64,000 bases of DNA, taken from NCBI RefSeq assembly GCF_011044495.1, contig NZ_CP049143.1, forward strand, positions 6,014,001 to 6,078,000. The letters are read 5' to 3'. A model generated the notes under the pieces. That model did no database searches. It saw nothing but the letters and a program-made list of their open reading frames with translations, and had not been told where the DNA came from. How positions within the stretch are numbered: position 1 is the first letter of the stretch; each line of letters begins with the position of its first letter. The translations under genes were made by a program, and so were the position numbers. Positions 1 through 64,000 of the stretch are shown one piece after another. This DNA comes from Roseimicrobium sp. ORNL1 (GTDB lineage: Bacteria > Verrucomicrobiota > Verrucomicrobiia > Verrucomicrobiales > Verrucomicrobiaceae).

Positions 1-867
1 CCAACGGATCACGATGCCCAGAAGCGCTGGCAGGATCAAAACCGCACCTGGTGGGAGAAGAACCCCATGCGCTACGATTGGAACGAAGAGATCGGCGGCG
101 CCGAACGCGAACGTGAGTTTTTCCTCGAAATCGACCGTCGTCACTTTTCAGATGCCGCGAGGTATTCACCGCCACGGTCGAAGCCTTTCGATGAGTTGAT
201 CCCGTACGACAATCTCAAAGAGGCCGATGTGCTGGAAATCGGCGTGGGCAACGGAAGCCATGCGCAACTCATCGCGCCGCACTGCCGCTCCTACACCGGC
301 ATTGACCTCACAGAGTATGCGATTACCAGCACACGCCGGAGATTCCAGCTGTGGGATCTGAAGGGGGACATCCGCAGGATGGATGCGGAGAATCTCGAAT
401 TTCCCGATGCTTCTTTCGACTTCATCTGGACATGGGGTGTGATCCACCACTCCGCGAACACCGAAAAAATCCTGAGCGAGATGAACCGTGTGCTCCGCCC
501 GGGAGGCAAGGCCGTGGTGATGGTTTACCACAGAAGCTTCCTCTACTATTACATCTTCAATGGTTTCTTCCGGGGGGTGCTCGCCGGTGGATTTCTCAAG
601 ACTCCCTCACTGCACCGTCTCGTGCAACTCTCAACGGACGGCGCCATTGCAAGATTCTACTCCATTGAAGAATGGAAAAAACTTGTCAGCCCCTACTTCA
701 AGGTGACGAAGACCCAGATCAAGGGCCAGAAATCTGAAATCCTCCCCCTTCCACCGGGTCGGGTGAAGAATGCGATCACCAAGATCGTGCCGGACTCCCT
801 TGCCCGCCTGGTGGTGAATACATGCAAGCAGGGGTCGTTCCTCATCACGCATCTGGAGAAGATCTGA
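1..867 (+). CDS. Class I SAM-dependent methyltransferase (5' end outside window)
   Basis: The reading frame is already open at base 1. The residues encoded ahead of the internal ATG at 67 (RWQDQNRTWWEKNPMRYDW) are typical of this family's N-terminus, so the true start lies left of the window and the ATG at 67 is internal. The Rossmann motif I is VLEIGVGNGSH, followed by the acidic loop GIDLTEYAI. A motif like DASFDFIWTWGVIHH, then a LRPGGK turn, matches Methyltransf_11/UbiE-type enzymes. It probably methylates a sugar or lipid intermediate, since it heads a glycosyltransferase operon with a 33-bp gap to the next gene. The substrate cannot be told from the sequence. Confidence 0.85.
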   Translation, partial: PTDHDAQKRWQDQNRTWWEKNPMRYDWNEEIGGAEREREFFLEIDRRHFSDAARYSPPRSKPFDELIPYDNLKEADVLEIGVGNGSHAQLIAPHCRSYTGIDLTEYAITSTRRRFQLWDLKGDIRRMDAENLEFPDASFDFIWTWGVIHHSANTEKILSEMNRVLRPGGKAVVMVYHRSFLYYYIFNGFFRGVLAGGFLKTPSLHRLVQLSTDGAIARFYSIEEWKKLVSPYFKVTKTQIKGQKSEILPLPPGRVKNAITKIVPDSLARLVVNTCKQGSFLITHLEKI

Positions 868-900
868 ACCGGTAACCCTGATCAAAACCAGCCGCGGCAA

Positions 901-2046
901 ATGGGTTCTCCCGTCGTCGACATCGCCATCCTCACTCATTTTCTCTCTCCTTATCAGGCAGAGCTGTTCAATGAGATTTCGAATGCCGGGCATTTCTCCA
1001 TTCGGGTGCACTACCTGCACCGCAGCCACCACACACGGTACTGGAGCAGCTTGAACCTTTCGCATCAGGCAGTCTTCCTCCGAGAAGACACCAAGGCGCT
1101 CAGCGACGCCATGCGTGATTTCGAAACAGCACGGCTCGCCATCCTGAACTACTACAATGAGCGGATGGCTCAGAAACTGATCCACTGCCGGAGCAAGACG
1201 GGGCTGCCCTGGGTCTTCTGGGGGGAAAGACCCCGCCATCACTTCTATTATCTCGCCAGCCGCATGTATCGCCATTTGCGGTTGCGGGCCCTGCATCAGA
1301 GCAATGCTCCCATCTGGGGCATTGGACGACTCGCGGTGGACGGATACCGTCGTGAGTTCGGCCCGCGCCGCACCTACGCAAACATCCCGTACTTTTCGAA
1401 CCTCGAGCGGTTCAGCCGGAGCGCCGGCAGCGCATCGGCACGGCCCAATCGCGAGCGCACGATCCTCTATTCAGGTTCCCTCATTCCGCGCAAGGGGGTC
1501 GATCATGTGGCAGCCGCCTTTGCGCGCATCATTCGTGAAGGACTTTCAGCGAAACTGATTGTGCTCGGTTCAGGACCACTCGAGCAGATGATGCGAGAGC
1601 ACCTTGCCTCGTGCATGGACCGCGTCGAGTTCGTGGGCTTCCGGGATTGGGAGACGCTTCCAGACTTGTACGCCGTTTCGGACATTCTCTGTGTGCCATC
1701 CCGCTATGATGGGTGGGGTCTGGTGGTGCCCGAGGGTCTGGCTGCAGGTTTGCCAGTGATCAGCACGACCCAAACGGGTTCAGCCATGGAGTTCATCCAG
1801 CCTGGACACAATGGCTGGCTGGTACCGCCAGACAATGAGGATGCAGTGTACCGGGCCATGCGCCAGGCAGTCACGCTCACGGATGAGCAGTGGCGGGAAA
1901 TGTCCAGCCTCGCGGTCCGGTCGGTGGCGTCGCATACCCTCGCTCACGGTGCCCAGCGTTTCATCACCGCAGCCCTTGATGCCATCGAGTCTTGGAAGGG
2001 CTCGCCTGCACCCGGTCGCAAGTTGGCCGCGCGAGTTCTTCCATAA
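901..2046 (+). CDS. Glycosyltransferase family 4
   Basis: A 381-aa protein with GT-B architecture. The N-terminal acceptor domain begins VDIAILTHFLSPYQAELF. The C-terminal GT4 domain carries LYSGSLIPRKGVDH and the donor-binding stretch PEGLAAGLPVISTTQTG, in which Glu contacts the nucleotide sugar in this family. No signal peptide or membrane helix is evident, so it is cytoplasmic or peripheral. It should transfer a sugar from an NDP-sugar to a lipid-linked glycan with retention of configuration. It is the second gene of the polysaccharide locus, 15 bp upstream of the asparagine synthase-like gene. Donor and acceptor are unknown. Confidence 0.88.
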   Translation: MGSPVVDIAILTHFLSPYQAELFNEISNAGHFSIRVHYLHRSHHTRYWSSLNLSHQAVFLREDTKALSDAMRDFETARLAILNYYNERMAQKLIHCRSKTGLPWVFWGERPRHHFYYLASRMYRHLRLRALHQSNAPIWGIGRLAVDGYRREFGPRRTYANIPYFSNLERFSRSAGSASARPNRERTILYSGSLIPRKGVDHVAAAFARIIREGLSAKLIVLGSGPLEQMMREHLASCMDRVEFVGFRDWETLPDLYAVSDILCVPSRYDGWGLVVPEGLAAGLPVISTTQTGSAMEFIQPGHNGWLVPPDNEDAVYRAMRQAVTLTDEQWREMSSLAVRSVASHTLAHGAQRFITAALDAIESWKGSPAPGRKLAARVLP

Positions 2047-2061
2047 CGCTCCCAGAGAGGT

Positions 2062-3858
2062 ATGTGCGGCATCGCGGGAATTCTTACCACGCAACCAGGA
2101 TCGGCGGATCTTGAGCGCGTGCTGCTCCAAACACAAAAGGAACTGCGCCATCGTGGCCCCGACGACGCGGGCTTGTGGATTCAGCCGGCGTCCATCGCTG
2201 CGTTCTCGCACAACAGGCTTTCCATTCTGGACCTCAGTTCGGCAGGGCACCAGCCCATGTCCACCCCCGACGGGGCACTGACGATCACGTTCAACGGCGA
2301 AATCTTCAATTTCCTCGAACTCCGCGCGTCGCTGGAGCGTGACGGCATCCAGTTCCAGTCCCACAGCGACACCGAAGTCATCCTGCGTCTGTATGAAAAG
2401 CATGGCAGGGACTGTGTGAAGCAGCTCCGCGGCATGTACGCATTCGCGATTTGGGACGAGCGCGACCGTTCCTGCTTCATCGCCCGCGACCCCTTTGGCA
2501 TCAAGCCCCTCTACTTCGCACAGTCGGCGGGTACATTCATCTTTGCTTCGGAACTGCGTCCCTTGTTAAGCAGCGGCCTCGTGCCCAGACACATCGACTC
2601 CGCGGCACTGGCCCGGTATTTTCTCACTGGCTCCATGCCTGAGCCGCACACCGCAGTCGATGCGATCAAACTGCTCGAAGCCGGCACGACCTTGATCTGG
2701 AAAGACGGTCAAGTGCAGCAACACCGCTGGTGGAATTTCCACTTTGCATCCGGCGAGTCCAGCATCACGCGCGAAGAAGCCATCCGCACCACACGCGCGG
2801 CGCTGGTCGATAGTGTCGAGCATCATTTCGTGAGCGACGTCCCCGTCGGCGTGTTCCTCAGCGGGGGCATCGACTCCACGGCTCTCCTTGCTCTGGCCCA
2901 TGCCAGTGGTCGCCGGAACATCCAGACCTTTTCCATCGGCGTCGATGATTCGTCCCGGGATGAAAGCCGCATGGCTCGCCGCACTGCGGAACATTTCGGC
3001 ACCAGACATACAGAAATGCGCCTGGATGCAGACAAGGCCCGGGAGCTGTTTCGCGAATTCCTCAATGCCGTCGACCAACCCACCATTGATGGTTTCAACA
3101 CCTTCACGGTCTCGGCGCTCGCGCGTGAGCAGGGCATCAAGGTAGTGCTGAGTGGCCTTGGCGGCGACGAGATGTTTGCCGGCTATCCCAGCTTCAATAA
3201 GTTGCCGTCTCTCGATCGAGTCTCGAAAGCACTAGGCCCATTCAAGGGCATCGCCGGCCAGGCCTTGCAAATGCTGAGTGGTCACCCCCCGCTCGTCCGG
3301 CTGGGTTCTGCGCTGTGTGACGGTGGAACCCTGCCTCAACTGTATGACGCCTTCCGCGGAATCTTCTCAAGCAGGCACGCAAGAGTACTCGCGCGTCATC
3401 TCACCGGAGAAGAACCTCCTCGCGTTCCGGACTCCTCCAGGGACGAAACGCCTGCGACGCCATCTCCACGAGATGCCGTCAGCGTTCTCGAAATGAGCCG
3501 CTACATGCGCAATCAACTCCTGAGAGACAGTGATGTGATGAGCATGGCACACGGGTTGGAGTTGCGGGTGCCCCTGTTGGACGTCTCCCTATTCCACGCC
3601 GTTTCCTCCATCCCTGCGCAATATCGTCTGGAGCAGGGAAAGCAACTGCTCCTCGCAGCCGTGCCCGAGATTCCAGACTGGATCCGCAATCGTCCCAAGG
3701 GCGGTTTCCTCTTCCCGTACGAGCAGTGGCTCGCTTCGCCAGATTGGCGTGCCCTCTTTGAGAAGGAACTGGGTGACATCCCCGTGCCTCTCACGAACTG
3801 GTACCAGCGCTGGAGCATCTTTGTCTTCAAACGCTGGCGCGCCGCCGTCGGCCTTTGA
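2062..3858 (+). CDS. asnB: Asparagine synthase (glutamine-hydrolysing), polysaccharide-locus type
   Basis: A 598-aa protein starting MCGIAG, so Cys2 is the class II glutamine amidotransferase nucleophile; a purine-rich AGAGAGG lies just upstream of the ATG. The N-terminal glutaminase domain (about 1-210) contains RHRGPDDAG and FNGEIFN. The synthetase domain carries the PP-loop SGGIDSTALLALA and LSGLGGDEMFAGYPSF. This matches AsnB-family enzymes, which occur repeatedly in exopolysaccharide and exosortase-linked gene clusters. There they may amidate a uronic acid or an amino-sugar precursor rather than make free asparagine. That role here is inference from context. Its stop overlaps a possible TTG start of the next gene. 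Confidence 0.9.
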   Translation: MCGIAGILTTQPGSADLERVLLQTQKELRHRGPDDAGLWIQPASIAAFSHNRLSILDLSSAGHQPMSTPDGALTITFNGEIFNFLELRASLERDGIQFQSHSDTEVILRLYEKHGRDCVKQLRGMYAFAIWDERDRSCFIARDPFGIKPLYFAQSAGTFIFASELRPLLSSGLVPRHIDSAALARYFLTGSMPEPHTAVDAIKLLEAGTTLIWKDGQVQQHRWWNFHFASGESSITREEAIRTTRAALVDSVEHHFVSDVPVGVFLSGGIDSTALLALAHASGRRNIQTFSIGVDDSSRDESRMARRTAEHFGTRHTEMRLDADKARELFREFLNAVDQPTIDGFNTFTVSALAREQGIKVVLSGLGGDEMFAGYPSFNKLPSLDRVSKALGPFKGIAGQALQMLSGHPPLVRLGSALCDGGTLPQLYDAFRGIFSSRHARVLARHLTGEEPPRVPDSSRDETPATPSPRDAVSVLEMSRYMRNQLLRDSDVMSMAHGLELRVPLLDVSLFHAVSSIPAQYRLEQGKQLLLAAVPEIPDWIRNRPKGGFLFPYEQWLASPDWRALFEKELGDIPVPLTNWYQRWSIFVFKRWRAAVGL

Positions 3859-5102
3859 GGTTTCCTTCGCATCATCACACGACTTCAGTGCGCGTTCTGC
3901 ACGTCATTCCCTCCCTTGATAAGCGCGACGGAGGGCCCAGCATTGCCCTTCCGCTCATGGCCCGGAGCCTGATTCGGCAGGGGGTATCCGTGGACATTGT
4001 CGCCACGCTGGATCCAGCGGAGGCCTCCGAACGAAACATCACCTTTGGCGAGCCCCTGGATCTGGGTGGATTTACGGTACGCTACTTCAAACGCCAGACG
4101 CATTTCTACAAGGCATCCATGCCCATGCTGCGATGGCTGTCGGACAACGTGGGAAACTACGACGTCGTTCACAATCACGCCGTTTTTTCTTTCGCTCCAT
4201 TGGCGGGGGCATTTTGTGCGCGTCGCGCGCGAGTCCCTTACATCATCCGCCCTCTTGGTCTTCTCAATCACTGGGGCCTGGAGAACCGCAGAAAAGTCCT
4301 GAAGAAACTGTCTCTCCGCCTCTTCGATCTTCCGGCTCTACGCCATGCTGCGGCCATCCATTTCACCAGTGACCGAGAGCAATCCGAGGCCGCCGCGCTG
4401 GCTCTGGCCACAAAAAGTGTGGTGATCCCCATCGGGATCGATGCCGAGCCTTTTGAGACTCTGCCCGGCCCGCAAAGGTTCCTGGAGAAATTTCCCGCAG
4501 CCGCCGGAAAACGGATTCTGCTCTTCATGTCCCGGATTGATCCCAAGAAGGGCATCGAACTGCTGCTTCAGGCCTTTGCAAGGACCTGTGCGAAGACGAG
4601 TGACATCATGCTCGTCGTCGTAGGCAGTGGCACCGAGACCTACGAGGCAAGCCTCAAGCACCTGGCCGCGGAGCTGAATCTCGGAAATCGTGTGCTCTGG
4701 ACTGGCTTCCTGGATGGGGAGGACAAGCTCTCCGTCCTTTCCGCAGCTGAGATTTACTTCCTGCCGTCTTATTCAGAGAACTTTGGCATCGCGCTCGTGG
4801 AGGCGATGGCGGCCGGACTTCCATGTATAGCCACATCGCATGTTGCCATCGCAGAAGATGCCGCCAAGCACGGCGCTGTGATTCAGGTTCCGAGCGAAGT
4901 GGATGCGATTGCGCAGGCAACAGATCGCCTCCTTGCGAATCCCTCTGAAGGGCAGCATCTGGCGCGACAGGCAGCGCTCTACACGCGGCAGCACCTCTCC
5001 CTTCCAGCCATGGGAAGAGCACTGAAATCTCTCTACCAAGAACTATTGAGCGAAGCCACGACCCCGGACAAAGGCATCGCAACGCTCCCGACCACTTCAT
5101 GA
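3855..5102 (+). CDS. Glycosyltransferase family 4
   Basis: A GT4 protein of up to 415 aa. The furthest start compatible with translational coupling is a TTG at 3855 that overlaps the previous stop (TTGA). A GTG at 3888, immediately before VRVLHVIPSLDK, is an equally plausible start and would give about 404 aa. Seen motifs are the DGGPSIAL glycine-rich loop, HNHAVFSF, FMSRIDPKKGIELLL at the start of the C-terminal Rossmann domain, and SENFGIALVEAMAAGLPCIA, the E-x7-E donor site. It is cytoplasmic or peripheral. It adds one sugar to the repeat unit built by this locus; which sugar is unknown. Confidence 0.86.
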   Translation: MRFPSHHHTTSVRVLHVIPSLDKRDGGPSIALPLMARSLIRQGVSVDIVATLDPAEASERNITFGEPLDLGGFTVRYFKRQTHFYKASMPMLRWLSDNVGNYDVVHNHAVFSFAPLAGAFCARRARVPYIIRPLGLLNHWGLENRRKVLKKLSLRLFDLPALRHAAAIHFTSDREQSEAAALALATKSVVIPIGIDAEPFETLPGPQRFLEKFPAAAGKRILLFMSRIDPKKGIELLLQAFARTCAKTSDIMLVVVGSGTETYEASLKHLAAELNLGNRVLWTGFLDGEDKLSVLSAAEIYFLPSYSENFGIALVEAMAAGLPCIATSHVAIAEDAAKHGAVIQVPSEVDAIAQATDRLLANPSEGQHLARQAALYTRQHLSLPAMGRALKSLYQELLSEATTPDKGIATLPTTS

Positions 5103-6361
5103 TTCTCATCATCAAATTCCTTGTATCCCTCGCATGCATTCTTCTCGTGTGGAAATGCAGATTCTTGTGGGAGAGTCCCCTTGCTTCCAGCCCTTCATTC
5201 CGACGGTACTGCCTTGCTGGTTTTGTGGTGACGCGACTCGGGACTTTCGTGGTCATCTTTTTTGTGCTGGGGATGTCTGCCCAGTCAGACATTCACTGGT
5301 ACTACAACGACGCCAAGGCTGTGGAGAAGGGGTTGTTACCTCTCAGAGACTTCCTGCCGATCTATGGGCCGTGGTTTTCAGTCGCATGTGCGGCTCTCAT
5401 CAAGGTGGTGGATTCACCCGTCTGGCTTGTTTTCATTGCGATCCTGTTTGAATTCATCTCCATCCCGCTGTGGCTGAAGGTGGGTGATGAGGTATTCAAC
5501 CCGCGCATTTCCAATCTGGGACTGCTGCTTTACACATGCTCTCCCTTGAGCCTGCTGAATGTGCCGATCACCGGACAAAACCACATCTGGTTCGCCCCGT
5601 TCATCGCAGGTGCAATGCTGCTGCTCATCCGGCAGCAGAGTTTCCTATGCGGTGCCACCATAGGCATTTCCATCCTTGCAGTTAAATTTCTGACCCTCAT
5701 CTTCATGCCGCCCTTCACTTGGGCATCGAAGAATCGCTGGGCCTGCGCAGCTGGCTTCTTCTGCGTGGTGACATCCGGGTACGGATGGTACATTTTTCAA
5801 GGTGCGGATATCACCAAGCTGACGAGCTTCCATTCGCAGCACGGTTCGTCGGGCAACTTGCCGTTCCTGCTCGGCATGGTGGGTCTGGACTTTTCCATTC
5901 CTCACTTGCGCTCCGCGGCCAATCTCGTTGGCCTCGCCACCATGAGCGGCCTGTTCCTCACAGCCATGTGGAAGAAGAGAGTCGTAACCCCTTACCAGGC
6001 GCTTATCTTTCTGCCGCTTCTGATGATCGTCGTCCTCATCATCAGTAAAAAGTCATTCGCATCCTATCTCGAATGCGCACTTTTTCCCCTGTGCTTGATT
6101 GGCGCCACATTTTCGTCGAGCAGGGAGCGCGTTCTGCTGACCGCCATTGGCGGACTCGCGGCCTGTGAGCCCAGCATCTGGTTCCGTCTTCTCGCCAATC
6201 AAGAGCTTGCCACCTTTTGGAACAGGGCGACCGCCACCATCGCCAGCCCCACCTGGGCCTACTTTGTCGTGGCACTTTTGGACGTGCTTCTGCTGTCATC
6301 CTATCTCTATCTGGCCATCCGCCTCTGGCGGCTCACTGCAGTGGACAAATTCAGCGAGTGA
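5099..6361 (+). CDS. Polytopic membrane protein, candidate GT-C glycosyltransferase
   Basis: A 420-aa protein with about ten hydrophobic segments; the start ATG overlaps the previous stop as ATGA. After the second helix there is a polar loop, SDIHWYYNDAKAVEKG then PLRDFLPIYGPWF. It resembles the first periplasmic loop of polyprenyl-phosphate-sugar-dependent GT-C enzymes (GT87-like), where acidic residues are catalytic. No further family signature is evident. It sits between cytoplasmic glycosyltransferases and a polyprenyl-phosphate sugar synthase-like gene, which fits a membrane transferase using a polyprenyl-linked sugar. A transport role cannot be excluded. Function is inferred from topology and context only. 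Confidence 0.6.
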   Translation: MILIIKFLVSLACILLVWKCRFLWESPLASSPSFRRYCLAGFVVTRLGTFVVIFFVLGMSAQSDIHWYYNDAKAVEKGLLPLRDFLPIYGPWFSVACAALIKVVDSPVWLVFIAILFEFISIPLWLKVGDEVFNPRISNLGLLLYTCSPLSLLNVPITGQNHIWFAPFIAGAMLLLIRQQSFLCGATIGISILAVKFLTLIFMPPFTWASKNRWACAAGFFCVVTSGYGWYIFQGADITKLTSFHSQHGSSGNLPFLLGMVGLDFSIPHLRSAANLVGLATMSGLFLTAMWKKRVVTPYQALIFLPLLMIVVLIISKKSFASYLECALFPLCLIGATFSSSRERVLLTAIGGLAACEPSIWFRLLANQELATFWNRATATIASPTWAYFVVALLDVLLLSSYLYLAIRLWRLTAVDKFSE

Positions 6362-6372
6362 GCTTCCCCACC

Positions 6373-7491
6373 ATGAATCCAAGACATCCATCCCCTGAAG
6401 TGTCCATAGTGATCCCCACCCTTAATGAAGCGGGGAATCTGCCCAAACTCGTGCCAGCAATTGCAACTGCGCTAGGCAGCAGGCGGTTTGAGATCATCAT
6501 CGTGGATGACAAGAGCTCCGACGGCACGCCAGGGAAGGCTCTCGAACTGGCCAATCAGTACCCTCTCCGATTGATTGAGCGGGACCGGCCCGATGGCCTC
6601 AGCGGAGCCGTATTGAAAGGCCTGGCCGAGGCGAACGGCGAGATTGCAGTCGTCATGGATGCTGACTTCCAGCATCCCCCGGAGGCCCTGCCACACGTGA
6701 TGGAGCCTCTGGAGAAAGACGAGTCTGATTTTGTAGTCGGCTCCCGGCACGTCGCTGGAGCGTCGACGGATGTCACCTGGGGCACGTTTCGAAAACTCAA
6801 CTCGACTGTAGCACGCCTGCTGGCCAGACCACTTTGTGGCAATGTTAGAGACACCATGAGTGGATTCTTCGGATTGAAGCGCCACGTTTGGAAGAGTTCA
6901 ACGAACCTGGCGCCACTTGGCTACAAGATCGGCCTGGAGTTCCTGTGCAAGAGTCCAGGCCTGCGTGTTCGTGAAATCCCCATTCATTTTGGCCTGCGTG
7001 AGGAGGGTGAGTCGAAACTTTCCTTCAGACAACAGCTCCGCTACCTCGAGCACCTTAGCCGACTGTACGACCACAAATTTCCGAGGCTCTCTCCCATCGC
7101 GAAGTTCCTGGTCACATTTGCCCTGACATGGTCGCTGGCCCTGCCACTCTTCCTGGGCCTGATTGCTCTTGGAATTCCTTCGCTGCTTTCTTTCCCAGCA
7201 GCTCTGCTCTTTAGCCACGGGATGCATACCCTTTTGCACTGGAGATATCTCAGAACGGAAGGAGTGCCGCAATCAGTCACCCACCCCTGGATTGGATTCG
7301 TGGGAATGATCATCGTAGAATTGTTTGCGGGCAATCTCACCTTCTGGTGGTTGCTCACCGAGCTTCGCACTCCCACGCCTGTAAAGATCTTCACCATTGC
7401 GACCGTTGTCACGGCAATCTGTCGGTACATGCTGCGCAAAGAGCTCCGCCACGATCTCCGCTCCCTCAAGGCAGCACTCAAGGCTCGGTAG
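6373..7491 (+). CDS. GT2 polyprenyl-phosphate glycosyltransferase with C-terminal GtrA-like membrane domain
   Basis: Start chosen at the ATG 11 bp after the previous stop, giving 372 aa; an in-frame ATG at 6217 would overlap the upstream gene by 145 bp. Residues about 12-240 form a dolichyl-phosphate mannose synthase-like GT2 domain with SIVIPTLNEAGN, IIVDDKSSDGT and VMDADFQHPPE, where DAD is the metal and donor site. The last 120 or so residues hold four hydrophobic helices and end with a basic tail (RYMLRKELRHD), as in GtrA-like domains. It should make a polyprenyl-monophosphate sugar at the inner membrane and perhaps help flip it. The likely user is the adjacent GT-C-like protein. Confidence 0.85.
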   Translation: MNPRHPSPEVSIVIPTLNEAGNLPKLVPAIATALGSRRFEIIIVDDKSSDGTPGKALELANQYPLRLIERDRPDGLSGAVLKGLAEANGEIAVVMDADFQHPPEALPHVMEPLEKDESDFVVGSRHVAGASTDVTWGTFRKLNSTVARLLARPLCGNVRDTMSGFFGLKRHVWKSSTNLAPLGYKIGLEFLCKSPGLRVREIPIHFGLREEGESKLSFRQQLRYLEHLSRLYDHKFPRLSPIAKFLVTFALTWSLALPLFLGLIALGIPSLLSFPAALLFSHGMHTLLHWRYLRTEGVPQSVTHPWIGFVGMIIVELFAGNLTFWWLLTELRTPTPVKIFTIATVVTAICRYMLRKELRHDLRSLKAALKAR

Positions 7492-7514
7492 CCCATCCTC
7501 CCCCCTTTGCATTC

Positions 7515-8402
7515 ATGACTCTCGCAGAATTTGTCTATACGGTGGTGCTTGCCCCGCGCCCTCTGAAACGGGCAGCCAACTGGTTGCTGCTGAAAATCAT
7601 CCCGAAGCGTATCAAGGTCGGGCCTGCGGAAGTCTGTCTGGATCCCGCGGATCCAGTGATTTCGGGAGCAGTGACTTTTGGCGTTTATGAAAAGGATGAG
7701 TTGAAATTCTTCCAGGAACATTGCGTCCCGGGAATGGTCGTCGTGGATATTGGAGCCAATGTTGGCATCTACACGGCGCTCGCCCTCCAGCTCACCTCGC
7801 CCAATGGCATCGTCGTAAGCGTCGAGCCCAATCCACACAGCCGTGGGTTTTTGGAGCAGACCATCGCCTGTAACCTGGATGCCTCGGATGCGAGCCGGAC
7901 ACGGAGTTACGTGTGCGATTGCGCAGCGTCAGATCGCGACGGTGATGCCACCTTGCATCTCAATCTTGGAAACAAAGGTGACAACAGGCTTTATGCCTCG
8001 TCACTCTCTTCGATGGAGATCCCCATTAAAGTCAGACCACTGGATGCCATACTCAGCGGCTTGGGAATCCACGAGGTCAATCTGGTAAAGATAGACGTGC
8101 AAGGTTGCGAGCCGATGGTCATTGCCGGTGGACTAGAGACGATTCGCCGTTCCCCTGACATGCTCATTGTCTCTGAGTTCTGGCCTGAAGGGATGAAGTC
8201 GGCAGGTCGTGACGCCAAGGAGTATTTGCATCAGTTATCCTCGCTCGGCCTTGAACTTTTCACTTTGGATGCGGGAGCCCTGAACCCACTCGCGAAAGAT
8301 GGCTTTTCCAAACTCATCGCCAGTCTCCCAAACAGGCAATACACAAATATCGTCGCGGCCAAAGGCAAGCCACTCGCCAGGATTTCGGGCACGGGATCCT
8401 GA
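7515..8402 (+). CDS. FkbM family methyltransferase
   Basis: Start taken at ATG 7515 (MTLAEFVY), 23 bp after the previous stop; an upstream in-frame ATG at 7347 lies inside the preceding gene and is rejected. The 295-aa product shows the FkbM pattern. SAM motif I is VVDIGANVGIYTALAL, with VEPNPHSRGFL at the ribose-binding acidic position. The late FkbM signature is VNLVKIDVQGCEPMVIAGG. These enzymes O-methylate sugars or polyketides, and here a glycan hydroxyl is the likely target. The N-terminal stretch (LAPRPLKRAANWLL) could associate with the membrane. Substrate unknown. Confidence 0.88.
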   Translation: MTLAEFVYTVVLAPRPLKRAANWLLLKIIPKRIKVGPAEVCLDPADPVISGAVTFGVYEKDELKFFQEHCVPGMVVVDIGANVGIYTALALQLTSPNGIVVSVEPNPHSRGFLEQTIACNLDASDASRTRSYVCDCAASDRDGDATLHLNLGNKGDNRLYASSLSSMEIPIKVRPLDAILSGLGIHEVNLVKIDVQGCEPMVIAGGLETIRRSPDMLIVSEFWPEGMKSAGRDAKEYLHQLSSLGLELFTLDAGALNPLAKDGFSKLIASLPNRQYTNIVAAKGKPLARISGTGS

Positions 8403-8461
8403 AATCGGCAGCACTCTGGCCCTTCACCCAGGACACTCAGGCTGGGCATACACAGCGCAAC

Positions 8462-9229
8462 ATGGACCTCTCCCAGATCACTCCTCTCATCATCACTTAC
8501 AATGAGGAGGCCAACATCAGCCGGGTATTAGGGAGGCTCACTTGGGCGCAAGAAATCGTGGTCATCGACAGCGGAAGCACAGACAAAACCCTGGAACTGG
8601 TGGCGGGGTTTCCGCAGGCGCGCGTCGTCACTCGAGCGTTTGACTCCTTCGCTTCCCAATGCAACTTCGGTCTGGCTCAAGTCAGCACCCCGTGGGTGCT
8701 CTCGCTGGACGCCGACTATGTTCTTGGCCAGGGATTTGAGGATGAACTCCGCGGAGTTGACGGTGAGACCTCAGGATATCGTGCTCAATTTCGATACTGC
8801 ATTTTCGGGAAGGCACTTCGTGGCACCTTATATCCCCCGAGGACAGTATTGTACCAGCGGTCCCATGCCGTTTACGAATCAGACGGACACGGGCATCGGG
8901 TCAAGATCTCCGGAAGCGTGCGTTCTTTGGCCAGCATCATCTATCACGACGATCGGAAACCGCTGAAGAGGTGGCTGGGTTCACAGATTACCTACGCCGA
9001 GCAAGAGGCGAACCATCTGCTGAACCCTCCAGAAACCGGCCTGAATTTTGCAGACCGGCTCAGGTTGCGCATCTTCGTGGCTCCAGTCCTGGTCTTTCTG
9101 TACACCTTGCTTTGGAAGCGGCTGGTGCTCGACGGGTTTGCCGGCTGGCACTACGTGTTCCAGCGCACGCTTGCCGAGTTGATGCTATCGCTCAAGATTC
9201 TGGACCAGAAGTTGCGCAGGAAGAGTTAG
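8462..9229 (+). CDS. Glycosyltransferase family 2, WaaE/KdtX-like
   Basis: A 255-aa GT2 protein. The N-terminus TPLIITYNEEANISRVL is followed by VVIDSGSTDKTLEL and the donor/metal motif SLDADYVLG. The order and spacing match the LPS core-type beta-glucosyltransferase group (WaaE/KdtX-like). The C-terminal part has amphipathic and hydrophobic segments (IFVAPVLVFLYTLLW) consistent with membrane association. It acts in the cytoplasm on a lipid-linked acceptor. It lies between the FkbM methyltransferase and a GT4 gene; the 106-bp gap after it carries a perfect hairpin. Confidence 0.86.
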   Translation: MDLSQITPLIITYNEEANISRVLGRLTWAQEIVVIDSGSTDKTLELVAGFPQARVVTRAFDSFASQCNFGLAQVSTPWVLSLDADYVLGQGFEDELRGVDGETSGYRAQFRYCIFGKALRGTLYPPRTVLYQRSHAVYESDGHGHRVKISGSVRSLASIIYHDDRKPLKRWLGSQITYAEQEANHLLNPPETGLNFADRLRLRIFVAPVLVFLYTLLWKRLVLDGFAGWHYVFQRTLAELMLSLKILDQKLRRKS

Positions 9230-9244
9230 GAAAATGTCGAGACC

Positions 9245-9269
9245 GCAATCCTCCAAGTAAGAGGATTGC
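9245..9269. other. Perfect intergenic hairpin (9-bp stem, 7-nt loop)
   Basis: GCAATCCTC at 9245-9253 pairs perfectly with GAGGATTGC at 9261-9269 across the loop CAAGTAA. It lies in the 106-bp gap between two glycosyltransferase genes of the same orientation. No U-run follows, so it is not a convincing intrinsic terminator. It could be an RNA-stability element or processing site that changes expression within the operon. That is inference. Confidence 0.4.
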
Positions 9270-9335
9270 ACCGTCGGATACGTCCAGCGATTACCGGGAA
9301 AGACCAGTTGCTGGGTCAAAAGTGATTTCGTCAGA

Positions 9336-10541
9336 ATGAAAGAGATCTTACATGTCTCGCCAGTAATGCCGGTGGACGAAAGGCACATTGAGCTCGCGCT
9401 TGATGCCGCCGGCGTTCCCGGATCCCTGGTGACGAGCTGGCTGCCAAAAAAGTGGGAGCAGGCCGCACTCAAGAGCGCGCGCCGTCAGAACATCTTTTTG
9501 CGCAGGGATCCGGTACAGTTGATCCAGCGCCGTCTTGTCCGGCAGTTTGTCCCGGACATGCTCCGCAGCTACAAGCTGGCCACCGGACACCCGCCCATTC
9601 CCTGCCATGACGAGCTGTTCCGCCGGGTCGACATCAACTCCTCACATCTTATCACAGAAAACACCTCTGTGGTGATTGGCCGCGAAGTGGGAAGCTTGAA
9701 GTCATTCACACGGGCCAGGGAGTTGGGTGCCACCCGCATCTATCACATGCCCACCCCGCACCATGACACCGTTCGCGCCATTCTGGACCGTGAGCGTGCT
9801 GCTTACGGGGACATTTGCAAATCCACCTTCGACCCCGGTGAGTTCCTTCCGGAGCGCATTGCAGACAAGCTCCAGGAACTCGACCTTGCGGATCACATCT
9901 GGTGTCCCTCCCAATTTGTAAAGGACTCCCTCGTGCAGTCGGGCATCCCCGAAGATCGCGTGGCGACCATCCCCTTCGGAGGGGAAAGTGAATGGCTTCA
10001 TATGCCGCGTCCGAAGCCGGACGGCACCTTTCTGCTGGTGGGCAACATCTCCGCGAGAAAAGGCACTCACCGCCTCCTCAAGGCGTGGAAAACGCTGAAG
10101 GCCCATCGCACCAACCGTTTGATGCTCATTGGCCCGATGCACCTGTCCAGCGGCTTCCTGAAGGACTACAAGGGCATGTATGAGCACCTGCCACGCATGC
10201 CTCGAGCCAGGCTGGTACGCCACTATTTGCAGTCCTCTGCCTTTGTCCTGCCGGCGCTGGCGGAAGGTTTTGCGCTGGTGATTTTGGAAGCCCTGAGCTG
10301 CGGACTGCCCGTGCTCGCCAGCCGGAACAGCGGCGCCGTGGGCTTCCTGAATGAACAGGAGGCAAAGTTTTTTGATGCCGGAGAAGACGAGCCCCTGCTG
10401 GCGGCACTTGACTGGGCCCTCACCCATCCGGGAGAATTGGAAGAGATGGGACGTGCTGGCCGTAAAAAAGCAGCCACATGGTCTTGGGACATGTTTGAAA
10501 ATTCCGTGCTTCAGCAACTTCGCAGCCTGGACCTAGAGTGA
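9336..10541 (+). CDS. Glycosyltransferase family 4
   Basis: A 401-aa GT-B glycosyltransferase. The first half is a divergent acceptor domain with HMPTPHHDTVRAIL and an IWCPSQFVKDSL segment typical of GT4 proteins that name a 'secretory' loop before the linker. The C-terminal domain has FLLVGNISARKGTHRLLKAW and PALAEGFALVILEALSCGLPVLA, the E-x7-E motif. No export signal is evident. It ends in a GTGA overlap with the next gene, so the two are translationally coupled. Donor and acceptor unknown. Confidence 0.86.
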   Translation: MKEILHVSPVMPVDERHIELALDAAGVPGSLVTSWLPKKWEQAALKSARRQNIFLRRDPVQLIQRRLVRQFVPDMLRSYKLATGHPPIPCHDELFRRVDINSSHLITENTSVVIGREVGSLKSFTRARELGATRIYHMPTPHHDTVRAILDRERAAYGDICKSTFDPGEFLPERIADKLQELDLADHIWCPSQFVKDSLVQSGIPEDRVATIPFGGESEWLHMPRPKPDGTFLLVGNISARKGTHRLLKAWKTLKAHRTNRLMLIGPMHLSSGFLKDYKGMYEHLPRMPRARLVRHYLQSSAFVLPALAEGFALVILEALSCGLPVLASRNSGAVGFLNEQEAKFFDAGEDEPLLAALDWALTHPGELEEMGRAGRKKAATWSWDMFENSVLQQLRSLDLE

Positions 10542-11329
10542 CCGCCAAAATTCTTCTCGTCATACCGTGCTTCAATGAAAGCGGCCGCATTGCTCCGTTT
10601 CTCACGGAACTGTGCGCGCTCGCCGAGACACTTGGGAGGATATCCATCCTGGTCGTTGAAGATGGTTCGACACCTGAGGAACAGCATCGTCTTTCCCAGC
10701 TGGTGCACACAATCCGCCAGAAATACCCTTTCGTAAGGGAGCCACTGCTGCTGTCTTCCAACCTGGGCAAAGGTGGCGCCGTCTATGCCGGCTGGCAGGC
10801 ACATCAAAGCGAGGAATGGCTCGCCTTTGTAGATGCGGATGGGGCCTGCTCCGCTCCTGAGACGATGCGGCTTGCCCGCCTGCTCGTGGAGGGCCAGACC
10901 TCGGTGGATGCCGTGTTTGCCAGTCGGATTCAGATGCTCGGGCACCGGATCCAGCGGCACCTGCACAGGCACATCATTGGCCGCATCTACGCCACCATCG
11001 TTTCCATCCTCCTGGAAATCCCCGTGCATGACAGCCAATGTGGACTCAAATTCATCCGGAGAAGCTCCTATGCCCGGGTCTCTCCCTCGCTCGAAGTCAA
11101 GGACTTCGGCTTTGACATTGAATTGATGGCTGCGTTGACGGACTCGGGCGCCATCGTCGAGGAAGTACCCATCGACTGGCACGAGGTTCCCGGAGGCAAA
11201 CTGCGCCTTTTCCGGGATGCATTTTGCATGCTTAATGATGTATTGGAAGTGCGAGCCCGCCGGCGCACGCCCGCATGGCTCGCCCACCTGCGTGGCACCA
11301 CTCGTGAGCCTGCCAATGCAACGACCTAA
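10538..11329 (+). CDS. GT2 dolichyl/polyprenyl-phosphate glucosyltransferase-like (Alg5-like)
   Basis: A 263-aa protein with a GTG start that overlaps the preceding stop by 4 bp. The GT2 fold motifs are LLVIPCFNESGRI, VVEDGSTPEE and FVDADGACSAPE. Downstream, HRHIIGRIYATIV and VHDSQCGLKFIRRSSY match the conserved region of Alg5/DPM-type polyprenyl-phosphate sugar synthases. In that group the GLK motif follows a helix that packs on the membrane. It probably makes a second polyprenyl-phosphate sugar donor, distinct from the GtrA-linked enzyme upstream. The exact sugar is unknown. Confidence 0.83.
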   Translation: MTAKILLVIPCFNESGRIAPFLTELCALAETLGRISILVVEDGSTPEEQHRLSQLVHTIRQKYPFVREPLLLSSNLGKGGAVYAGWQAHQSEEWLAFVDADGACSAPETMRLARLLVEGQTSVDAVFASRIQMLGHRIQRHLHRHIIGRIYATIVSILLEIPVHDSQCGLKFIRRSSYARVSPSLEVKDFGFDIELMAALTDSGAIVEEVPIDWHEVPGGKLRLFRDAFCMLNDVLEVRARRRTPAWLAHLRGTTREPANATT

Positions 11330-11389
11330 CCTCTCAAACAGGGTTTGCCACCTCCCGGACCCGTCTGGTAAATTGAGTTCCCCCAACTG

Positions 11390-12907
11390 ATGTCCACTCC
11401 TGCTCATCGCGCTATCACGCCCTCTTCCAGACCGGACCGCGCAGGCGCCCCCAGCCAATCTAGTCCAAATCGGTCACGCAACAGCGCCATCGTGGAAGAC
11501 AAAGGGTTCTACCCTGTCCTTGGCATCGTAGGAACCGTTTCCGGCATGGTGATGGCCATGGCCGCCGTCCCCTCGAATCCGCAGAAGGAAGGTGTCCTGT
11601 TCATCTCCGGAATGCTCATGTCCCTTGGCCTGGCTGTCGCTCCCATAACGGCATTCCTGCGGAATCCACGGAACATCCTCCGCACGGAAAACATCATCGG
11701 CCTGGCTCCGATCTACTGGCTTTTCATGGACCTCGTGACCGCGATCTATGACCTGCCCTTGGTGGATAGGGGGGCCGTGCGACTGTCATTCCTCACGACC
11801 GGTATCTTTGTGACCATGTTCTGGCTGGCCACCATGCAGAAGCCCTGGAAGCTTCCCAAGGCTTTCATGAACAGCTGCTCCTTCCGGCCAGAGGTTTCAG
11901 TCATTCTGCCCATTACCATCATTTGCTTCGTGCTGGCGATGCTGGCCTATGCCATTCCGAGTAATTTTGATGTGATGCTGATGTTCAGGAGCATCCTCCA
12001 AAACCGCTTTTCGGCACCCTGGGCTCGTGGCGAACTGGGTGGTTGGGACGCGTTTATCGACCACCTGAACTATTTCGGGTATCTGCTTCCCACTCTGGCG
12101 GTGATGCTCATGCGCCGCAAAGGCCTGATGCATCCGGCGACAGTGGTGGGCTTTGTTTTGGCAGGGATCTTCCTCCTGTTCCTCATGCATTCCGGCGCCC
12201 GTAGAATCATCGGCGTGTGCCTGGGATCGGCCTTGATTTATTGGGTGTTAGATCGTGAGCGGGTGCGCATCTGGCAACTTATCGCCTCTGCTGCAGCCAT
12301 CGGCGCCATTCTTTGGGTCATGCAAGGGATGCTGGTCTTCCGCACCCTGGGCGTAGGCGAGTTGGGGGTCTCCAATACTGCCCGTATCGCGTGGGAGAGC
12401 ATGCAGGGCAAGGACGCCGCAATCGGGACGCCCAAGGGCCTGGCCGTGGACGACAACTTCTTCCGGCTGACCCAGGTGCTCTCCATCGTTCCGAAGGCTC
12501 ACCCTCACGTCTACTGGAGGCACATATGGTACGTGCTCGTACGTCCCATCCCACGTGTCTTTTGGGCGGGCAAACCTATGGATGGGGGCTTCCGATTGCA
12601 GGACTTCGATGACAAGGGCGCTTCGCTCTCCATTACAGTCGTTGGCGAAGCATGGCTTTCTTGGGGGTACATCGCGGTCATATTCGCAGGCTGGATGTTC
12701 GGTCGCCTCTCCCGCATGAACAGTCCTCTCTTCAACGCCTCGAGCGGATCTGTAGGTCCCATGTTTTATGGGTATGTGACGATGATGCTGTTTGTAGGTT
12801 GGCGGGCGATACAGGAAATTCTGCTCTTCTCCTATGCACTTTTGGGCTGGATGCTGGCTAGCTGGATCTACTCAAAATTCCAAAGTCGCGGACCTTCCGG
12901 GCATTGA
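11390..12907 (+). CDS. Wzy-like oligosaccharide repeat-unit polymerase (polytopic membrane protein)
   Basis: A 505-aa inner-membrane protein with about twelve hydrophobic segments after a Ser/Pro/Arg-rich cytoplasmic N-terminus of about 40 residues. A large hydrophilic loop lies near residues 330-410 and is followed by membrane segments; it includes RPIPRVFWAGKPMDGG. This layout is usual for Wzy polymerases, which are weakly conserved in sequence. Genes for lipid-linked sugar assembly surround it. A polymerase role fits but is not proved by any catalytic motif; an O-antigen ligase-like protein is also encoded in the locus. Its stop overlaps the next start by one base. Confidence 0.68.
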   Translation: MSTPAHRAITPSSRPDRAGAPSQSSPNRSRNSAIVEDKGFYPVLGIVGTVSGMVMAMAAVPSNPQKEGVLFISGMLMSLGLAVAPITAFLRNPRNILRTENIIGLAPIYWLFMDLVTAIYDLPLVDRGAVRLSFLTTGIFVTMFWLATMQKPWKLPKAFMNSCSFRPEVSVILPITIICFVLAMLAYAIPSNFDVMLMFRSILQNRFSAPWARGELGGWDAFIDHLNYFGYLLPTLAVMLMRRKGLMHPATVVGFVLAGIFLLFLMHSGARRIIGVCLGSALIYWVLDRERVRIWQLIASAAAIGAILWVMQGMLVFRTLGVGELGVSNTARIAWESMQGKDAAIGTPKGLAVDDNFFRLTQVLSIVPKAHPHVYWRHIWYVLVRPIPRVFWAGKPMDGGFRLQDFDDKGASLSITVVGEAWLSWGYIAVIFAGWMFGRLSRMNSPLFNASSGSVGPMFYGYVTMMLFVGWRAIQEILLFSYALLGWMLASWIYSKFQSRGPSGH

Positions 12908-14082
12908 TGCGAATTCTAGTCATCAACAAGTACATCCCCCCCGAGCCCGCCCCAACCGCCGTATTGGTGGGTGACCTGACCAGCATGCTGGAAGGAATGG
13001 GCGCTGAGGTTACCCATCTGGGAGCGGATGTTGGCTATCGCGGAGCACGTCCTACGGGATGGCGGCGCTGGCTGAACGAAATCCGGCTGTTGCTCCGGTT
13101 GCTTGGCTGGGGCCTCTTTGCCAGACGTCCGGATGCCATCCTCTGCCTGACAGACCCGCCAGGAGTACTTTTCATTGCGGCACTGCTCGCTCGAGTGAAG
13201 AGCACAAGACTGGTGCACTGGGCCATGGATGTCTATCCCGACACTGCTGTGGCTTTGGGCGAAATTCGCGCGGGCAGCATCGTGCACACACTCGCCAATC
13301 GGGCCATGTCCTTTGGATATGCCACCTGCGATCTGATTGCCTGTCTCGACGAGGATATGCTTGCCCGCCTCCGGGTGCAGGGAAAGGTCCAATCTTTCAT
13401 CTCTGCGCCATGGCCTCCGCTGCACATCAAATTGCCCGAGGAGTTGGTGGCTCCAAAACCTGGGCGCATTCGCTGGATGTACTCCGGAAATCTAGGCCGT
13501 GCCCACGAGTACGAAACACTTCTCCGCGCTCAAAAGCGATTGGAGGAGGCAGGACAGCCCTTTGACCTTGTCTTTCAGGGAGGGGGGAATGCATGGCCCG
13601 CAGCCAGGGCCCTGGCGGCTGAGCTCGGACTCCAGCATTGCCATTGGGAAGCCTACGCTCCGTCGGACAATCTCGTCTCGTCCCTGCTCCAGGCACATGT
13701 GCTCATCGCCACCCAACGACAGGAAGTACGGGGGTTGCTGTGGCCGTCCAAACTGGCTGTCTTGAAACTTCTGCCTAGACCCATCGTGTGGGTCGGCCCA
13801 CTGGACGGTTCCGTGGCCACCGAGCTGAAACGGCAGGACAAGCATCATGGCATTTTCGTTGTAGGCGACTCTCAAGGACTTGCCACTTGGTTGGAAAACC
13901 AGGCCGAAGACCTTGCAGCCGGATCCAAAGTCTCCACGACTCCGGCCGAACTGCAGTTGGCGTGCTCAAAAGTCGCCGAATCAGAGGGAGAGAAATGGTG
14001 GACCCATCTGGCCCAGCTTCTACAACAAGACACGCTCGATGGCGCAACCATGAAGGCGCCTCTCTCACGCAAGCCCTCCTGA
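12907..14082 (+). CDS. Glycosyltransferase family 4
   Basis: Start at the ATG that shares a base with the preceding TGA (TGATG); a TTG one codon earlier is less likely. The 391-aa product begins MRILVINKYIPPEPAPTAVLV, typical of the GT4 subgroup related to WbuB/fucosaminyltransferases. It has a proline-rich loop for acceptor binding and a C-terminal WMYSGNLGRAHEYETLL donor-domain start. The usual E-x7-E is weakly conserved at the end (LLWPSKLAVLKLL), so donor specificity is doubtful. It sits immediately before the WecA-like gene, so it could add the second sugar to the polyprenyl-PP-sugar that enzyme makes. Confidence 0.82.
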   Translation: MRILVINKYIPPEPAPTAVLVGDLTSMLEGMGAEVTHLGADVGYRGARPTGWRRWLNEIRLLLRLLGWGLFARRPDAILCLTDPPGVLFIAALLARVKSTRLVHWAMDVYPDTAVALGEIRAGSIVHTLANRAMSFGYATCDLIACLDEDMLARLRVQGKVQSFISAPWPPLHIKLPEELVAPKPGRIRWMYSGNLGRAHEYETLLRAQKRLEEAGQPFDLVFQGGGNAWPAARALAAELGLQHCHWEAYAPSDNLVSSLLQAHVLIATQRQEVRGLLWPSKLAVLKLLPRPIVWVGPLDGSVATELKRQDKHHGIFVVGDSQGLATWLENQAEDLAAGSKVSTTPAELQLACSKVAESEGEKWWTHLAQLLQQDTLDGATMKAPLSRKPS

Positions 14083-14083
14083 T

Positions 14084-15511
14084 ATGTTCCGCTACCCGTC
14101 GCTTGTTAACGTAGCTATCCTGCTGGGTTCGTTGTTGCTTAGTACCCTGTGCACCTGGTTCCTGGTCCGGTATCAAGGCAGATGGGGCGTCGATGCCCCC
14201 GATCAAAACCGGAAGCTGCATGAGAAGCCCATCTCACGACTCGGTGGTTTGGGGATCTTTGTCACTCTCTCCGCTGGATTTCTCATCATGGAATTGCGAT
14301 TCCCGGATTTTCTCGAGCGCTGGGCTCCGGTCGTCATTTCCAATTGCATCATGTTCGCCATCGGCTTCGCGGACGATCTCCGTCCCTTGGGGGCAAGGTT
14401 AAAGCTGGTCGGCCAGTTGGGTACAGCGACGATTCTCTACTCTCTGGGAGTGTCCATTGACGAACTTTCCAACCCCTTCGGCGAAGGACACTTCCCACTC
14501 GGATGGTGGAGCCTCCCCGTCACGCTGCTGTGGTTCATTGCCGTGCCGAATATTGTAAACCTCATCGACGGCATGGATGGTCTGGCCACGGGGTTTGGCC
14601 TGTTCCTCTGCATCACCCTCGCTTTTGTGGGCCACTATTCCGGCAAGCCGGAAGTGGTCACGGTTTCCATGATCATGGGCGGGGCTCTCGCCGGCTTTCT
14701 GATCTTCAATTTTCCGCCCGCTCGCATCTTCCTGGGAGACGGCGGTGCCTATTTACTGGGGTTTTTCATCGCCTCAGTTACCGTCTTCACCTCCAGCAAG
14801 GGCTCGGTGATTGCCTCTCTCCTGGTGGTGATTGTCGCCTTGGGAGTGCCCATTCTTGACACGCTTTTCGCCATCATTCGCCGGGCTTTGATGGGTGTCC
14901 CACTATTCCGGGCGGATGCGGAGCATATTCACCACCGGCTCATCCTGCTGGGTTTCAGCAAAGCCAGAGCGCTGATAGCCATCTACGCGGTTTGCCTCGT
15001 ACTGGGCGTCGTGGGTATGAGCATCTTCTGGAGCAGGGGGCTTTCCTTGCCCATTGCGGGGGCTGCGCTGGTTCTTTTGGCGCTCGGATCCGCCCGTTAT
15101 CTGGGTTACGTCAAAAGCTGGCGTGATGTCCGTGCGCAACTCAACATGGCGCTCGCACGTCGAAAGGACATGCTCTATGCGCAATCCTATGGACGCGTGC
15201 TGGAATGGGAGGCGGAGCGTTGCAAGGACGCCGAGGAATTCCTTTCTCTGTTCTGCCTGGGGATTGATCGGTTGGAACTCAAGCGAACGAACGAGGAAGG
15301 ATTTGAAGCCATCACCCTTCCGCTCGTCACGGGTCTGATGTGGAAGATCCATGTTCCAAAGACATCCCAAAGCAGGGATCGCTGGATCGCTGTCGCTGAA
15401 AATTTGATCCCCGCGCTCAATCATGCCACGGAGCGGTGGGGAGCCCTGCCGGGGCTCTCCTTTACCAGCCCTCCGACTGTGCCCAGCGCTACGGTGGCAT
15501 CCTCTCGGTAG
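14084..15511 (+). CDS. WecA/TagO-like undecaprenyl-phosphate sugar-1-phosphate transferase with C-terminal extension
   Basis: A 475-aa protein. The first 340 or so residues have the multi-helix MraY/WecA fold. Cytoplasmic-loop motifs are FADDLRPLGARLKL, NLIDGMDGLATGFGLF, FLGDGGAYLLGFF and HIHHRLILLGF, the last being the His motif that separates WecA/TagO from MraY. It should transfer an amino-sugar-1-phosphate (typically GlcNAc-1-P) from UDP-sugar to undecaprenyl phosphate, starting synthesis of the repeat unit. About 130 soluble residues follow the last helix, whereas WecA is usually about 350-370 aa; this extension has no motif I recognise. Placement near the 3' end of the locus is common. 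Confidence 0.88.
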   Translation: MFRYPSLVNVAILLGSLLLSTLCTWFLVRYQGRWGVDAPDQNRKLHEKPISRLGGLGIFVTLSAGFLIMELRFPDFLERWAPVVISNCIMFAIGFADDLRPLGARLKLVGQLGTATILYSLGVSIDELSNPFGEGHFPLGWWSLPVTLLWFIAVPNIVNLIDGMDGLATGFGLFLCITLAFVGHYSGKPEVVTVSMIMGGALAGFLIFNFPPARIFLGDGGAYLLGFFIASVTVFTSSKGSVIASLLVVIVALGVPILDTLFAIIRRALMGVPLFRADAEHIHHRLILLGFSKARALIAIYAVCLVLGVVGMSIFWSRGLSLPIAGAALVLLALGSARYLGYVKSWRDVRAQLNMALARRKDMLYAQSYGRVLEWEAERCKDAEEFLSLFCLGIDRLELKRTNEEGFEAITLPLVTGLMWKIHVPKTSQSRDRWIAVAENLIPALNHATERWGALPGLSFTSPPTVPSATVASSR

Positions 15512-15534
15512 AATCCAGTAGTTGAACATTTACC

Positions 15535-18006
15535 GTGCTACAGAAACAACGAAGACACTCGAGAAGGGTCCGCCGGAAATCGGAACAGGCGGAGGAGGCG
15601 GACGTTCTTTCCTCTGCGCTCCGGGAGGAAGACGCATCCGCGGCTGGCACCGTGCAGCCTTGGTTTTGGCTGGTCCTCTCCGTGCCCGTGGCCGCAATCT
15701 CGCTGTGCGGTTCCCGGGAGCCCTGGGCCATGGGGTTGGTGGCGGTATTGATGTCTCTTTGCTACGTGCTGCGACCTCCCGCACGCCACCTCAGCCGCGT
15801 GCTTCTGGGCTTTCTGCTGGCAGTTCCGGTCCTGTCTCTGGCTGCCTTCCTTCCCATCTCAAAATCGACCCTCCCTTTCTGGCGTACCGCTCTTGAAAAC
15901 GAGCATGGGATTCACCTGGGAAATCTGCTGACTGCCCAACCCTTGATTACCTTTGAGGCTTGGGTGGGCCTGACCATGGGTCTGCTTTGGCTCATCTACT
16001 GCCTCGGTCAAAACTTCGGAAGGCAGGAAAACCGGGTCGCTCTCCAGTTCTTCACGCTCTTCATCGCCCTCCTGGCAATGATCGCCATCGGCCTGCTCTG
16101 GTCGAAGCGGGAGATTCCCTTGTGGCGGTTCGAATGGGCAGTGGGATACTTCGGCCCCTTCCCAAATCGAAATCATTTCGGTGGGTTGCTCGCCATCGGC
16201 GCAGTGATGGGCTTCGCAGCGACCTACGATGCCATCCAGCGGAGAAGGATAGCCGTGGGATGTACCTATGCACTCTGTGTGATTCCCATGTTCGCCGCCA
16301 TGCTGCTGAATACGTCGCGCATGGGCGTCCTCCTCTTCTTCGCAGGACTGAGCTTGTGGATGGGCCTGGCCACTTCAAAAAGATACACCAAGGCCCAGGT
16401 CGCCGTCGCACTCTCCATCCTGTTGCTGTTGGCATCAGGTTTCATCCTGTTTGGCAATACTGTCATCTCCCGAGTGCTGGGAGAAAGCGCGCTGGCGAAG
16501 ATCGTCACCTCGGAGGGGCGCATTGGAATCTATCTGGACACCCTCAGGATGATCTCCCTCTCCCCGTGGCGTGGTGTCGGCCTTGGAAACTTCGAGCCCG
16601 TATTCTCGATGACTCGAGAAACGATGGATACCGAGAGTCGTGCGCTGCATCCCGAGAGTGACTGGCTCTGGCTCACCTCGGAAACCGGTCTGCCATGCAT
16701 CCTGTGCGCCCTGATTGCTGCCATTCTTCTTGCTGTTGCGCGCGGCCCTTGGAGCAAACGTGGGAAAATGACCAGCCGCGGCCGGCGCCTCGCCATCAGT
16801 GCTGCGGTGGCGGCCCTCATCTTCCCGGCACAATCGCTGGTGGATACCCCCCTGCATGGCATCGGCCCCGCGTCCCTCACGGCGCTGCTCATCGGTCTCG
16901 CCGGCATCGGGGAGTCTACCGAAGCCGAATCGCAACGCAGGAGTATCCCAGGACTCTGGCCGGGGCTTGGCCTTGCTGTGGGCGGCATCGGCCTCACCCT
17001 ATGCATCACCAGCCTCACCGGTTCGCCAATCACGCACAGAGCCAGATTTGCCCAACTCTCCCGCGAAGCAGCGCGACTGAAGAACTCAGGAGACCACGCC
17101 GCAGCCCTGCAGACCTGGAACAAGGCAGCGGCCCTCAAGCCGCTGCAGTGGAACATCTACTATGAAAGAGCCGCGCTGAAGCTGGCACAGGGCTACTCCT
17201 CCCAAGAGGCCCTCGCTGATTTTTCCCGTTCCCGATACCTGGAACAGACGTTCGGACGCTTGCGCATGAGCGAGGCAGAACTCTGGTTCCAGTATGATCC
17301 GCCCTACGCCATTCCCGCGCTGCGTGAAGCCATGGAGCGGGATCCCACCCGGGCATTTTCCTTCTACGGTTCTGCGATTCAACAGTTGCCAGCCAATCCC
17401 GAACTCAGGCCGGCGATGCGTTCACTGGCCACTGCGCCCAGTCTTCAGTTCCTCTACCTGTCCGCGTCCACGGGCGACGAATTCACGTCCGCACTGAAGG
17501 AGTTTCTTGCGAGGCACCCAACACTCGAGGGGCTGAAGGGGCCCGACCGCTTGAGGCTTTTCCAACTGTGGTATGAACGCGGCTCCGCTGCGGAGCTCAT
17601 CCAGCAGTTGGATGGACATCCCGATTGGCTGCGTGATGGCTGGCCTGTCGTTGCCGAACACCAGGCCAAACAAGGGAACTTTGAAGAAGCCTACAAACTG
17701 GCTATGGCGCACACGCGAAAGCCATCGCTTCGCCCCCGCACCAACGACGCGTCACAGGACAGTCTCCGCAGGCTCTTCCTCCTCAATCCGCAAGACCCTC
17801 TTGCAGGTCTCGACCTCTATTGGGCCCAGAAAATGGCCGGGAATCGTGGTGGCGCCCTCGCCACCCTGCGTGAGGTCGTCCAATTGAAGAATGCCCCGCC
17901 AGCAGTGCACTGGGAAATGGCAGCCTTTCTGGCGGAGGATGGAGACTACCTCCACGCATGGAGCGCGTTGCAGGAGTATCTGCGCCGGACCGCCTCCGGG
18001 TCCTAG
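15535..18006 (+). CDS. O-antigen ligase-like membrane protein with C-terminal TPR-like region
   Basis: An 823-aa protein with a GTG start 23 bp after the previous stop. Residues about 35-480 contain around twelve hydrophobic segments and a long periplasmic loop, with NTSRMGVLLFF and GVGLGNFEPVF resembling the Wzy_C/WaaL family. From about 500 to the end the sequence is soluble and helical. It has TPR-like units such as GDHAAALQTWNKAAALKP and a later EDGDYLHAWSALQEYL. WaaL-type enzymes move completed glycan from undecaprenyl-PP to an acceptor in the periplasm; the TPR part may bind partners or acceptor proteins. Last gene of the locus, followed by a terminator. Confidence 0.8.
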   Translation: MLQKQRRHSRRVRRKSEQAEEADVLSSALREEDASAAGTVQPWFWLVLSVPVAAISLCGSREPWAMGLVAVLMSLCYVLRPPARHLSRVLLGFLLAVPVLSLAAFLPISKSTLPFWRTALENEHGIHLGNLLTAQPLITFEAWVGLTMGLLWLIYCLGQNFGRQENRVALQFFTLFIALLAMIAIGLLWSKREIPLWRFEWAVGYFGPFPNRNHFGGLLAIGAVMGFAATYDAIQRRRIAVGCTYALCVIPMFAAMLLNTSRMGVLLFFAGLSLWMGLATSKRYTKAQVAVALSILLLLASGFILFGNTVISRVLGESALAKIVTSEGRIGIYLDTLRMISLSPWRGVGLGNFEPVFSMTRETMDTESRALHPESDWLWLTSETGLPCILCALIAAILLAVARGPWSKRGKMTSRGRRLAISAAVAALIFPAQSLVDTPLHGIGPASLTALLIGLAGIGESTEAESQRRSIPGLWPGLGLAVGGIGLTLCITSLTGSPITHRARFAQLSREAARLKNSGDHAAALQTWNKAAALKPLQWNIYYERAALKLAQGYSSQEALADFSRSRYLEQTFGRLRMSEAELWFQYDPPYAIPALREAMERDPTRAFSFYGSAIQQLPANPELRPAMRSLATAPSLQFLYLSASTGDEFTSALKEFLARHPTLEGLKGPDRLRLFQLWYERGSAAELIQQLDGHPDWLRDGWPVVAEHQAKQGNFEEAYKLAMAHTRKPSLRPRTNDASQDSLRRLFLLNPQDPLAGLDLYWAQKMAGNRGGALATLREVVQLKNAPPAVHWEMAAFLAEDGDYLHAWSALQEYLRRTASGS

Positions 18007-18042
18007 ATCAAGCTGTAAGACAACCTCCATTCTGAAGGCCTG

Positions 18043-18073
18043 AAGCCGACTGTGAATCCACAGTCGGCTTTTT
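18043..18073 (+). terminator. Rho-independent terminator of the polysaccharide locus
   Basis: AAGCCGACTGTG (18043-18054) pairs perfectly with CACAGTCGGCTT (18059-18070) across the tetraloop AATC. A short T-run (18069-18073) follows. It is 37 bp past the stop of the O-antigen-ligase-like gene and upstream of the response-regulator promoter. Confidence 0.9.
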
Positions 18074-18184
18074 CGTTCCTGGCAGGAGCCCTCTGCGCAA
18101 CCACTTCACCCCTCCAAAGCCCTGATGCCTGCCGTCTGAACGAGCACATTCGCGGCACTTATTCTCAAAAACGAGAGATATGCT

Positions 18185-18213
18185 TTGACGAAAATCTTTG
18201 CTATTGTTAACAT
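18185..18213 (+). promoter_or_regulatory. Sigma-70-type promoter for the response regulator
   Basis: TTGACG at 18185-18190 and TAACAT at 18208-18213 are separated by exactly 17 bp, close to consensus -35 and -10 boxes. Surrounding DNA is AT-rich compared with the rest of the window. It lies 41 bp upstream of the ATG at 18254 and after the preceding terminator, so the regulator is probably transcribed on its own. Confidence 0.65.
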
Positions 18214-18253
18214 TTCTTGAAATTTCAGAGCTCACCTCTCAACTTCTCCTCTC

Positions 18254-19606
18254 ATGGCAAAAGTGGTAATCACCGATGACGAAGCGGCCATTCTTGATCT
18301 GATCACCAAGTTCTGCCGTGGTCAGGGTCATGAGGCCATTCCCTGCCAGACCGGGATCCAGGGGCTGGCAGCCATCCGTGAACACAAGCCGGAGCTCTTG
18401 ATCGTGGATTTGCGCATCGGCGAGACGGACGGCATGGAAATCATCAAGCAATCCCGCCACGAGTCGCCAAGTACCGCCATCATCATGATCACGGGTCATG
18501 GCAGTGTGGAGACCGCGGTGGAGGCCATGCGCTTGGGCGCATTCGACTACCTCACCAAGCCTTTCGAACTCCCGGACCTGAAGCGCACCATGGATCAAGC
18601 GCTGGGTGCAAAGGGCGTCACCGCACCGGTCGCCGCCTCTGCGTTGCCCCAAAGTTCGAAGATCATCGGAGGCAGTGCTGCCATCCAGCGCATCCTGGGC
18701 ATCATCCATCGCGTGGCTGACAATGACAGCCCTGTCCTTCTTGAAGGCGAATTCGGAGTCGGCAAGCAGCTCCTGGCCCGCGCCCTTCACGAAGCGAGCA
18801 GCCGCAATGGTGGACCATTCAAGGCGATTCAATGCAGCGCCCTTCCCACGGATCTGCTGGAGATGGAGCTCTTTGGTCATGGCAGCCCCCAGAACAGCAT
18901 CTTCACCCGCACACGCGGAGGCACCATTCACCTGGGTGAGATCGATCACCTGCCCATGCGCATCCAGGCGCAGTTGAATGCCTATCTCGATCATTCGCAA
19001 CCCGGGATGAACGGCGGAGCAGGCCTTCCCTGTAGACTCGTCACCTCCACCACGGCGCACCTGGAGGATGCGATCCGCGCAGGAAAATTCCGCGAGGATC
19101 TCTACTACAAAATCTCGGTGGTGCCGGTGCTCGTCCCCTCTCTTCGCGACCGCCGCGAGGACATCCCTCTTCTGGTGGAGCACTTCCTGCGTGAACACGC
19201 CCTGCGCGTGGGCGGCTCGATGAAGAAGATCGAGCACTACGCCCAGGAGTTCCTTGAACGCTATCCATGGCCGGGAAACATCAGCGAACTGCGGAACTCC
19301 GTGGAGCGCGCGATCGCCATGGCGGAAGGTTCCACCATCAAACCCGCTGATCTTCCCTCCAAGGTAACGCAGAAGACGGAAGCTACCTCCTCTGAGGCAA
19401 CCGCCGCTCCCGCCGAACCACGCACAAGACTGCCCATAGGCAGTACTCTGGATGATTACGTGCGCTCCCAGGAAAAGCTCTTCATCAACGAGACCCTCAA
19501 GTTCAACAACGGCTCCCGCGAGAAGACAGCAAGCATGCTGGGCATCAGCATCGCCACGCTCTATCGAAAGATGGAACTGAATGTCGAGCGCCGGACGACG
19601 ACCTGA
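18254..19606 (+). CDS. NtrC-type response regulator with degenerate AAA+ domain
   Basis: A 450-aa protein with three domains. The receiver (about 1-115) has the acidic pair DD at 8-9, phospho-acceptor Asp52 in LLIVDLRI, and Lys102 in YLTKPF. The AAA+ domain (about 136-370) keeps a Walker A-like GEFGVGKQ (165-172), the FREDLYYKISVVP region and WPGNISELRNSVERA. The segment from ELFGHG to GGTIHLGEI lacks the GAFTGA loop that contacts sigma-54, and the Walker B aspartate is glycine. The Fis-type helix-turn-helix (about 416-445) has GSREKTASMLGISIATLYRKM. It probably controls transcription without activating sigma-54; no sensor kinase is adjacent. Its targets are unknown, though the polysaccharide locus next door is a candidate. 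Confidence 0.9.
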   Translation: MAKVVITDDEAAILDLITKFCRGQGHEAIPCQTGIQGLAAIREHKPELLIVDLRIGETDGMEIIKQSRHESPSTAIIMITGHGSVETAVEAMRLGAFDYLTKPFELPDLKRTMDQALGAKGVTAPVAASALPQSSKIIGGSAAIQRILGIIHRVADNDSPVLLEGEFGVGKQLLARALHEASSRNGGPFKAIQCSALPTDLLEMELFGHGSPQNSIFTRTRGGTIHLGEIDHLPMRIQAQLNAYLDHSQPGMNGGAGLPCRLVTSTTAHLEDAIRAGKFREDLYYKISVVPVLVPSLRDRREDIPLLVEHFLREHALRVGGSMKKIEHYAQEFLERYPWPGNISELRNSVERAIAMAEGSTIKPADLPSKVTQKTEATSSEATAAPAEPRTRLPIGSTLDDYVRSQEKLFINETLKFNNGSREKTASMLGISIATLYRKMELNVERRTTT

Positions 19607-19724
19607 GCAACATCAGCGCAGCAGCTACCGTCATAGGTCGCTGTACAGGACCATCGCAAGTTCTGGAAACCCAGCGACCAGGAACCGGGAACGCCTTGTA
19701 CCCGCTCCACTTGGCACTCGCTCA

Positions 19725-21143
19725 CTAAAGCCCCAGCACTTCCTTCTGCCAGGGCATCAGGGCATCATCACCGTTGTTGCCACCGTTGAGGACCAGTTCC
19801 GTCAGCGTATCCCGTGAACCGAGCAGCGAGGGCTCAATGCCAAGCTTGCCAGCCTTTGCCTCACGCAGGGCACACAACTGCTCCACGCGGGCGCGTTCGT
19901 CATCCGTGCTACGCCGGTGATGGCGCCTCAAACGCTGGGGCCAGGTATCGGGATCACTCTGGCGCACCCGGTGCACGGCTGCCGTGAAGGTTTCCCGCCA
20001 CTTCGGACGCCACCGGGGAGGATGCGTGGTCTTGCCTTCCTCCTGAAACTCCAGGGCCATGTTGATAAGCTGCTGGTTGTTCAGCACCTTGAACGGCGGC
20101 ACATCCTTCTCACTCGCGGTGGTATCGCGCCACCACCACAGTTCCTTCAACATGGCGAGTCCCTTCGGCTTCAGGTTCCCCGAACCATTGATCCGCCACG
20201 CGTCCGTACGGTCCTTTTCTGTGCGCCCGAGCACGTCCTTCCGCAGTGCCTCACAACTCTGCTCGAACCAGGGACGTCTCTTTTCGCCATCCAGCTCGGA
20301 GAGAAGCCGGTCCACAAGGATGCCGAGATACCTCACGTCATCCACCGCATAAGCCTGCATCTTCTCAGGAAGCGGACGCTGGGACCAGTCGGCCTTCTGC
20401 GAGCTCTTGCACAGGGCGATCTCGCAGTAGTGCTGCACCAGTGCAGCGAGACCGAAGGCACGATGTCCTGTAAGGCGCGCAGCGATCTGCGTGTCATGCA
20501 CGCGAGTTGGCGTCCAGGCACACTGACGCTTCAGCAGTGTCAGATCATAGTCCGCACCGTGAAGCCAGAGTTCCGTGCGATCCAGCAGCGTGAACAGCAG
20601 AGATAGATTGCTGCACTTCAGCGGATCGATCAAAAAATACTCCCCGCCGGCGGCCAGCTGCAGGAGACACAACTTTTCCGAATAGTGATGCAACGAGTCC
20701 GCCTCGGTATCCAGAAACGCCCGGGTGTACTCTCCACGCTCCAACTTCGATGACAGTGCATCGACGATCGAAGCCAGGTCCTCGTCCGTATCAATCCACC
20801 GAAAACTGGCTGGCGGGTTGGGGGCGGAATCCATGGAGCTCGGGCTGGTAGCAGTACGATGAGCCGGGGACGAATGCTGCACTACTTTTCCCGAACCTTG
20901 CTTTTTCCCGGATGATTGCGGCGACTGTTGCCGGCCACCGCGTCGCGGACGATCACCATGGGATGCGGGCTTTTTTTCATGCTGAGCTGGGGAGGGCGCC
21001 TTGCCCTCATGAGAGCCAGAGCTGGCCCGTCCTGCCGATTTGGAAGCGGCAGGCTCATCTTTCCCCAGCAGACGCTTCAGCGTTTTGCCAGGGGCGCTTG
21101 CGAGGGCCGCCAGCGACCGCCTCAGCAACGATTGTTTCTTCAT
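19725..21143 (-). CDS. rnd: Ribonuclease D with basic N-terminal extension
   Basis: A 472-aa 3'-5' exoribonuclease of the DEDDy type. Exo I is FLDTEADSLHHY, Exo II is WLHGADYDLTLLKR and Exo III is YAVDDVRYLGIL. An HRDC-like helical domain follows (KGLAMLKELWWWRD onward). RNase D trims tRNA and other structured RNA 3' ends. About 110 residues before Exo I are rich in Lys, Arg, Ser, Gly and Pro, for example DRPRRGGRQQS, and could add non-specific RNA binding; E. coli RNase D is about 375 aa without this. Its ATG shares a base with the rho stop, so the two genes are coupled. Confidence 0.92.
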   Translation of the reverse strand: MKKQSLLRRSLAALASAPGKTLKRLLGKDEPAASKSAGRASSGSHEGKAPSPAQHEKKPASHGDRPRRGGRQQSPQSSGKKQGSGKVVQHSSPAHRTATSPSSMDSAPNPPASFRWIDTDEDLASIVDALSSKLERGEYTRAFLDTEADSLHHYSEKLCLLQLAAGGEYFLIDPLKCSNLSLLFTLLDRTELWLHGADYDLTLLKRQCAWTPTRVHDTQIAARLTGHRAFGLAALVQHYCEIALCKSSQKADWSQRPLPEKMQAYAVDDVRYLGILVDRLLSELDGEKRRPWFEQSCEALRKDVLGRTEKDRTDAWRINGSGNLKPKGLAMLKELWWWRDTTASEKDVPPFKVLNNQQLINMALEFQEEGKTTHPPRWRPKWRETFTAAVHRVRQSDPDTWPQRLRRHHRRSTDDERARVEQLCALREAKAGKLGIEPSLLGSRDTLTELVLNGGNNGDDALMPWQKEVLGL

Positions 21144-22615
21144 CAGCGCAGTCCCGAAAGCAGCAGCTCCGCGTTGCTCTTGCTGCGCTCGATGTTTTTG
21201 ATGAGATGTTCCAGCGCCTCAAATGCCGGCACGCTCGCAAGCTGCTTGCGGATGATAGCGATGCGCTTGAACTCATCCGGGTGGTACAGCAGGTCGTCGC
21301 GGCGCGTACCTGACTTCAGCACGTGGATGGAGGGGAAAATGCGGCGCTCGGAGATCTCGCGATCGAGGCTCACCTCCATGTTGCCGGTGCCTTTGAATTC
21401 CTCGAAAATCACCTCGTCCATGCGGCTCTCGGTTTCCGTCAGAGCTGTGGCCACGATCGTCAGTGAACCGCCCTCGTCCACCTTGCGCGCTGCACCGAAA
21501 AATTTCTTCGGCTTCATGAGCGCCTTGGCGTCGAGACCGCCCGACATCGTACGGCCCTTGCCGCCTAGCATGGCGTTGTAGCCACGAGCCAGGCGGGTGA
21601 TGCTGTCCAGCAGGATCACCACATCACGGCCCATCTCCACGAGCCGCTTCGCACGCTCCAGCACCAGCTCCGCGACCTGAGAATGCCGCTTGGGCGCCTC
21701 GTCAAAGGTGGAGCTGAAGATGTCGGCATCGACGCTCTCTTCAAAGTCCGTCACTTCCTCAGGACGCTCGTCCAGAAGCAGGATGATGAGGGAAATTTCG
21801 CTGTGGTTCGCCTTGATGGAGCGCGCAATGTCCTTGAGGAGCATCGTCTTGCCCGAGCGGGGCGAAGCCACAATCAAAGCACGCTGGCCTTTCCCAAGCG
21901 GGGCTACCAGGTCCACCACGCGGCTGCTCACGCTGGGATTCTTCGCCTGCTCCAGAATGATGCGCTCCGAGGGGAACGTGGCCGTCAATTTATCGAAATC
22001 CGCCGGTGTCTGCCACTCGTCAATGCTGCGCCCCTCAACCTCGGTGATGCGCTCGATCGCCAGGTATTTCTCCTTGCTGGTGGGCACCTTCAAGCTGCCC
22101 TTGAGGAGCTGACCCGGACGGAAGCCGAACTTCCTGATCACGAAGATCGGCACAAAAATGTCCTCCGGCAGAGGCATGAAACTGTGCTTGGGATAGCGCA
22201 GCAGACCATAGCTCTCCTGCTGCATTTCCAGGAAGCCTTCCACATGCACCTTGGTTCCATGTTGAAGCAACCAGGCGGTGAGCTCGGCAATCAACTGGTG
22301 CTTGGTCCGGCTTCCATTCACGCGCCATCCGACCGTGGCTGCAAGAGTCTGCAAGGCCCCGATGCTCATGGCCTGCATTTCATTCACGGATGCCTCTTCT
22401 GGGAAAGGTGCCTCAGCCTTCAATGCTCCCTTTTCAGCGGCCGCCTGGCCATGGGGACCAGCCGGCTTGGCACCATTAGGGGCGGGTTGTTCTGGAGAGG
22501 GGGCGGTCACTTCGGCATTGGGGGCCGTAACGACGGTTTCAGCCGCTGCTTCGGTAGGGGCCGCAGGGGTTGCGGGCACCTGCTCAGCGGAATCCGTGAT
22601 GTCTTCACTTACCAT
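21143..22615 (-). CDS. rho: Transcription termination factor Rho
   Basis: A 490-aa protein. An Ala/Pro/Glu-rich N-terminal segment (about 1-75) precedes the Rho N-terminal helical domain (MSIGALQTLAATVGW). Next is the cold-shock-like primary RNA-binding domain (GFLEMQQESYGLLRYP), then the ATPase. The P-loop is VASPRSGKTMLL, Walker B is VVILLDSITRLARGYN, and the GRTMSGGLDAKALMKPK secondary RNA-binding Q/R-loop region follows. It is the hexameric RNA translocase that ends untranslated transcription. The start overlaps the coaE 3' end by 11 bp, and the stop overlaps the RNase D start by one base. The P-loop has SPRSGKT where many Rho proteins have PPKAGKT, a conservative change. Confidence 0.97.
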   Translation of the reverse strand: MVSEDITDSAEQVPATPAAPTEAAAETVVTAPNAEVTAPSPEQPAPNGAKPAGPHGQAAAEKGALKAEAPFPEEASVNEMQAMSIGALQTLAATVGWRVNGSRTKHQLIAELTAWLLQHGTKVHVEGFLEMQQESYGLLRYPKHSFMPLPEDIFVPIFVIRKFGFRPGQLLKGSLKVPTSKEKYLAIERITEVEGRSIDEWQTPADFDKLTATFPSERIILEQAKNPSVSSRVVDLVAPLGKGQRALIVASPRSGKTMLLKDIARSIKANHSEISLIILLLDERPEEVTDFEESVDADIFSSTFDEAPKRHSQVAELVLERAKRLVEMGRDVVILLDSITRLARGYNAMLGGKGRTMSGGLDAKALMKPKKFFGAARKVDEGGSLTIVATALTETESRMDEVIFEEFKGTGNMEVSLDREISERRIFPSIHVLKSGTRRDDLLYHPDEFKRIAIIRKQLASVPAFEALEHLIKNIERSKSNAELLLSGLR

Positions 22616-23219
22616 TGTCGGTATCGAGTTGTTGCAGAAGTAGCTGGGCTTGAAGCTTTAAAAGTTCGGAGGAACCTTCGTTCCAAATCACTTTATTGGC
22701 TGCTTCCAGTTTTCGTGAAAGCGGCCACTGGGCAGCGCAGATACGCTCGGCAGTCGCCACGTCCAAGCCACGCTGGCCGGTCAGTCGTTCCATCTGTACC
22801 GTGGTGCCAACAGCAACCACGATCACCAGATCAGCCTGATAGTCATAGGCAGATTCGTAGAACAAGGGGACTTCCGCAATCAAAAGTTGAGCCTTTTTGA
22901 CCCCAGCCGCCTCACGCAGCTTTCCCAGCTCCTCACGTACCAGGGGATGAAGGATGCCCTCCAACGTCCGGCGTAGACCTCCACCTTCATCCCGGAAAAC
23001 CACCTCACGCAGCTTGGGCCTGTCAATCCCACCTTTGGCCCCCAGGACCTGGGAACCGAAGGTGGCTGCGATCTTCTCCGCCACGTCAGGCCGGTCCAGG
23101 AGCTCATGGACTGCCCCGTCACTGCTGAAGAGTTCCGCCCCGTCGGCGAGCTCGTGCAACAGCTTGGCAAAGGTGGATTTCCCCGATGCCGCCCCTCCTG
23201 TAACAATCCAAGTTTTCAT
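22605..23219 (-). CDS. coaE: Dephospho-CoA kinase
   Basis: A 204-aa protein with N-terminal P-loop TGGAASGKSTFAKLL, the FSSDGAVHELLDRPDV lid/substrate segment and HPLVREEL with VPLFYESAYDYQAD, all characteristic of CoaE. It catalyses the last step of coenzyme A synthesis, phosphorylating the 3'-OH of dephospho-CoA with ATP. Length matches the family (about 200 aa). It is the first gene of a coaE-rho-rnd unit and overlaps rho. The upstream gap contains a terminator for the preceding operon. Confidence 0.93.
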   Translation of the reverse strand: MKTWIVTGGAASGKSTFAKLLHELADGAELFSSDGAVHELLDRPDVAEKIAATFGSQVLGAKGGIDRPKLREVVFRDEGGGLRRTLEGILHPLVREELGKLREAAGVKKAQLLIAEVPLFYESAYDYQADLVIVVAVGTTVQMERLTGQRGLDVATAERICAAQWPLSRKLEAANKVIWNEGSSELLKLQAQLLLQQLDTDNGK

Positions 23220-23221
23220 CT

Positions 23222-23261
23222 CAAAAGCGAAGGGCGACCTAGTGGTAACCAGGCCGCCCTT
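23222..23261 (-). terminator. Probable intrinsic terminator of the pilus-like operon
   Basis: On the minus strand AAGGGCGGCCT (23261-23251) can pair with AGGTCGCCCTT (23240-23230) with one G-U pair, across a 10-nt loop. A short CGCTTTTG tract follows. It sits between the secretin stop and the coaE start, both on the minus strand, and would insulate coaE-rho-rnd from the pilus-like genes. The U-run is short, so readthrough is possible. Confidence 0.65.
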
Positions 23262-23289
23262 GCAAGTTAATGATAAAACATCTGCCCAA

Positions 23290-25800
23290 CTACGGATTCA
23301 TGGGAAGAGGCGGCGCCTGGGTCACAGGAGGCGGAGGAAGAAGCGGAGTCGCTGGGATTTCGGGTTCAACCTCAATGACAGGCTTGCGGATGCGCTCGCC
23401 GGAGGGGTCAATCAGGTTGGCCGTGACGAACACCATCAGATTGCGCTTGAAGTGATCTTCCGCCTTGGACTGGAAGAGACGACCCAGAATCGGGATGTCA
23501 CCCAGAATCGGCACCTTGTCTTCCACGTCCTGCACGTCTTCGCGGATGAGGCCGCCCATGGCCACCGTCTGGCCGTCCCAGACCGTCACGGCCGTGGTCA
23601 CCTTGCGGGTGGAGAAGACGGGCTGCTCGATACGGTTTTCCGTCAGCACGAGCGTCGTCGGGTTACCGAGGGCATCCGTGGAGGAGGTGTTGATCGGGCT
23701 GCCGTAGTTGATGAAGCCTTCGAACTCGGTCACCTCAGGAGCGAGGTTGAGGTCGATGGTGTAGCCGTCCGGACCAATCACGGGATCCACTTCCATGCGC
23801 ACACCAACGGGGCGCATTTCGAAGGCCGTGGGGGTCGTGGGCGTCACCGGGAAGGTGGAAGCACCACCACCACCACCGATCGTGCCGGTGGTAGCACCCA
23901 CCGTCTGGGGAATTTGGGGCGGATCGAACTCAGTCGGGTAGATGAATTCTCGGATGACTTCCACGGTGGCACGCTGGCCGGAACGGGTGGTCACGCTCGG
24001 GGCGCTCATGAGGTCCACACCCTTCTTCTGGCTCAAGGCGCGGATGACAACCTGGAACTGCGGGTCGGTGAACACGCCGGACACCGCGAAGACGCCGGGA
24101 GCCAGCGTAGAAGCGAGGTTCTGCGCATTGAGCAGGCCGTCGATGGAGTCGGGGGTGATGGCGATGGAACCACTGCGGTTACCGCGGGTCAGCGGGTTGA
24201 CACCCACTGGCAGCGAGCCAGCACCAGGGTACACGAAGGGGAAGTCTCCACCAGCCACAGGGCCGGAAGCAGAGTTACCAACGGTGCCGCCGGAACCAAA
24301 GACGCGGTTGCCCATGTTGAAGGGGCCAAGGAGCCAGTCGAAGCCCAGCTCATCGGTGTTCTTCTGGCTGACTTCCACGAACTTCGCGGTGATGTAAATC
24401 TGGCGCGGAGCGGTGTTGATCAACTGCTCCACATAGCTCTCGACCAGATCCAGGCTCGGCTGGGTGTTCCGGACGATAAGCTGGGAGGTAGCAGGGATGA
24501 AGGTCGCCGAGGCGCCATCGGGGAACGGAATGCCGTTGGCCTTCAGGATTTCCAGCGCTGTGGGCTTGGCTCCAATGCCGCTGGCCGGAGCCCCACCCGC
24601 GGGAGCGAAGGGATCTGCAGGTGCTGCGGGAGCAGCGCCACCGGCACCAGCTTCGGAGCTGCTGAGGAACGTCGGCGGCACCTTGAAGGTGCGCGTGTAC
24701 ATTTCGGTACCAACGTCAGAGATGGGCACCACCACGACGGCGTAGGGCTCCACCTTGTACTTCATGCCACCCAGCTCGGTGATGTAGCGCAGAGCTTCGG
24801 ACATCGGCACGTCCTTGAGGTCAAGGCTGATGGTGGCCGTAGAAGGCGCAGTGCCCGGCTTGATGATCAGGTTCACGCCCCTCTTGGCAGGGTCGCGCTC
24901 GATGGTGTCGTAGTCCTTGCTCTTGATGCGAAGGAATTCCACGGCTTCTTCCACACTGGCACCAGCGAACTGCACCGTCGGGAAGATGATTTTGGACATT
25001 TTGTCCACGTAGTAAGCACCGGGCGAGGTGGTCACGCCGTAAGCGAGGCCGGCATTCTGCCCAAGGTTCACCGGAACTGGATCCTCCCAGCCGCGGTTCA
25101 CCTCATTAAGCATCTTGGCGCGAGTGTGGTCGCGAGCGGTGTCAAAGTAGTCAGCGCGCTGCTGTTCGGTTGCTTCCATCCCGCGGCGGGCCGCCTTGTT
25201 GTAGGGGTCCTTGCGCAGCACGTCCTGGAAGGAACGGTTCGCAGCATCAAAGTTGCCAAGGTTGTAATAGCTCCAACCCATCTGCAGCCCCTTCTCCACA
25301 TCCTTCACGCGCTGGACGTGTCCAGGGGTAAGGGCGATCTCATAACGATCCGGATCATCCAGGCGCTTGAGAAGAACCTCCGCCTTTTCGCAATCGGGGT
25401 GGCGGGCCAGTGCGTCATTCAGGAGCGCACGAGCGTCATCAAAACGGCCATTTTCCGCACGTTCACCGGCAAGGCAGACCGCGGCTTCGCAATACTTGGC
25501 ATTTACCTCATCGCGAATCTGCTGCGTCATTGCAGCGATGGGGAGAAGTTCAATGGCGGTGCGATACTCATTGAGCGCGCCCTCGCAGTCCTTGTCCTTC
25601 ATGAGGAGGTCACCCTTGTCAATGGCAGCCCTGGCGTCTGCCACGCGCTGCATGCGGCGGGCCATTTCGCGCTCGGCAATGCCGGACACGTTTCCCGAAC
25701 CGCCGGGCCCCGCTACGGCCGCGGAATACGGCATGGCAACGGCGAGGCAAAATAGCGCGGTTTGCTTCATGGGCTTTGATCGTTTTTTACGAGTGATCAT
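23290..25800 (-). CDS. Type II/IV-type secretin with N-terminal TPR region (Amuc_1098-like)
   Basis: An 836-aa outer-membrane secretin. Signal peptide near residues 11-30 (KQTALFCLAVAMPYSAAVA); an ATG at residue 11 is an alternative start. Residues about 35-220 are TPR-like (KDCEGALNEYRTAIELLP, NFDAANRSFQDVLRKDP). Next is an STN/N0-type domain (ISLDLKDVPMSEALRYI), then N1/KH-like repeats (QIYITAKFVEVSQKNTDELG). The C-terminal secretin domain has VDLMSAPSVTTRSGQRATVE, GYTIDLNLAPEVTEFEG and WDGQTVAMGGLIRED. It should form the outer-membrane gate for a pilus or exported proteins. Gene order with its four upstream neighbours matches Akkermansia Amuc_1098-1102. TPR-secretin fusions replace a separate pilotin or PilF-like protein; that is inference. 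Confidence 0.9.
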   Translation of the reverse strand: MITRKKRSKPMKQTALFCLAVAMPYSAAVAGPGGSGNVSGIAEREMARRMQRVADARAAIDKGDLLMKDKDCEGALNEYRTAIELLPIAAMTQQIRDEVNAKYCEAAVCLAGERAENGRFDDARALLNDALARHPDCEKAEVLLKRLDDPDRYEIALTPGHVQRVKDVEKGLQMGWSYYNLGNFDAANRSFQDVLRKDPYNKAARRGMEATEQQRADYFDTARDHTRAKMLNEVNRGWEDPVPVNLGQNAGLAYGVTTSPGAYYVDKMSKIIFPTVQFAGASVEEAVEFLRIKSKDYDTIERDPAKRGVNLIIKPGTAPSTATISLDLKDVPMSEALRYITELGGMKYKVEPYAVVVVPISDVGTEMYTRTFKVPPTFLSSSEAGAGGAAPAAPADPFAPAGGAPASGIGAKPTALEILKANGIPFPDGASATFIPATSQLIVRNTQPSLDLVESYVEQLINTAPRQIYITAKFVEVSQKNTDELGFDWLLGPFNMGNRVFGSGGTVGNSASGPVAGGDFPFVYPGAGSLPVGVNPLTRGNRSGSIAITPDSIDGLLNAQNLASTLAPGVFAVSGVFTDPQFQVVIRALSQKKGVDLMSAPSVTTRSGQRATVEVIREFIYPTEFDPPQIPQTVGATTGTIGGGGGASTFPVTPTTPTAFEMRPVGVRMEVDPVIGPDGYTIDLNLAPEVTEFEGFINYGSPINTSSTDALGNPTTLVLTENRIEQPVFSTRKVTTAVTVWDGQTVAMGGLIREDVQDVEDKVPILGDIPILGRLFQSKAEDHFKRNLMVFVTANLIDPSGERIRKPVIEVEPEIPATPLLPPPPVTQAPPLPMNP

Positions 25801-25910
25801 GTGAGGGTTGGGAGAGATGGGAGGTCGAATTGTCAGAGCTTATTCAAGTCGAGGGCTCTTTGGCGAGACTAAATTTGAAAAAATGAATGATTGGCTCAGT
25901 TGGGGCGGGG

Positions 25911-26930
25911 TCAGCCTCTCTTGATGAGAATAGGCTTGGATTCGTCCACTTCGCCCGTGGCGCTGACGGGGGCCACGTGCACACTGTCTTCGTTTATCTT
26001 CAGCACCTTGTAGGTGGTGGCCTCAAATCCGGGGATACGGAATTGGTCCCCTTCTTTCACCGGCGGCAACGTCACCGCTGGCGTGCGCAGGCGGAACTCC
26101 ATTTTTGCCTCATACACTGCCAGATTCACCTCCTGTTTCATGACCAGCACAATCTCCTTGCCCGTCACCAGTTCCTTGACGGTCAACTCGGAAGAATCCA
26201 GCTCGCCAAGACGGGGGTCCGGCACGGTCTTCTTCTCGAATTTGGTCGCCAGGAAGCGCTCACCGGTGGAGCCACCGAAGCTGCGAGCCTTCGCATCCGG
26301 GTTGCCCGTGGAATCCTTGGCGTCTGGATCCACAAACCAGTTTTTCCGCTTGGCCTCGTTCGGCGTGGCCACCTGGAACGGCGGCGAGCTGGACCTCAGC
26401 GTGATCTTGTAGTCATTCGAGATGCGCTCAACCAGGAACAGCTTGTCCGTGATCGGCGGGAAGCTCTTCGGATCCCTCGGGTTCGTCGGAGGCTGGGCAC
26501 TGAATTCCTCCAAGTTGCTGAACCCATCATTATCCGGGTCCTGCTCACCCACGTTGGGGAGGAGGTACTGCAGCTCGTACTTCACGAGAAACTCGTTCGT
26601 CATCGGCTCGCGCAGCTTCGGCTCGGGCAGGGCCAAATCATAGATTTGGTCATTCCTGAGGACGAGGAGCACCGACTTGTTCAGAGGCACCTTCTTGTTG
26701 GCGCGCACAGGGGCGACCCAGTGCACCGGCGGGGTGACGATGTTCTTGATGGCAGCCTCCACCCTTTCCACCGGGGGCAGATCGCGTTCATTCTTCTTGG
26801 TGACCGTCTTGGTCTCCAAGGTGGTGGCAAAACCCAAGGCCTGGTAGATGAACCAGCCGCTGACAGCCAGTGCCACCACTGCCATCAGGCCCAGGATGAC
26901 GCGCTCGTAATTGCTTTGTTTCTTCTGCAT
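25911..26930 (-). CDS. Inner-membrane pilus-locus protein (Amuc_1099-like)
   Basis: A 339-aa protein with a short basic cytoplasmic N-terminus, one transmembrane helix (about 11-33, VILGLMAVVALAVSGWFIY) and a large periplasmic part. Residues 131-142 (DPDNDGFSNLEE) are a classic D-x-D-x-D-G calcium-binding loop of the EF-hand/thrombospondin-3 kind. The C-terminal part (about 280-339) looks like a beta-rich PilP-type domain: EGDQFRIPGFEATTYKVLKI. By position, between the secretin and the Amuc_1100-like gene, it corresponds to Amuc_1099. It probably links inner-membrane components to the secretin. That role is inference; I did not recognise a named family. Confidence 0.72.
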   Translation of the reverse strand: MQKKQSNYERVILGLMAVVALAVSGWFIYQALGFATTLETKTVTKKNERDLPPVERVEAAIKNIVTPPVHWVAPVRANKKVPLNKSVLLVLRNDQIYDLALPEPKLREPMTNEFLVKYELQYLLPNVGEQDPDNDGFSNLEEFSAQPPTNPRDPKSFPPITDKLFLVERISNDYKITLRSSSPPFQVATPNEAKRKNWFVDPDAKDSTGNPDAKARSFGGSTGERFLATKFEKKTVPDPRLGELDSSELTVKELVTGKEIVLVMKQEVNLAVYEAKMEFRLRTPAVTLPPVKEGDQFRIPGFEATTYKVLKINEDSVHVAPVSATGEVDESKPILIKRG

Positions 26931-26956
26931 GACGGAACAACAAAATGACTCGGGAC

Positions 26957-28012
26957 TCAGGGATTGACCGTGGCGGCTGTGCTGCTGACCTCAGTCGCCT
27001 CTTCGGTGGCGGAAGCGGGTTTGCGGAATCGCACATAGTCCACCTCGAGATAGACTTTGAGCTTCTCCTCACCCATGATCGTCACTGCATCTGGGGCGAC
27101 CTTGGACGCTGCCGCGCCTCCGGGAGCTGTAGGATCGGACGACTGTTCAATGGATACTTCCGGGTTCTTCTTTCGGGTGATCTCCTCACGCGAGGGGCCG
27201 TCCTGGCGCTCGTTCTCCACGCGTACCAAGCGCACTACCAGGAAGTGCGGCATTTTCACAGGATCGCACAGCGTATTGACGATGTTCTGGAACGGTGTCT
27301 GATCCGTGGTCACGATCATCTTCACCGGATAGCGGTCCAGCACGGGTTCGGCGGCCTGCTCCTCAGTGATGGCGGTACGCTTGGACTTGGACTTGTTGTC
27401 CTTCTTCTTCGGCTTCTCCGCTGGCTTCCGGTTTGCGGCGGTAGGCTTGGGCTCTACCGGGCGGTCCTCATTGGGCAGCTTGGTACGCTCAAACAGCTCC
27501 ACGGACTTCACACCGGACTGCAGGAGAGTCGTGATCAGGCGCTCCATCACTTCGAGATGCACGCCCAGTTCCGCCGCCACTTCCGGGCTGCGAGGCACGT
27601 TGTTGGTGTAATCAGCAAAGCCCAGCGCAAAATCCGCCGGCAGGGCGATGTCTGCGCTCTTGGCCATCTGCACCACCGCGGTCGCCCGTTCCTTGAGCTT
27701 GGCCTGGAACTCCGTTTGGGACATGGGCTTGACGGGCTGCTGCACCTTCTCGCTCAGGAGAGCGGAGCGAAGCAGATCCACCTTGTCACCGTAGGCGGAC
27801 ACCTCGGCCTCGCGGGCCTCGGAGTTCTCCTTGCTGGGGAACACCTTCTTGCCCTTGAGAGACGCGATGGAGTCGTTGTTCTTGTTCCAATCCTCCATGG
27901 AGGTGGAGTACTCAGAATAGGACAGGTACAGCCACGCCCCCAGACCAAGGATGCCTGCTATCATGACGCCGAGAATCCCGGCCAGCGATTTGTTCTCTTG
28001 GACCCAGTTCAT
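26957..28012 (-). CDS. Amuc_1100-like periplasmic pilus-alignment protein
   Basis: A 351-aa protein with cytoplasmic MNWVQENK, one helix (about 9-31, LAGILGVMIAGILGLGAWLYL) and a coiled-coil (about 35-90). Two alpha/beta domains follow. The N-terminus and the C-terminal strand (KVYLEVDYVRFRKP) align by eye with A. muciniphila Amuc_1100 (SNWITDNK at the start, VFVQVSLNLVHF near the end). The EVMERLITTLLQSGVKSVELF helix and the VTTDQTPFQNIVNTL helix mark the two ferredoxin-like domains seen in PilO/GspM-type proteins. A Lys/Pro-rich insert (about 190-220, KPAEKPKKKDNKSKSK) is extra. Start shares a base with the PilM-PilN stop. Confidence 0.78.
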   Translation of the reverse strand: MNWVQENKSLAGILGVMIAGILGLGAWLYLSYSEYSTSMEDWNKNNDSIASLKGKKVFPSKENSEAREAEVSAYGDKVDLLRSALLSEKVQQPVKPMSQTEFQAKLKERATAVVQMAKSADIALPADFALGFADYTNNVPRSPEVAAELGVHLEVMERLITTLLQSGVKSVELFERTKLPNEDRPVEPKPTAANRKPAEKPKKKDNKSKSKRTAITEEQAAEPVLDRYPVKMIVTTDQTPFQNIVNTLCDPVKMPHFLVVRLVRVENERQDGPSREEITRKKNPEVSIEQSSDPTAPGGAAASKVAPDAVTIMGEEKLKVYLEVDYVRFRKPASATEEATEVSSTAATVNP

Positions 28013-29784
28013 TACTTTTCAAATTTCATTCCTTGTACCAGCGGCATGCGGAACCTGAAGTCGTAGGCAAAACGATCGTCTTCCAGGCCTGAGTTCACCT
28101 CGGGCTTCACATCCGGGGGCGGCGCCACGAAAATGGTGTTCGCCTCCTTCAGCTTGTTGAAATAGTCGTACACCACTGCAGGTCCCTTCTCTTCGTTCTT
28201 CCGATACAGCCCCTGAATGCGCAGCTGGAACTGAGGCGCGGCGGGAACCGCAGCATCCTTGGCGTTCGCAGGCTGAGCGACCACTGGGGCAGGCGCAGGC
28301 GCCGGGGCACTCCCCGTGGAGGAGCCAGTCCAGAGCGGTGGCGTGATGGAGCTTTCTCCCCTCAGCACTTCAATCATCGTGAGCCAGATGAGGTCGGTCT
28401 CGAAGCGGTTGTTGAGCTCGCCGAGCACCTTCACCCAATAGGAACGGTCATTGACCGCCTGCTCGAGCTGCTGGCTCTGCTGGGTCAGCAGCTTCAGCTG
28501 CTTGTCCTGCTCCGTGATGGTTTGATCATGGCTCCGAAGTTCGGAAAGCTCCTTCGACTGGGTCGTGATTTTCTCCTGCACCACGGCATTCGCCCGCTTG
28601 AAGTAGAACACTCCCACCAGCAGCGCCAGCAGGGAGCAAAGCGTGGCCAGCATGAGGTACGGCGCGCGCTTGGCGGAATCCCGACGGGTCGTGACGGCAT
28701 CCGGCACGAGTTCCACCTGCACGGGCGTAGCGCCCGCATGCCGCAGGGCCAGCCCCACCAGTTCGCCCATGCTCGGGGCATTGGCAGTCGCCTCCGCCTG
28801 ATTGGCGCCACGGTCCATTTGCACGCCGCGGAGGGGATTGAGGACTTCCACCGGGAGATTGAACTTCTCCTGGAAAAACTCCGCCACCATGGAGGTCTGG
28901 GCGCCGCCACCGCACAGGAAGATGCGCTGGGGAGGCGTGCCGCCCTGCTGGGCGCGGTAGTAGTTCATGGTGCGCACAATCTCACCATGCAGACGGGTCA
29001 TGGTGTTGCGCATGATCTTTGCCATGGCGTCCACCATTTCATCCGGATTGGGCTCATAGGCGCCACCCGGGGCCACATAACCCTGCGTGCGCTTGGCGTG
29101 CTCCGCATCACCGAAGGCCATGCCCAGTTCCTTGGCAATGGCACCGGTCACCGTGCTGCCGCCCACAAGGATGTTGCGGGTGAACACACGCTCATTCTCC
29201 ACGAAGATGAGGTTCGTCGACTTGGCGCCCAGGTCCACAATGAGGGCACTGCCCTCCACATCAGGGTAGCCATAGCGGAAGGCGTTGTACACGGCAAGGG
29301 GGGCGAGATCCACCCCGATCGACTTGACCCCGCCGGCTTCCACCTGGTCGTTGACGTCATTGAGAGCGTCCGCCTTGATGGCCACCAGCGCCACTTCGCG
29401 CTCGGCTCCATTCCGCGGCCCGATGAATTCATAGTCCCAGATCACTTCATTGATCGGGAACGGAACGTTCTGACGCGCTTCAAACTCGACAATCTGGTCC
29501 GCCTTGTCCTCATCGAACGGAGGCAGCTTCACAAAGCGGGTAAACACCACATGGCCGGCGATGGCGTACCACACGTCCTTGCCCTTCAGCCGGAGCTTGT
29601 CCGCCAGTTCCAGCACCGCGACGCGAAGCTGCGGCAGCCGGGTGGCTTCCACGCCGGGGTCTCCATGCATTTCCGCGAAAGCGGCGGCCTTCAGGACCAG
29701 ATCGCCATTTCGTGCCTTGGTGAATACGGCTCCACTTACCCGCTGGGAGCCTAGATTGAATACTGCAAAGCTGTTGTCTGCCAT
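28012..29784 (-). CDS. pilM: PilM-PilN fusion protein (Amuc_1101-like)
   Basis: Start at ATG 29784 (MADNSFAVFNLGSQ) instead of the upstream in-frame codon at 29835, which would add a non-conserved 17-residue stretch. The 590-aa product has two parts. Residues 1-355 are an actin-like PilM ATPase with FVKLPPFDEDKADQIVEFEA, NVPFPINEVIWDYEF, phosphate motif IVDLGAKSTNLIF and adenosine motif IFLCGGGAQTSMV. Residues 375-396 are a transmembrane helix (APYLMLATLCSLLALLVGV), then a coiled-coil and periplasmic domain as in PilN. In most type IV pilus systems PilM and PilN are separate and bind through the PilN N-terminus, so this fusion makes the link covalent. Confidence 0.86.
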   Translation of the reverse strand: MADNSFAVFNLGSQRVSGAVFTKARNGDLVLKAAAFAEMHGDPGVEATRLPQLRVAVLELADKLRLKGKDVWYAIAGHVVFTRFVKLPPFDEDKADQIVEFEARQNVPFPINEVIWDYEFIGPRNGAEREVALVAIKADALNDVNDQVEAGGVKSIGVDLAPLAVYNAFRYGYPDVEGSALIVDLGAKSTNLIFVENERVFTRNILVGGSTVTGAIAKELGMAFGDAEHAKRTQGYVAPGGAYEPNPDEMVDAMAKIMRNTMTRLHGEIVRTMNYYRAQQGGTPPQRIFLCGGGAQTSMVAEFFQEKFNLPVEVLNPLRGVQMDRGANQAEATANAPSMGELVGLALRHAGATPVQVELVPDAVTTRRDSAKRAPYLMLATLCSLLALLVGVFYFKRANAVVQEKITTQSKELSELRSHDQTITEQDKQLKLLTQQSQQLEQAVNDRSYWVKVLGELNNRFETDLIWLTMIEVLRGESSITPPLWTGSSTGSAPAPAPAPVVAQPANAKDAAVPAAPQFQLRIQGLYRKNEEKGPAVVYDYFNKLKEANTIFVAPPPDVKPEVNSGLEDDRFAYDFRFRMPLVQGMKFEK

Positions 29785-29859
29785 CGCTTTAAAATTGGGG
29801 GGCGGTTCAAAACATCGGCGACTCCAAGCTGTCAAGCGTCAGAGGCGCAGATCCATCCT

Positions 29860-30486
29860 CTACTGAACTTTCATTTCCAAATCGTAGTCACCCCACAGAG
29901 GCGCGAATGGCGTCTTGGCCTTGGGAAGAAGGGAACCGTCAACTGTCACGAAGTTCTCTGTCTTTTCCCAGAAAGGCACTGCTCCGGTGCTGATGTGGCG
30001 GGCTACTGCAGCGCCGTTCTTGTAAATCTCAACGCCGAAAGCGGAAACATCGGCCGGAGTAAATTGGTTCTTCTGGAGCAAGTTGGTCAGCGTGGCCGGG
30101 GAGACGTACATCAAGACGTGGTGCTCTTCCCTTTCCATGATGTTCAAGTACGTGGCCGAGGCCGTCAGCATCGTGAGCTTGCCCTCCTTGTTGCGCACGT
30201 TCAGAAGCACATAGAACTTGAACTCCAGAGAGTCGACCATCGGGTTGTTGTCTCCCGCGACCTTGGCCTTATCCACATCGAAGGCCACATCCAGCTCCAT
30301 CCAGTTCTTGGGGCGGAAGCGCTTGTCCTTCACGTTCGGGACGGAGAATTGCGGTGTGTACTGCACGTCCACTGTCATGCCCTTGATCTTGCCCCGGACT
30401 TCTTTGGATGCCTCCACCTGGGCTTGGAGCGAAGCGGGGACAATGGCAGCGAAAGCTGCGGCGAGCATGCAGGTGCGGAGCATCAT
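29860..30486 (-). CDS. Small exported protein of the pilus-like locus (Amuc_1102-like)
   Basis: A 208-aa protein beginning with two tandem ATG codons and a signal peptide (MLRTCMLAAAFAAIVPASLQAQ), cleaved after about residue 22. The mature part is predicted to be beta-rich with alternating hydrophobic strands: NWMELDVAFDVD, DSLEFKFYVLLNVRN, MLTASATYLNIME. No cysteine pair or lipobox is seen in the mature part. It is the promoter-proximal gene of the locus and corresponds by position and size class to Amuc_1102. I know no biochemical activity; a periplasmic or surface structural role in the pilus-like apparatus is inferred. Confidence 0.68.
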   Translation of the reverse strand: MMLRTCMLAAAFAAIVPASLQAQVEASKEVRGKIKGMTVDVQYTPQFSVPNVKDKRFRPKNWMELDVAFDVDKAKVAGDNNPMVDSLEFKFYVLLNVRNKEGKLTMLTASATYLNIMEREEHHVLMYVSPATLTNLLQKNQFTPADVSAFGVEIYKNGAAVARHISTGAVPFWEKTENFVTVDGSLLPKAKTPFAPLWGDYDLEMKVQ

Positions 30487-30620
30487 GGATCGTGGGAAAG
30501 TGGGCGTTTCAGGGACTCTCCAGCGATAGGCGGGCTCAAGACCCCTCCGTACGAAGGGTCCCTTTACCGCGCCAATTACCGGCGAATTTCTACCGTTTTA
30601 GCAGTTCCTCCGCTTCAACA

Positions 30621-31574
30621 TCAAGCGTGGATTCCCAGAAAGTCGCGAAAGTAAGCGACAGTCTTATCAATGCCCTCATCAAAGGAAACCTTTGGCTCCC
30701 AGCCAAGAATGCGCTTGGCGAGCGTGATATCCGGCTGGCGCACCTTCGGATCGTCCACCGGCAGTGGGCGGAAATCGATTTTCGACTTGCTGCCCGTGAC
30801 CTTCAGGATTTTCTCGGCGAACTGCAGCACGGTCATCTCGCCGGGATTGCCGATATTGCACGGCTCATGGTACGTGCTCTGGGAGAGCTTGTAGATGCCG
30901 TCAATGAGGTCGCTCACGTAGCAGAAGCTGCGCGTCTGGGAACCATCGCCGAATACGGTGAGGTCGTTGCCCTGCAGGGACTGGCCAATGAAAGCCGGCA
31001 CCACGCGCCCGTCCTCCAGGCGCATGCGTGGCCCGTAGGTGTTGAAAATGCGGACAATCTTGGTGTCCAGATTGTGAAAGCGGTGATAGGCCATCGTGAT
31101 GGCCTCGGCAAAACGCTTCGCCTCATCGTAACAACCCCGCGGTCCCACCGGGTTCACGTTGCCCCAGTACGTCTCCTTCTGCGGGTGCTCCAGAGGATCA
31201 CCGTAGCATTCGCTGGTGCTGGCAATTAGGAATGTAGCGCCCTTCTCCTTCGCCAAGCCGAGCGCATTGTGCGTGCCCAGTGATCCCACCTTCAGTGTCT
31301 GGATGGGAATCTGAAGGTAGTCGATGGGTGAGGCCGGGGACGCGAAGTGGAAAATCAGATCCACCTTGCCTGGCAGGTAGATGAATTTCGTGACGTCATG
31401 CTTGATGAAGTCGAAATCCGGATTCCCAGCGAGGTGCTCGATGTTGCGCACGTTGCCCGTCAGGAGATTGTCCATGCCAATCACCTTGTACCCCTCCCCC
31501 AAAAGGCGGTCGGAAAGATGGGACCCAAGGAACCCGGCGGCTCCAGTGACAACGGCGGTTTTTTTCTGGCTCAT
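30621..31574 (-). CDS. uxs: UDP-glucuronate decarboxylase (UDP-xylose synthase)
   Basis: Start at ATG 31574 ([20 protein letters not shown]), giving 317 aa, the usual length; an extra 67-codon upstream frame is not conserved. It is an extended SDR enzyme with NAD-binding [39 protein letters not shown], catalytic Ser/Thr in STSECYGDP, and the variant YxxxK motif in YDEAKRFAE. The segments [14 protein letters not shown] and [11 protein letters not shown] are signature features of UXS. It decarboxylates UDP-glucuronate to UDP-xylose, a donor for surface glycans; the 18-kb polysaccharide locus is a plausible consumer. The 134-bp gap to the pilus-like genes holds GC-rich hairpins without a clear U-run. 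Confidence 0.92.
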
Positions 31575-32054
31575 AGGTTGATGGACATCAAAAAAATACA
31601 AAAGGCAGCGAGCCCGCGAGTAACGAGGGGGCATCCGCTCTTGCAAGCGAATTCCCCGTAGGCTGGGCCGTGCGTGCGCACCAGTCCTTTTCACCACGGA
31701 TGGAATGACACAAACGAGGATGCGCGCATCCCGCCACAGGGAGCAGGCGTCGATGTAGCGCAGATCCGATGCCACTCATTCCGTGAAGCCGCTCCAAAAT
31801 GATCGGGGTGAATGATGCGATCCCCACCACCAGCCACCAGACCCGGGCAAGCCCCGGATTGAGGTGCAAAGTCCGGTGGCGTGATTGCGCCGGGTCGCTT
31901 CGCAGCGTGTGTGCGAAGCCCACGGGAAAGGCAAGAAGACCACCTCGAAGCAATTGCTTGAGCTGGAGATTGATTTCTTGCTGGCGACCACCCATACTTT
32001 AGCAAGGCTAACAATAATTTCTGAGACTAAATAAAAGCTTAGACAATCTGAAGG
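31575..32054. other. 480-bp divergent intergenic region without a recognisable gene
   Basis: The region separates the minus-strand UDP-xylose synthase from the plus-strand aroD. Open frames here have arginine/serine-rich translations with no motif, and I reject them. I see no tRNA cloverleaf or tmRNA-like end. The last 60 bp are AT-rich and include the dyad TTAGCAAGGCTAA (31999-32011) and a GAAGG ribosome-binding site just before the aroD ATG. Promoters for both genes probably lie here. An unrecognised small RNA cannot be excluded. Confidence 0.45.
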
Positions 32055-32759
32055 ATGCCACAACTGGATTCGTCAAAAAACTTGCTTCACAGCCCCCATC
32101 CTCTTGTGGTTGGGGCAGTTAGCACCGCCGAGACCCTGGAAGCAGTGGCGTCCAATCCGGCGCTCGCGGAAGGGTGCGACCTCCTTGAACTCCGTCTGGA
32201 CTCGATCGATCTGGCCCCTGATGAGTCGCGCCCGCTCGCCCAGAAACTGAAGGTACCCCTCCTGATCACCGCCCGCCATCCGGAGGAAGGCGGGATGTAC
32301 AACCTGGACCCCTCAGAGCGGGCCACCCTGCTGGAAGCCCACCTCGACCTCGCTGCCCTGATGGATGTCGAGCTGCGCAGCGCGCTGGAACTGCAGGCCG
32401 TGATTGCCAAGGCCAAGACCAGGAACGTGGGGGTTATCGGGTCCTTCCACGATTTTAATGCCACCCCTGGCGATGAAGTCCTGCGTGGCGCGGCGGATTT
32501 CGCCCTGCAATTCAAGCTTGAAGCGGTGAAGGTGGCCACGGCCCTGCAGAGCCCGCAAGACCTGGCCCGGCTCATTCAGCTCGTCGCGGCGGAAAAGCGC
32601 CTGCCAATCTCGGTGATGGGCATGGGCAGCCTCGGCCGGGCATCCCGTCTGGTGCTTGCCAAATGCGGCAGCCTGTTGAATTACGGCTATGTCGGCGAGT
32701 CCAATGCACCCGGTCAGTGGGCGGCAACCGAACTCAGAAAACTGCTGAACGCCCTGTAA
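32055..32759 (+). CDS. aroD: Type I 3-dehydroquinate dehydratase
   Basis: A 234-aa TIM-barrel enzyme. Conserved segments are CDLLELRLDSID near the N-terminus, LLITARHPEEGG, the Schiff-base lysine region FKLEAVKVATAL, and the C-terminal SVMGMGSLGRASRLVLAKCGS and SNAPGQW. It dehydrates 3-dehydroquinate to 3-dehydroshikimate by imine catalysis, step three of the shikimate pathway, in the cytoplasm. GAAGG lies 6 nt upstream of the ATG. The next gene starts at the base after its stop. Confidence 0.93.
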   Translation: MPQLDSSKNLLHSPHPLVVGAVSTAETLEAVASNPALAEGCDLLELRLDSIDLAPDESRPLAQKLKVPLLITARHPEEGGMYNLDPSERATLLEAHLDLAALMDVELRSALELQAVIAKAKTRNVGVIGSFHDFNATPGDEVLRGAADFALQFKLEAVKVATALQSPQDLARLIQLVAAEKRLPISVMGMGSLGRASRLVLAKCGSLLNYGYVGESNAPGQWAATELRKLLNAL

Positions 32760-33863
32760 GTGATGGTCCCCCGCGGCTCCCCCAGCCACACCTCCCCTAC
32801 CCTGCCCCAACCAGGCTCCCGACTGCGCCCGAGAATCTCTCGCTGGGTGGCGCTGCTCCCTGCGCTGCTGATTTGCTCCTGCGACAATCCCGAAAAGCTC
32901 GACTCGGCCATTGAAGCGCTGAAGACGCGCGAACAGCGTGTCGTGAGCCGGGAGACTTCACTGCTGGAGCATGAGCAGACTCTCGCGGAAAGAGAGCGCC
33001 AGCTTGCCGAATCCGCCGCGACCCTGGAGAAGGAACGCCGCGAACTGGAAGCCCAGCGCACCCAGCTCCTGGCGGACGTCGAGAAAGCCAAACGCTATCA
33101 GCAAGCCCTCCTGCTTCGCGAGAAGCGCGGACCAGCGCCGAAGGTCGTGGCCGAGCGAGTGATGGTGATCGACCCAGAGTCCGACGAAGTGCTGCTGGAG
33201 CGCAATGCGGACCGCAAAGGACCCATCGCCAGCACGCAGAAGCTGCTCACCGCGCTGCTCGTGGTCGAGGGTGGCGACATGGACAACATGGTCACCATTG
33301 AGGATGCAGACACCAAATGCCCGCCGGTGCGCATCGGGCTGAAAGCGGGAGATCAGTACAGCCGCCGCTCGCTGCTTACCGCGCTGATGGTGAAAAGCTC
33401 CAACGACATCGCCCAGGCACTGGCGCGGGACCATGCAGGCTCGCAGGTCGCCTTTGCCGCCCAGATGAACGCCCGAGCGAAGGAGCTGGGCATGAATGAC
33501 AGCCACTTCGTGAATCCCAATGGCCTTCCCGTGGAAGGCCAGTACTCGACCGCGCGCGATCTGGCGAAGCTCGCCAAGGCCGCCGATGCCCTCCCCCAGA
33601 TCCGCGCCATGGTGTCCAACCGCACCTATGTTTTCAAGCGCCCGGACGGACGCGAAGAAACGCTGGAGAACACCAACCGCGTACTACGCTCCTACCAGTA
33701 CTGCGACGGCATGAAAACGGGCTACACCAACCTCTCCGGCTACTGCCTCGTGGCCAGCGGCGAGAAGGAAGGCCGCAGACGCATTGTGGTGGTGCTCAAC
33801 AGCACGTCCTACTCGGTGTGGAAAGACGCCCAGGCGCTGCTGGAGTGGGCGCTGCAGGGGTGA
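32760..33863 (+). CDS. D-alanyl-D-alanine carboxypeptidase (peptidase S11), probable lipoprotein with coiled-coil
   Basis: The GTG at 32760 directly abuts the aroD stop; an ATG one codon later is an alternative. The product is up to 367 aa. A long, proline-rich N-region precedes a hydrophobic stretch ending ALLICSC, so lipidation at that cysteine is likely though the lipobox is imperfect. Residues about 45-115 are a charged coiled-coil (ETSLLEHEQTLAERERQLAE). The penicillin-binding domain has all three motifs: S-x-x-K in IASTQKLLTALL, SSN in VKSSNDIAQAL, and KTG in GMKTGYTNLSG. It should trim the terminal D-Ala from peptidoglycan stem peptides. The coiled-coil may position it away from the membrane. 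The C-terminal PBP5 domain is absent. Confidence 0.9.
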   Translation: MMVPRGSPSHTSPTLPQPGSRLRPRISRWVALLPALLICSCDNPEKLDSAIEALKTREQRVVSRETSLLEHEQTLAERERQLAESAATLEKERRELEAQRTQLLADVEKAKRYQQALLLREKRGPAPKVVAERVMVIDPESDEVLLERNADRKGPIASTQKLLTALLVVEGGDMDNMVTIEDADTKCPPVRIGLKAGDQYSRRSLLTALMVKSSNDIAQALARDHAGSQVAFAAQMNARAKELGMNDSHFVNPNGLPVEGQYSTARDLAKLAKAADALPQIRAMVSNRTYVFKRPDGREETLENTNRVLRSYQYCDGMKTGYTNLSGYCLVASGEKEGRRRIVVVLNSTSYSVWKDAQALLEWALQG

Positions 33864-33903
33864 GAAGCGGGAGCGATGACCAAGGGCAAGCGCCTGGCAT
33901 TTC

Positions 33904-34069
33904 AAAGGAGCGCGGACACTCTTGTCCGCCGTCCCTGACCTACCACCATCTTTCCTCAAGCAGGCAAGGCCGCATGCCACCAGCTGCTCCAGAATCGTCA
34001 TCAGCAACTTCCACATGATGAAGGCGCGCTGCGCAACAGAACGGCGGACAAGAGTGTCCACGCTCCTTT
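33904..34069. repeat. 166-bp palindromic element with 29-bp inverted repeats
   Basis: The 29 bases at 33904-33932 (core GCGGACACTCTTGTCCGC) recur in inverted orientation at 34041-34069, differing at one base. They are separated by 108 bp with no coding signal. Each arm itself contains the short palindrome GCGGACA...TGTCCGC, so the arms can fold alone or with each other. It lies 40 bp after the carboxypeptidase gene. The structure suits a REP-like or MITE-like element that a transposase could mobilise in trans, or a bidirectional RNA hairpin. No target-site duplication is obvious. Confidence 0.75.
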
Positions 34070-34132
34070 GCCCAGTCGCTTCGTCCCTGCACGAGGACCC
34101 CTTCTTCAACTGTTGGCGGCATACGAACACAC

Positions 34133-34181
34133 ACCAAAAAGAAAATCCGCCCGCCAACCTCGTGGGTCATGCGGACGGATT
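34133..34181 (-). terminator. Intrinsic terminator of the PQQ-propeller gene
   Basis: On the minus strand AATCCGTCCGC (34181-34171) pairs with GCGGGCGGATT (34154-34144), with one G-U pair, and is followed by TTCTTTTT. It is about 30 bp past the stop of the minus-strand propeller gene and separates it from the palindromic repeat. Confidence 0.82.
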
Positions 34182-34213
34182 GTTGAAACGCTTTTACAGC
34201 TGTTACCCTGTGA

Positions 34214-35527
34214 TCACTTAATCTCCCAGCAGCCGCCTTCCGCGGTGCTGCGGGCGAAGAGGTGGTTGTAGGCCAGAACGGGATAGCTCCAGACCTTGCC
34301 GGCGAGGATGTCTTCGCGCTTCAGCTCGGTGTACTCCTTCGGGTCAGCCTTGATGAAGACCACCTCGCCCTTGTCGCTCAGGGCCACGAGATTGTCGCCA
34401 CTGAGGATGAGCTGTCCGGGGCCGAAGCCGGCTTGCTGCCAGATGTCCTTGCCGCTCTTGATATCCACACAGGCCACAGGACCGCTGCCATATTCCTTGA
34501 AGCTGAACATGCCGTACAGGTAGCCGTCCTTGACGACCGGGGTGCTCCAGTGGTTGAAGCACTGATTTTCACGACGCCAGATCTGCTCAGCCTTGAGTCC
34601 GGAGCCGCTCTTGCTGATCTTGAAGGCACCGGCACCCACGCCGTAGCCTGCGGAGCAATACACGATGTCCTCATACACCACCGGAGAAGCCGCGGTGCTC
34701 ACCTTGAAGGGAAACTCGGCGCGCCACAGGAGGGTGCCCTTGGCAGGATCCACCGCCACGAGGCCCGACTGGGTGAAGAAGATGGCCTGATGGATTCCGT
34801 GGATGTCCGCAAGAATCGGCGTGGCGTGGGTCATCTTGTCGTTCTCGCCCTTCCACACCACCTTGCCGGTGTTTTTGTCGAGGCCGAGCAGTCCTTCTCC
34901 AGGACCACCACCCGCCATCAGCAGGATATTGCCATCGATGACCGGAGAAGCGGCGTTCTGCCACTTGATCTGCACACCGGCGTTGTCCTTCATGACGTCG
35001 TGCTTCCAGACTTCCTTGCCGGTAGCGGCATCGAAGGCATAAACGCCCAGGTTTGCATCAATGGCATACACCTTGCCGTCGCTCACGGCAGGCGTGGAGC
35101 GAGGACCGTCAACACCCTTGTTGTCGGGCGTGCCGGATTCGCCACCGCCGTCATACTTGTTGATGATGGTGAGCGGAGCAGCCCAGACCTCCTTGCCGGT
35201 CTTCGCGTCAATCGCCACCAGCACTTCGGTGGGGTTGCCATCCACATCGCGCTTCACAATGGTGTACGCCTTGGCACCCGCGACCACGAAGGAGCTGAAT
35301 CCAGCTGGGGTCTCTACCTTCCAGCGCTGGTTCAGAGTGGCCTTGCTCAGGTCCTTGACGGGAAGCGCGGGCGCGGAGCCGAGGCTGTTTCCACGGAAGG
35401 CCGGAGATTCGGCAGGAGCAGGAGCGGTGGTAGGAGCCGCAAAGGCGGTGGCACCGGCGACAAGCACGGAGGCCGCGGCAGCCAGACCGCCCGACGCGAG
35501 GATGTTCAGGTTCGCAGACCGGATCAT
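34214..35527 (-). CDS. Exported PQQ-like beta-propeller repeat protein
   Basis: A 437-aa protein with a signal peptide (about 1-30, ending VAGATAFAA) and a Pro/Ala linker. It has about six to eight repeats of the PQQ/YxD type: VAIDAKTGKEVWAAPL, YAFDAATGKEVWKHDV, LGLDKNTGKVVWKGE and VDPAKGTLLWRAEF. Each repeat ends in a G-x-x-x-W blade strand, as in BamB and outer-membrane quinoprotein-like proteins. It is probably periplasmic. No PQQ-ligand or catalytic residues can be identified, so an enzymatic dehydrogenase role is not supported; a binding scaffold is more likely. It is transcribed alone and ends in an intrinsic terminator. Confidence 0.85.
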   Translation of the reverse strand: MIRSANLNILASGGLAAAASVLVAGATAFAAPTTAPAPAESPAFRGNSLGSAPALPVKDLSKATLNQRWKVETPAGFSSFVVAGAKAYTIVKRDVDGNPTEVLVAIDAKTGKEVWAAPLTIINKYDGGGESGTPDNKGVDGPRSTPAVSDGKVYAIDANLGVYAFDAATGKEVWKHDVMKDNAGVQIKWQNAASPVIDGNILLMAGGGPGEGLLGLDKNTGKVVWKGENDKMTHATPILADIHGIHQAIFFTQSGLVAVDPAKGTLLWRAEFPFKVSTAASPVVYEDIVYCSAGYGVGAGAFKISKSGSGLKAEQIWRRENQCFNHWSTPVVKDGYLYGMFSFKEYGSGPVACVDIKSGKDIWQQAGFGPGQLILSGDNLVALSDKGEVVFIKADPKEYTELKREDILAGKVWSYPVLAYNHLFARSTAEGGCWEIK

Positions 35528-35700
35528 GGTGGGATGGGATGGATGAATCGAATTTGGGTGAGCCTTTTATGAAACACGGCGTCACCTCGAACTGCAAGCA
35601 ACGGTTCGCGGGGCGGAGGTCTTTCTGCGACTCGCCTCAACGACAGATCCGCTTTTGCAACTTGTGCCCTGCCCTCGACCAGCCACCTCCGCTCACCTCA

Positions 35701-36228
35701 CTACACCAACTCGACCTTGTTTGGCGGGACTTCAATGTCCTTCGGGAGATTGGGAAACAGCTTCCAGAGAAGCTCGGGGTTTCTGCGGAGCCCAGTCCCA
35801 TCCAGAAAGAGCCATTCGTTCGTTCCCTTCTTTCTCGCAGCAATCCAAAACCCTTTGGAGTTGACTCGCCTGCCACTCATTTCCAGGACACTTTCCCTTG
35901 GCAAAAAACAAACTTCATCCTGACCACTGGAGTAGATGGCGCTGGGCTCGCCCCATACCTGGGAAATGGTAGTCACCTCATCAGCAATCGACTCAGCCGA
36001 CTGACGCGCCACCCTTTCAAATTCTTCGCGACTCACAATGTTGAAGATCGCAGGGTGTACGCTGGCGATGAGTGACTCCACCTCACCGCTGTCGAACGCA
36101 GCTTGAAGGGCCTTTGCCTTTGCCACCAATGCTTTCGTATCCACTGTCGGAGGGGGAGTAGTCTCATATGCCCTCTTGATAACGACATAGAGCATCACAA
36201 TGAACACGAGCGGAAGTACATACTTCAT
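35701..36228 (-). CDS. Hypothetical membrane-anchored protein
   Basis: Start at ATG 36228 (MKYVLPLVFIVMLYVVIKRAY), 175 aa; a longer frame upstream lacks a reasonable start context. One N-terminal helix (about 3-18) anchors a soluble domain that is probably periplasmic or cytoplasmic. The domain contains VDTKALVAKAKALQAAFDSGEVESLIASVHPAIF, split here into a helix and a turn, which resembles NTF2-like or DUF-type stress proteins with a helix-strand order. A later GKGFW-like segment (NSKGFWIAARKKGTNEWLFLDG) is beta-hairpin-like. No family is recognised. It lies 62 bp downstream of the two-repeat exported protein and may share its transcript. Confidence 0.6.
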   Translation of the reverse strand: MKYVLPLVFIVMLYVVIKRAYETTPPPTVDTKALVAKAKALQAAFDSGEVESLIASVHPAIFNIVSREEFERVARQSAESIADEVTTISQVWGEPSAIYSSGQDEVCFLPRESVLEMSGRRVNSKGFWIAARKKGTNEWLFLDGTGLRRNPELLWKLFPNLPKDIEVPPNKVELV

Positions 36229-36290
36229 CGCCGTAACCCTAGGAGAATGGGACAGAAGCCACAATCAAGAAATGATGTGACAGTCTCAGC

Positions 36291-38153
36291 CTACTTCTTC
36301 GCAGCGGCCGCGACCTTCTCTGCATTGAGCCTCTCGGTGTGCTTCTTCTTCTGCGCCTCGGTGACCTGCTTGTGCGTGTCCTCGCCAATCCAGATTTCTG
36401 TGCAGCGCGAGGGAGTGCCTGTCTGCTCACCGGAAAAATTCACCAGCAACACATCTCCCACAACAATGTCTGCTCCCTTCACTTCCTTGTCGCCTTTCCA
36501 GAAACGCGTTTGGGAATCAAGACGCAGCGTGCCGCGAGCGATGTCCGGCGGACGCTTCATGTCGCCGTTGTAGTCTTTCACCTCGGGAATCTGATAGGCC
36601 ACGCACAGGAGCTCTCCATTCTGCTTGATCTCCACGACACGCACGGTGGTCGCATTGCGAGCCAGCCGGGTGTACTCATCGGTGACAAGACTGGCCTTGG
36701 TGAAAGCGCCTTTCTCATCCTGAAACAATGAGAACCGGCAGCGGGTGCCCAGTGGAATGTCCGCGAGTGTGGCATCGGCGTTCACGTACTGCACACCTCC
36801 CTCCGGAATGATGCTGAAGTCCACGACCTCGCCGGTGCCGTCCTTGCGGAACTGCCCGGTGCTCGCTGCGGCATCTGCCTTGAGCAGTTCACCCGTGATG
36901 ACATGCTCGGAGAAAGGCGGCGGCTTCACGCCGGCCTGCAACTTGTACCAGGGCAGATCGCGATTGCTGTAGTCCGTGCGGAAGGGGAACTGCTCGGGAT
37001 ATTCCTTCGCCACATTCTCCACGAGTTCCTGATTCTGCATCCTGCCGAAGCCGTAGCCCATGAGGCTCTCGCCGTAGAACTGGTCCTGCGCTTTCCAGCC
37101 CTGAGCGAAGAGGCGCACCACGCGTCCCTTGCGGAAACCTTCCAGCATGTTCGGTACCGTCATGGTGATGCGCACACCGCTGCAGCCGTAGCCGGACTCG
37201 GGCACCTTATCCACGGCGACGATGCTTCCGTTCTCGCCATCCACGGGCGGATTCCACGTGCGCAGCTCTTCATTCGCCACGCAGAGGCGGGCGCTCTTCC
37301 CCACGACAAAATCTGCGCCGTACGTTTCCTTGAACGCTTTGGCATCGCCGCTGAAGAGCGTGACCGTCGCGCTCTTGCCTTCGGTCTTCTCGACCCAACC
37401 AGGCACACCGCGGGCTTTGATGAAATCCGTGTACTTCTTGCGCTGCGTTTCCGTGGCGAGCTTGTGAGTATCCTCCCCCACCCAGATGTCGGTGCACCAG
37501 CCGGGCTTGTCCGCGGTCTTGCCAGTGATGTTGTACAGCAGTTCATCGCCGGGCTTCAGGTCTTCCAGTTTTACCTGCTTGTCGCCCTGCCACACACGCG
37601 TGTCTTTCGTGACGAGTAGTTCCTTCTTGCCGAGGTCGTCCTGCTTCTTCTTGATGCTGTGCTTTGTGGTGAGCAGCTTGCCCTCCGCGAGTTTCGCTTC
37701 ATCCAGCTTGTAGGTGAAGCTGTGGCTCGCATCCATGGTGAACTGCTCCTGCATGGTGGCCAGCTTCGTGAAGCCGCCATCCTCATCCTGATTCATGAAG
37801 AAAAGGAAGAACGTACCCAGCGGCACCTCACGCATGTCCACCTCGGCATTCAGATAACTCACATACGCATATGGCGGCATTGTGAAGTTCACCAACTCGC
37901 CCGTCTTCGTCGTGCGGAACTGTCCTTTGCGCAGGATGAAATCCACGCTCACCAACTCACCACCGATGCGGCGGTCCGAATGATGCGGTGGAAACTCCAG
38001 GTTCTTCGGCTGGTACCAGGGGAGATCCGCATTCGCGAAGTCTGTGCGGAACGGATAGCGCTCATCCTTCTTGGCGGGGGCGTCTTCGGCAATCGCGGAG
38101 GAGACACCCAAGAGGAACAAAGACGTAAGACAGACAAGATAACGATGAGGCAT
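36291..38153 (-). CDS. Exported protein with two tandem homologous halves, function unknown
   Basis: A 620-aa protein with a signal peptide (MPHRYLVCLTSLFLLGVSSAIA, cleaved near residue 22). The mature protein is an internal duplication. The first half opens YPFRTDFANADLPWYQ (about residue 33) and the second opens FPFRTDYSNRDLPWYK (about 390). Both continue through IGGELV/ITGELL, GQFR, PLGT and end with TDIWVGEDTHK/TEIWIGEDTHK followed by a Gln/Lys-rich helix. No catalytic motif or metal site is evident. The repeat suggests a pair of beta-rich, OB-like or carbohydrate-binding modules. I do not recognise the family. Confidence 0.7.
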   Translation of the reverse strand: MPHRYLVCLTSLFLLGVSSAIAEDAPAKKDERYPFRTDFANADLPWYQPKNLEFPPHHSDRRIGGELVSVDFILRKGQFRTTKTGELVNFTMPPYAYVSYLNAEVDMREVPLGTFFLFFMNQDEDGGFTKLATMQEQFTMDASHSFTYKLDEAKLAEGKLLTTKHSIKKKQDDLGKKELLVTKDTRVWQGDKQVKLEDLKPGDELLYNITGKTADKPGWCTDIWVGEDTHKLATETQRKKYTDFIKARGVPGWVEKTEGKSATVTLFSGDAKAFKETYGADFVVGKSARLCVANEELRTWNPPVDGENGSIVAVDKVPESGYGCSGVRITMTVPNMLEGFRKGRVVRLFAQGWKAQDQFYGESLMGYGFGRMQNQELVENVAKEYPEQFPFRTDYSNRDLPWYKLQAGVKPPPFSEHVITGELLKADAAASTGQFRKDGTGEVVDFSIIPEGGVQYVNADATLADIPLGTRCRFSLFQDEKGAFTKASLVTDEYTRLARNATTVRVVEIKQNGELLCVAYQIPEVKDYNGDMKRPPDIARGTLRLDSQTRFWKGDKEVKGADIVVGDVLLVNFSGEQTGTPSRCTEIWIGEDTHKQVTEAQKKKHTERLNAEKVAAAAKK

Positions 38154-38198
38154 GGTGGCAGGAATGTAGAAATATAAATAGGCGGAGCAGTCTGGCCG

Positions 38199-39221
38199 CT
38201 AGGTTTGAAAACGTCTCACCAGACTCGCAGCGGCGGCGTGCCACTCGGACGCCCGAACCTCCCAGGCGGCATCCGAGTTGGCGAGCGCCTGAAGGGCATC
38301 CAGAGCCTGGTGCGCGGCCGGTTGCAAGGCTCTCACCGCATCGGTACGAGCGCTGCGAACCCATTGGGAAAGCGGAGCCGGAGTGGTGGTGTGGCCCCTG
38401 CCAATCGCTTCCGCGACAAACTCCAGGGCCACCATCGTACGCACGGCATCGTCACAGCACGGTCGATATGGCTTTGCCTTGGCGCCGAACCATTTCATGA
38501 CTGCCGCAGGCTGAATCATCGGCGGTGCAATCATGCGCTCGAACACGGCGGAAAGCTCCTCCGTGGCTTCCTGCTTCAAGAACTGCCTCAGAACCTGGTG
38601 GGCACTGGCACTGACTTCATTGTCCAAGTGCCAGACAGTATATTCCACGGAAGACCTTTCATCCGCCCGCTCCTCAAAACGGGAAAGGGAGCCATCTTCG
38701 TCCAACACAAAATCACCTGCCTCCAGATCATCCGCAAACGCTGTCATCCAAGCCCGATAGCTGGAGGCAACCACTCCTCGATTGGCATCATCGTGGTAAA
38801 CGGAGATGATTTGACCCACGGTTCCTTTCTCGCCCGGGTTCAGGTCAAGACACTCGTTATCTCCCGCAGCCTGGTAAGTGAGAGGTATCCAGTTCAAGTC
38901 ATACCAGGAGTCCGAAATGTCGCCATCCGAGACGCTTTTGTTCTGGTGAAAGGAGCCCCCATCGACCAGTTCCTTCCAGCACTCCCACTCCCGCACCACA
39001 CCCTCCAGACTGAGAAGGTCCCAGCCCGCCCACAGTCCGCATCCCGGACGAGCGCCGTCATGCACCAGGAATGAATCCATCACGTCCTGGGGAAACTCAC
39101 ACCCCAGACGCTTTTCGGCAGCGCGGATGTGCTCAAGCGTGGCAGGCGGGTTGAGGCCCGCGAGCACTTCGGGTGCATGCTCGGCGAGCCACTTATCAAT
39201 GCGTAGCCACAGGGCTTTCAT
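38199..39221 (-). CDS. SMI1/KNR4 (SUKH-1) family protein
   Basis: A 340-aa protein. Residues about 1-185 are a SUKH-1 domain: LEHIRAAEKRLGCEFPQDVMDSFLVHDG at the start, LLSLEGVVREWECWKEL in the middle, and LNWIPLTYQAAGDNECLDLNPGEKG then GQIISVYHDD near its end, the typical W/P/GD...L.D signature. The remaining 150 or so residues form a separate helical region. SUKH proteins are frequently immunity proteins that bind toxins of polymorphic systems, but many are orphans. No toxin gene is adjacent. It is the last gene of a closely spaced six-gene unit, 8 bp after the DUF1552 gene. A regulatory or binding role is inferred. Confidence 0.82.
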   Translation of the reverse strand: MKALWLRIDKWLAEHAPEVLAGLNPPATLEHIRAAEKRLGCEFPQDVMDSFLVHDGARPGCGLWAGWDLLSLEGVVREWECWKELVDGGSFHQNKSVSDGDISDSWYDLNWIPLTYQAAGDNECLDLNPGEKGTVGQIISVYHDDANRGVVASSYRAWMTAFADDLEAGDFVLDEDGSLSRFEERADERSSVEYTVWHLDNEVSASAHQVLRQFLKQEATEELSAVFERMIAPPMIQPAAVMKWFGAKAKPYRPCCDDAVRTMVALEFVAEAIGRGHTTTPAPLSQWVRSARTDAVRALQPAAHQALDALQALANSDAAWEVRASEWHAAAASLVRRFQT

Positions 39222-39229
39222 CCTGTCTG

Positions 39230-40633
39230 CTAAACGATCTCCGACACCGGCCCGAGGCTATCCACGAACTTCTCCGCCTGGATGTCCATCTTCTGCAGCA
39301 TGGTGAGCATCACGTTGCTGAGACGCGCATTGCCGTCCTTGGGCTTGCCGCAGAGACCGCGCCACTCGTCGTAGCTCAGCGTGTAGTCTTCCTTCATGTG
39401 AGGACGGTTGTAGTCGATATGCTGGCCGTGCTTGAGGCCGAGACCGCGACCACCGGCAAGGAGGATGGGCAGGTTGCTGTTCGCGTGGCTGTGGCCGTAG
39501 CTCATGCCGGAGCCAAACATGATCATGGTGCGATCCAGCAGCGGCTCTTCGCCATCCTTGATGGTGCTGAGCTCATCGAGGAAATGCGCGAACTGCTCCA
39601 TGATAAACGCATCGCTCTTCGCGAGACGGTCGAGCACGAGTGGGTCTCCATTGTGGTGGGAGAGATTGTGACGCGCCTGGGTGATGCCGATTTCAGGAAT
39701 GGCCAGGCCGTTGCCTTCGCTGCCATTCATGTAAGTGATCACGCGCGTCATGTCCGTGCGCATCGCGAGAACCATGAGGTCGAACATCGTGCGCCAGTAC
39801 TCGCCGGCCTGCGCCTTGGGCACGTCCTTCTGGAAGTGTTCCGTGACCTTCTTCTCCACAGTTGGCTTGGGAATATCCAGCCAGGCATCGAGACGCTCGG
39901 TGCGCTGCTCCACATCGCGCACGGAGTGGAGGTATTCATCCAGCTTGGTGCGGTCGTCCTTGCCAAGCTCCAGGCGCAGGGACTTCGCATCTTCCAGCAC
40001 GGCATCCAGCACACTGCGACGCTTGGTAAGACGGGCGCGCTGCGCGCCGATGCCACCCACTTCTTCACCGAAGAGGCGGTTGAAGATCACCTTGGGATTG
40101 TCATCCGCGGGAAGCGGCACGCCATCACGTGAGAACGCCAGCGTGCTGGTGCCGAAGGGATGTCCCGTGCCCGAGGAAATCGAAAGCTCAAGCGAGGGGA
40201 AGCGCGTCTGCTGCCCCACCACTTCCGCCATCATCTGGTCCACGGAAACAGAGTTCTCATACTTGCGCCCTCCCTGCGCATCAATCTTCGCGCCGGTGAG
40301 CCAGGTGTCCGCACACACGTGCGCTTGTCCGATGCCGTTCGGGTGGTGCAGGCCGCTGAAGACGGTGAAGTCATTGCGATGCTTCGCCAGCGGCTGGAGC
40401 GAGGGCGAGAGCTCATAGTCGCGACCAGCCTTCTTCACCTGCCATGTCATGCCATTCACGCCGTTCGGGACATACACGAACACACTGCGACGCGGCTTCG
40501 CAGCGGCAGCCGCTGCAGCGCTCACGCGGCGCGGTGCCATCGCATCCAGAAGCGGCAGCGCCATGGTGGCTCCGAGACCACGCAGGAAATGACGACGACT
40601 CAAACGCCAGCGTTGGGAAAGGATGTTGGACAT
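39230..40633 (-). CDS. DUF1552 (HXXSHH) protein with Tat signal
   Basis: Start at ATG 40633, giving 467 aa. The N-terminus has a twin-arginine signal, SRRHFLRGLGATMALPLLDA, so it is probably exported folded. The family name-giving motif H-x-x-S-H-H is present as HNLSHH (about residue 320), with PKPTVEK and DRTMIMFGSGMSYGHSHANSNLPILLAGGRG further on, as in PF07586. Family members pair with DUF1592/DUF1588 cytochrome-like proteins in Planctomycetes and Verrucomicrobiota. No biochemical activity has been assigned; histidines suggest metal binding. Here the partner gene is one gene away, separated by a zinc-ribbon protein. Confidence 0.9.
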   Translation of the reverse strand: MSNILSQRWRLSRRHFLRGLGATMALPLLDAMAPRRVSAAAAAAAKPRRSVFVYVPNGVNGMTWQVKKAGRDYELSPSLQPLAKHRNDFTVFSGLHHPNGIGQAHVCADTWLTGAKIDAQGGRKYENSVSVDQMMAEVVGQQTRFPSLELSISSGTGHPFGTSTLAFSRDGVPLPADDNPKVIFNRLFGEEVGGIGAQRARLTKRRSVLDAVLEDAKSLRLELGKDDRTKLDEYLHSVRDVEQRTERLDAWLDIPKPTVEKKVTEHFQKDVPKAQAGEYWRTMFDLMVLAMRTDMTRVITYMNGSEGNGLAIPEIGITQARHNLSHHNGDPLVLDRLAKSDAFIMEQFAHFLDELSTIKDGEEPLLDRTMIMFGSGMSYGHSHANSNLPILLAGGRGLGLKHGQHIDYNRPHMKEDYTLSYDEWRGLCGKPKDGNARLSNVMLTMLQKMDIQAEKFVDSLGPVSEIV

Positions 40634-40646
40634 CGATAAACGGGAT

Positions 40647-41915
40647 TCAGGTTTGTTGATAGGACGTGGCGGTGTTCCGACAAGGCGCGCAGAGGAATGC
40701 ATAATACGTCCCTTCGTGCTCTGGAAAATCACCCTCATTCAGTTGGGCGATAAAACTCATCGTCACCCCACAATCCAGACACTTTGGATAGTCGGTGTCC
40801 TGCACCCAACAGGGCATGCCGCCGACCTGGGAACTCTTCAACTCCATGCACCAATCTACCGCTTGGATGGCGCGGCGTGGCGTGAGGACAATGTCCACAT
40901 CTTTCCACGCAGGCGGCACCCAAGCCTCATTCGTGTCAGGGAGCCAGCCAGGGGTTGGAATCTTCGGATGCACTGTTGCGCCTCCGTGTGCATCAACTTT
41001 CGAAAAGAAGTGCCCGTAGCATGTACAACCGTGGCATGTGAGAACGGGCAAACTCGGGCCCTGAAATCCAAGGAAATCAAATCGAGCGTCACGCAGATCG
41101 AGTTCCAACATATAAGTGAGCCCTTGTCTACACCATGGACAGGCTTGAGGTGTGTTTGAAAACACCTTCACCGGCGCCGCGTTCTGCAACTCCGTGGCAG
41201 GAGATATCGCAAGACATCGATCGTGGAACAGGTTTCGCCGAGCGCCGCCGGAAGACTCCCACCCTGCCACTTCTGAATAGTCCGAAGGCGGCACTCGCAG
41301 CTCTGCACTCCATGCTGGTTTCTTACGGTCCCAGCCTTCAAACAGCGTTACGACCACCTCATCTCCGATCCAGGCAAGGGCGCTGAGTGCGTGGAACACA
41401 CTCCCTCCATCTTGCACCATCTCTTTTGTGATGGCTTCACGAATGGCGGATGACGCGGAGCGAAAGATTACGGGCGGCCAAAAGTTAGCACTCTGCACCC
41501 ACGCTTGTTGCAGGCCATCGAGACGGTAATCCGTCAGCACCGCCAAATGCTTGGCGATATCTTCAGCAAAGTCCTCTTCTCCATCGTGGAGAGCGGCGAT
41601 TGCCTCAAACGCCAATCGTTCCGCGGCTTCTTTGTCCAAAGAATTGAACAGTTCCTCCTTGGAAATCGGCGGCGGAGCGAAAGTCACAAGCTCATCGTAC
41701 TTGCGCGGCAATAGCATCAGTTTTGCGATTTCCACCGGGTCGGAGACTCCTTCGTAGGGATTCACCGTCCGATGATTCAACCTCACAAATTCCTCATGTT
41801 CCCGTCGCCTAATCGCACCAATGCAAGGCGCGCACAGTCCTCCATTGGCTGCCGCAGTGACCGGCAGGATGGTATTGCCGCACTCAGGATTGGAGCAAGG
41901 AACACGTTCAGCCAT
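40647..41915 (-). CDS. Zinc-ribbon protein with DUF1963/YwqG-like C-terminal region
   Basis: A 422-aa protein, not recognised as one known family. The N-terminus has a possible zinc ribbon, CSNPECGNT then LCAPCIGA. A second cysteine set lies at ACPWCRQG and LTCHGCTCYGH, and a third at YPKCLDCGVTMSF and LCAPCRN. The C-terminal segment VGGMPCWVQDTDYPKCLDC...FIAQLNEGDF resembles the core of DUF1963 (YwqG) proteins, which occur in toxin-immunity loci. No signal peptide. It sits between the cytochrome-type gene (3-bp gap) and the DUF1552 gene (13-bp gap), so it is co-transcribed with them. Function unknown. Confidence 0.65.
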   Translation of the reverse strand: MAERVPCSNPECGNTILPVTAAANGGLCAPCIGAIRRREHEEFVRLNHRTVNPYEGVSDPVEIAKLMLLPRKYDELVTFAPPPISKEELFNSLDKEAAERLAFEAIAALHDGEEDFAEDIAKHLAVLTDYRLDGLQQAWVQSANFWPPVIFRSASSAIREAITKEMVQDGGSVFHALSALAWIGDEVVVTLFEGWDRKKPAWSAELRVPPSDYSEVAGWESSGGARRNLFHDRCLAISPATELQNAAPVKVFSNTPQACPWCRQGLTYMLELDLRDARFDFLGFQGPSLPVLTCHGCTCYGHFFSKVDAHGGATVHPKIPTPGWLPDTNEAWVPPAWKDVDIVLTPRRAIQAVDWCMELKSSQVGGMPCWVQDTDYPKCLDCGVTMSFIAQLNEGDFPEHEGTYYAFLCAPCRNTATSYQQT

Positions 41916-41918
41916 GGA

Positions 41919-44393
41919 CTAACGCTTCTGGAAAAGAGGACTGGTGACGAGAGACTCGATCAAGCTCGCGAGCTGGTAGTCGCCGGTTTTGGATTCATCG
42001 GCGATTTGCTTGAGCTCTTCGCGGTCGGAGAAGGTCATTCCGCGACGCAGGGCGTAGGTGGCGAGCTTGTCGGTGATGGCCGCAGCGAACTTGTCGACGT
42101 CATCGACCATGAGCTTCCGGAGTTCCACGGAGTCGGCAAACTTCCGTCCATCCGGCAGCATGCCACTGGCATCGAGTTTCGGGTTGTCGCCGGTGCCATC
42201 CTTGGACTCTTCCACGAGGCGGAAGCGACCAATGGCATCGTAGTTGTCGAAGGCGACACCGAGGGGATCGATCTTGTCATGGCACGCGGTGCAGTTCGGG
42301 TCCGCACGATGCTGCTCCAGCTTTTCACGGACGGTGGTCTTCGGCGCATTTGCCACGGGAGTGGCCAGCGCTGGGACATTTGCCGGAGGCGGGGGTGGTG
42401 GCTTGCCGACGATGGCTTCGAGCACCCACACACCGCGATGCACCGGGCGATGCCGTGTGCCATCGGAACTGAGGCTGAGGACGGCGCCCTGCGTCAGCAG
42501 GCCACCGCGATGATACTCGGGCTTCAGCGCCACTTTGCGGAACTCATCGCCGCGGATGCCTTCGATGCCGTAGTGCATCGCGAGACGTTCATTGAGCATG
42601 GTCCAGTCTGAGTTGAGGAACTCCCGCAGGCTGCCGTTGCGCTTCAGGATGTCGGAGAAGAAGCTCAAGGTCTCCCCAACCATGCTCTGCTCCAGATTCT
42701 CGTCATAGTCGGGATAGAGCACCTTGTCCGGAGGGAACATGCCCACCTTGCGAAGCTGCAGCCACTGGCGCGGGAAGCCGACGGCGAATTCCTTCGCCTT
42801 TGGATCTGCCAGCATGCGGCGCACTTCAGCACGGAGGGTTTCCTTCTCATGAAGCTTGCCTTCCTTCGCGAGATCCAGCAGTCGCTGGTCCGGCGCGCTG
42901 CTCCAGAGGAAATAAGAGAGGCGCGAGGCAAGCTCCGAGTCCGTCAGCTTCTGCTCGGTTTTCGTGGCATTCCCCTCCTCCAGGTAGAGGAAGCTCTTCG
43001 AACACATGATGGCCGCAAGGCCGCTCTTCACGGCGACTTCGAAGCTGTCGCCCAGTTCCTGCGCTTTTGCGATGGGCTTGAGGAAGCGCTCGACCTCCGC
43101 CGGCTGCACGGGGCGACGCCAGGCACGCGACGCGAAGCGGGTCAGGATTTCACGCGCATAGGCGATGTCCTTCGTCGCCTTCTCGCCACCGAAGAATACC
43201 TGCTGGTGTGCATTCGTAGGCCAGGAGTCGACAATCGGACCATCCCACTCCACGGAGTCGAGAATCAAGGTGGGCTGGATGGGCTTGAAGTCATCGTCCG
43301 TCAGCTTCAACTGCCACGGCACACGGCTGCGCACATTGGTGAAGGCGTTCGGCGTACCGGAGTGGCGCGAGCGGCGGCCTTCCGGATTCGGCCCGGGGAC
43401 GGAGTTGATGATGCGGATGGGATACTTGCCCGCCGTGAGATGCACGCGTGCCTCGACCGTGATGGGCTTGTCCTCGGCAGCATCGACATCCTGCTCCAAC
43501 AAGGTTTTGTCGACGCTCGACATGTACACCTTGATGCGCGGCGCGCGTCCCCCTTCCGGGCGCAGGCCGCTGAGCTTCATGCGCAGGATGTATTCCCCCG
43601 TGGTCTTCACCTCCAGCGGCCAAGTGTCCGTGGTGTAGTTGTTCGGGACGATCTCAATACGCACCTGGTCCGCGATGCCGCGCGCCTTGTACTCCTCGGA
43701 AAATCCCTTCCACCGCATGTCGAAGGCACCCCAGCGAATGACATCTCGCTTCGGCTCCGGGCGGATGGATAGGGCCTCATCCAGCACCGCATCTGCCGCG
43801 GACAGATACTTTTCCACGTGCGCGGGCGAGAGCGTGAGCACCGAGCCGATGCGCTCGAAGCCATGCCAGTCCGGGTCCTCGGGCAAGCCGGTGGGTGCCT
43901 TCACATCGAAGTTCACGCCGAGCAAATCGCGCACCGTGTTCGCATACTCCACACGCGTGAGTTTGCGGAAAGCCACCCGCTCACGACCGGAGGCCTGATT
44001 CGCCGCTTCCGCTTCATGAAGCTGGCTCACGATCCACTCCGCCACCTTGGACACCTCCGCTGGCTTCGGACGGGGCTCATCATCCGGCGGCATGTCGCCG
44101 GAGTTGATGCGGTTCATGATTTCCTCCCAGTGAGCCATGGTCTTGGGCGACGTGGGATCCACCTTCAGCGTGTCGACGCGGAGTTCGCCCTTCTGCTTTT
44201 TCTCGCCGTGGCAGCTGTTGCAGTGCTCGGAGAAGAAAGGCTTCACCACCTTTTCGTAGTCTTCCGCTGCTGGGGTGCCGGGGCTTACCGCAGCGCTGAG
44301 GGACGTCGGCGCCAAACAGGGCAACATTCCGGCCGTGGCAGCGAGAGCGAGGGAAACGAATCGATGGGGTGTACGATCAGGAGCTAAAAGCAT
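41919..44393 (-). CDS. Planctomycete-type cytochrome c protein (DUF1592/DUF1588/DUF1585/DUF1587/DUF1595)
   Basis: Taken from the ATG at 44393; a TTG five codons earlier is possible. The product is about 824 aa. A signal-like segment (VSLALAATAGMLPCLAPTSLSAA) precedes a c-type heme motif CNSCHGEKKQKGELRVDTL. Then come the blocks LTRVEYANTVRDLLGV, RAWRRPVQPAEVERFL, SRLSYFLWSSAPDQRLL, HYGIEGIRGDEFRK and CTACHDKIDPLGVAFDNYDAIGR, a second C-x-x-C-H. This is the PSD/PSCyt multi-domain protein of Planctomycetes and Verrucomicrobiota. It is periplasmic. Its substrate is unknown, although the two heme sites imply electron transfer. Its operon partner is DUF1552. Confidence 0.9.
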   Translation of the reverse strand: MLLAPDRTPHRFVSLALAATAGMLPCLAPTSLSAAVSPGTPAAEDYEKVVKPFFSEHCNSCHGEKKQKGELRVDTLKVDPTSPKTMAHWEEIMNRINSGDMPPDDEPRPKPAEVSKVAEWIVSQLHEAEAANQASGRERVAFRKLTRVEYANTVRDLLGVNFDVKAPTGLPEDPDWHGFERIGSVLTLSPAHVEKYLSAADAVLDEALSIRPEPKRDVIRWGAFDMRWKGFSEEYKARGIADQVRIEIVPNNYTTDTWPLEVKTTGEYILRMKLSGLRPEGGRAPRIKVYMSSVDKTLLEQDVDAAEDKPITVEARVHLTAGKYPIRIINSVPGPNPEGRRSRHSGTPNAFTNVRSRVPWQLKLTDDDFKPIQPTLILDSVEWDGPIVDSWPTNAHQQVFFGGEKATKDIAYAREILTRFASRAWRRPVQPAEVERFLKPIAKAQELGDSFEVAVKSGLAAIMCSKSFLYLEEGNATKTEQKLTDSELASRLSYFLWSSAPDQRLLDLAKEGKLHEKETLRAEVRRMLADPKAKEFAVGFPRQWLQLRKVGMFPPDKVLYPDYDENLEQSMVGETLSFFSDILKRNGSLREFLNSDWTMLNERLAMHYGIEGIRGDEFRKVALKPEYHRGGLLTQGAVLSLSSDGTRHRPVHRGVWVLEAIVGKPPPPPPANVPALATPVANAPKTTVREKLEQHRADPNCTACHDKIDPLGVAFDNYDAIGRFRLVEESKDGTGDNPKLDASGMLPDGRKFADSVELRKLMVDDVDKFAAAITDKLATYALRRGMTFSDREELKQIADESKTGDYQLASLIESLVTSPLFQKR

Positions 44394-44432
44394 CGGAGCG
44401 GGTGACAATAAGAGGAATCCCCGCTGGTCCTT

Positions 44433-45206
44433 TCATGCAATGTCGGCGCAGGATTTCCTGTCGGGCCGGAAAAAAGCCCGGAAATCATACCTCCTCTGGT
44501 GGAGCCGCCCAAACGCGAGCGCCGTGACCATGAGGCTGCCGAGTACCACGACCGACCAACCCCGCCCCATCCTGTGAACCAGCACTGGAGCCGGAGCCGA
44601 AACCGGCTCAGTGACATTCTCAGACTTCGGCGTCTCTTGAGGCACATTCAGACGAGGGCTCCGGTCTCCCGGCAACAATATCTGCCAGCGAGTTCTGCCA
44701 TCCGGATCTGGCGACTGGCCCGATGGCGGCACCTCCCACAGCAATGCGCCGAGCTTCGTGTCTGCATTCACATGGAGGCAGACGGCTTCGTCTGTCAGGA
44801 GCTCCAGTTCCCACCGTGCCGTGACCCAGCAATGTTCTTCCGCATCATCCTCCGGGCCTTGGACGGAAACAGGCACTGAGTTGTCGGTCCATTCGGCCTG
44901 CACGGACCATGCAGGTACGCCAAGGAGCTTGCCTCGGGTAGTGCGACCAGCCCCAGCCACGCCTCCGTTTTCACTGGAGGCGTTCTGAAGATCGAACAAG
45001 GTGACCAACGCTTCCCGCGCAGCCTCCTGGGTGGGCACCATCGGATTGCTGAGGCACTCGACAGTCGCCTGCAGCATGACCTTGCCGCCTGAAGAGGGTC
45101 TCTCCAGGCGGGCATACACGAGTCCCGTGTCGTGGGCCATCAAGGCTGCGGATTGCAGCAGCATGATGGCGACCACGGCGATGTACCACGTACCTCGCAA
45201 CTTCAC
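44433..45206 (-). CDS. Hypothetical exported protein with C-terminal membrane anchor
   Basis: The start is best placed at GTG 45206, because it overlaps the upstream stop as GTGA; an in-frame ATG at 45248 would overlap more. The product is 257 aa. A hydrophobic signal-like segment (TWYIAVVAIMLLQSAALM) is followed by a beta-rich region, then a Pro/Ser-rich spacer, and a second hydrophobic helix near the end (GWSVVVLGSLMVTALAFG) with an Arg-rich tail. It is probably an inner-membrane protein with a periplasmic domain. It lies between the NHL propeller gene and the cytochrome c-type gene, suggesting a shared envelope role. No family recognised. Confidence 0.65.
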   Translation of the reverse strand: MKLRGTWYIAVVAIMLLQSAALMAHDTGLVYARLERPSSGGKVMLQATVECLSNPMVPTQEAAREALVTLFDLQNASSENGGVAGAGRTTRGKLLGVPAWSVQAEWTDNSVPVSVQGPEDDAEEHCWVTARWELELLTDEAVCLHVNADTKLGALLWEVPPSGQSPDPDGRTRWQILLPGDRSPRLNVPQETPKSENVTEPVSAPAPVLVHRMGRGWSVVVLGSLMVTALAFGRLHQRRYDFRAFFRPDRKSCADIA

Positions 45207-46198
45207 TGCTTCTGATTCCACCGCAGCACGCGACCGTTCTTGTTCCACTCCGTCACCAGGATGTTTCCTGCCGCATCAAAGGTGATGCCATGCGGTGAGG
45301 TGACGATGCCCTCGTGCCACTGGGCGGGCTCCACCTTGTTGGTATTAATCTCTGCGGTGGTCTCGTTGGTGCCCAAGGTGGCCACGGTGCGACCCTGCTT
45401 GTCCAGCACGCTCACGCGTCCGGCGATTTCCGCGATGCATACATACTCCCCGTGGAACGAGGCCGAAGAAGGTCGGCGCAATCCTGTGGCGTACTCGCCG
45501 ATGATGTCACCTTCCAGCGTGAGGTGCAGCAGACGCAGGTTCACGCGATCGCAGCACAGGATGCGCGGCTGGTCATAGCGTGGGTCGATGAAGATTTTAT
45601 GGCAGTTGTTCAGGTTATACGGGGCCACGCGACCGCCGAAGACCTTCTTGAACTTGCCTGCAGCATCGAACACGAAAATCCAGTCGAGGCCATAACCATC
45701 CACGGCGTAGATGTCGCCGTTCGGAGCCACATCCACGGACGTGAGCTTCAGCCCCTTGGGTCCACGCTTGTCCTCGGGAAAGGAGGTCGCGGGAATCTCC
45801 ATGAGAATCTGGCCCTCCAGCGTCGCCTTGATGATCTTCTGTTCACCGAGCACCGCGCCATAGATGAAGTCGTGGTGGATGACGAAGCCATGCAGCGTGC
45901 GCGGCAGGTTGGGCACATTGTGGGAATAGGTGCCATCCGGGCGGTACACCTGGATGCCCGGCTTGCTGGTCGCGGCATTGCCGTCTCCATCCACACTCAC
46001 ATAGATGAGCCCCTTGGAATCGACGGCGATCTCACCGTGCGCGTTCCCAATGAACGGCAGGCCCGCCGGCGGCTTCAGCCAGCCAGGCGCGTAGTCATAG
46101 GCGAGACCTCCCGCCTGACAGGCCGCCACGGCCAAAAAGTTGCAAATGATAGCAATTAATACGGTGTAATACATCCAGTTGAATGCAGCAGTTTCCAT
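45203..46198 (-). CDS. Exported NHL-type six-bladed beta-propeller lipoprotein
   Basis: A 331-aa protein. The N-terminal hydrophobic segment (YYTVLIAIICNFLAVAACQAGG) ends with the lipobox-like VAAC, so lipidation is likely. NHL-like repeats follow: GEIAVDSKGLIYVSVDGDG, GLKLTSVDVAPNGDIYAVDGYG, IFVFDAAGKFKKVFGG, VSVLDKQGRTVATLG and ITFDAAGNILVTEWNKNGRVLRW. This spacing fits a six-bladed propeller. It is periplasmic or outer-membrane anchored. It is the first gene of the six-gene unit that also encodes the cytochrome c-type and DUF1552 proteins; a role as electron-carrier or binding scaffold is inferred. Confidence 0.82.
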   Translation of the reverse strand: METAAFNWMYYTVLIAIICNFLAVAACQAGGLAYDYAPGWLKPPAGLPFIGNAHGEIAVDSKGLIYVSVDGDGNAATSKPGIQVYRPDGTYSHNVPNLPRTLHGFVIHHDFIYGAVLGEQKIIKATLEGQILMEIPATSFPEDKRGPKGLKLTSVDVAPNGDIYAVDGYGLDWIFVFDAAGKFKKVFGGRVAPYNLNNCHKIFIDPRYDQPRILCCDRVNLRLLHLTLEGDIIGEYATGLRRPSSASFHGEYVCIAEIAGRVSVLDKQGRTVATLGTNETTAEINTNKVEPAQWHEGIVTSPHGITFDAAGNILVTEWNKNGRVLRWNQKQ

Positions 46199-46283
46199 GC
46201 GGCGCCACTGGGAATTCCCTCCATGGCAAATTTATCAATCCTTGGATGCGCCGATAATCCAGACCCCTGACGTTTTGATGCAC

Positions 46284-46730
46284 TCACTCGCCATCTATTT
46301 CCGCCGGAGGAATTTCCCATCGCCGGTAGTGCGGCGGGATTTCCTTCCCCAGGATCAGCACTTCCAGCGCCTCTTCCACCGTTTTCCCGACGTAGGCCAG
46401 TTCATAGTCATCTGACAGATAGGCGTGGCCTGCCGCATCCAGCCAGAGCGAGCCCTCGCCCCAGTACCAGATCACCGCCACGGGAAGGAGATTGGGCAAA
46501 CCCGAGAGCACCGCCAGGCGCTCGTGGTGCCCGTAGGACTCGTTTACATAGTATGCATTGCAGAAGAGATGCGAACCGATGGTCAGCCCTCCGAACTCCG
46601 TGAGGAACCGCGCGCCCACCGGGTGCATGGGAAAGTGGACCCGATTGAGCTCCTCCTCCGTCGCCCGACCAGCAAACCAGCCGGATTTCTCCAGCCTGTA
46701 CGCAAGTTCTGGGGAGAAGCGTTGCCTCAC
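46284..46730 (-). CDS. SUKH-3 domain protein
   Basis: A 148-aa protein with a GTG start at 46730; the next upstream in-frame codon after three residues is a stop. The whole protein is a SUKH-3 domain: RFSPELAYRLEKSGWFAGR at the start, ARFLTEFGGLTIGS in the middle, VAVIWYWGEGSLWLDAAGHAYL and ELAYVGKTVEEALEVLILG near the end. SUKH-3 members are small cytoplasmic immunity-type proteins in polymorphic toxin loci. No toxin gene is adjacent. It lies 85 bp upstream of the six-gene unit and 69 bp after nuoC, on the same strand, so it could belong to either transcript. Confidence 0.85.
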   Translation of the reverse strand: MRQRFSPELAYRLEKSGWFAGRATEEELNRVHFPMHPVGARFLTEFGGLTIGSHLFCNAYYVNESYGHHERLAVLSGLPNLLPVAVIWYWGEGSLWLDAAGHAYLSDDYELAYVGKTVEEALEVLILGKEIPPHYRRWEIPPAEIDGE

Positions 46731-46799
46731 AGATGCGACTCAACGCAAATTCAGAGCCACCAACAACAACTTTTTGCTCGGGGCGTGTATTTGCAGCAC

Positions 46800-47372
46800 C
46801 TAGGAATCGAAGCTCTTCGCGCGCGGCTCGCGATCGATGGTGTCGGCGTCCATGGGGGACGTGACGAAGGGGCCACCTTCCAGCGGGGCGATGCCGGTGA
46901 AGGCGATCTCCGGCATTTCGCTGGGCTTGCCGGCGAGGGGGAACTCCTTGCGCAGGGGGAAGAAGGGATACCCCTCCCACATGAGGATGCGGCGGAGATC
47001 GGGATGGCCGTCGAACTTGATGCCCATCATGTCGTACACCTCGCGCTCGTGCCAGTTGGCCGTAGCCCAGATGTCCGTCACGGTGGGGACGTTCTGATCT
47101 TCAGGCAGCATCGCCTTCACACGCAGATGCGCGTAGTGAGTCATGCCGTACAGCTCATACACCATCTCGAAACGCGGCTCGGTTTCGTAATGGTCCACGC
47201 TGGAAATATCCACGAGGTAATCGAAGCCCAGTTCATCGCGGCAATAGCGCAGCAGCGGCTTCAGAGACTCCAGGGTCACGCTGACGTTGTGCTCGCCACG
47301 AAACTCCGTGGTGCCGGTGATGGCGGGTCCGAACTTCTCGGTGAGGGCCTTGACGATTTGCGCGGCGTTCAT
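46800..47372 (-). CDS. nuoC: NADH-quinone oxidoreductase subunit C
   Basis: Start at ATG 47372 (MNAAQIVKALTEKFGP), 190 aa; a TTG three codons earlier is less likely. The 30-kDa subunit signature is ATANWHEREVYDMMGIKFDGHPDLRRILM, followed by WEGYPFFPLRKEFPL. NuoC is part of the hydrophilic arm of complex I and supports the N2 cluster region. It follows nuoB by 27 bp. nuoD is not next, since the following gene is a SUKH-3 protein, so the rest of complex I lies elsewhere. Confidence 0.93.
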   Translation of the reverse strand: MNAAQIVKALTEKFGPAITGTTEFRGEHNVSVTLESLKPLLRYCRDELGFDYLVDISSVDHYETEPRFEMVYELYGMTHYAHLRVKAMLPEDQNVPTVTDIWATANWHEREVYDMMGIKFDGHPDLRRILMWEGYPFFPLRKEFPLAGKPSEMPEIAFTGIAPLEGGPFVTSPMDADTIDREPRAKSFDS

Positions 47373-47399
47373 TGAAATCAAATGACGTGCTGCTGCTGC

Positions 47400-47936
47400 T
47401 TAGCTCAACTCCTCCACAAGTTCCTTCTTCTGATCGAGCAGGGCGGATTCGCCTTCGATCTTCTTCTGCAGACGGAAGAAACCTTCCAGAAGTGCTTCAG
47501 GACGGGGAGGGCAGCCGGAGATGTACACGTCCACCGGGATGAGGCGGTCGATGCCCTGGAGCACCGCATAGCTGCGGTACATACCACCGCTGCTGGCGCA
47601 GGCGCCCATGGCGATGCACCACTTCGGCTCAGGCATCTGGTCCCAGATGCGCTTCACGGCGAGAGCCATCTTATAAGTCACGGTGCCGGCCACGACCATC
47701 ACGTCGGCTTGGCGGGGGGAGAACCGGAAGACTTCCGCGCCGAAGCGGGAGATGTCATAGCGGGAGCTGGCGGTGGCCATGAGCTCAATGGCGCAGCAGG
47801 CAAGACCCATGGGCATCGGCCAGAGGGAGTTCTTGCGCATCCAGTTGATGGCCGCATCCAGCTTGGTGATGACGACATTGCTCTCGATTTTGGAATCGTA
47901 GGCAAACGGGGTAACGATGGGCTCGGGTGCAGACAT
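47400..47936 (-). CDS. nuoB: NADH-quinone oxidoreductase subunit B
   Basis: A 178-aa protein with the four N2-cluster cysteines: adjacent Cys-Cys in [12 protein letters not shown], one in [13 protein letters not shown], and one in [13 protein letters not shown]. The [22 protein letters not shown] block is diagnostic. It holds cluster N2, the last iron-sulfur centre before quinone, in complex I. It begins a two-gene unit with nuoC. The divergent neighbour on the other side is transaldolase, so nuoA is not upstream. Confidence 0.96.
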
Positions 47937-48126
47937 GGCGGCTCCTTGAAGATCATGGTAGTGCCTGCCCGGCGGTGGGCAACCGCTTTGTGAAATATTT
48001 CACAAGCAGCTTTCACACGGCATGGCGGAACATGAGCCGCTTTCACCCCTCCCATGAATTCTTTGCCACGCACTCGTCCCTTGCATCCACCCCCAATCCT
48101 CCTATGTTGATTGCCCTATTCTCGAC

Positions 48127-49080
48127 ATGAATCAACTCGACCAGCTCAAGCAGCACACTGTCGTTGTGGCGGACACCGGCGACTTCGAGGCCATGAAGGC
48201 CTACAAGCCCCAAGATGCCACCACGAACCCCTCCCTCATCCTGGCAGCCTCCCAGAAGGCGGAGTACAAAGCGCTGGTCGACAAGGCAGTAACTGACCAC
48301 AAAGGCTCCTCCCTCAGCGGAGAGAAGCTGGTGGACTCCGTCATCGACGCCATCCTGGTGAACTTCGGGCAGGAGATTCTGAAAATCGTCCCCGGTCGCG
48401 TCTCCACGGAAGTGGACGCCCACCTGTCCTTCGACACGGAAGGCACCCTGGCAAAGGCCCGCCACATCATCGACCTGTACGAGAAGGCCGGCACCAGCCG
48501 CGAGCGCATCCTCATCAAGATCGCCTCCACCTGGGAAGGCATCAAGGCGGCAGAAATCCTTCAGAAGGAAGGCATCAACTGCAACCTCACGCTTCTTTTC
48601 TCCCTTCCCCAGGCCATTGCCTGCGCCGAAGGCGGCATCAAGCTCATCTCCCCCTTCGTGGGCCGTATCCTCGACTGGTACAAGAAGAGCACGGGCAAGG
48701 ACTACACCGCCACGGAAGACCCCGGCGTGCAGTCCGTGACCGCCATTTACAACTACTACAAGCACTTCGGTTACACGACCGAGGTGATGGGCGCCAGCTT
48801 CCGCAACAAGGGTGAAATTACCGAACTGTCCGGCTGCGACCTGCTGACCATTAGCCCGGCATTGCTCGGCGAACTGGCTGCCTCGAACGACCCCATCACG
48901 CCGAAGCTCAATGCCGAGGCCGCCAAGTCCGCGAAGCTCGACAAAATCGAGCTGAACGAAAAGTCCTTCCGCTGGCTCTTCAATGAAGATCCCATGGCGG
49001 TCGACAAAACGGCTGAAGGCATCCGCAAGTTCGCCGAAGACATCGTGAAGCTGCAGAAGCAGGTCGCCGCGATGCTCTAA
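48127..49080 (+). CDS. tal: Transaldolase
   Basis: A 317-aa protein, the same length as E. coli TalB, and colinear with it: [19 protein letters not shown] then [28 protein letters not shown], and the Schiff-base lysine region [19 protein letters not shown]. The C-terminal [15 protein letters not shown] is also conserved. It transfers a dihydroxyacetone unit between sedoheptulose-7-P and glyceraldehyde-3-P in the non-oxidative pentose phosphate pathway. Cytoplasmic, and ends in an intrinsic terminator. It is divergent from nuoBC with a 190-bp gap between. Confidence 0.96.
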
Positions 49081-49113
49081 GCTGAGTCGAAAACGTCAGA
49101 TATTTCATTCATC

Positions 49114-49149
49114 AAAGGGGCTGCGTCCGGTTAGGATGCGGCCCCTTTT
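49114..49149 (+). terminator. Intrinsic terminator of transaldolase
   Basis: AAAGGGGCTGCGTCC (49114-49128) pairs with GGATGCGGCCCCTTT (49134-49148) through 15 pairs, two of them G-U, with a 5-nt loop and a T-run at the end (49146-49149). It is 34 bp past the transaldolase stop. Confidence 0.88.
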
Positions 49150-49254
49150 GCTGAATATTCATTGTGAGGCTCCACCGGACGGCGCAGATGCGATAAAGCC
49201 ATTGCCTTCGTCGATGAAACGGTCACAATGGAAGTTCTTCCGCATCGCCGCTCC

Positions 49255-51453
49255 ATGTCTGATTCCCCCGAATCCCCGCCACCGCTCGACTTGTCCGATC
49301 TTCGCCTCATGCCCAAGTGGGTATCTGAGTTTGGAAAATCATCGCCTTCACCGGCGGCAGACTATCCCGAAGAGGACACCCGGAGCCGTGATCGGCGCGA
49401 CGGGAGAGGTCCGAGAGATCAACAGCGACGCAGCTTCGGCGGCGGCAGTGGAGGTGGTGGTGGCACAGGCGGACCGCCCCGTGGTGACCGCAGACCTTTC
49501 GATAAACCCCGTGGCCCCGGAGACCAGAATCGTGGTCCCCGCCCGCCCGGTGCTGGTGATCGTCGTGATGACCGCCGCGGAGGCGGTGGTGGTGCAGGTG
49601 GCGGCGGAGGCTATCGCCAGGATCGTGGCCCTCGTCCGCAGGGACGCGGTGGTCGCGATGACCGAGACCGCCGTGGTGGCGGCGGCGGCTACGGTGACAG
49701 GCCGCGCTTTGAGCAGGCTCCCCCTCCCGTAACAGGACTCAATGTGCAGGTGGAACCCGAAGCCAAGGCCACCGAGGCCATGGCTGCCATGATCCGCACG
49801 GCGGGCAAGGCTTACAGTGTCTTCGATGCAGCACGCCTCGTGCTGGCGAGTGGTGATCGTTTCCACGTGCGCTTCAAGATGGCGCCGGAGGTCAACACCA
49901 AGCTCTACGCAGTGCCCACGGATGGCTCACTCTGGCTCAGCCGTGAGGAAGCACTCACCCACGTGATCCACGGCGAGGCGATCAGCAGCTTCTACAAGGT
50001 CGATGAGATCGAATTGGAAGAGCCAAAAGGCAACTTCACCAGCGTGGCAGTGTGCGGGATGACCGGCGAAATCCTCGGTCCGCCCAGCCATCACAGCTAC
50101 CAGACGACGCTGCACAAGATCCATCGCGAGCAGTTCAGTCATCTGCCCTTCGAGGACTACAAGCGCCGCGTCCGTACGGAAAGCACTCCGGAAGCTGTGG
50201 CCAAGTGGAAGGAATCCCAAAAGCACGGCATGCAATGGACCTGGCTGAAGGGCGAAACCGCCCAAGGCGAGGAACCAAAGACCTTCAAGACGCGGAGTGA
50301 GATGGAAGCTCACTTCCGCGCACATCACGCGGACACGCTCGTGGGCGAAGTCTCCGACGCCTCAGTGGCCGGCAACATCCCCAAGCGCCTGCTTTCACCC
50401 TCGCTCTACAATCACCTGCGGCGCGCCGTGGATGAAGGTCGCAAGCACCTGCTGAGCACCGCCCAGCAACTCTGCAGCGGCTTTGAGCGGCATGGATTGA
50501 AGCTCTTCAAGCGCCGTGGTGGCAAGCTCTGGGTGAGCCGCACCCGCCCGCGCCTCCTTGAGGGCAATGTGGTGCTCTCCGCGCGCATCGCGAAGATGGT
50601 GGAGATCATCAAGACGCAGCCTGGCATCCAGGTGAAGAAGCTCATCGAAAGCGTGGCTCCATCCACGGATGCTCCGGTCACTGCAAAAGCAGCGGCCCCC
50701 ACTCCCGCAGTCGCCGCACCGCTGGCGACCGATGAAGCGCCCGTCGTGAGCGAACCCGCCGTGGTCGCCGAAGCATTCGGCGCGAGTGCCGGTACGGAGC
50801 TGCCTCCCATCGAGCCTGCTCCTGAATCCGCTCCTGCTGCTGCTGCTGAGATTTCCACGGAAGCTGAAGTCGCTGAGACTGCTCCAGTCGAGACGGCAGA
50901 AGATGCTCCTGTGGAAAAAGCTCCCGCCGCGCAGATTGCCCCGGAACCCGCACCTGCTCCTGCTCCTGCCGTGGTGATTCCCGCGCCTGCCGCAGCAGCT
51001 GCTCAACACGAGTGGACCGGTGATCAACTTCACGCTCTTCAGGACCTCCACTGGCTCAACAGCGAAGGTTACGTGATCGAGTACGCTGATGGCGTGGTCT
51101 TCCCCGGCGTGACCGAACCCCCGCCGCCGAAGCCGAAAGTTGCTCCCGCTGCCAAGGCTGCTGCTGGCGAATCCGCTGCTGCTCCTGCTGAAGCTGAAGC
51201 CGAAGTCCCCGCCGAAGGCGAGGCAGAAGCGTCCGCTGAGGAAGCTGAGGAGATCGCGACAGAATCCGAGCCTCACGGTGAAGCGGAGAGCGAGCTTCTC
51301 GAAGTCGCCGCCGAAACCGAAGCTCCAGTGGAAATAGAATCGACTGCCACCGAGCCTGCACCGGAAGCAGCGAGCGACGAAGCCTCATCCTCCGACACGG
51401 AAGCTGAAGCCGAGGCAGAAGCTCAGCCTGCCGCAGTCGAGGAAGAGAAGTAG
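49255..51453 (+). CDS. Arg/Gly-rich protein with conserved core and acidic low-complexity tail, function unknown
   Basis: Start at ATG 49255 (MSDSPESPPPLDL), about 732 aa; an upstream in-frame ATG at 49228 would add nine unconserved residues. Residues about 43-152 are a low-complexity Arg-Gly-Asp/Gly-Gly-Gly tract (repeated GGGG, RGP, DRR), resembling RNA-binding RGG tails. Residues about 160-470 form a globular region with AYSVFDAARLVLASGDRFH, SLWLSREEALTHVIHGEAI and GFERHGLKLFKRRGGKLWV. Residues about 480-732 are Ala/Glu/Pro-rich and strongly acidic. The basic RGG tract and acidic tail could bind RNA or ribosomal components; this is inference. The family is not recognised. Confidence 0.75.
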   Translation: MSDSPESPPPLDLSDLRLMPKWVSEFGKSSPSPAADYPEEDTRSRDRRDGRGPRDQQRRSFGGGSGGGGGTGGPPRGDRRPFDKPRGPGDQNRGPRPPGAGDRRDDRRGGGGGAGGGGGYRQDRGPRPQGRGGRDDRDRRGGGGGYGDRPRFEQAPPPVTGLNVQVEPEAKATEAMAAMIRTAGKAYSVFDAARLVLASGDRFHVRFKMAPEVNTKLYAVPTDGSLWLSREEALTHVIHGEAISSFYKVDEIELEEPKGNFTSVAVCGMTGEILGPPSHHSYQTTLHKIHREQFSHLPFEDYKRRVRTESTPEAVAKWKESQKHGMQWTWLKGETAQGEEPKTFKTRSEMEAHFRAHHADTLVGEVSDASVAGNIPKRLLSPSLYNHLRRAVDEGRKHLLSTAQQLCSGFERHGLKLFKRRGGKLWVSRTRPRLLEGNVVLSARIAKMVEIIKTQPGIQVKKLIESVAPSTDAPVTAKAAAPTPAVAAPLATDEAPVVSEPAVVAEAFGASAGTELPPIEPAPESAPAAAAEISTEAEVAETAPVETAEDAPVEKAPAAQIAPEPAPAPAPAVVIPAPAAAAAQHEWTGDQLHALQDLHWLNSEGYVIEYADGVVFPGVTEPPPPKPKVAPAAKAAAGESAAAPAEAEAEVPAEGEAEASAEEAEEIATESEPHGEAESELLEVAAETEAPVEIESTATEPAPEAASDEASSSDTEAEAEAEAQPAAVEEEK

Positions 51454-51477
51454 CCTTCTGCGAGAGTCGAGCCCGCG

Positions 51478-53253
51478 CTATGAGAGTTTGCGTTCCAGCG
51501 CAGCCTCCATCGCGCGTTCGACGAGCAGTACCGCGAGTTGCTGGGTGGCATCATCCAGCAACTGATTCGCGGCTTTCAGGGCGCGCGCATCGTGCAGCTC
51601 TGCCTGCATGACGTTGCGCACCTCGCTGGCGGCGACTTTGATCTTCTCCACTTCGTCTTCGGGCACGAGGCCAGCACATTGTTCCAGCGCCTCATCCACC
51701 GCCTTCAGCAGTTCCTCACTCTTCAGGTGTGCTTCGGTCCAGATGCGCTCGTTCATGTCTTCGAAGGCGAAGTCCACGCTCTCTGCGATCATCTTCTCCA
51801 CCTTCTCGTCATCCACATCCACGGCAGAGTTTTGAATTTCCAAGATGGTGTCCGTGTTGGTGGCGGTATCGCGAGCCAGCACCTGGAGGATGCCATTCGC
51901 ATCAATCGCGAACTGCACACCCACCCGTGCGCTGCCCTTGGGCCCCGGTGGAAAGGGCACAGCGATGCGACCGAGCTCCCAGTTGTCCTTGGCCAGTTCG
52001 CGCTCGCCCTGCAGCACACGAATGAGCATCTCCTGCTGATTGGCGACCGCATTGGTGAACATCTCCCCGGCACGGCAGGGAATGGTGGAGTTGCGCGGGA
52101 TGATGATGTTCATCAAACCGCCGAAGGTCTCGATGCCCAGTGAGAGCGGCGTCACATCCAGCAACACCACATTGCGCAAGGCTCCGCTGAGGATGCCTGC
52201 CTGAATCACCGCACCCAGACCCACGGCTTCATCAGGATTCTGCGAGACATTGGGCTCACGCCCGAAGATATCCTGCACCACCTGGCGGACGAGCGGCATG
52301 CGCGTGCTCCCGCCCACGAGGATCACATCATCCAAATCTGCTGCCGAGAGACCCGCATCCAGCAAGGCACGCCGGCAATGCAGGCGCGTGCGCTCAATGA
52401 GCGGCTGCGCGATGGCGTCCAGATCGCTGCGCTGCACGCGCACGGAAAGATTCGCGGTGTCCTGGAAGAACGGAAGCTCCACCGTGAACTCTGCTTCCGC
52501 GGAGAGCTTCTTCTTCGCCTCCTCGGCAGCAGCAATCAGACGCGCGTGCTGGATGGCAGAGTCAGAGGGGAGCGCCGATGCGCGGAGAATCCAGTCTGCC
52601 AGCGCACGGTCGATGTCGTCACCGCCGAGCTGGGTGTCACCGGCAGTGGCCAGCACTTGGAAGACGCCATCGCGCATTTCCAGAATGGAAATGTCAAACG
52701 TGCCGCCGCCCAGATCATAGACCGCGATCTTCTTGTTCTCCTCCAGCTTGTCGAGACCATAGGCGAGCGCAGCCGCGGTAGGCTCACTTACGATGCGCTC
52801 GACCGTGAGCCCGGCGAGTTCTCCGGCGCGTTTGGTCTCGTTGCGTTGCGCATCGTTGAAATAGGCGGGCACCGTGATGACCGCGCGAGACACCTCCGTT
52901 TCAAGAGCGCTCTCCGCAATGGCCTTCAGATGCTTGAGGATATCCGCGCTCCCTTCTGCGGGCGACTTCCCCAAGGCCTTCAGATCATACGCCGGCTTCC
53001 ACTCCGCCTCCCCTGCCCTGCGCCCGATGAGGCGCTTCACTGAGGTGACCGTCCGAGTGGGATCGATGGCGCGTTGACGCACGGCTGCCGCCCCCACCGT
53101 CACGCATCCATCCGCGGCATAGTGCACGGCAGATGGTGTCAGCCGGGCGCCGTCCGCATCGGCCAGCAAAATGGGAAAGCCACTGTCCACCACACCCACG
53201 AGGGAATTGGTGGTGCCGAGGTCGATGCCGAGAATCGGGGATGCCGTTGCCAT
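51478..53253 (-). CDS. hscA: HscA-type Hsp70 chaperone
   Basis: Start at ATG 53253 (MATASPILGIDLGTTN), 591 aa. Nucleotide-binding domain motifs are GIDLGTTNSLVGVV, AVITVPAYFNDAQR, YDLGGGTFDISILEM and VILVGGSTRMPLVRQ. The substrate-binding domain follows from LLDVTPLSLGIETFGG. Details such as VTSVKRLIGRRAGE, FQVLATAGDTQLGGDDID and the short C-terminal lid without a DnaK-type EEVD tail match HscA more than DnaK. HscA with HscB delivers [2Fe-2S] clusters from the IscU scaffold. It lies 67 bp after hscB. No iscU, iscS or fdx is in the window. Confidence 0.88.
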   Translation of the reverse strand: MATASPILGIDLGTTNSLVGVVDSGFPILLADADGARLTPSAVHYAADGCVTVGAAAVRQRAIDPTRTVTSVKRLIGRRAGEAEWKPAYDLKALGKSPAEGSADILKHLKAIAESALETEVSRAVITVPAYFNDAQRNETKRAGELAGLTVERIVSEPTAAALAYGLDKLEENKKIAVYDLGGGTFDISILEMRDGVFQVLATAGDTQLGGDDIDRALADWILRASALPSDSAIQHARLIAAAEEAKKKLSAEAEFTVELPFFQDTANLSVRVQRSDLDAIAQPLIERTRLHCRRALLDAGLSAADLDDVILVGGSTRMPLVRQVVQDIFGREPNVSQNPDEAVGLGAVIQAGILSGALRNVVLLDVTPLSLGIETFGGLMNIIIPRNSTIPCRAGEMFTNAVANQQEMLIRVLQGERELAKDNWELGRIAVPFPPGPKGSARVGVQFAIDANGILQVLARDTATNTDTILEIQNSAVDVDDEKVEKMIAESVDFAFEDMNERIWTEAHLKSEELLKAVDEALEQCAGLVPEDEVEKIKVAASEVRNVMQAELHDARALKAANQLLDDATQQLAVLLVERAMEAALERKLS

Positions 53254-53319
53254 GTCACAGCTCCCATGCCGTGCCCGAGGCAAAAGCGCAAGTGGCCAAG
53301 AGCACCCCGGAGTGCAGGG

Positions 53320-53892
53320 CTACATCATCGCAAGTAGCCGCTCGCGAATCTGTGTCTGCCATTTCGCAAGGTAGGCCAGCCTGGCTTGGGTGGCGGCGAT
53401 GTCTTTCCAGACAGTGTCATCGCCAGACTCCAGACGCTCATCAAGCTGGGTGAACCCGGCTTCCATGCCGGTCTTTCTCTCCTCCAACCCAAACCCGATG
53501 GTCTCCAGACGCTCGCGCAACACCAGTTCCTCGTTGGTGAGCAGCGCCTTGGCCAGGGCCGAGGCTGCCTTGCTTTTCCGCTCCAGGAGTTTGGCGGAGG
53601 CATCCAGCGCGCTGCCGAGTTCCATGAACACAGCCATCATGGACTCATCCAGCGGCACCGTGCGCCAGGCCTTCGCTCCTTCTGGGGCAGCGACTTCGAT
53701 GAGGTGCTTCAGCCGCTTCTCCGGAAAACGCAGCGTCTCATAGGCTGCATTTACAGAAGATGCCGCTTCCTCACTGCCACCGTGATCCGGATGCGCTGCG
53801 CGACTCAGCGCGGCATACGACGCCTGCAATTGTGCAGAATCAATCGCTGTCCTTCTTGGAATCGAAAAAATGGCGAAGGAATCCGGGGTCAT
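53320..53892 (-). CDS. hscB: HscB-type J-domain co-chaperone
   Basis: A 190-aa protein. Residues about 3-75 form a J-domain with the invariant HPD in LSRAAHPDHGGSEEA and the helix IV region AYETLRFPEKRLKHLIEV. The C-terminal three-helix bundle (about 95-190, FMELGSALDASAKLLERK and VWKDIAATQARLAYLAKWQ) is the HscB_C domain that contacts IscU. It stimulates HscA ATPase. The N-terminal Cys-rich segment found in some eukaryote and thermophile HscB is absent. It is upstream of hscA on the same strand. Confidence 0.88.
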   Translation of the reverse strand: MTPDSFAIFSIPRRTAIDSAQLQASYAALSRAAHPDHGGSEEAASSVNAAYETLRFPEKRLKHLIEVAAPEGAKAWRTVPLDESMMAVFMELGSALDASAKLLERKSKAASALAKALLTNEELVLRERLETIGFGLEERKTGMEAGFTQLDERLESGDDTVWKDIAATQARLAYLAKWQTQIRERLLAMM

Positions 53893-54023
53893 GAGTGAGG
53901 CAGTGCCGCACCATCCTCATGAGGAGACGCCGTGGCAAGCGCGACCGGAAGGATTATTCATGAAGTACCATTTGCCTGCGGCGGAAGCTGCCACACCTTG
54001 CCCCGCGAACCGCTGCACGTGAT

Positions 54024-57000
54024 ATGTCCACGACGCATCCATCGGCGAAGCCAGCGTTCACGTCCGGCCTCGTGATCGGACTGGATGTAGGTTCGACAAC
54101 AGTGAAGGCGGTCGTGGTGGATGCCGCTTCACACGAAATTCGCTGGAGCAGTTACCGCCGCCACGAAACGAAGCAGGTCGCCGCCGCATCGCACATGCTG
54201 GGCGAGATCTGCGAGACTTTCTCCCAGGCGTGCGCGAATGAGATGCGCATCTTCGTCACAGGCTCGGGTGGAGGACCTCTGGTGGAGCCTCTTGGCGCAG
54301 CCTTTGTGCAGGAAGTGAATGCAGTGACGCTGGCCGTGGAATCGCTGCATCTGGATGCGGGAAGTGTCGTTGAGCTTGGAGGACAGGACGCGAAGATCAT
54401 CATCTTCCAGAAGGATTCGAAAACCGGAGAAAAGCGCCCGCTGTGCTCCATGAACGACAAGTGCGCGAGCGGCACCGGCGCCACCATCGACAAGTGCATC
54501 CTCAAAGCGGGCCTGCCGCGTGAACAACTCGCGGAGCTTCGCTTTGACGCTACAAAACTGCACAAGGTGGCCGCGAAGTGTGGTGTGTTTGCGGAGACAG
54601 ACATCGTCAACCTCATCAAGTCCGGCATCCCTGCCCCGGAAGTGATTTGTTCACTGGCGGATGCCATCGTGAATCAGAACCTCTCGGTACTCACCCGCGG
54701 AAATACGCTGGTGCCGGAAGTGATTCTGCTCGGTGGCCCAAACACCTATCTCCCCTTTCTGCAAGACTGCTGGCGGCTTCGTATTCCTGAGACGTGGACA
54801 CAACGTGGCATGGCCCTGCCCTCCGAGCGCGCCGTTGAAGAACTGATCACCGTGCCCCAGAACTCGCAATACTACGCCGCCTATGGCGCGGTGTTGTATG
54901 GGTTGGACCTGCCGGAGAATGTCGGCCGCTTCCGGGGCATGGATGCTGTGCGTTTACATGCCGCGGCAAGCGAGGCCGGCGGCTCAGGCAAGGCGCGTGG
55001 CATTCCACTGGCCAGGAGCCTCGAAGATGCGCAGGCATTCCGGGAGGCCTATGCAGTGCCTAAATTCGAGACGGCAACCTTCCAACCAGGAACGACCGCG
55101 CGTGCGGTCATTGGGCTGGACGGAGGTTCCACGTCATCAAAGGCAGTGCTGGTCGATGAATCGGGTACGGTGCTCGCAAAGTCCTACCGACTCTCAAAGG
55201 GCAATCCCATCGAAGATTTCCGCAGCCTCCTCACGGACCTCCATGGACAGGTGGTGGGACAGGGAGCGAATCTCGAAGTGCTTGGCTTCGGTGCCACCGG
55301 ATATGCTGCTGATGTGCTCGAAACAGTCGCAGGCGCGGACGTGAACATCGTGGAGACCGTCGCGCACATGCTGAGCGCACGGCATTTCTTCGGCGAGATC
55401 GATGTCATCTGCGATGTCGGTGGCCAGGACATCAAGGTGCTGATGATGCAGAACGGCGACATCCGCGACTTCCGCCTCTCCAACCAGTGCTCCGCAGGAA
55501 ACGGCATGCTGCTGCAGGCCATGGCGGATCAATTTGGTGTGCCGTTGCGCGAGTATGCGGACACCGCCTTCGCTGCGAAGGGCGCTCCTGTATTCAGCTA
55601 TGGATGTGCGGTGTTTCTGGATAGCGACCGCGTGAATTTTCAGAAGGAGGGTTACCAGCGGGAAGAGTTGCTCGCGGGGCTCGCGATGGTATTGCCCAAG
55701 AATATCTGGCAATACGTGGTGCAGATTCCCCGGCTGGCTTCGCTTGGCACGCGTTATGTGTTGCAAGGCGGCACGCAATACAATCTGGCGGCGGTGAAAG
55801 CCCAGGTGGACTACATCAAGGAGCGCGTGCCCGGCGCAGAAGTGCACGTGCATCCCCACTGCGGTGAAGCAGGTGCCATCGGTGCTGCGATTGAAACGCT
55901 GCGAATCGTGAAGCGTCGCGGCAGCACCCGCTTCATCGGCATGCAACAGGCCATGGGCATTGCCTACACCACGCGCAATGATGACAAGACGCGCTGCAAC
56001 TTCTGCCGCAACCACTGCTCCCGCACCTTCATCGACGCCCAGGCTCCAGACGGGCGCAGCAGCCGCTACATCTCCGGGTTCTCCTGTGAGAAAGGCACGG
56101 TGGAGTCGAAGGACGCGATGATGGCCCTGCTGAAGAAGCGGAATGCCCTCAAGGAGGAGCATCTCAATCTTCTGGAATATGAGGCCCGTGTGGTCTTCCA
56201 ATCCGTGTACACGCCACGCGCGCTGCCGGATGCAGGCACGCCTCTAGGTATTAGGGAAACTCAAAAGGCATGGTGGTCGTTCTCGGCCAAACGCATATCC
56301 CGGTCCTTCCAGCGCTCGCACAAGGAAGCCATGGATCGTCGCCAGCGACTGCGCATCGGCATTCCTCGTGTGCTCAACCTCTACACCACCGCACCGCTCT
56401 TCCGGGCATACTTCGAAGCGCTCGGCATTCCTTCCAAAAACATCCTCTTCTCGCCTGCGACCTCCGAGGAAATGTACCTGGAGGGCGCACGCTACGGCTC
56501 CGTGGATCCCTGCTATCCCTCCAAGGTAGTGCAGGCACATCTGCATCACCTGCTCTTCAAGACCCACAACCCACCAGAGTCTCCACTCGACTACATCTTC
56601 TTCCCAAGCATCACGCACCTGCCGACGTTCGTCTCGCCAGTGATGGATTCCGCATCATGTCCCATCGTCGCGGGCACTCCCAATGTGATGAAGGCTGCCT
56701 TCACCAAGGAGCAGGACTTCTTCGCCTCAAAAGGCACGGAATACGTCGACGGCGCCGTGACGCTCGAAGAGCCAGCCTACTTCAAGCGGCAGATGTTTGA
56801 GATGTGGGGCCAGCGTCTCGGCATCACTGAAGACGAGAGTGACTTCGCGGTGGATGAGGGATGGGAAGCGTTGCGCCAGACAAGTCTGGAACTTGAAAGG
56901 CGCGGGCTGGAAGTGCTGGAGAAGGTGGAGAGCGAAAACAAGATCGCGCTGCTGGTCCTGGCGCGCCCCTATCATGCGGACCCCGGGATGAATCACGGTC

Positions 57001-57791
57001 TGCTGGAGGAGTTCCAGGCACTGGGCTATCCCGTGCTGACCATCCGCTCCATTCCCAAGGATCCTGCGTGGCTCTCTCGATGGTTCAAAGAAGACCTGGC
57101 ATCTGGCAGAATCGCAACCCCTCTCGACATCCGTGACGTGTGGCCGGAGAACTACTCCACCAACAGCGTGCAGAAAGTGTGGGCCGCAAAGTTCGCAGCG
57201 CGTCACCCGCACATTGCTGTGCTGGACCTGTCCAGCTTCAAGTGCGGACATGATGCGCCGACGTATGGCCTCATCAGCGACATCATCACCGCCGGTGGCA
57301 CGCCCTACCTCGCGATGCACGATCTGGATGCGAACAAACCGGCAGGCTCGCAGAAGATTCGTGTAAAGACCTATGCCTACACCCTGCGGCGACACCAGGA
57401 GATGCTGGAAGATCGCGCGACGCGAATCGGCGAACTGGAGCGGCGTCTGGCGGAACATCGTGCGCGCCTCATGCATCAGCGCGCGACAGCTCTGGCAGAG
57501 CACGGGGATTCATCACGCGAAGACATGGAGCGCGCCTTCCAGCAGTATCTGGAGGAAGAGGAGCCCGTATTCGGCATCAGGGCCGCAGACCTGGCCAAAG
57601 AATATCCCGCCATGCCGCCGCACTTCGACCGCACTGCGGATGTGGCACCTCTTCCACCTCAACTGACATTCCTCAGCAAAGCTTCGCCCGCCTCCACCGG
57701 ATGCGGCAGCAACGGCGGTGGATGTTCCGGTTGTGGCACGGGGTGCTCATCGAAGGCGAATCTCGTGCCCACTCTCAACTTCATCGATTGA
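54024..57791 (+). CDS. Acyl-CoA dehydratase activase fusion: two ASKHA (BcrAD/BadFG) domains plus DUF2229
   Basis: A 1255-aa protein. Two consecutive ASKHA ATPase domains have phosphate motifs at residues 19-25 (GLDVGSTT) and 364-370 (GLDGGST). Each domain carries the two cysteines that in HgdC-type activases coordinate a shared [4Fe-4S] cluster: Cys147 (NDKCASGTG) and Cys186 (KCGVFAE), then Cys489 (NQCSAGNG) and Cys528 (YGCAVFLD). From about 650 a DUF2229-type region contains CNFCRNHC (658-665), GFSCEKG, DPCYPSK and FKCGHD. The last 40 residues are Cys/Gly-rich. In the family, ATP hydrolysis drives an electron to very low potential for a dehydratase or reductase. The partner gene follows 9 bp later. 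Confidence 0.92.
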   Translation: MSTTHPSAKPAFTSGLVIGLDVGSTTVKAVVVDAASHEIRWSSYRRHETKQVAAASHMLGEICETFSQACANEMRIFVTGSGGGPLVEPLGAAFVQEVNAVTLAVESLHLDAGSVVELGGQDAKIIIFQKDSKTGEKRPLCSMNDKCASGTGATIDKCILKAGLPREQLAELRFDATKLHKVAAKCGVFAETDIVNLIKSGIPAPEVICSLADAIVNQNLSVLTRGNTLVPEVILLGGPNTYLPFLQDCWRLRIPETWTQRGMALPSERAVEELITVPQNSQYYAAYGAVLYGLDLPENVGRFRGMDAVRLHAAASEAGGSGKARGIPLARSLEDAQAFREAYAVPKFETATFQPGTTARAVIGLDGGSTSSKAVLVDESGTVLAKSYRLSKGNPIEDFRSLLTDLHGQVVGQGANLEVLGFGATGYAADVLETVAGADVNIVETVAHMLSARHFFGEIDVICDVGGQDIKVLMMQNGDIRDFRLSNQCSAGNGMLLQAMADQFGVPLREYADTAFAAKGAPVFSYGCAVFLDSDRVNFQKEGYQREELLAGLAMVLPKNIWQYVVQIPRLASLGTRYVLQGGTQYNLAAVKAQVDYIKERVPGAEVHVHPHCGEAGAIGAAIETLRIVKRRGSTRFIGMQQAMGIAYTTRNDDKTRCNFCRNHCSRTFIDAQAPDGRSSRYISGFSCEKGTVESKDAMMALLKKRNALKEEHLNLLEYEARVVFQSVYTPRALPDAGTPLGIRETQKAWWSFSAKRISRSFQRSHKEAMDRRQRLRIGIPRVLNLYTTAPLFRAYFEALGIPSKNILFSPATSEEMYLEGARYGSVDPCYPSKVVQAHLHHLLFKTHNPPESPLDYIFFPSITHLPTFVSPVMDSASCPIVAGTPNVMKAAFTKEQDFFASKGTEYVDGAVTLEEPAYFKRQMFEMWGQRLGITEDESDFAVDEGWEALRQTSLELERRGLEVLEKVESENKIALLVLARPYHADPGMNHGLLEEFQALGYPVLTIRSIPKDPAWLSRWFKEDLASGRIATPLDIRDVWPENYSTNSVQKVWAAKFAARHPHIAVLDLSSFKCGHDAPTYGLISDIITAGGTPYLAMHDLDANKPAGSQKIRVKTYAYTLRRHQEMLEDRATRIGELERRLAEHRARLMHQRATALAEHGDSSREDMERAFQQYLEEEEPVFGIRAADLAKEYPAMPPHFDRTADVAPLPPQLTFLSKASPASTGCGSNGGGCSGCGTGCSSKANLVPTLNFID

Positions 57792-57800
57792 TTCACTCCT

Positions 57801-59384
57801 ATGATCACGACGACTCATCCTCGTGCTGGCGCTCTGACCCTCGCTGAGATCGAGGAGGAGATGAAGGTCTTCGAACGTAAGGAACGTACGCGACTGGGGC
57901 TTGAGGACCAACCGGCCTCGCAATGGCATGATCCCAATCCACAGACCTTCACACGTTCTCAGCGCGAGCACACCACCATCCTGCTCGGCGGACTGACCAT
58001 CGCGCAGGATGTATTCGTGAAAGCGGGCCTTCAGGGAATTGGTTATCGCATTGAAGTTCTCCCCTGCCCCGACACGAAAGCACTGCACCTGGGCAAGGAG
58101 TTTGGGAATCGCGGCCAGTGCAACCCCACCTACTTCACGGTGGGCAACCTCATCAAACGACTCGTGGCCCTGCGCGACGAAGAGAAGGTGCCGGTGCCGG
58201 ACATTGTCAGGCGCTATGTGTTCATGACCGCGGGAGCGTGTGGCCCCTGTCGCTTCGGCACCTATGCCACGGAGTATCGCAAGGCCTTGCGTGATGCCGG
58301 CTTCGAGGGTTTTCGCGTGTTGCTATTCCAACAGCAAGGCGGCTTCAAGCAAGCGACCGGTGATGACGTCGGACTGGAGCTGACCCCCAAGTTCTTCATG
58401 CAAATCGTGAAAGCGCTTGTCGCCGGGGATGTGCTCAATGCCATCGGCTACCGCATCCGCCCTTATGAAGTCACCAAGGGTGCAACGGATGCGGCCCTGG
58501 AAAGGTGCAAGGAGATCGTGTGCACCGCCTTGCAGCAGCGAAAATCCACCCTGCTGGCGTTGCGTCGCTGCCGGAAGGAACTCGAACGCGTGGAAGTGAA
58601 CCGTCTGCAGGCCAAACCCAAGGTGATGATCATCGGCGAGTTCTGGGCGATGACCACGGAAGGCGATGGCAATTATCATCTACAGCGCTTCCTGGAAGAG
58701 GAAGGCGCCGAAGTGGAGGTACAGGCCGTGAGCGCCTGGCTTCTCTACATGATCTGGCAGGGACAGCGCGACACGCGGCGCCGTCTTGAACTGAAGGAGA
58801 AGGATGAGGCAGGCAAGGGACTCGCAAGACGTAATGCGCCCAAACTGCTGCGAGGGCTCTGGCTCGCGGACCACGCGCTGCGCGTGATTTTTCAAACAGC
58901 TGCCCGGTGCGTCGGGCTCAAGGGATTCCATCTGCCGGACATGGATGAGATCGGCACACTCGCACAACCATACTACGACGTGGAGCTGCGCGGCGGTGAA
59001 GGACACATGGAAGTGGGCAAATTCATTGAGGCCACGAAGGCACGCCGCGCACACATGATTGTCTCTGTGAAGCCCTTTGGTTGCATGCCCAGCTCCGGCG
59101 TTTCAGATGGCATCCAGTCGCTGGTGGCGACACGTCATCCCGAAATCATCTTCTGCCCTGTGGAAACGACCGGAGATGGTGCGGTGAATTTTCAGAGCCG
59201 CGTGCTCATGTGTCTCTTCCGCGCACGGCGCAAGGCAAGGGAGGAGTTTGCAGCAGCGTTGCAACAACAAGGCACCACCCTTGAAGAGGCGATGAAGAGG
59301 TGCCGCGGCGGCAAGGAGTCACTGCATCATGCCAGGCATGTGATGGCAGGTTCCGGTGCAAATGTGGTACTTGCAGAATGCTGA
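57801..59384 (+). CDS. HgdB/DUF2229-related partner of the activase (COG3581-type)
   Basis: A 527-aa protein related to the D-component of 2-hydroxyacyl-CoA dehydratase and the activase-associated uncharacterised family. Cys residues are at 107 (GQCNPTYFT), 147 and 150 (GACGPCRFG), and later in KPFGCMPSSGVSDG. These could bind an iron-sulfur cluster. LFQQQGG, IIGEFWAMTTEGDGNYHLQ and FCPVETTGDGAVNFQSR mark the HgdB-like folds. It is predicted to be the reductase or dehydratase component accepting electrons from the large activase. Substrate unknown. No separate 2-hydroxyacyl-CoA dehydratase alpha/beta pair or electron-transfer flavoprotein is in the window. Confidence 0.85.
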   Translation: MITTTHPRAGALTLAEIEEEMKVFERKERTRLGLEDQPASQWHDPNPQTFTRSQREHTTILLGGLTIAQDVFVKAGLQGIGYRIEVLPCPDTKALHLGKEFGNRGQCNPTYFTVGNLIKRLVALRDEEKVPVPDIVRRYVFMTAGACGPCRFGTYATEYRKALRDAGFEGFRVLLFQQQGGFKQATGDDVGLELTPKFFMQIVKALVAGDVLNAIGYRIRPYEVTKGATDAALERCKEIVCTALQQRKSTLLALRRCRKELERVEVNRLQAKPKVMIIGEFWAMTTEGDGNYHLQRFLEEEGAEVEVQAVSAWLLYMIWQGQRDTRRRLELKEKDEAGKGLARRNAPKLLRGLWLADHALRVIFQTAARCVGLKGFHLPDMDEIGTLAQPYYDVELRGGEGHMEVGKFIEATKARRAHMIVSVKPFGCMPSSGVSDGIQSLVATRHPEIIFCPVETTGDGAVNFQSRVLMCLFRARRKAREEFAAALQQQGTTLEEAMKRCRGGKESLHHARHVMAGSGANVVLAEC

Positions 59385-59405
59385 AGCGAAAGCGGCATCC
59401 TTTGC

Positions 59406-60194
59406 CTATCCAGCAGTCGCGAGTCGAAGCCACAGCGCCCCTCCTGCTCCAAGGGCAAGGAGAGCGGCGACGAGCTGATTGATGCGCAGCTTTCCAAAGA
59501 TCACATCCGGCTTCTCTCTCAAGGGCTCCAGGAAGAAGCGTCCCGTGCCATACCACGCGAGCACGCCGAGCGCATAACTTCCAGGTGGATAGGCCCGCGA
59601 CCACAACACCAGAAAAATCAACCCACCCAGCAACCACCACGCCATCTCCATGAACTGCACCGGAATGCGGCGTTTCCAGACACAATGCACATCATGGAGA
59701 TGCACGCCCATCAGCCCTTGCGTTTCCCGACCCACACAGCAGCCATTGAAGACACAACCGAGGCGCACCCAGAATCCACCCGCCAGAATACCGGCGCCGA
59801 GATGATCCCAGAACGTCGCTGCCGGAATACCCAGCAGCCACGATACAATAAAGGTCATCGGCACCAAGGTCAGCAGAGCACCAAACACGCTCCATCCACC
59901 CCGGCGACCATCCCAGAGCGCGCTCCAGGAACCCTGTCTGAGATAGACAGGAGCATGTACCAAAAGATGATACACCCGCGCCCCAAAGAGACCCGCGAGC
60001 GCACACGACAGCGCCCCGAGACCGACACGGAGCGGGGAAAGACCCGAGTAGCTTGCCAGCGCCCCAACCGCCAGCGTGCCCACATAAAGGCCCACGCAGA
60101 GGAAGACCTTGTAGGAATTCACCCAGTGCCCCGCAATCTTGAAGTACCGAGGAAACGCCTCATGAATTGCAGGTGCGGCAACACGTTCACTCAT
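59406..60194 (-). CDS. Lgt-like membrane protein (divergent prolipoprotein diacylglyceryl transferase paralogue)
   Basis: A 262-aa protein with about seven hydrophobic helices. The Lgt-type signature loop is RLGCVFNGCCVGRET, where E. coli Lgt has RLGNFINGELWGR, so several conserved polar residues are replaced by Cys. The region usually holding FHGG (catalytic His in E. coli) reads SVFGALL. The C-terminal GRFFLEPLREKPD and NQLVA match Lgt. Family placement is secure, but activity as a diacylglyceryl transferase is doubtful because these positions differ. It is coupled by an ATGA overlap to the LspA-like gene. The GCC variant is seen in other Lgt-like subfamilies. Confidence 0.75.
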   Translation of the reverse strand: MSERVAAPAIHEAFPRYFKIAGHWVNSYKVFLCVGLYVGTLAVGALASYSGLSPLRVGLGALSCALAGLFGARVYHLLVHAPVYLRQGSWSALWDGRRGGWSVFGALLTLVPMTFIVSWLLGIPAATFWDHLGAGILAGGFWVRLGCVFNGCCVGRETQGLMGVHLHDVHCVWKRRIPVQFMEMAWWLLGGLIFLVLWSRAYPPGSYALGVLAWYGTGRFFLEPLREKPDVIFGKLRINQLVAALLALGAGGALWLRLATAG

Positions 60195-60691
60195 GTAAGA
60201 CCTCCCCTCATGGCCATAGCCAGGCTCCAGATGAGACCAAGACCGCCGATGGTGATGGCCACGTCAGCAAGGTTGAAAGCCGGCCAGAAGCGCAGGCAGA
60301 TGTAGTCGCAGATGGTTCCATAGCGCGTGCTCTCCCACGCATGACTCAAGGAACCGCCGAGAAGCAACCCTACGAATGGTCTTCCCTCTGGCAACAGCAT
60401 GCTGGCCGCCACCAGCGCCCCTGCCGCCCCAAACCACACAAGCCACAGGAAGGCGGGACTGGGACTTCCTTTCAATCGCGTCATCCACATCCTGCCACTG
60501 ACCACGCGCACACAGCCGAGCATTCCCAGTGACACCGCCCGCGTGCCGAGCGACTGGCGAAGCGACGCCTTCACCCCGTGGTCGAGCAACGGCACGGCGA
60601 GGAGAAATGCCACCAGTAACAGCATGAGGTGCAGTCTAGGCTCCCGGAGCGGTTTGGGCAACGTCGTCGTCCGTGTAACCGCGCTCGTCAT
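60191..60691 (-). CDS. LspA-like signal peptidase II family protein
   Basis: Start chosen at ATG 60691 with GGAG 12 nt upstream (166 aa); an ATG at 60625, beyond the upstream stop, would give 144 aa and is the alternative. Four hydrophobic helices. The catalytic aspartate regions are present: YGTICDYICL and WPAFNLADVAIT correspond to the two Asp of aspartic signal peptidase II. The usual GN..DR segment reads SHAWESTR and the N-terminal LDQ reads LDHG. The catalytic pair is kept while substrate-pocket residues differ, so it is a paralogue with possibly altered specificity. It overlaps the preceding 891-aa gene. Confidence 0.72.
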   Translation of the reverse strand: MTSAVTRTTTLPKPLREPRLHLMLLLVAFLLAVPLLDHGVKASLRQSLGTRAVSLGMLGCVRVVSGRMWMTRLKGSPSPAFLWLVWFGAAGALVAASMLLPEGRPFVGLLLGGSLSHAWESTRYGTICDYICLRFWPAFNLADVAITIGGLGLIWSLAMAMRGGLT

Positions 60692-63311
60692 GATGATGAT
60701 CCACTCCGAACTGCACGTGCTCCACGTTTCCGTCCGCATTCACCTCAATCGTGGTAGGCCAGCAGCGCACGCCATATTTCCGGGCCTGGCGCTGCTCCGG
60801 ATCCTGCACCACCGTGAAGGTCAGCCCAAGACGCTGGCGAATCTCCTCCATCTTCTTGACATCCTTGCCCCCGTGGAAGGAGAGGATGCGAGGCATATTT
60901 TCCCCACCCTTCTCATGAAGCAGCTGCAGTCGCTCAAGTTCCGCCAGACATGGCGCGGACCACGACTGCCAGAAGTTCAGCAGAAGTGTCTGCCCTCGCA
61001 TGCGGTGAAGTGCCGAGCGCTCGCGGCTCGCATCTTCAAACGTGATATCAGGAGCAGAGGCCCCCGTGTCCACGGCAAGCCGCAACGGCTGCGTGCGCGG
61101 CCCCGGTGCGACCACCAGCTTCTCTTCCAAAATCGCAGCGAATTTGTCTGGATCAGGAGTGCCCTCATGCTTCCAGACGAACTCACGACGCGCATTGATC
61201 AGGTAGCATGAAGGCCGCTTCGACACAGCAAAGGTCCGGGACCAGCCGCCGTCGTCATCCTCAGTGAGCTGCACGGAGACCGGGAATTTCCCTTCGCGCA
61301 GCGCGAGCCGTGCCTCCATCTCCTTGCGGGTGACATCGAAGGCGCCCTCCGGTAGAACGAGGATCACCAGGAGAGAATAGTTTTTGCGCTTCAGCTTGCG
61401 CAGCACCTCATGAAGCGACTGCAGCAAGTTCTCGGCGGGCCATTCCGGAAAGCAGACCAGCGTGTTGTGGCCGATGCCCAGCTTCCTTGGACGATCGGTG
61501 AGCACCGTCACGTGCCCGGAGATGGCCTCCCGCAGGATGGTGTCGTCACTCACATCTGGCGTCCAGGTCGGCAGGGTCACCGGTTCCCACCAGGCAGGAA
61601 TGTCCATCACCACCTCCGGTTGGGGCGCAATGCACGTGGTGCCGCCGGAGATGTTTCGCGTCTGTCCGTTGGCAAGGATCTGGGTGCCCTCGATACGAAG
61701 GCAGATGCTGCTGAGCTGCGTGATGCCGGGCGGTTTCGGAAACACAAAACGATTGAACTCCGTGGCCGACTTCGCCACTCCAGACCATGCGGTCGGCGGA
61801 AAGGCAGGATACTCCACCCATGACCAGATGTGGCGCAGGACACGCCCTCCGGGAATCCAACTCCTCAATGCAGTAAAAGACTGGGCCTGCTCTGTCTCAC
61901 GCACTTCCACGATTGGGTTGGGCCTCCCAGGTCCACCGATGTCTCCACGCACGATCACGCCATCCACCGTGATCTCCACACCGGAGTATCGAACCGTCGA
62001 GGCATTGTCAAAGGTTCTCAGGCCATTGGTGAGCTTCGCTCGGGCATCGTCGAAAACGGCTTCCACAGAGTCCTCATTGGCCTCAAGCGCCTTGTCGATC
62101 TCCGATCGGACAATGTTTGTCGCCGTGCCACTGGGAATGAACCAGGACTCGTCGACGTCCGGATCGCCAATACGCCGCAGGCTTGCGACTTGAGTGGCAG
62201 TATTGAGGCGTATTCTGATGCCCTGCTTGAAACTCACGAAGCCATTCGGTGCCCAAAAAGTATCCGTCTCCGCTTCCACGCGCCCTGAGAGTTCGATGGA
62301 TCCAGCCTTGAACGTCATCGTGGGACCACTGGAAAAGCGGAGTTTGTAGGTCACGGAAACGCCAACTCCGAATCGTTCCAATCGCAAGGTGATGCTCCGT
62401 GCAGCGATCGACGCGCGAATGGCCTCAACATCGATAAGTCCCTGGATATGCTCCTTGCGCACGGCGAACGCAAAACCGCTGGAACCCACAAAGGAGGTAT
62501 GGAGTGGCTGCACCCCAGACGCAGGAGCACCAGCGCCGGACAACTGCAGCGGCAACGTCAGGACCTGACCCACCGTGCCAATGCCCTTGAATTGGGAGAA
62601 GGGAAACCCGGCAGGCAGAGTCACCGGCATGAGTTCTATGCCCTCCCGTATGAGCTTGCGAATCTGGGCGCCGAGCTTGTTGGCATCTGCAGTACTGATT
62701 CCACTCGATGGCTCAGCGATGAATCGGATCTTCGCATCCTGATTGGAGGGTTTGATGTGCAATTTGCGAACTCCTCCGGCCACCGTCGTTCTCACTTCAA
62801 AGGTCGCCTGCACTTCACCATGCACGGGCTTTGCAAGCTCCCCCGTATCCGGGTCCGGGTAGTAATGGGCGCGAGCATGCGCATGAATGATCACCTCGGA
62901 TGATGACCCTTCCGGGAAGCTTATCTGCAGCGTGGATATCTGCACCCTGGCACGCCCACGGATGACCTCGGGCTCCAACTCGCCCACCACGACGTCACCC
63001 AAGTGATCGAAGATGCCCTGGAATTTCGTTGCGACTCCCGGGGGCGACGTGCTGATGAGGTGATCCTGCAGATCCTTGATGGGCCTCGGCCCTTTCTCCT
63101 GCTGCAACTCAAGAACCCAATCGCCAAAGTCGATCACATGATCCGGGAACTTCCGGCGGGGATCACCGATCCGGGTGTCAACACTGTGAAGCAGCTTGAG
63201 CGGCGCGTTCTCTGACACGCCGTTCTGATGCAGGGTGGCGAGCAGACCATTGATCTGCCTCACGGAGATTTGTACCACCGCCTCGTAGTCTCCTGTCAGG
63301 TTGTTGGCCAT
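60636..63311 (-). CDS. Large protein with C-terminal thioredoxin-like domains, degenerate active site
   Basis: An 891-aa protein, not recognised as one family. The first 500 or so residues are beta-rich with no motif I know. Residues about 600-740 are thioredoxin-like (WPAENLLQSLHEVLRKL, SCYLINARREFVWKHEG), lacking a CxxC. Residues about 750-870 are TlpA/AhpC-TSA-like: LLLNFWQSWSAPCLAELERL, then CWPTTIEVNADG with the cis-proline. The active-site CxxC is SAPC (about 785-788), so only one cysteine remains. A His-rich HHHDE tail follows. No signal peptide. It could be a redox sensor or a chaperone-like scaffold. It lies upstream of the LspA-like gene. Confidence 0.62.
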   Translation of the reverse strand: MANNLTGDYEAVVQISVRQINGLLATLHQNGVSENAPLKLLHSVDTRIGDPRRKFPDHVIDFGDWVLELQQEKGPRPIKDLQDHLISTSPPGVATKFQGIFDHLGDVVVGELEPEVIRGRARVQISTLQISFPEGSSSEVIIHAHARAHYYPDPDTGELAKPVHGEVQATFEVRTTVAGGVRKLHIKPSNQDAKIRFIAEPSSGISTADANKLGAQIRKLIREGIELMPVTLPAGFPFSQFKGIGTVGQVLTLPLQLSGAGAPASGVQPLHTSFVGSSGFAFAVRKEHIQGLIDVEAIRASIAARSITLRLERFGVGVSVTYKLRFSSGPTMTFKAGSIELSGRVEAETDTFWAPNGFVSFKQGIRIRLNTATQVASLRRIGDPDVDESWFIPSGTATNIVRSEIDKALEANEDSVEAVFDDARAKLTNGLRTFDNASTVRYSGVEITVDGVIVRGDIGGPGRPNPIVEVRETEQAQSFTALRSWIPGGRVLRHIWSWVEYPAFPPTAWSGVAKSATEFNRFVFPKPPGITQLSSICLRIEGTQILANGQTRNISGGTTCIAPQPEVVMDIPAWWEPVTLPTWTPDVSDDTILREAISGHVTVLTDRPRKLGIGHNTLVCFPEWPAENLLQSLHEVLRKLKRKNYSLLVILVLPEGAFDVTRKEMEARLALREGKFPVSVQLTEDDDGGWSRTFAVSKRPSCYLINARREFVWKHEGTPDPDKFAAILEEKLVVAPGPRTQPLRLAVDTGASAPDITFEDASRERSALHRMRGQTLLLNFWQSWSAPCLAELERLQLLHEKGGENMPRILSFHGGKDVKKMEEIRQRLGLTFTVVQDPEQRQARKYGVRCWPTTIEVNADGNVEHVQFGVDHHHDERGYTDDDVAQTAPGA

Positions 63312-63312
63312 A

Positions 63313-64000
63313 TTATGCGACTTCTATGGTTTCTATCAGATAGATGCTTGGGGACATGGTGTAAGGAGTCCCTCCCGGGTTGGACACGGGAGGAAAGCGA
63401 TCCTCGAGACCTGCCTCAGCAGTGGCAGCTCGGAAATACATGGCGGCCTCGGCGGCTGGCACATTGCTGACGTAGCGCACGTTGCCATTGCCGGCGGTGG
63501 CGTTGATGTCGAAGCTCACGAGGAGCGGTCGGGTGCGATCCAAATCGTATGCCACCGTGCTCAGTGTCACCCGCGTATTCGCAGGCACTTGAACCGCCTG
63601 AGCCACCACTTTGTTGTCACCGCCTGAATCGTAGGGATTACCCGAAGCTCCCACCTGTGAAATGTACACGCGATCAATCACCAGATTTCCCTGAGTGGAT
63701 CCACGAATCGTGATGAATACCCTGCTTCCCCCGGCTGCCAGCCGCATAGGCTCTATGCGCTGCACGATGCAGTAGCCATGCAGGTTAGGCTGATCCGTCG
63801 CAAGTGCCGCGCTGAAACACGCGGCCGGAGGCAGGGTGGTGGCATCGACCTCCGTGGTGAAGTCCGACGCCATCATGCCCGACACGGCCTTCACCTTGTA
63901 GTAGTAGAGAGACGAATACAGCAAGCCCACATCCGTGAATGTGGTGACTTCGGACACGAGAGGCACAGGGGTTGTCTCTCCATCCTTGCGACGTTCGATT
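63313..64000 (-). CDS. Fibronectin type III-containing protein, 5' part outside window
   Basis: The minus-strand frame is open to the right edge, so the gene is truncated and the first in-frame GTG (63966) is internal. Upstream residues read IERRKDGETTPVPLVSEV, followed by TFTDVGLLYSSLYYYKVKAVSG, a fibronectin type III end with the Y-x-Y-x-V signature. About 200 residues follow: a beta-sandwich-like region (RVFITIRGSTQGNLVIDRVYIS) and a C-terminal hydrophobic tail. It ends one base before the start of the 891-aa gene. A surface or secreted protein is likely; a role for the cluster is inference. Confidence 0.7.
   Translation of the reverse strand, partial: IERRKDGETTPVPLVSEVTTFTDVGLLYSSLYYYKVKAVSGMMASDFTTEVDATTLPPAACFSAALATDQPNLHGYCIVQRIEPMRLAAGGSRVFITIRGSTQGNLVIDRVYISQVGASGNPYDSGGDNKVVAQAVQVPANTRVTLSTVAYDLDRTRPLLVSFDINATAGNGNVRYVSNVPAAEAAMYFRAATAEAGLEDRFPPVSNPGGTPYTMSPSIYLIETIEVA

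Follow-up and report, generated by a model that had tools for sequence, protein, structure and literature searches.

A response regulator of NtrC architecture without the sigma-54 contact loop in Verrucomicrobiales, probably independent of sigma-54

Background

Most of what is known about NtrC-type regulators that no longer use sigma-54 comes from single proteins. A gene in the 64,000-nucleotide stretch of the Roseimicrobium sp. ORNL1 genome analysed here (the window) raises the question of what such a protein becomes: it encodes a response regulator built like a sigma-54 activator, but the loop with which activators contact sigma-54 appeared to be missing. The features of the locus are collected in Table 1.

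Table 1. Features of the regulator locus (window coordinates)
Feature	Position	Strand	Basis and remarks
WecA-like glycosyl-phosphate transferase and O-antigen ligase (Wzy_C) genes, end of polysaccharide cluster	14084..18006	+	Pfam
Terminator-like hairpin between polysaccharide genes and regulator	18042..18071	+	13-bp stem, 3' U run; -23 kcal/mol, z -5.4
Candidate auto-operator TTCTCAAAAACGAGAG	18162..18177	+	conserved inverted repeat; family pattern TTCTCA-N4-TGAGAA
Sigma-70-like promoter TTGACG (18185-18190)-N17-TAACAT (18208-18213)	18185..18213	+	promoter scan; TG before -10
Response regulator of NtrC architecture without GAFTGA, 450 aa	18254..19606	+	ORF and Pfam
Receiver domain	18263..18586	+	Pfam PF00072; Asp52 codon 18407-18409; Asp8/9, Thr80, Lys102 kept
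AAA+ (Sigma54_activat) domain, degenerate	18662..19129	+	PF00158, about 119.5-122 bits
Walker A GEFGVGKQ (canonical GESGTGKE)	18746..18769	+	54-row family comparison; Lys171 kept
Loop L1 remnant HGSPQNSIFTRTR, GAFTGA gone	18878..18916	+	alignment; 8 residues shorter than NtrC
Walker B TIHLGEI	18923..18943	+	54 family and 40 sister rows; Asp lost (Gly228), Glu229 kept
AAA+ lid (AAA_lid_14)	19145..19399	+	Pfam; Ser344 in place of sensor II Arg (GNISELR)
Fis-type HTH GSREKTASMLGISIATLYRKM, near-invariant	19463..19576	+	HTH_8; common to GAFTGA-containing sisters
Convergent rnd-like (3'-5' exonuclease and HRDC), rho and coaE genes	19725..23219	-	Pfam

Results and discussion

Domains and catalytic residues of the window protein

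The receiver/AAA+/Fis-HTH architecture typical of sigma-54 enhancer-binding proteins, which the initial annotation had read from the letters alone, was recovered by Pfam (Response_reg at residues 4-111, Sigma54_activat at 137-292, AAA_lid_14 at 298-382 and HTH_8 at 404-441). An AlphaFold2 model with a mean pLDDT of 80 has receiver, AAA+ and HTH folds. Its best Foldseek matches were Brucella NtrX, NtrC1 and LuxO, followed by FleQ and VpsR, and VIA-align gave Z values of 24-27 with NtrC1, FlrC, FleQ, NtrX and VpsR; the nearest solved protein by sequence is Brucella NtrX (E 4e-68). Membership in four described families was rejected, with scores under the curated NCBIfam cut-offs for NtrC (295 of 558.6 bits), NtrX (295 of 600), AtoC (309 of 714) and PrsR (252 of 502.6). 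The 7.96-Mb genome has ten strong Sigma54_activat matches, of which the AAA+ domain of the window protein is the weakest; the other nine score 196-256 bits.

Nothing resembling GAFTGA is left in L1 of the window protein, and the motif is absent from all 54 rows of its orthologue family. ELFG and GG are 13 residues apart, compared with 21 in E. coli NtrC and in all nine sigma-54 activator paralogues of the same genome. The paralogue and sister rows of this comparison are database sequences. Alignment with NtrC, the check that had been suggested, thus confirmed a deletion that removes GAFTGA, but its size is 8 residues and not about 13 as first estimated. The Walker B segment reads TIHLGEID in full, with the change from LDEI to LGEI as first described, and Asp52 and the HTH are intact as claimed. 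So are Thr80 and Lys102, and these two and Asp52 are invariant in a 30-row orthologue alignment.

Four further changes had been overlooked: the switch Asn is Gln193, the sensor II Arg is Ser344, the second Arg finger is Lys286, and Walker A has gone from GESGTGKE to GEFGVGKQ, its Ser becoming Phe167. The ATPase site is therefore incomplete, with Walker B Asp, switch Asn, sensor II Arg and second Arg finger all replaced and with Walker A Lys, Walker B Glu and the first Arg finger (Arg280) retained. In PspF, a switch between the Walker B Glu and the switch Asn (Glu108-Asn64) moves L1, and GAFTGA contacts the closed sigma-54 complex (PMC4132715; review PMC7175178). Without L1, the switch Asn and the sensor II Arg, nucleotide turnover would be uncoupled from sigma-54 remodelling, which makes remodelling by the window protein very unlikely. 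ATP hydrolysis is not strictly excluded, given the three retained residues and the Asp or Glu that outer family members have at Walker B; the AAA+ domain probably binds nucleotide without useful hydrolysis.

The orthologue family and its sisters

One orthologue per genome, with 40-93% identity, was found in four families of the order (taken as Verrucomicrobiales): f1, which is the family of the window, and f3, f4 and f6. In all, 139 of the 289 sampled genomes of the order have a match at E 1e-110, and nearly all of the genomes examined in f1, f3 and f4 have the orthologue. Genomes of f2 keep other activators and do not have the orthologue, apart from one match at the level of a paralogue; that protein, G574 (L212), contains GAFTGA, and it was rejected as an exception. 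A search of the named contig collection returned two true relatives (Phragmitibacter sp. and Verrucomicrobia bacterium), among or close to the whole-genome matches. A still more degenerate copy, L211 (G518:C199), occurs in the window's family, and has lost even the ELFG before L1.

Class- and phylum-wide searches with the family profile gave many relatives, of which 40 of the best (about 390-550 bits) were read as sisters. All 40 of these relatives from outside the order have a full-length GAFTGA-type loop, in a few of them as a variant such as GSFTGA or GAFTDA. The spacing from ELFG to GG is 9-16 residues in the 54 family sequences and 21 in every sister. At Walker B position 228 the family has Ala in 32 sequences, Glu in 16, Asp in 3, Gly in 2 and Thr in 1, while all 40 sisters have Asp. 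The switch position is Gln in 40, His in 9 and something else in 5 (Asn in 39 sisters and His in 1); sensor II is Ser in 37, Gly in 14 and something else in 3 (Arg in 40 of 40 sisters); and the second Arg finger is Lys in 43 and Arg in 11 (Arg in 40 of 40 sisters). The Walker A Ser, conserved in all or nearly all sisters, is Phe in 50 of the 54 family rows. Three residues have stayed in place across the family – Walker A Lys171 (53 of 54 rows, with Arg in the remaining one), Walker B Glu229 (54 of 54) and the first Arg finger (54 of 54). With 54 of 54 orthologues in agreement and 40 of 40 sisters different, chance or assembly error was ruled out as the source of the shortened loop, and the original claim that sigma-54 contact and probably ATP hydrolysis have been lost is well supported.

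The strength of selection was estimated from nine pairs of orthologues. For the whole protein dN/dS was 0.007-0.054, with reading frames open throughout, and for the AAA+ domain it was 0.00-0.04, as low as for the receiver. Purifying selection on the AAA+ domain is strong. Catalytic residues that erode step by step, and a copy as degenerate as L211, could also be the signs of a decaying gene without current function, but the dN/dS values, the open frames and the presence of the gene in nearly all f1, f3 and f4 genomes make this extremely improbable, and a decaying pseudogene was ruled out by dN/dS.

Single origin of the loss

A tree was built without the L1 columns, with 28 representatives of the family, and changes were counted in a way that does not depend on the root. 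The 28 representatives fall together on one side of a single branch (support 100/100), and one change is needed; descent from a GAFTGA-containing activator by loss of the loop, the mark of NtrC-type proteins without GAFTGA, is thus found here at the same support. The clade neighbours GAFTGA-containing sequences from other orders of the class. On this tree the loss of the loop is a single event, in the ancestor of the order and from a GAFTGA-containing activator. Loss is taken as the direction of change because all sisters, and nearly all paralogues, have GAFTGA. Orthologues in which GAFTGA is intact, named by the initial annotation as what would refute its reading, exist only outside the order, so that they date the loss and do not contradict it.

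Outer members of the family retain Asp or Glu at Walker B. The erosion of this residue is later than the loss of L1, and proceeded stepwise from Asp or Glu to Ala and then Gly. The C-terminal stretch LPIGxxLDxF...ERxYIExTL...SREKxAxMLGISxATLYRK is also present in the sisters.

In five of the twelve closest sister loci (L103, L105, L106, L107 and L109), rpoN lies 340-660 bp downstream of the regulator on the same strand. Among the family loci examined, none has rpoN downstream of the regulator. The genome of the window encodes one rpoN and nine other sigma-54 activators, and sigma-54 itself is therefore still used there. Another activator of the same genome, L009 (G000:C1:184352-184852), has GDTAGA replacing GAFTGA and an intact Walker B, and is a second candidate for a lost or altered sigma-54 contact.

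Promoter and candidate operator

The sigma-70-like promoter that had been proposed for the gene was located by the promoter scan, and it is conserved in the window's family: TTGAC stands at -67 to -84 from the start codon in all 22 of the genes examined there. An inverted repeat lies just upstream of it. With the pattern TTCKCR-N4-YGMGAA and at most 2 mismatches, 28 of the 35 family genes and 25 of the 40 sister genes have the repeat in their upstream regions, compared with 9 of 79 control regions drawn from the family's own loci and not from sister genomes; about 3 were expected from shuffles of each set. The Fisher p values for this enrichment (1e-12 for the family, 1e-8 for the sisters) are optimistic, because the sequences are related and the pattern was chosen after the family's upstream regions had been viewed. 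The sister set played no part in the choice of the pattern. Seven of the 35 family members lack a repeat at this threshold, and the best match of several others is away from the promoter.

In 13 of the 22 genes of the window's family, 7-9 bp separate the end of the repeat from TTGAC-N17. Read most simply, the shared HTH would recognise the same site in the family and in the sisters, and the conserved promoter and operator-like repeat give indirect support to a DNA-binding role at sigma-70 promoters.

The position of the repeat bears on what the protein might do there. The regulator may be mainly a repressor, competing with RNA polymerase or with activators at a few sites that include its own promoter and activating nothing; this sub-case of the sigma-70 reading is possible but rather doubtful. 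The repeats of the closest sisters, at about -20 to -40 from the start codon and often paired, could block initiation, and Caulobacter NtrC, without GAFTGA, represses sigma-70 promoters, hvyA and sciP among them, apparently by competing with CtrA (PMC10274813). In the window and its close relatives, however, the repeat precedes the -35 box and has its centre near -50 of the predicted start, where activators are more usual.

A wider set of targets did not emerge from the repeat. At one mismatch the genome has 344 copies, against 343 for a backward-pattern control, and no regulon can therefore be read from it; exact matches in 14 genomes are mostly inside genes or before unrelated genes. Near the polysaccharide genes there was no second repeat beyond chance in the window, and none with one mismatch or fewer in the 40 kb upstream.

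Gene neighbourhood

The gene was first described as sitting beside a polysaccharide locus. It does adjoin one in the window, but the arrangement is not general: the order wecA-wzy-regulator was found in 15 of about 25 f1 genomes with usable flanks, and is missing in the outer families f3 and f4. On the other side, the rnd-rho-coaE genes are downstream of the regulator in 11 genomes, f3 and f6 included, which makes this probably the older (ancestral) address. Because the regulator is apart from polysaccharide genes in many relatives, the neighbourhood is weak evidence for targets, and the neighbouring polysaccharide genes are a plausible guess in that respect. The hairpin that separates them from the regulator was not called by the terminator scan.

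The polysaccharide cluster is about 33 kb long, from L172:5180 to position 18006 of the window, and a carbamoyltransferase gene immediately precedes it. It includes a Wzt-like ABC transporter, many glycosyltransferases, a STELLO-type glycosyltransferase, an AsnB-like amidotransferase and an FkbM methyltransferase. A crude motif scan found no kinase gene adjoining the regulator in the family or sister loci.

Proposed role

It is likely that the window protein is a sigma-54-independent DNA-binding regulator descended from a sigma-54 activator, probably controlled by phosphorylation and autoregulated. L1 with its GAFTGA disappeared on the stem of the family, together with the switch Asn and the sensor II Arg, and the Walker B Asp eroded afterwards; the Fis-type HTH stayed unchanged and the phospho-receiver was retained. 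The AAA+ domain probably still binds nucleotide, and would act as a module for assembly or signal relay. A dimer would most likely bind TTCTCA-N4-TGAGAA repeats, one of them just upstream of the gene's own sigma-70-type promoter, and would alter transcription, under control of the receiver, by contacting the housekeeping polymerase in the ordinary way or by competing with it.

The protein might instead still belong to the sigma-54 pathway, forming mixed hexamers with one of the nine intact activators and tuning or poisoning them. RpoN and these partners are present in the genome, the AAA+ fold, Arg280 and the interface Walker B Glu have been retained, and selection on the AAA+ domain is strong. 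Such partnership is improbable: the paralogues share only about 29-39% identity, an HTH, an operator-like repeat and a sigma-70-type promoter of its own are conserved in the family, and the rpoN linkage of five of twelve sister loci is absent from the family loci.

For the history behind the preferred role, that of a sigma-54-independent regulator, a graded dismantling is offered tentatively. On one branch the ancestral regulator, often placed before rpoN in the sister lineages, would have lost GAFTGA together with the switch Asn and the sensor II Arg, and would have left rpoN while keeping its recognition helix and operator. In one family the operator would have shifted from the initiation region to a position upstream of the sigma-70 -35 box, making the protein a sigma-70 regulator, and the Walker B Asp would have drifted to Glu, Ala and Gly because hydrolysis had stopped mattering.

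This case is one regulator shared by most of an order; the loss is dated to one branch, the closest relatives keep the loop, and both sides of the loss have the same probable operator. It offers a testable natural experiment in the passage from a remodelling ATPase to a plain transcription factor, and in which catalytic residues then drift freely. A Sigma54_activat match in Pfam would by itself miscount the window protein as a sigma-54 activator, and annotation should apply a GAFTGA filter.

Comparison with known systems

TyrR, DhaR, HupR and YplP differ from the window protein in lineage and in targets, and TyrR and DhaR are not response regulators. All four are descendants of sigma-54 activators with a defective GAFTGA, and TyrR, DhaR and HupR are sigma-70 dependent (PMC3162934). 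No description of the present family was found in the open-access literature searched; PMC12316311 keeps only GAFTGA-containing proteins.

Brucella abortus NtrX (5m7n, 5m7o, 5m7p) is the best full-length match both by sequence and by Foldseek, and its aligned L1, TEMDGGERKVG, is likewise without GAFTGA. It retains the Walker B LDEV and the sensor II Arg (GNLRQL), however, and the window protein does not. PrsR, the PEP-CTERM protein of TIGR02915, is like the window protein an NtrC-like response regulator near exopolysaccharide genes (PMC1569441), but it is a predicted sigma-54 activator and has the PrsK kinase gene beside it, neither of which holds for the window protein.

The NtrC proteins of R. 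capsulatus and Caulobacter have a phosphorylatable receiver, an L1 from which GAFTGA has been deleted (8 residues in Caulobacter) and sigma-70 promoters as their sites of action (PMC10274813). That of R. capsulatus requires ATP binding and not hydrolysis; that of Caulobacter both activates and represses sigma-70 promoters, and was reported to need hydrolysis too (PMC10274813). Both are nitrogen regulators with an NtrB kinase and arose by separate deletions, and unlike them the window family has also lost the switch Asn, sensor II Arg and Walker B Asp.

VpsR of Vibrio cholerae (7v2b, 7v2v) shares with the window protein an NtrC architecture without GAFTGA (model match Z 24.1), a likeness for which orthology is not claimed. 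It regulates polysaccharide production (PMC3162934), and acts at sigma-70 promoters with no need for ATP (PMC10274813). Binding of c-di-GMP is a feature of VpsR, whereas the link of the window protein to polysaccharide is one of neighbourhood. By analogy with these systems, the window protein most likely works as VpsR, R. capsulatus NtrC, TyrR and HupR do.
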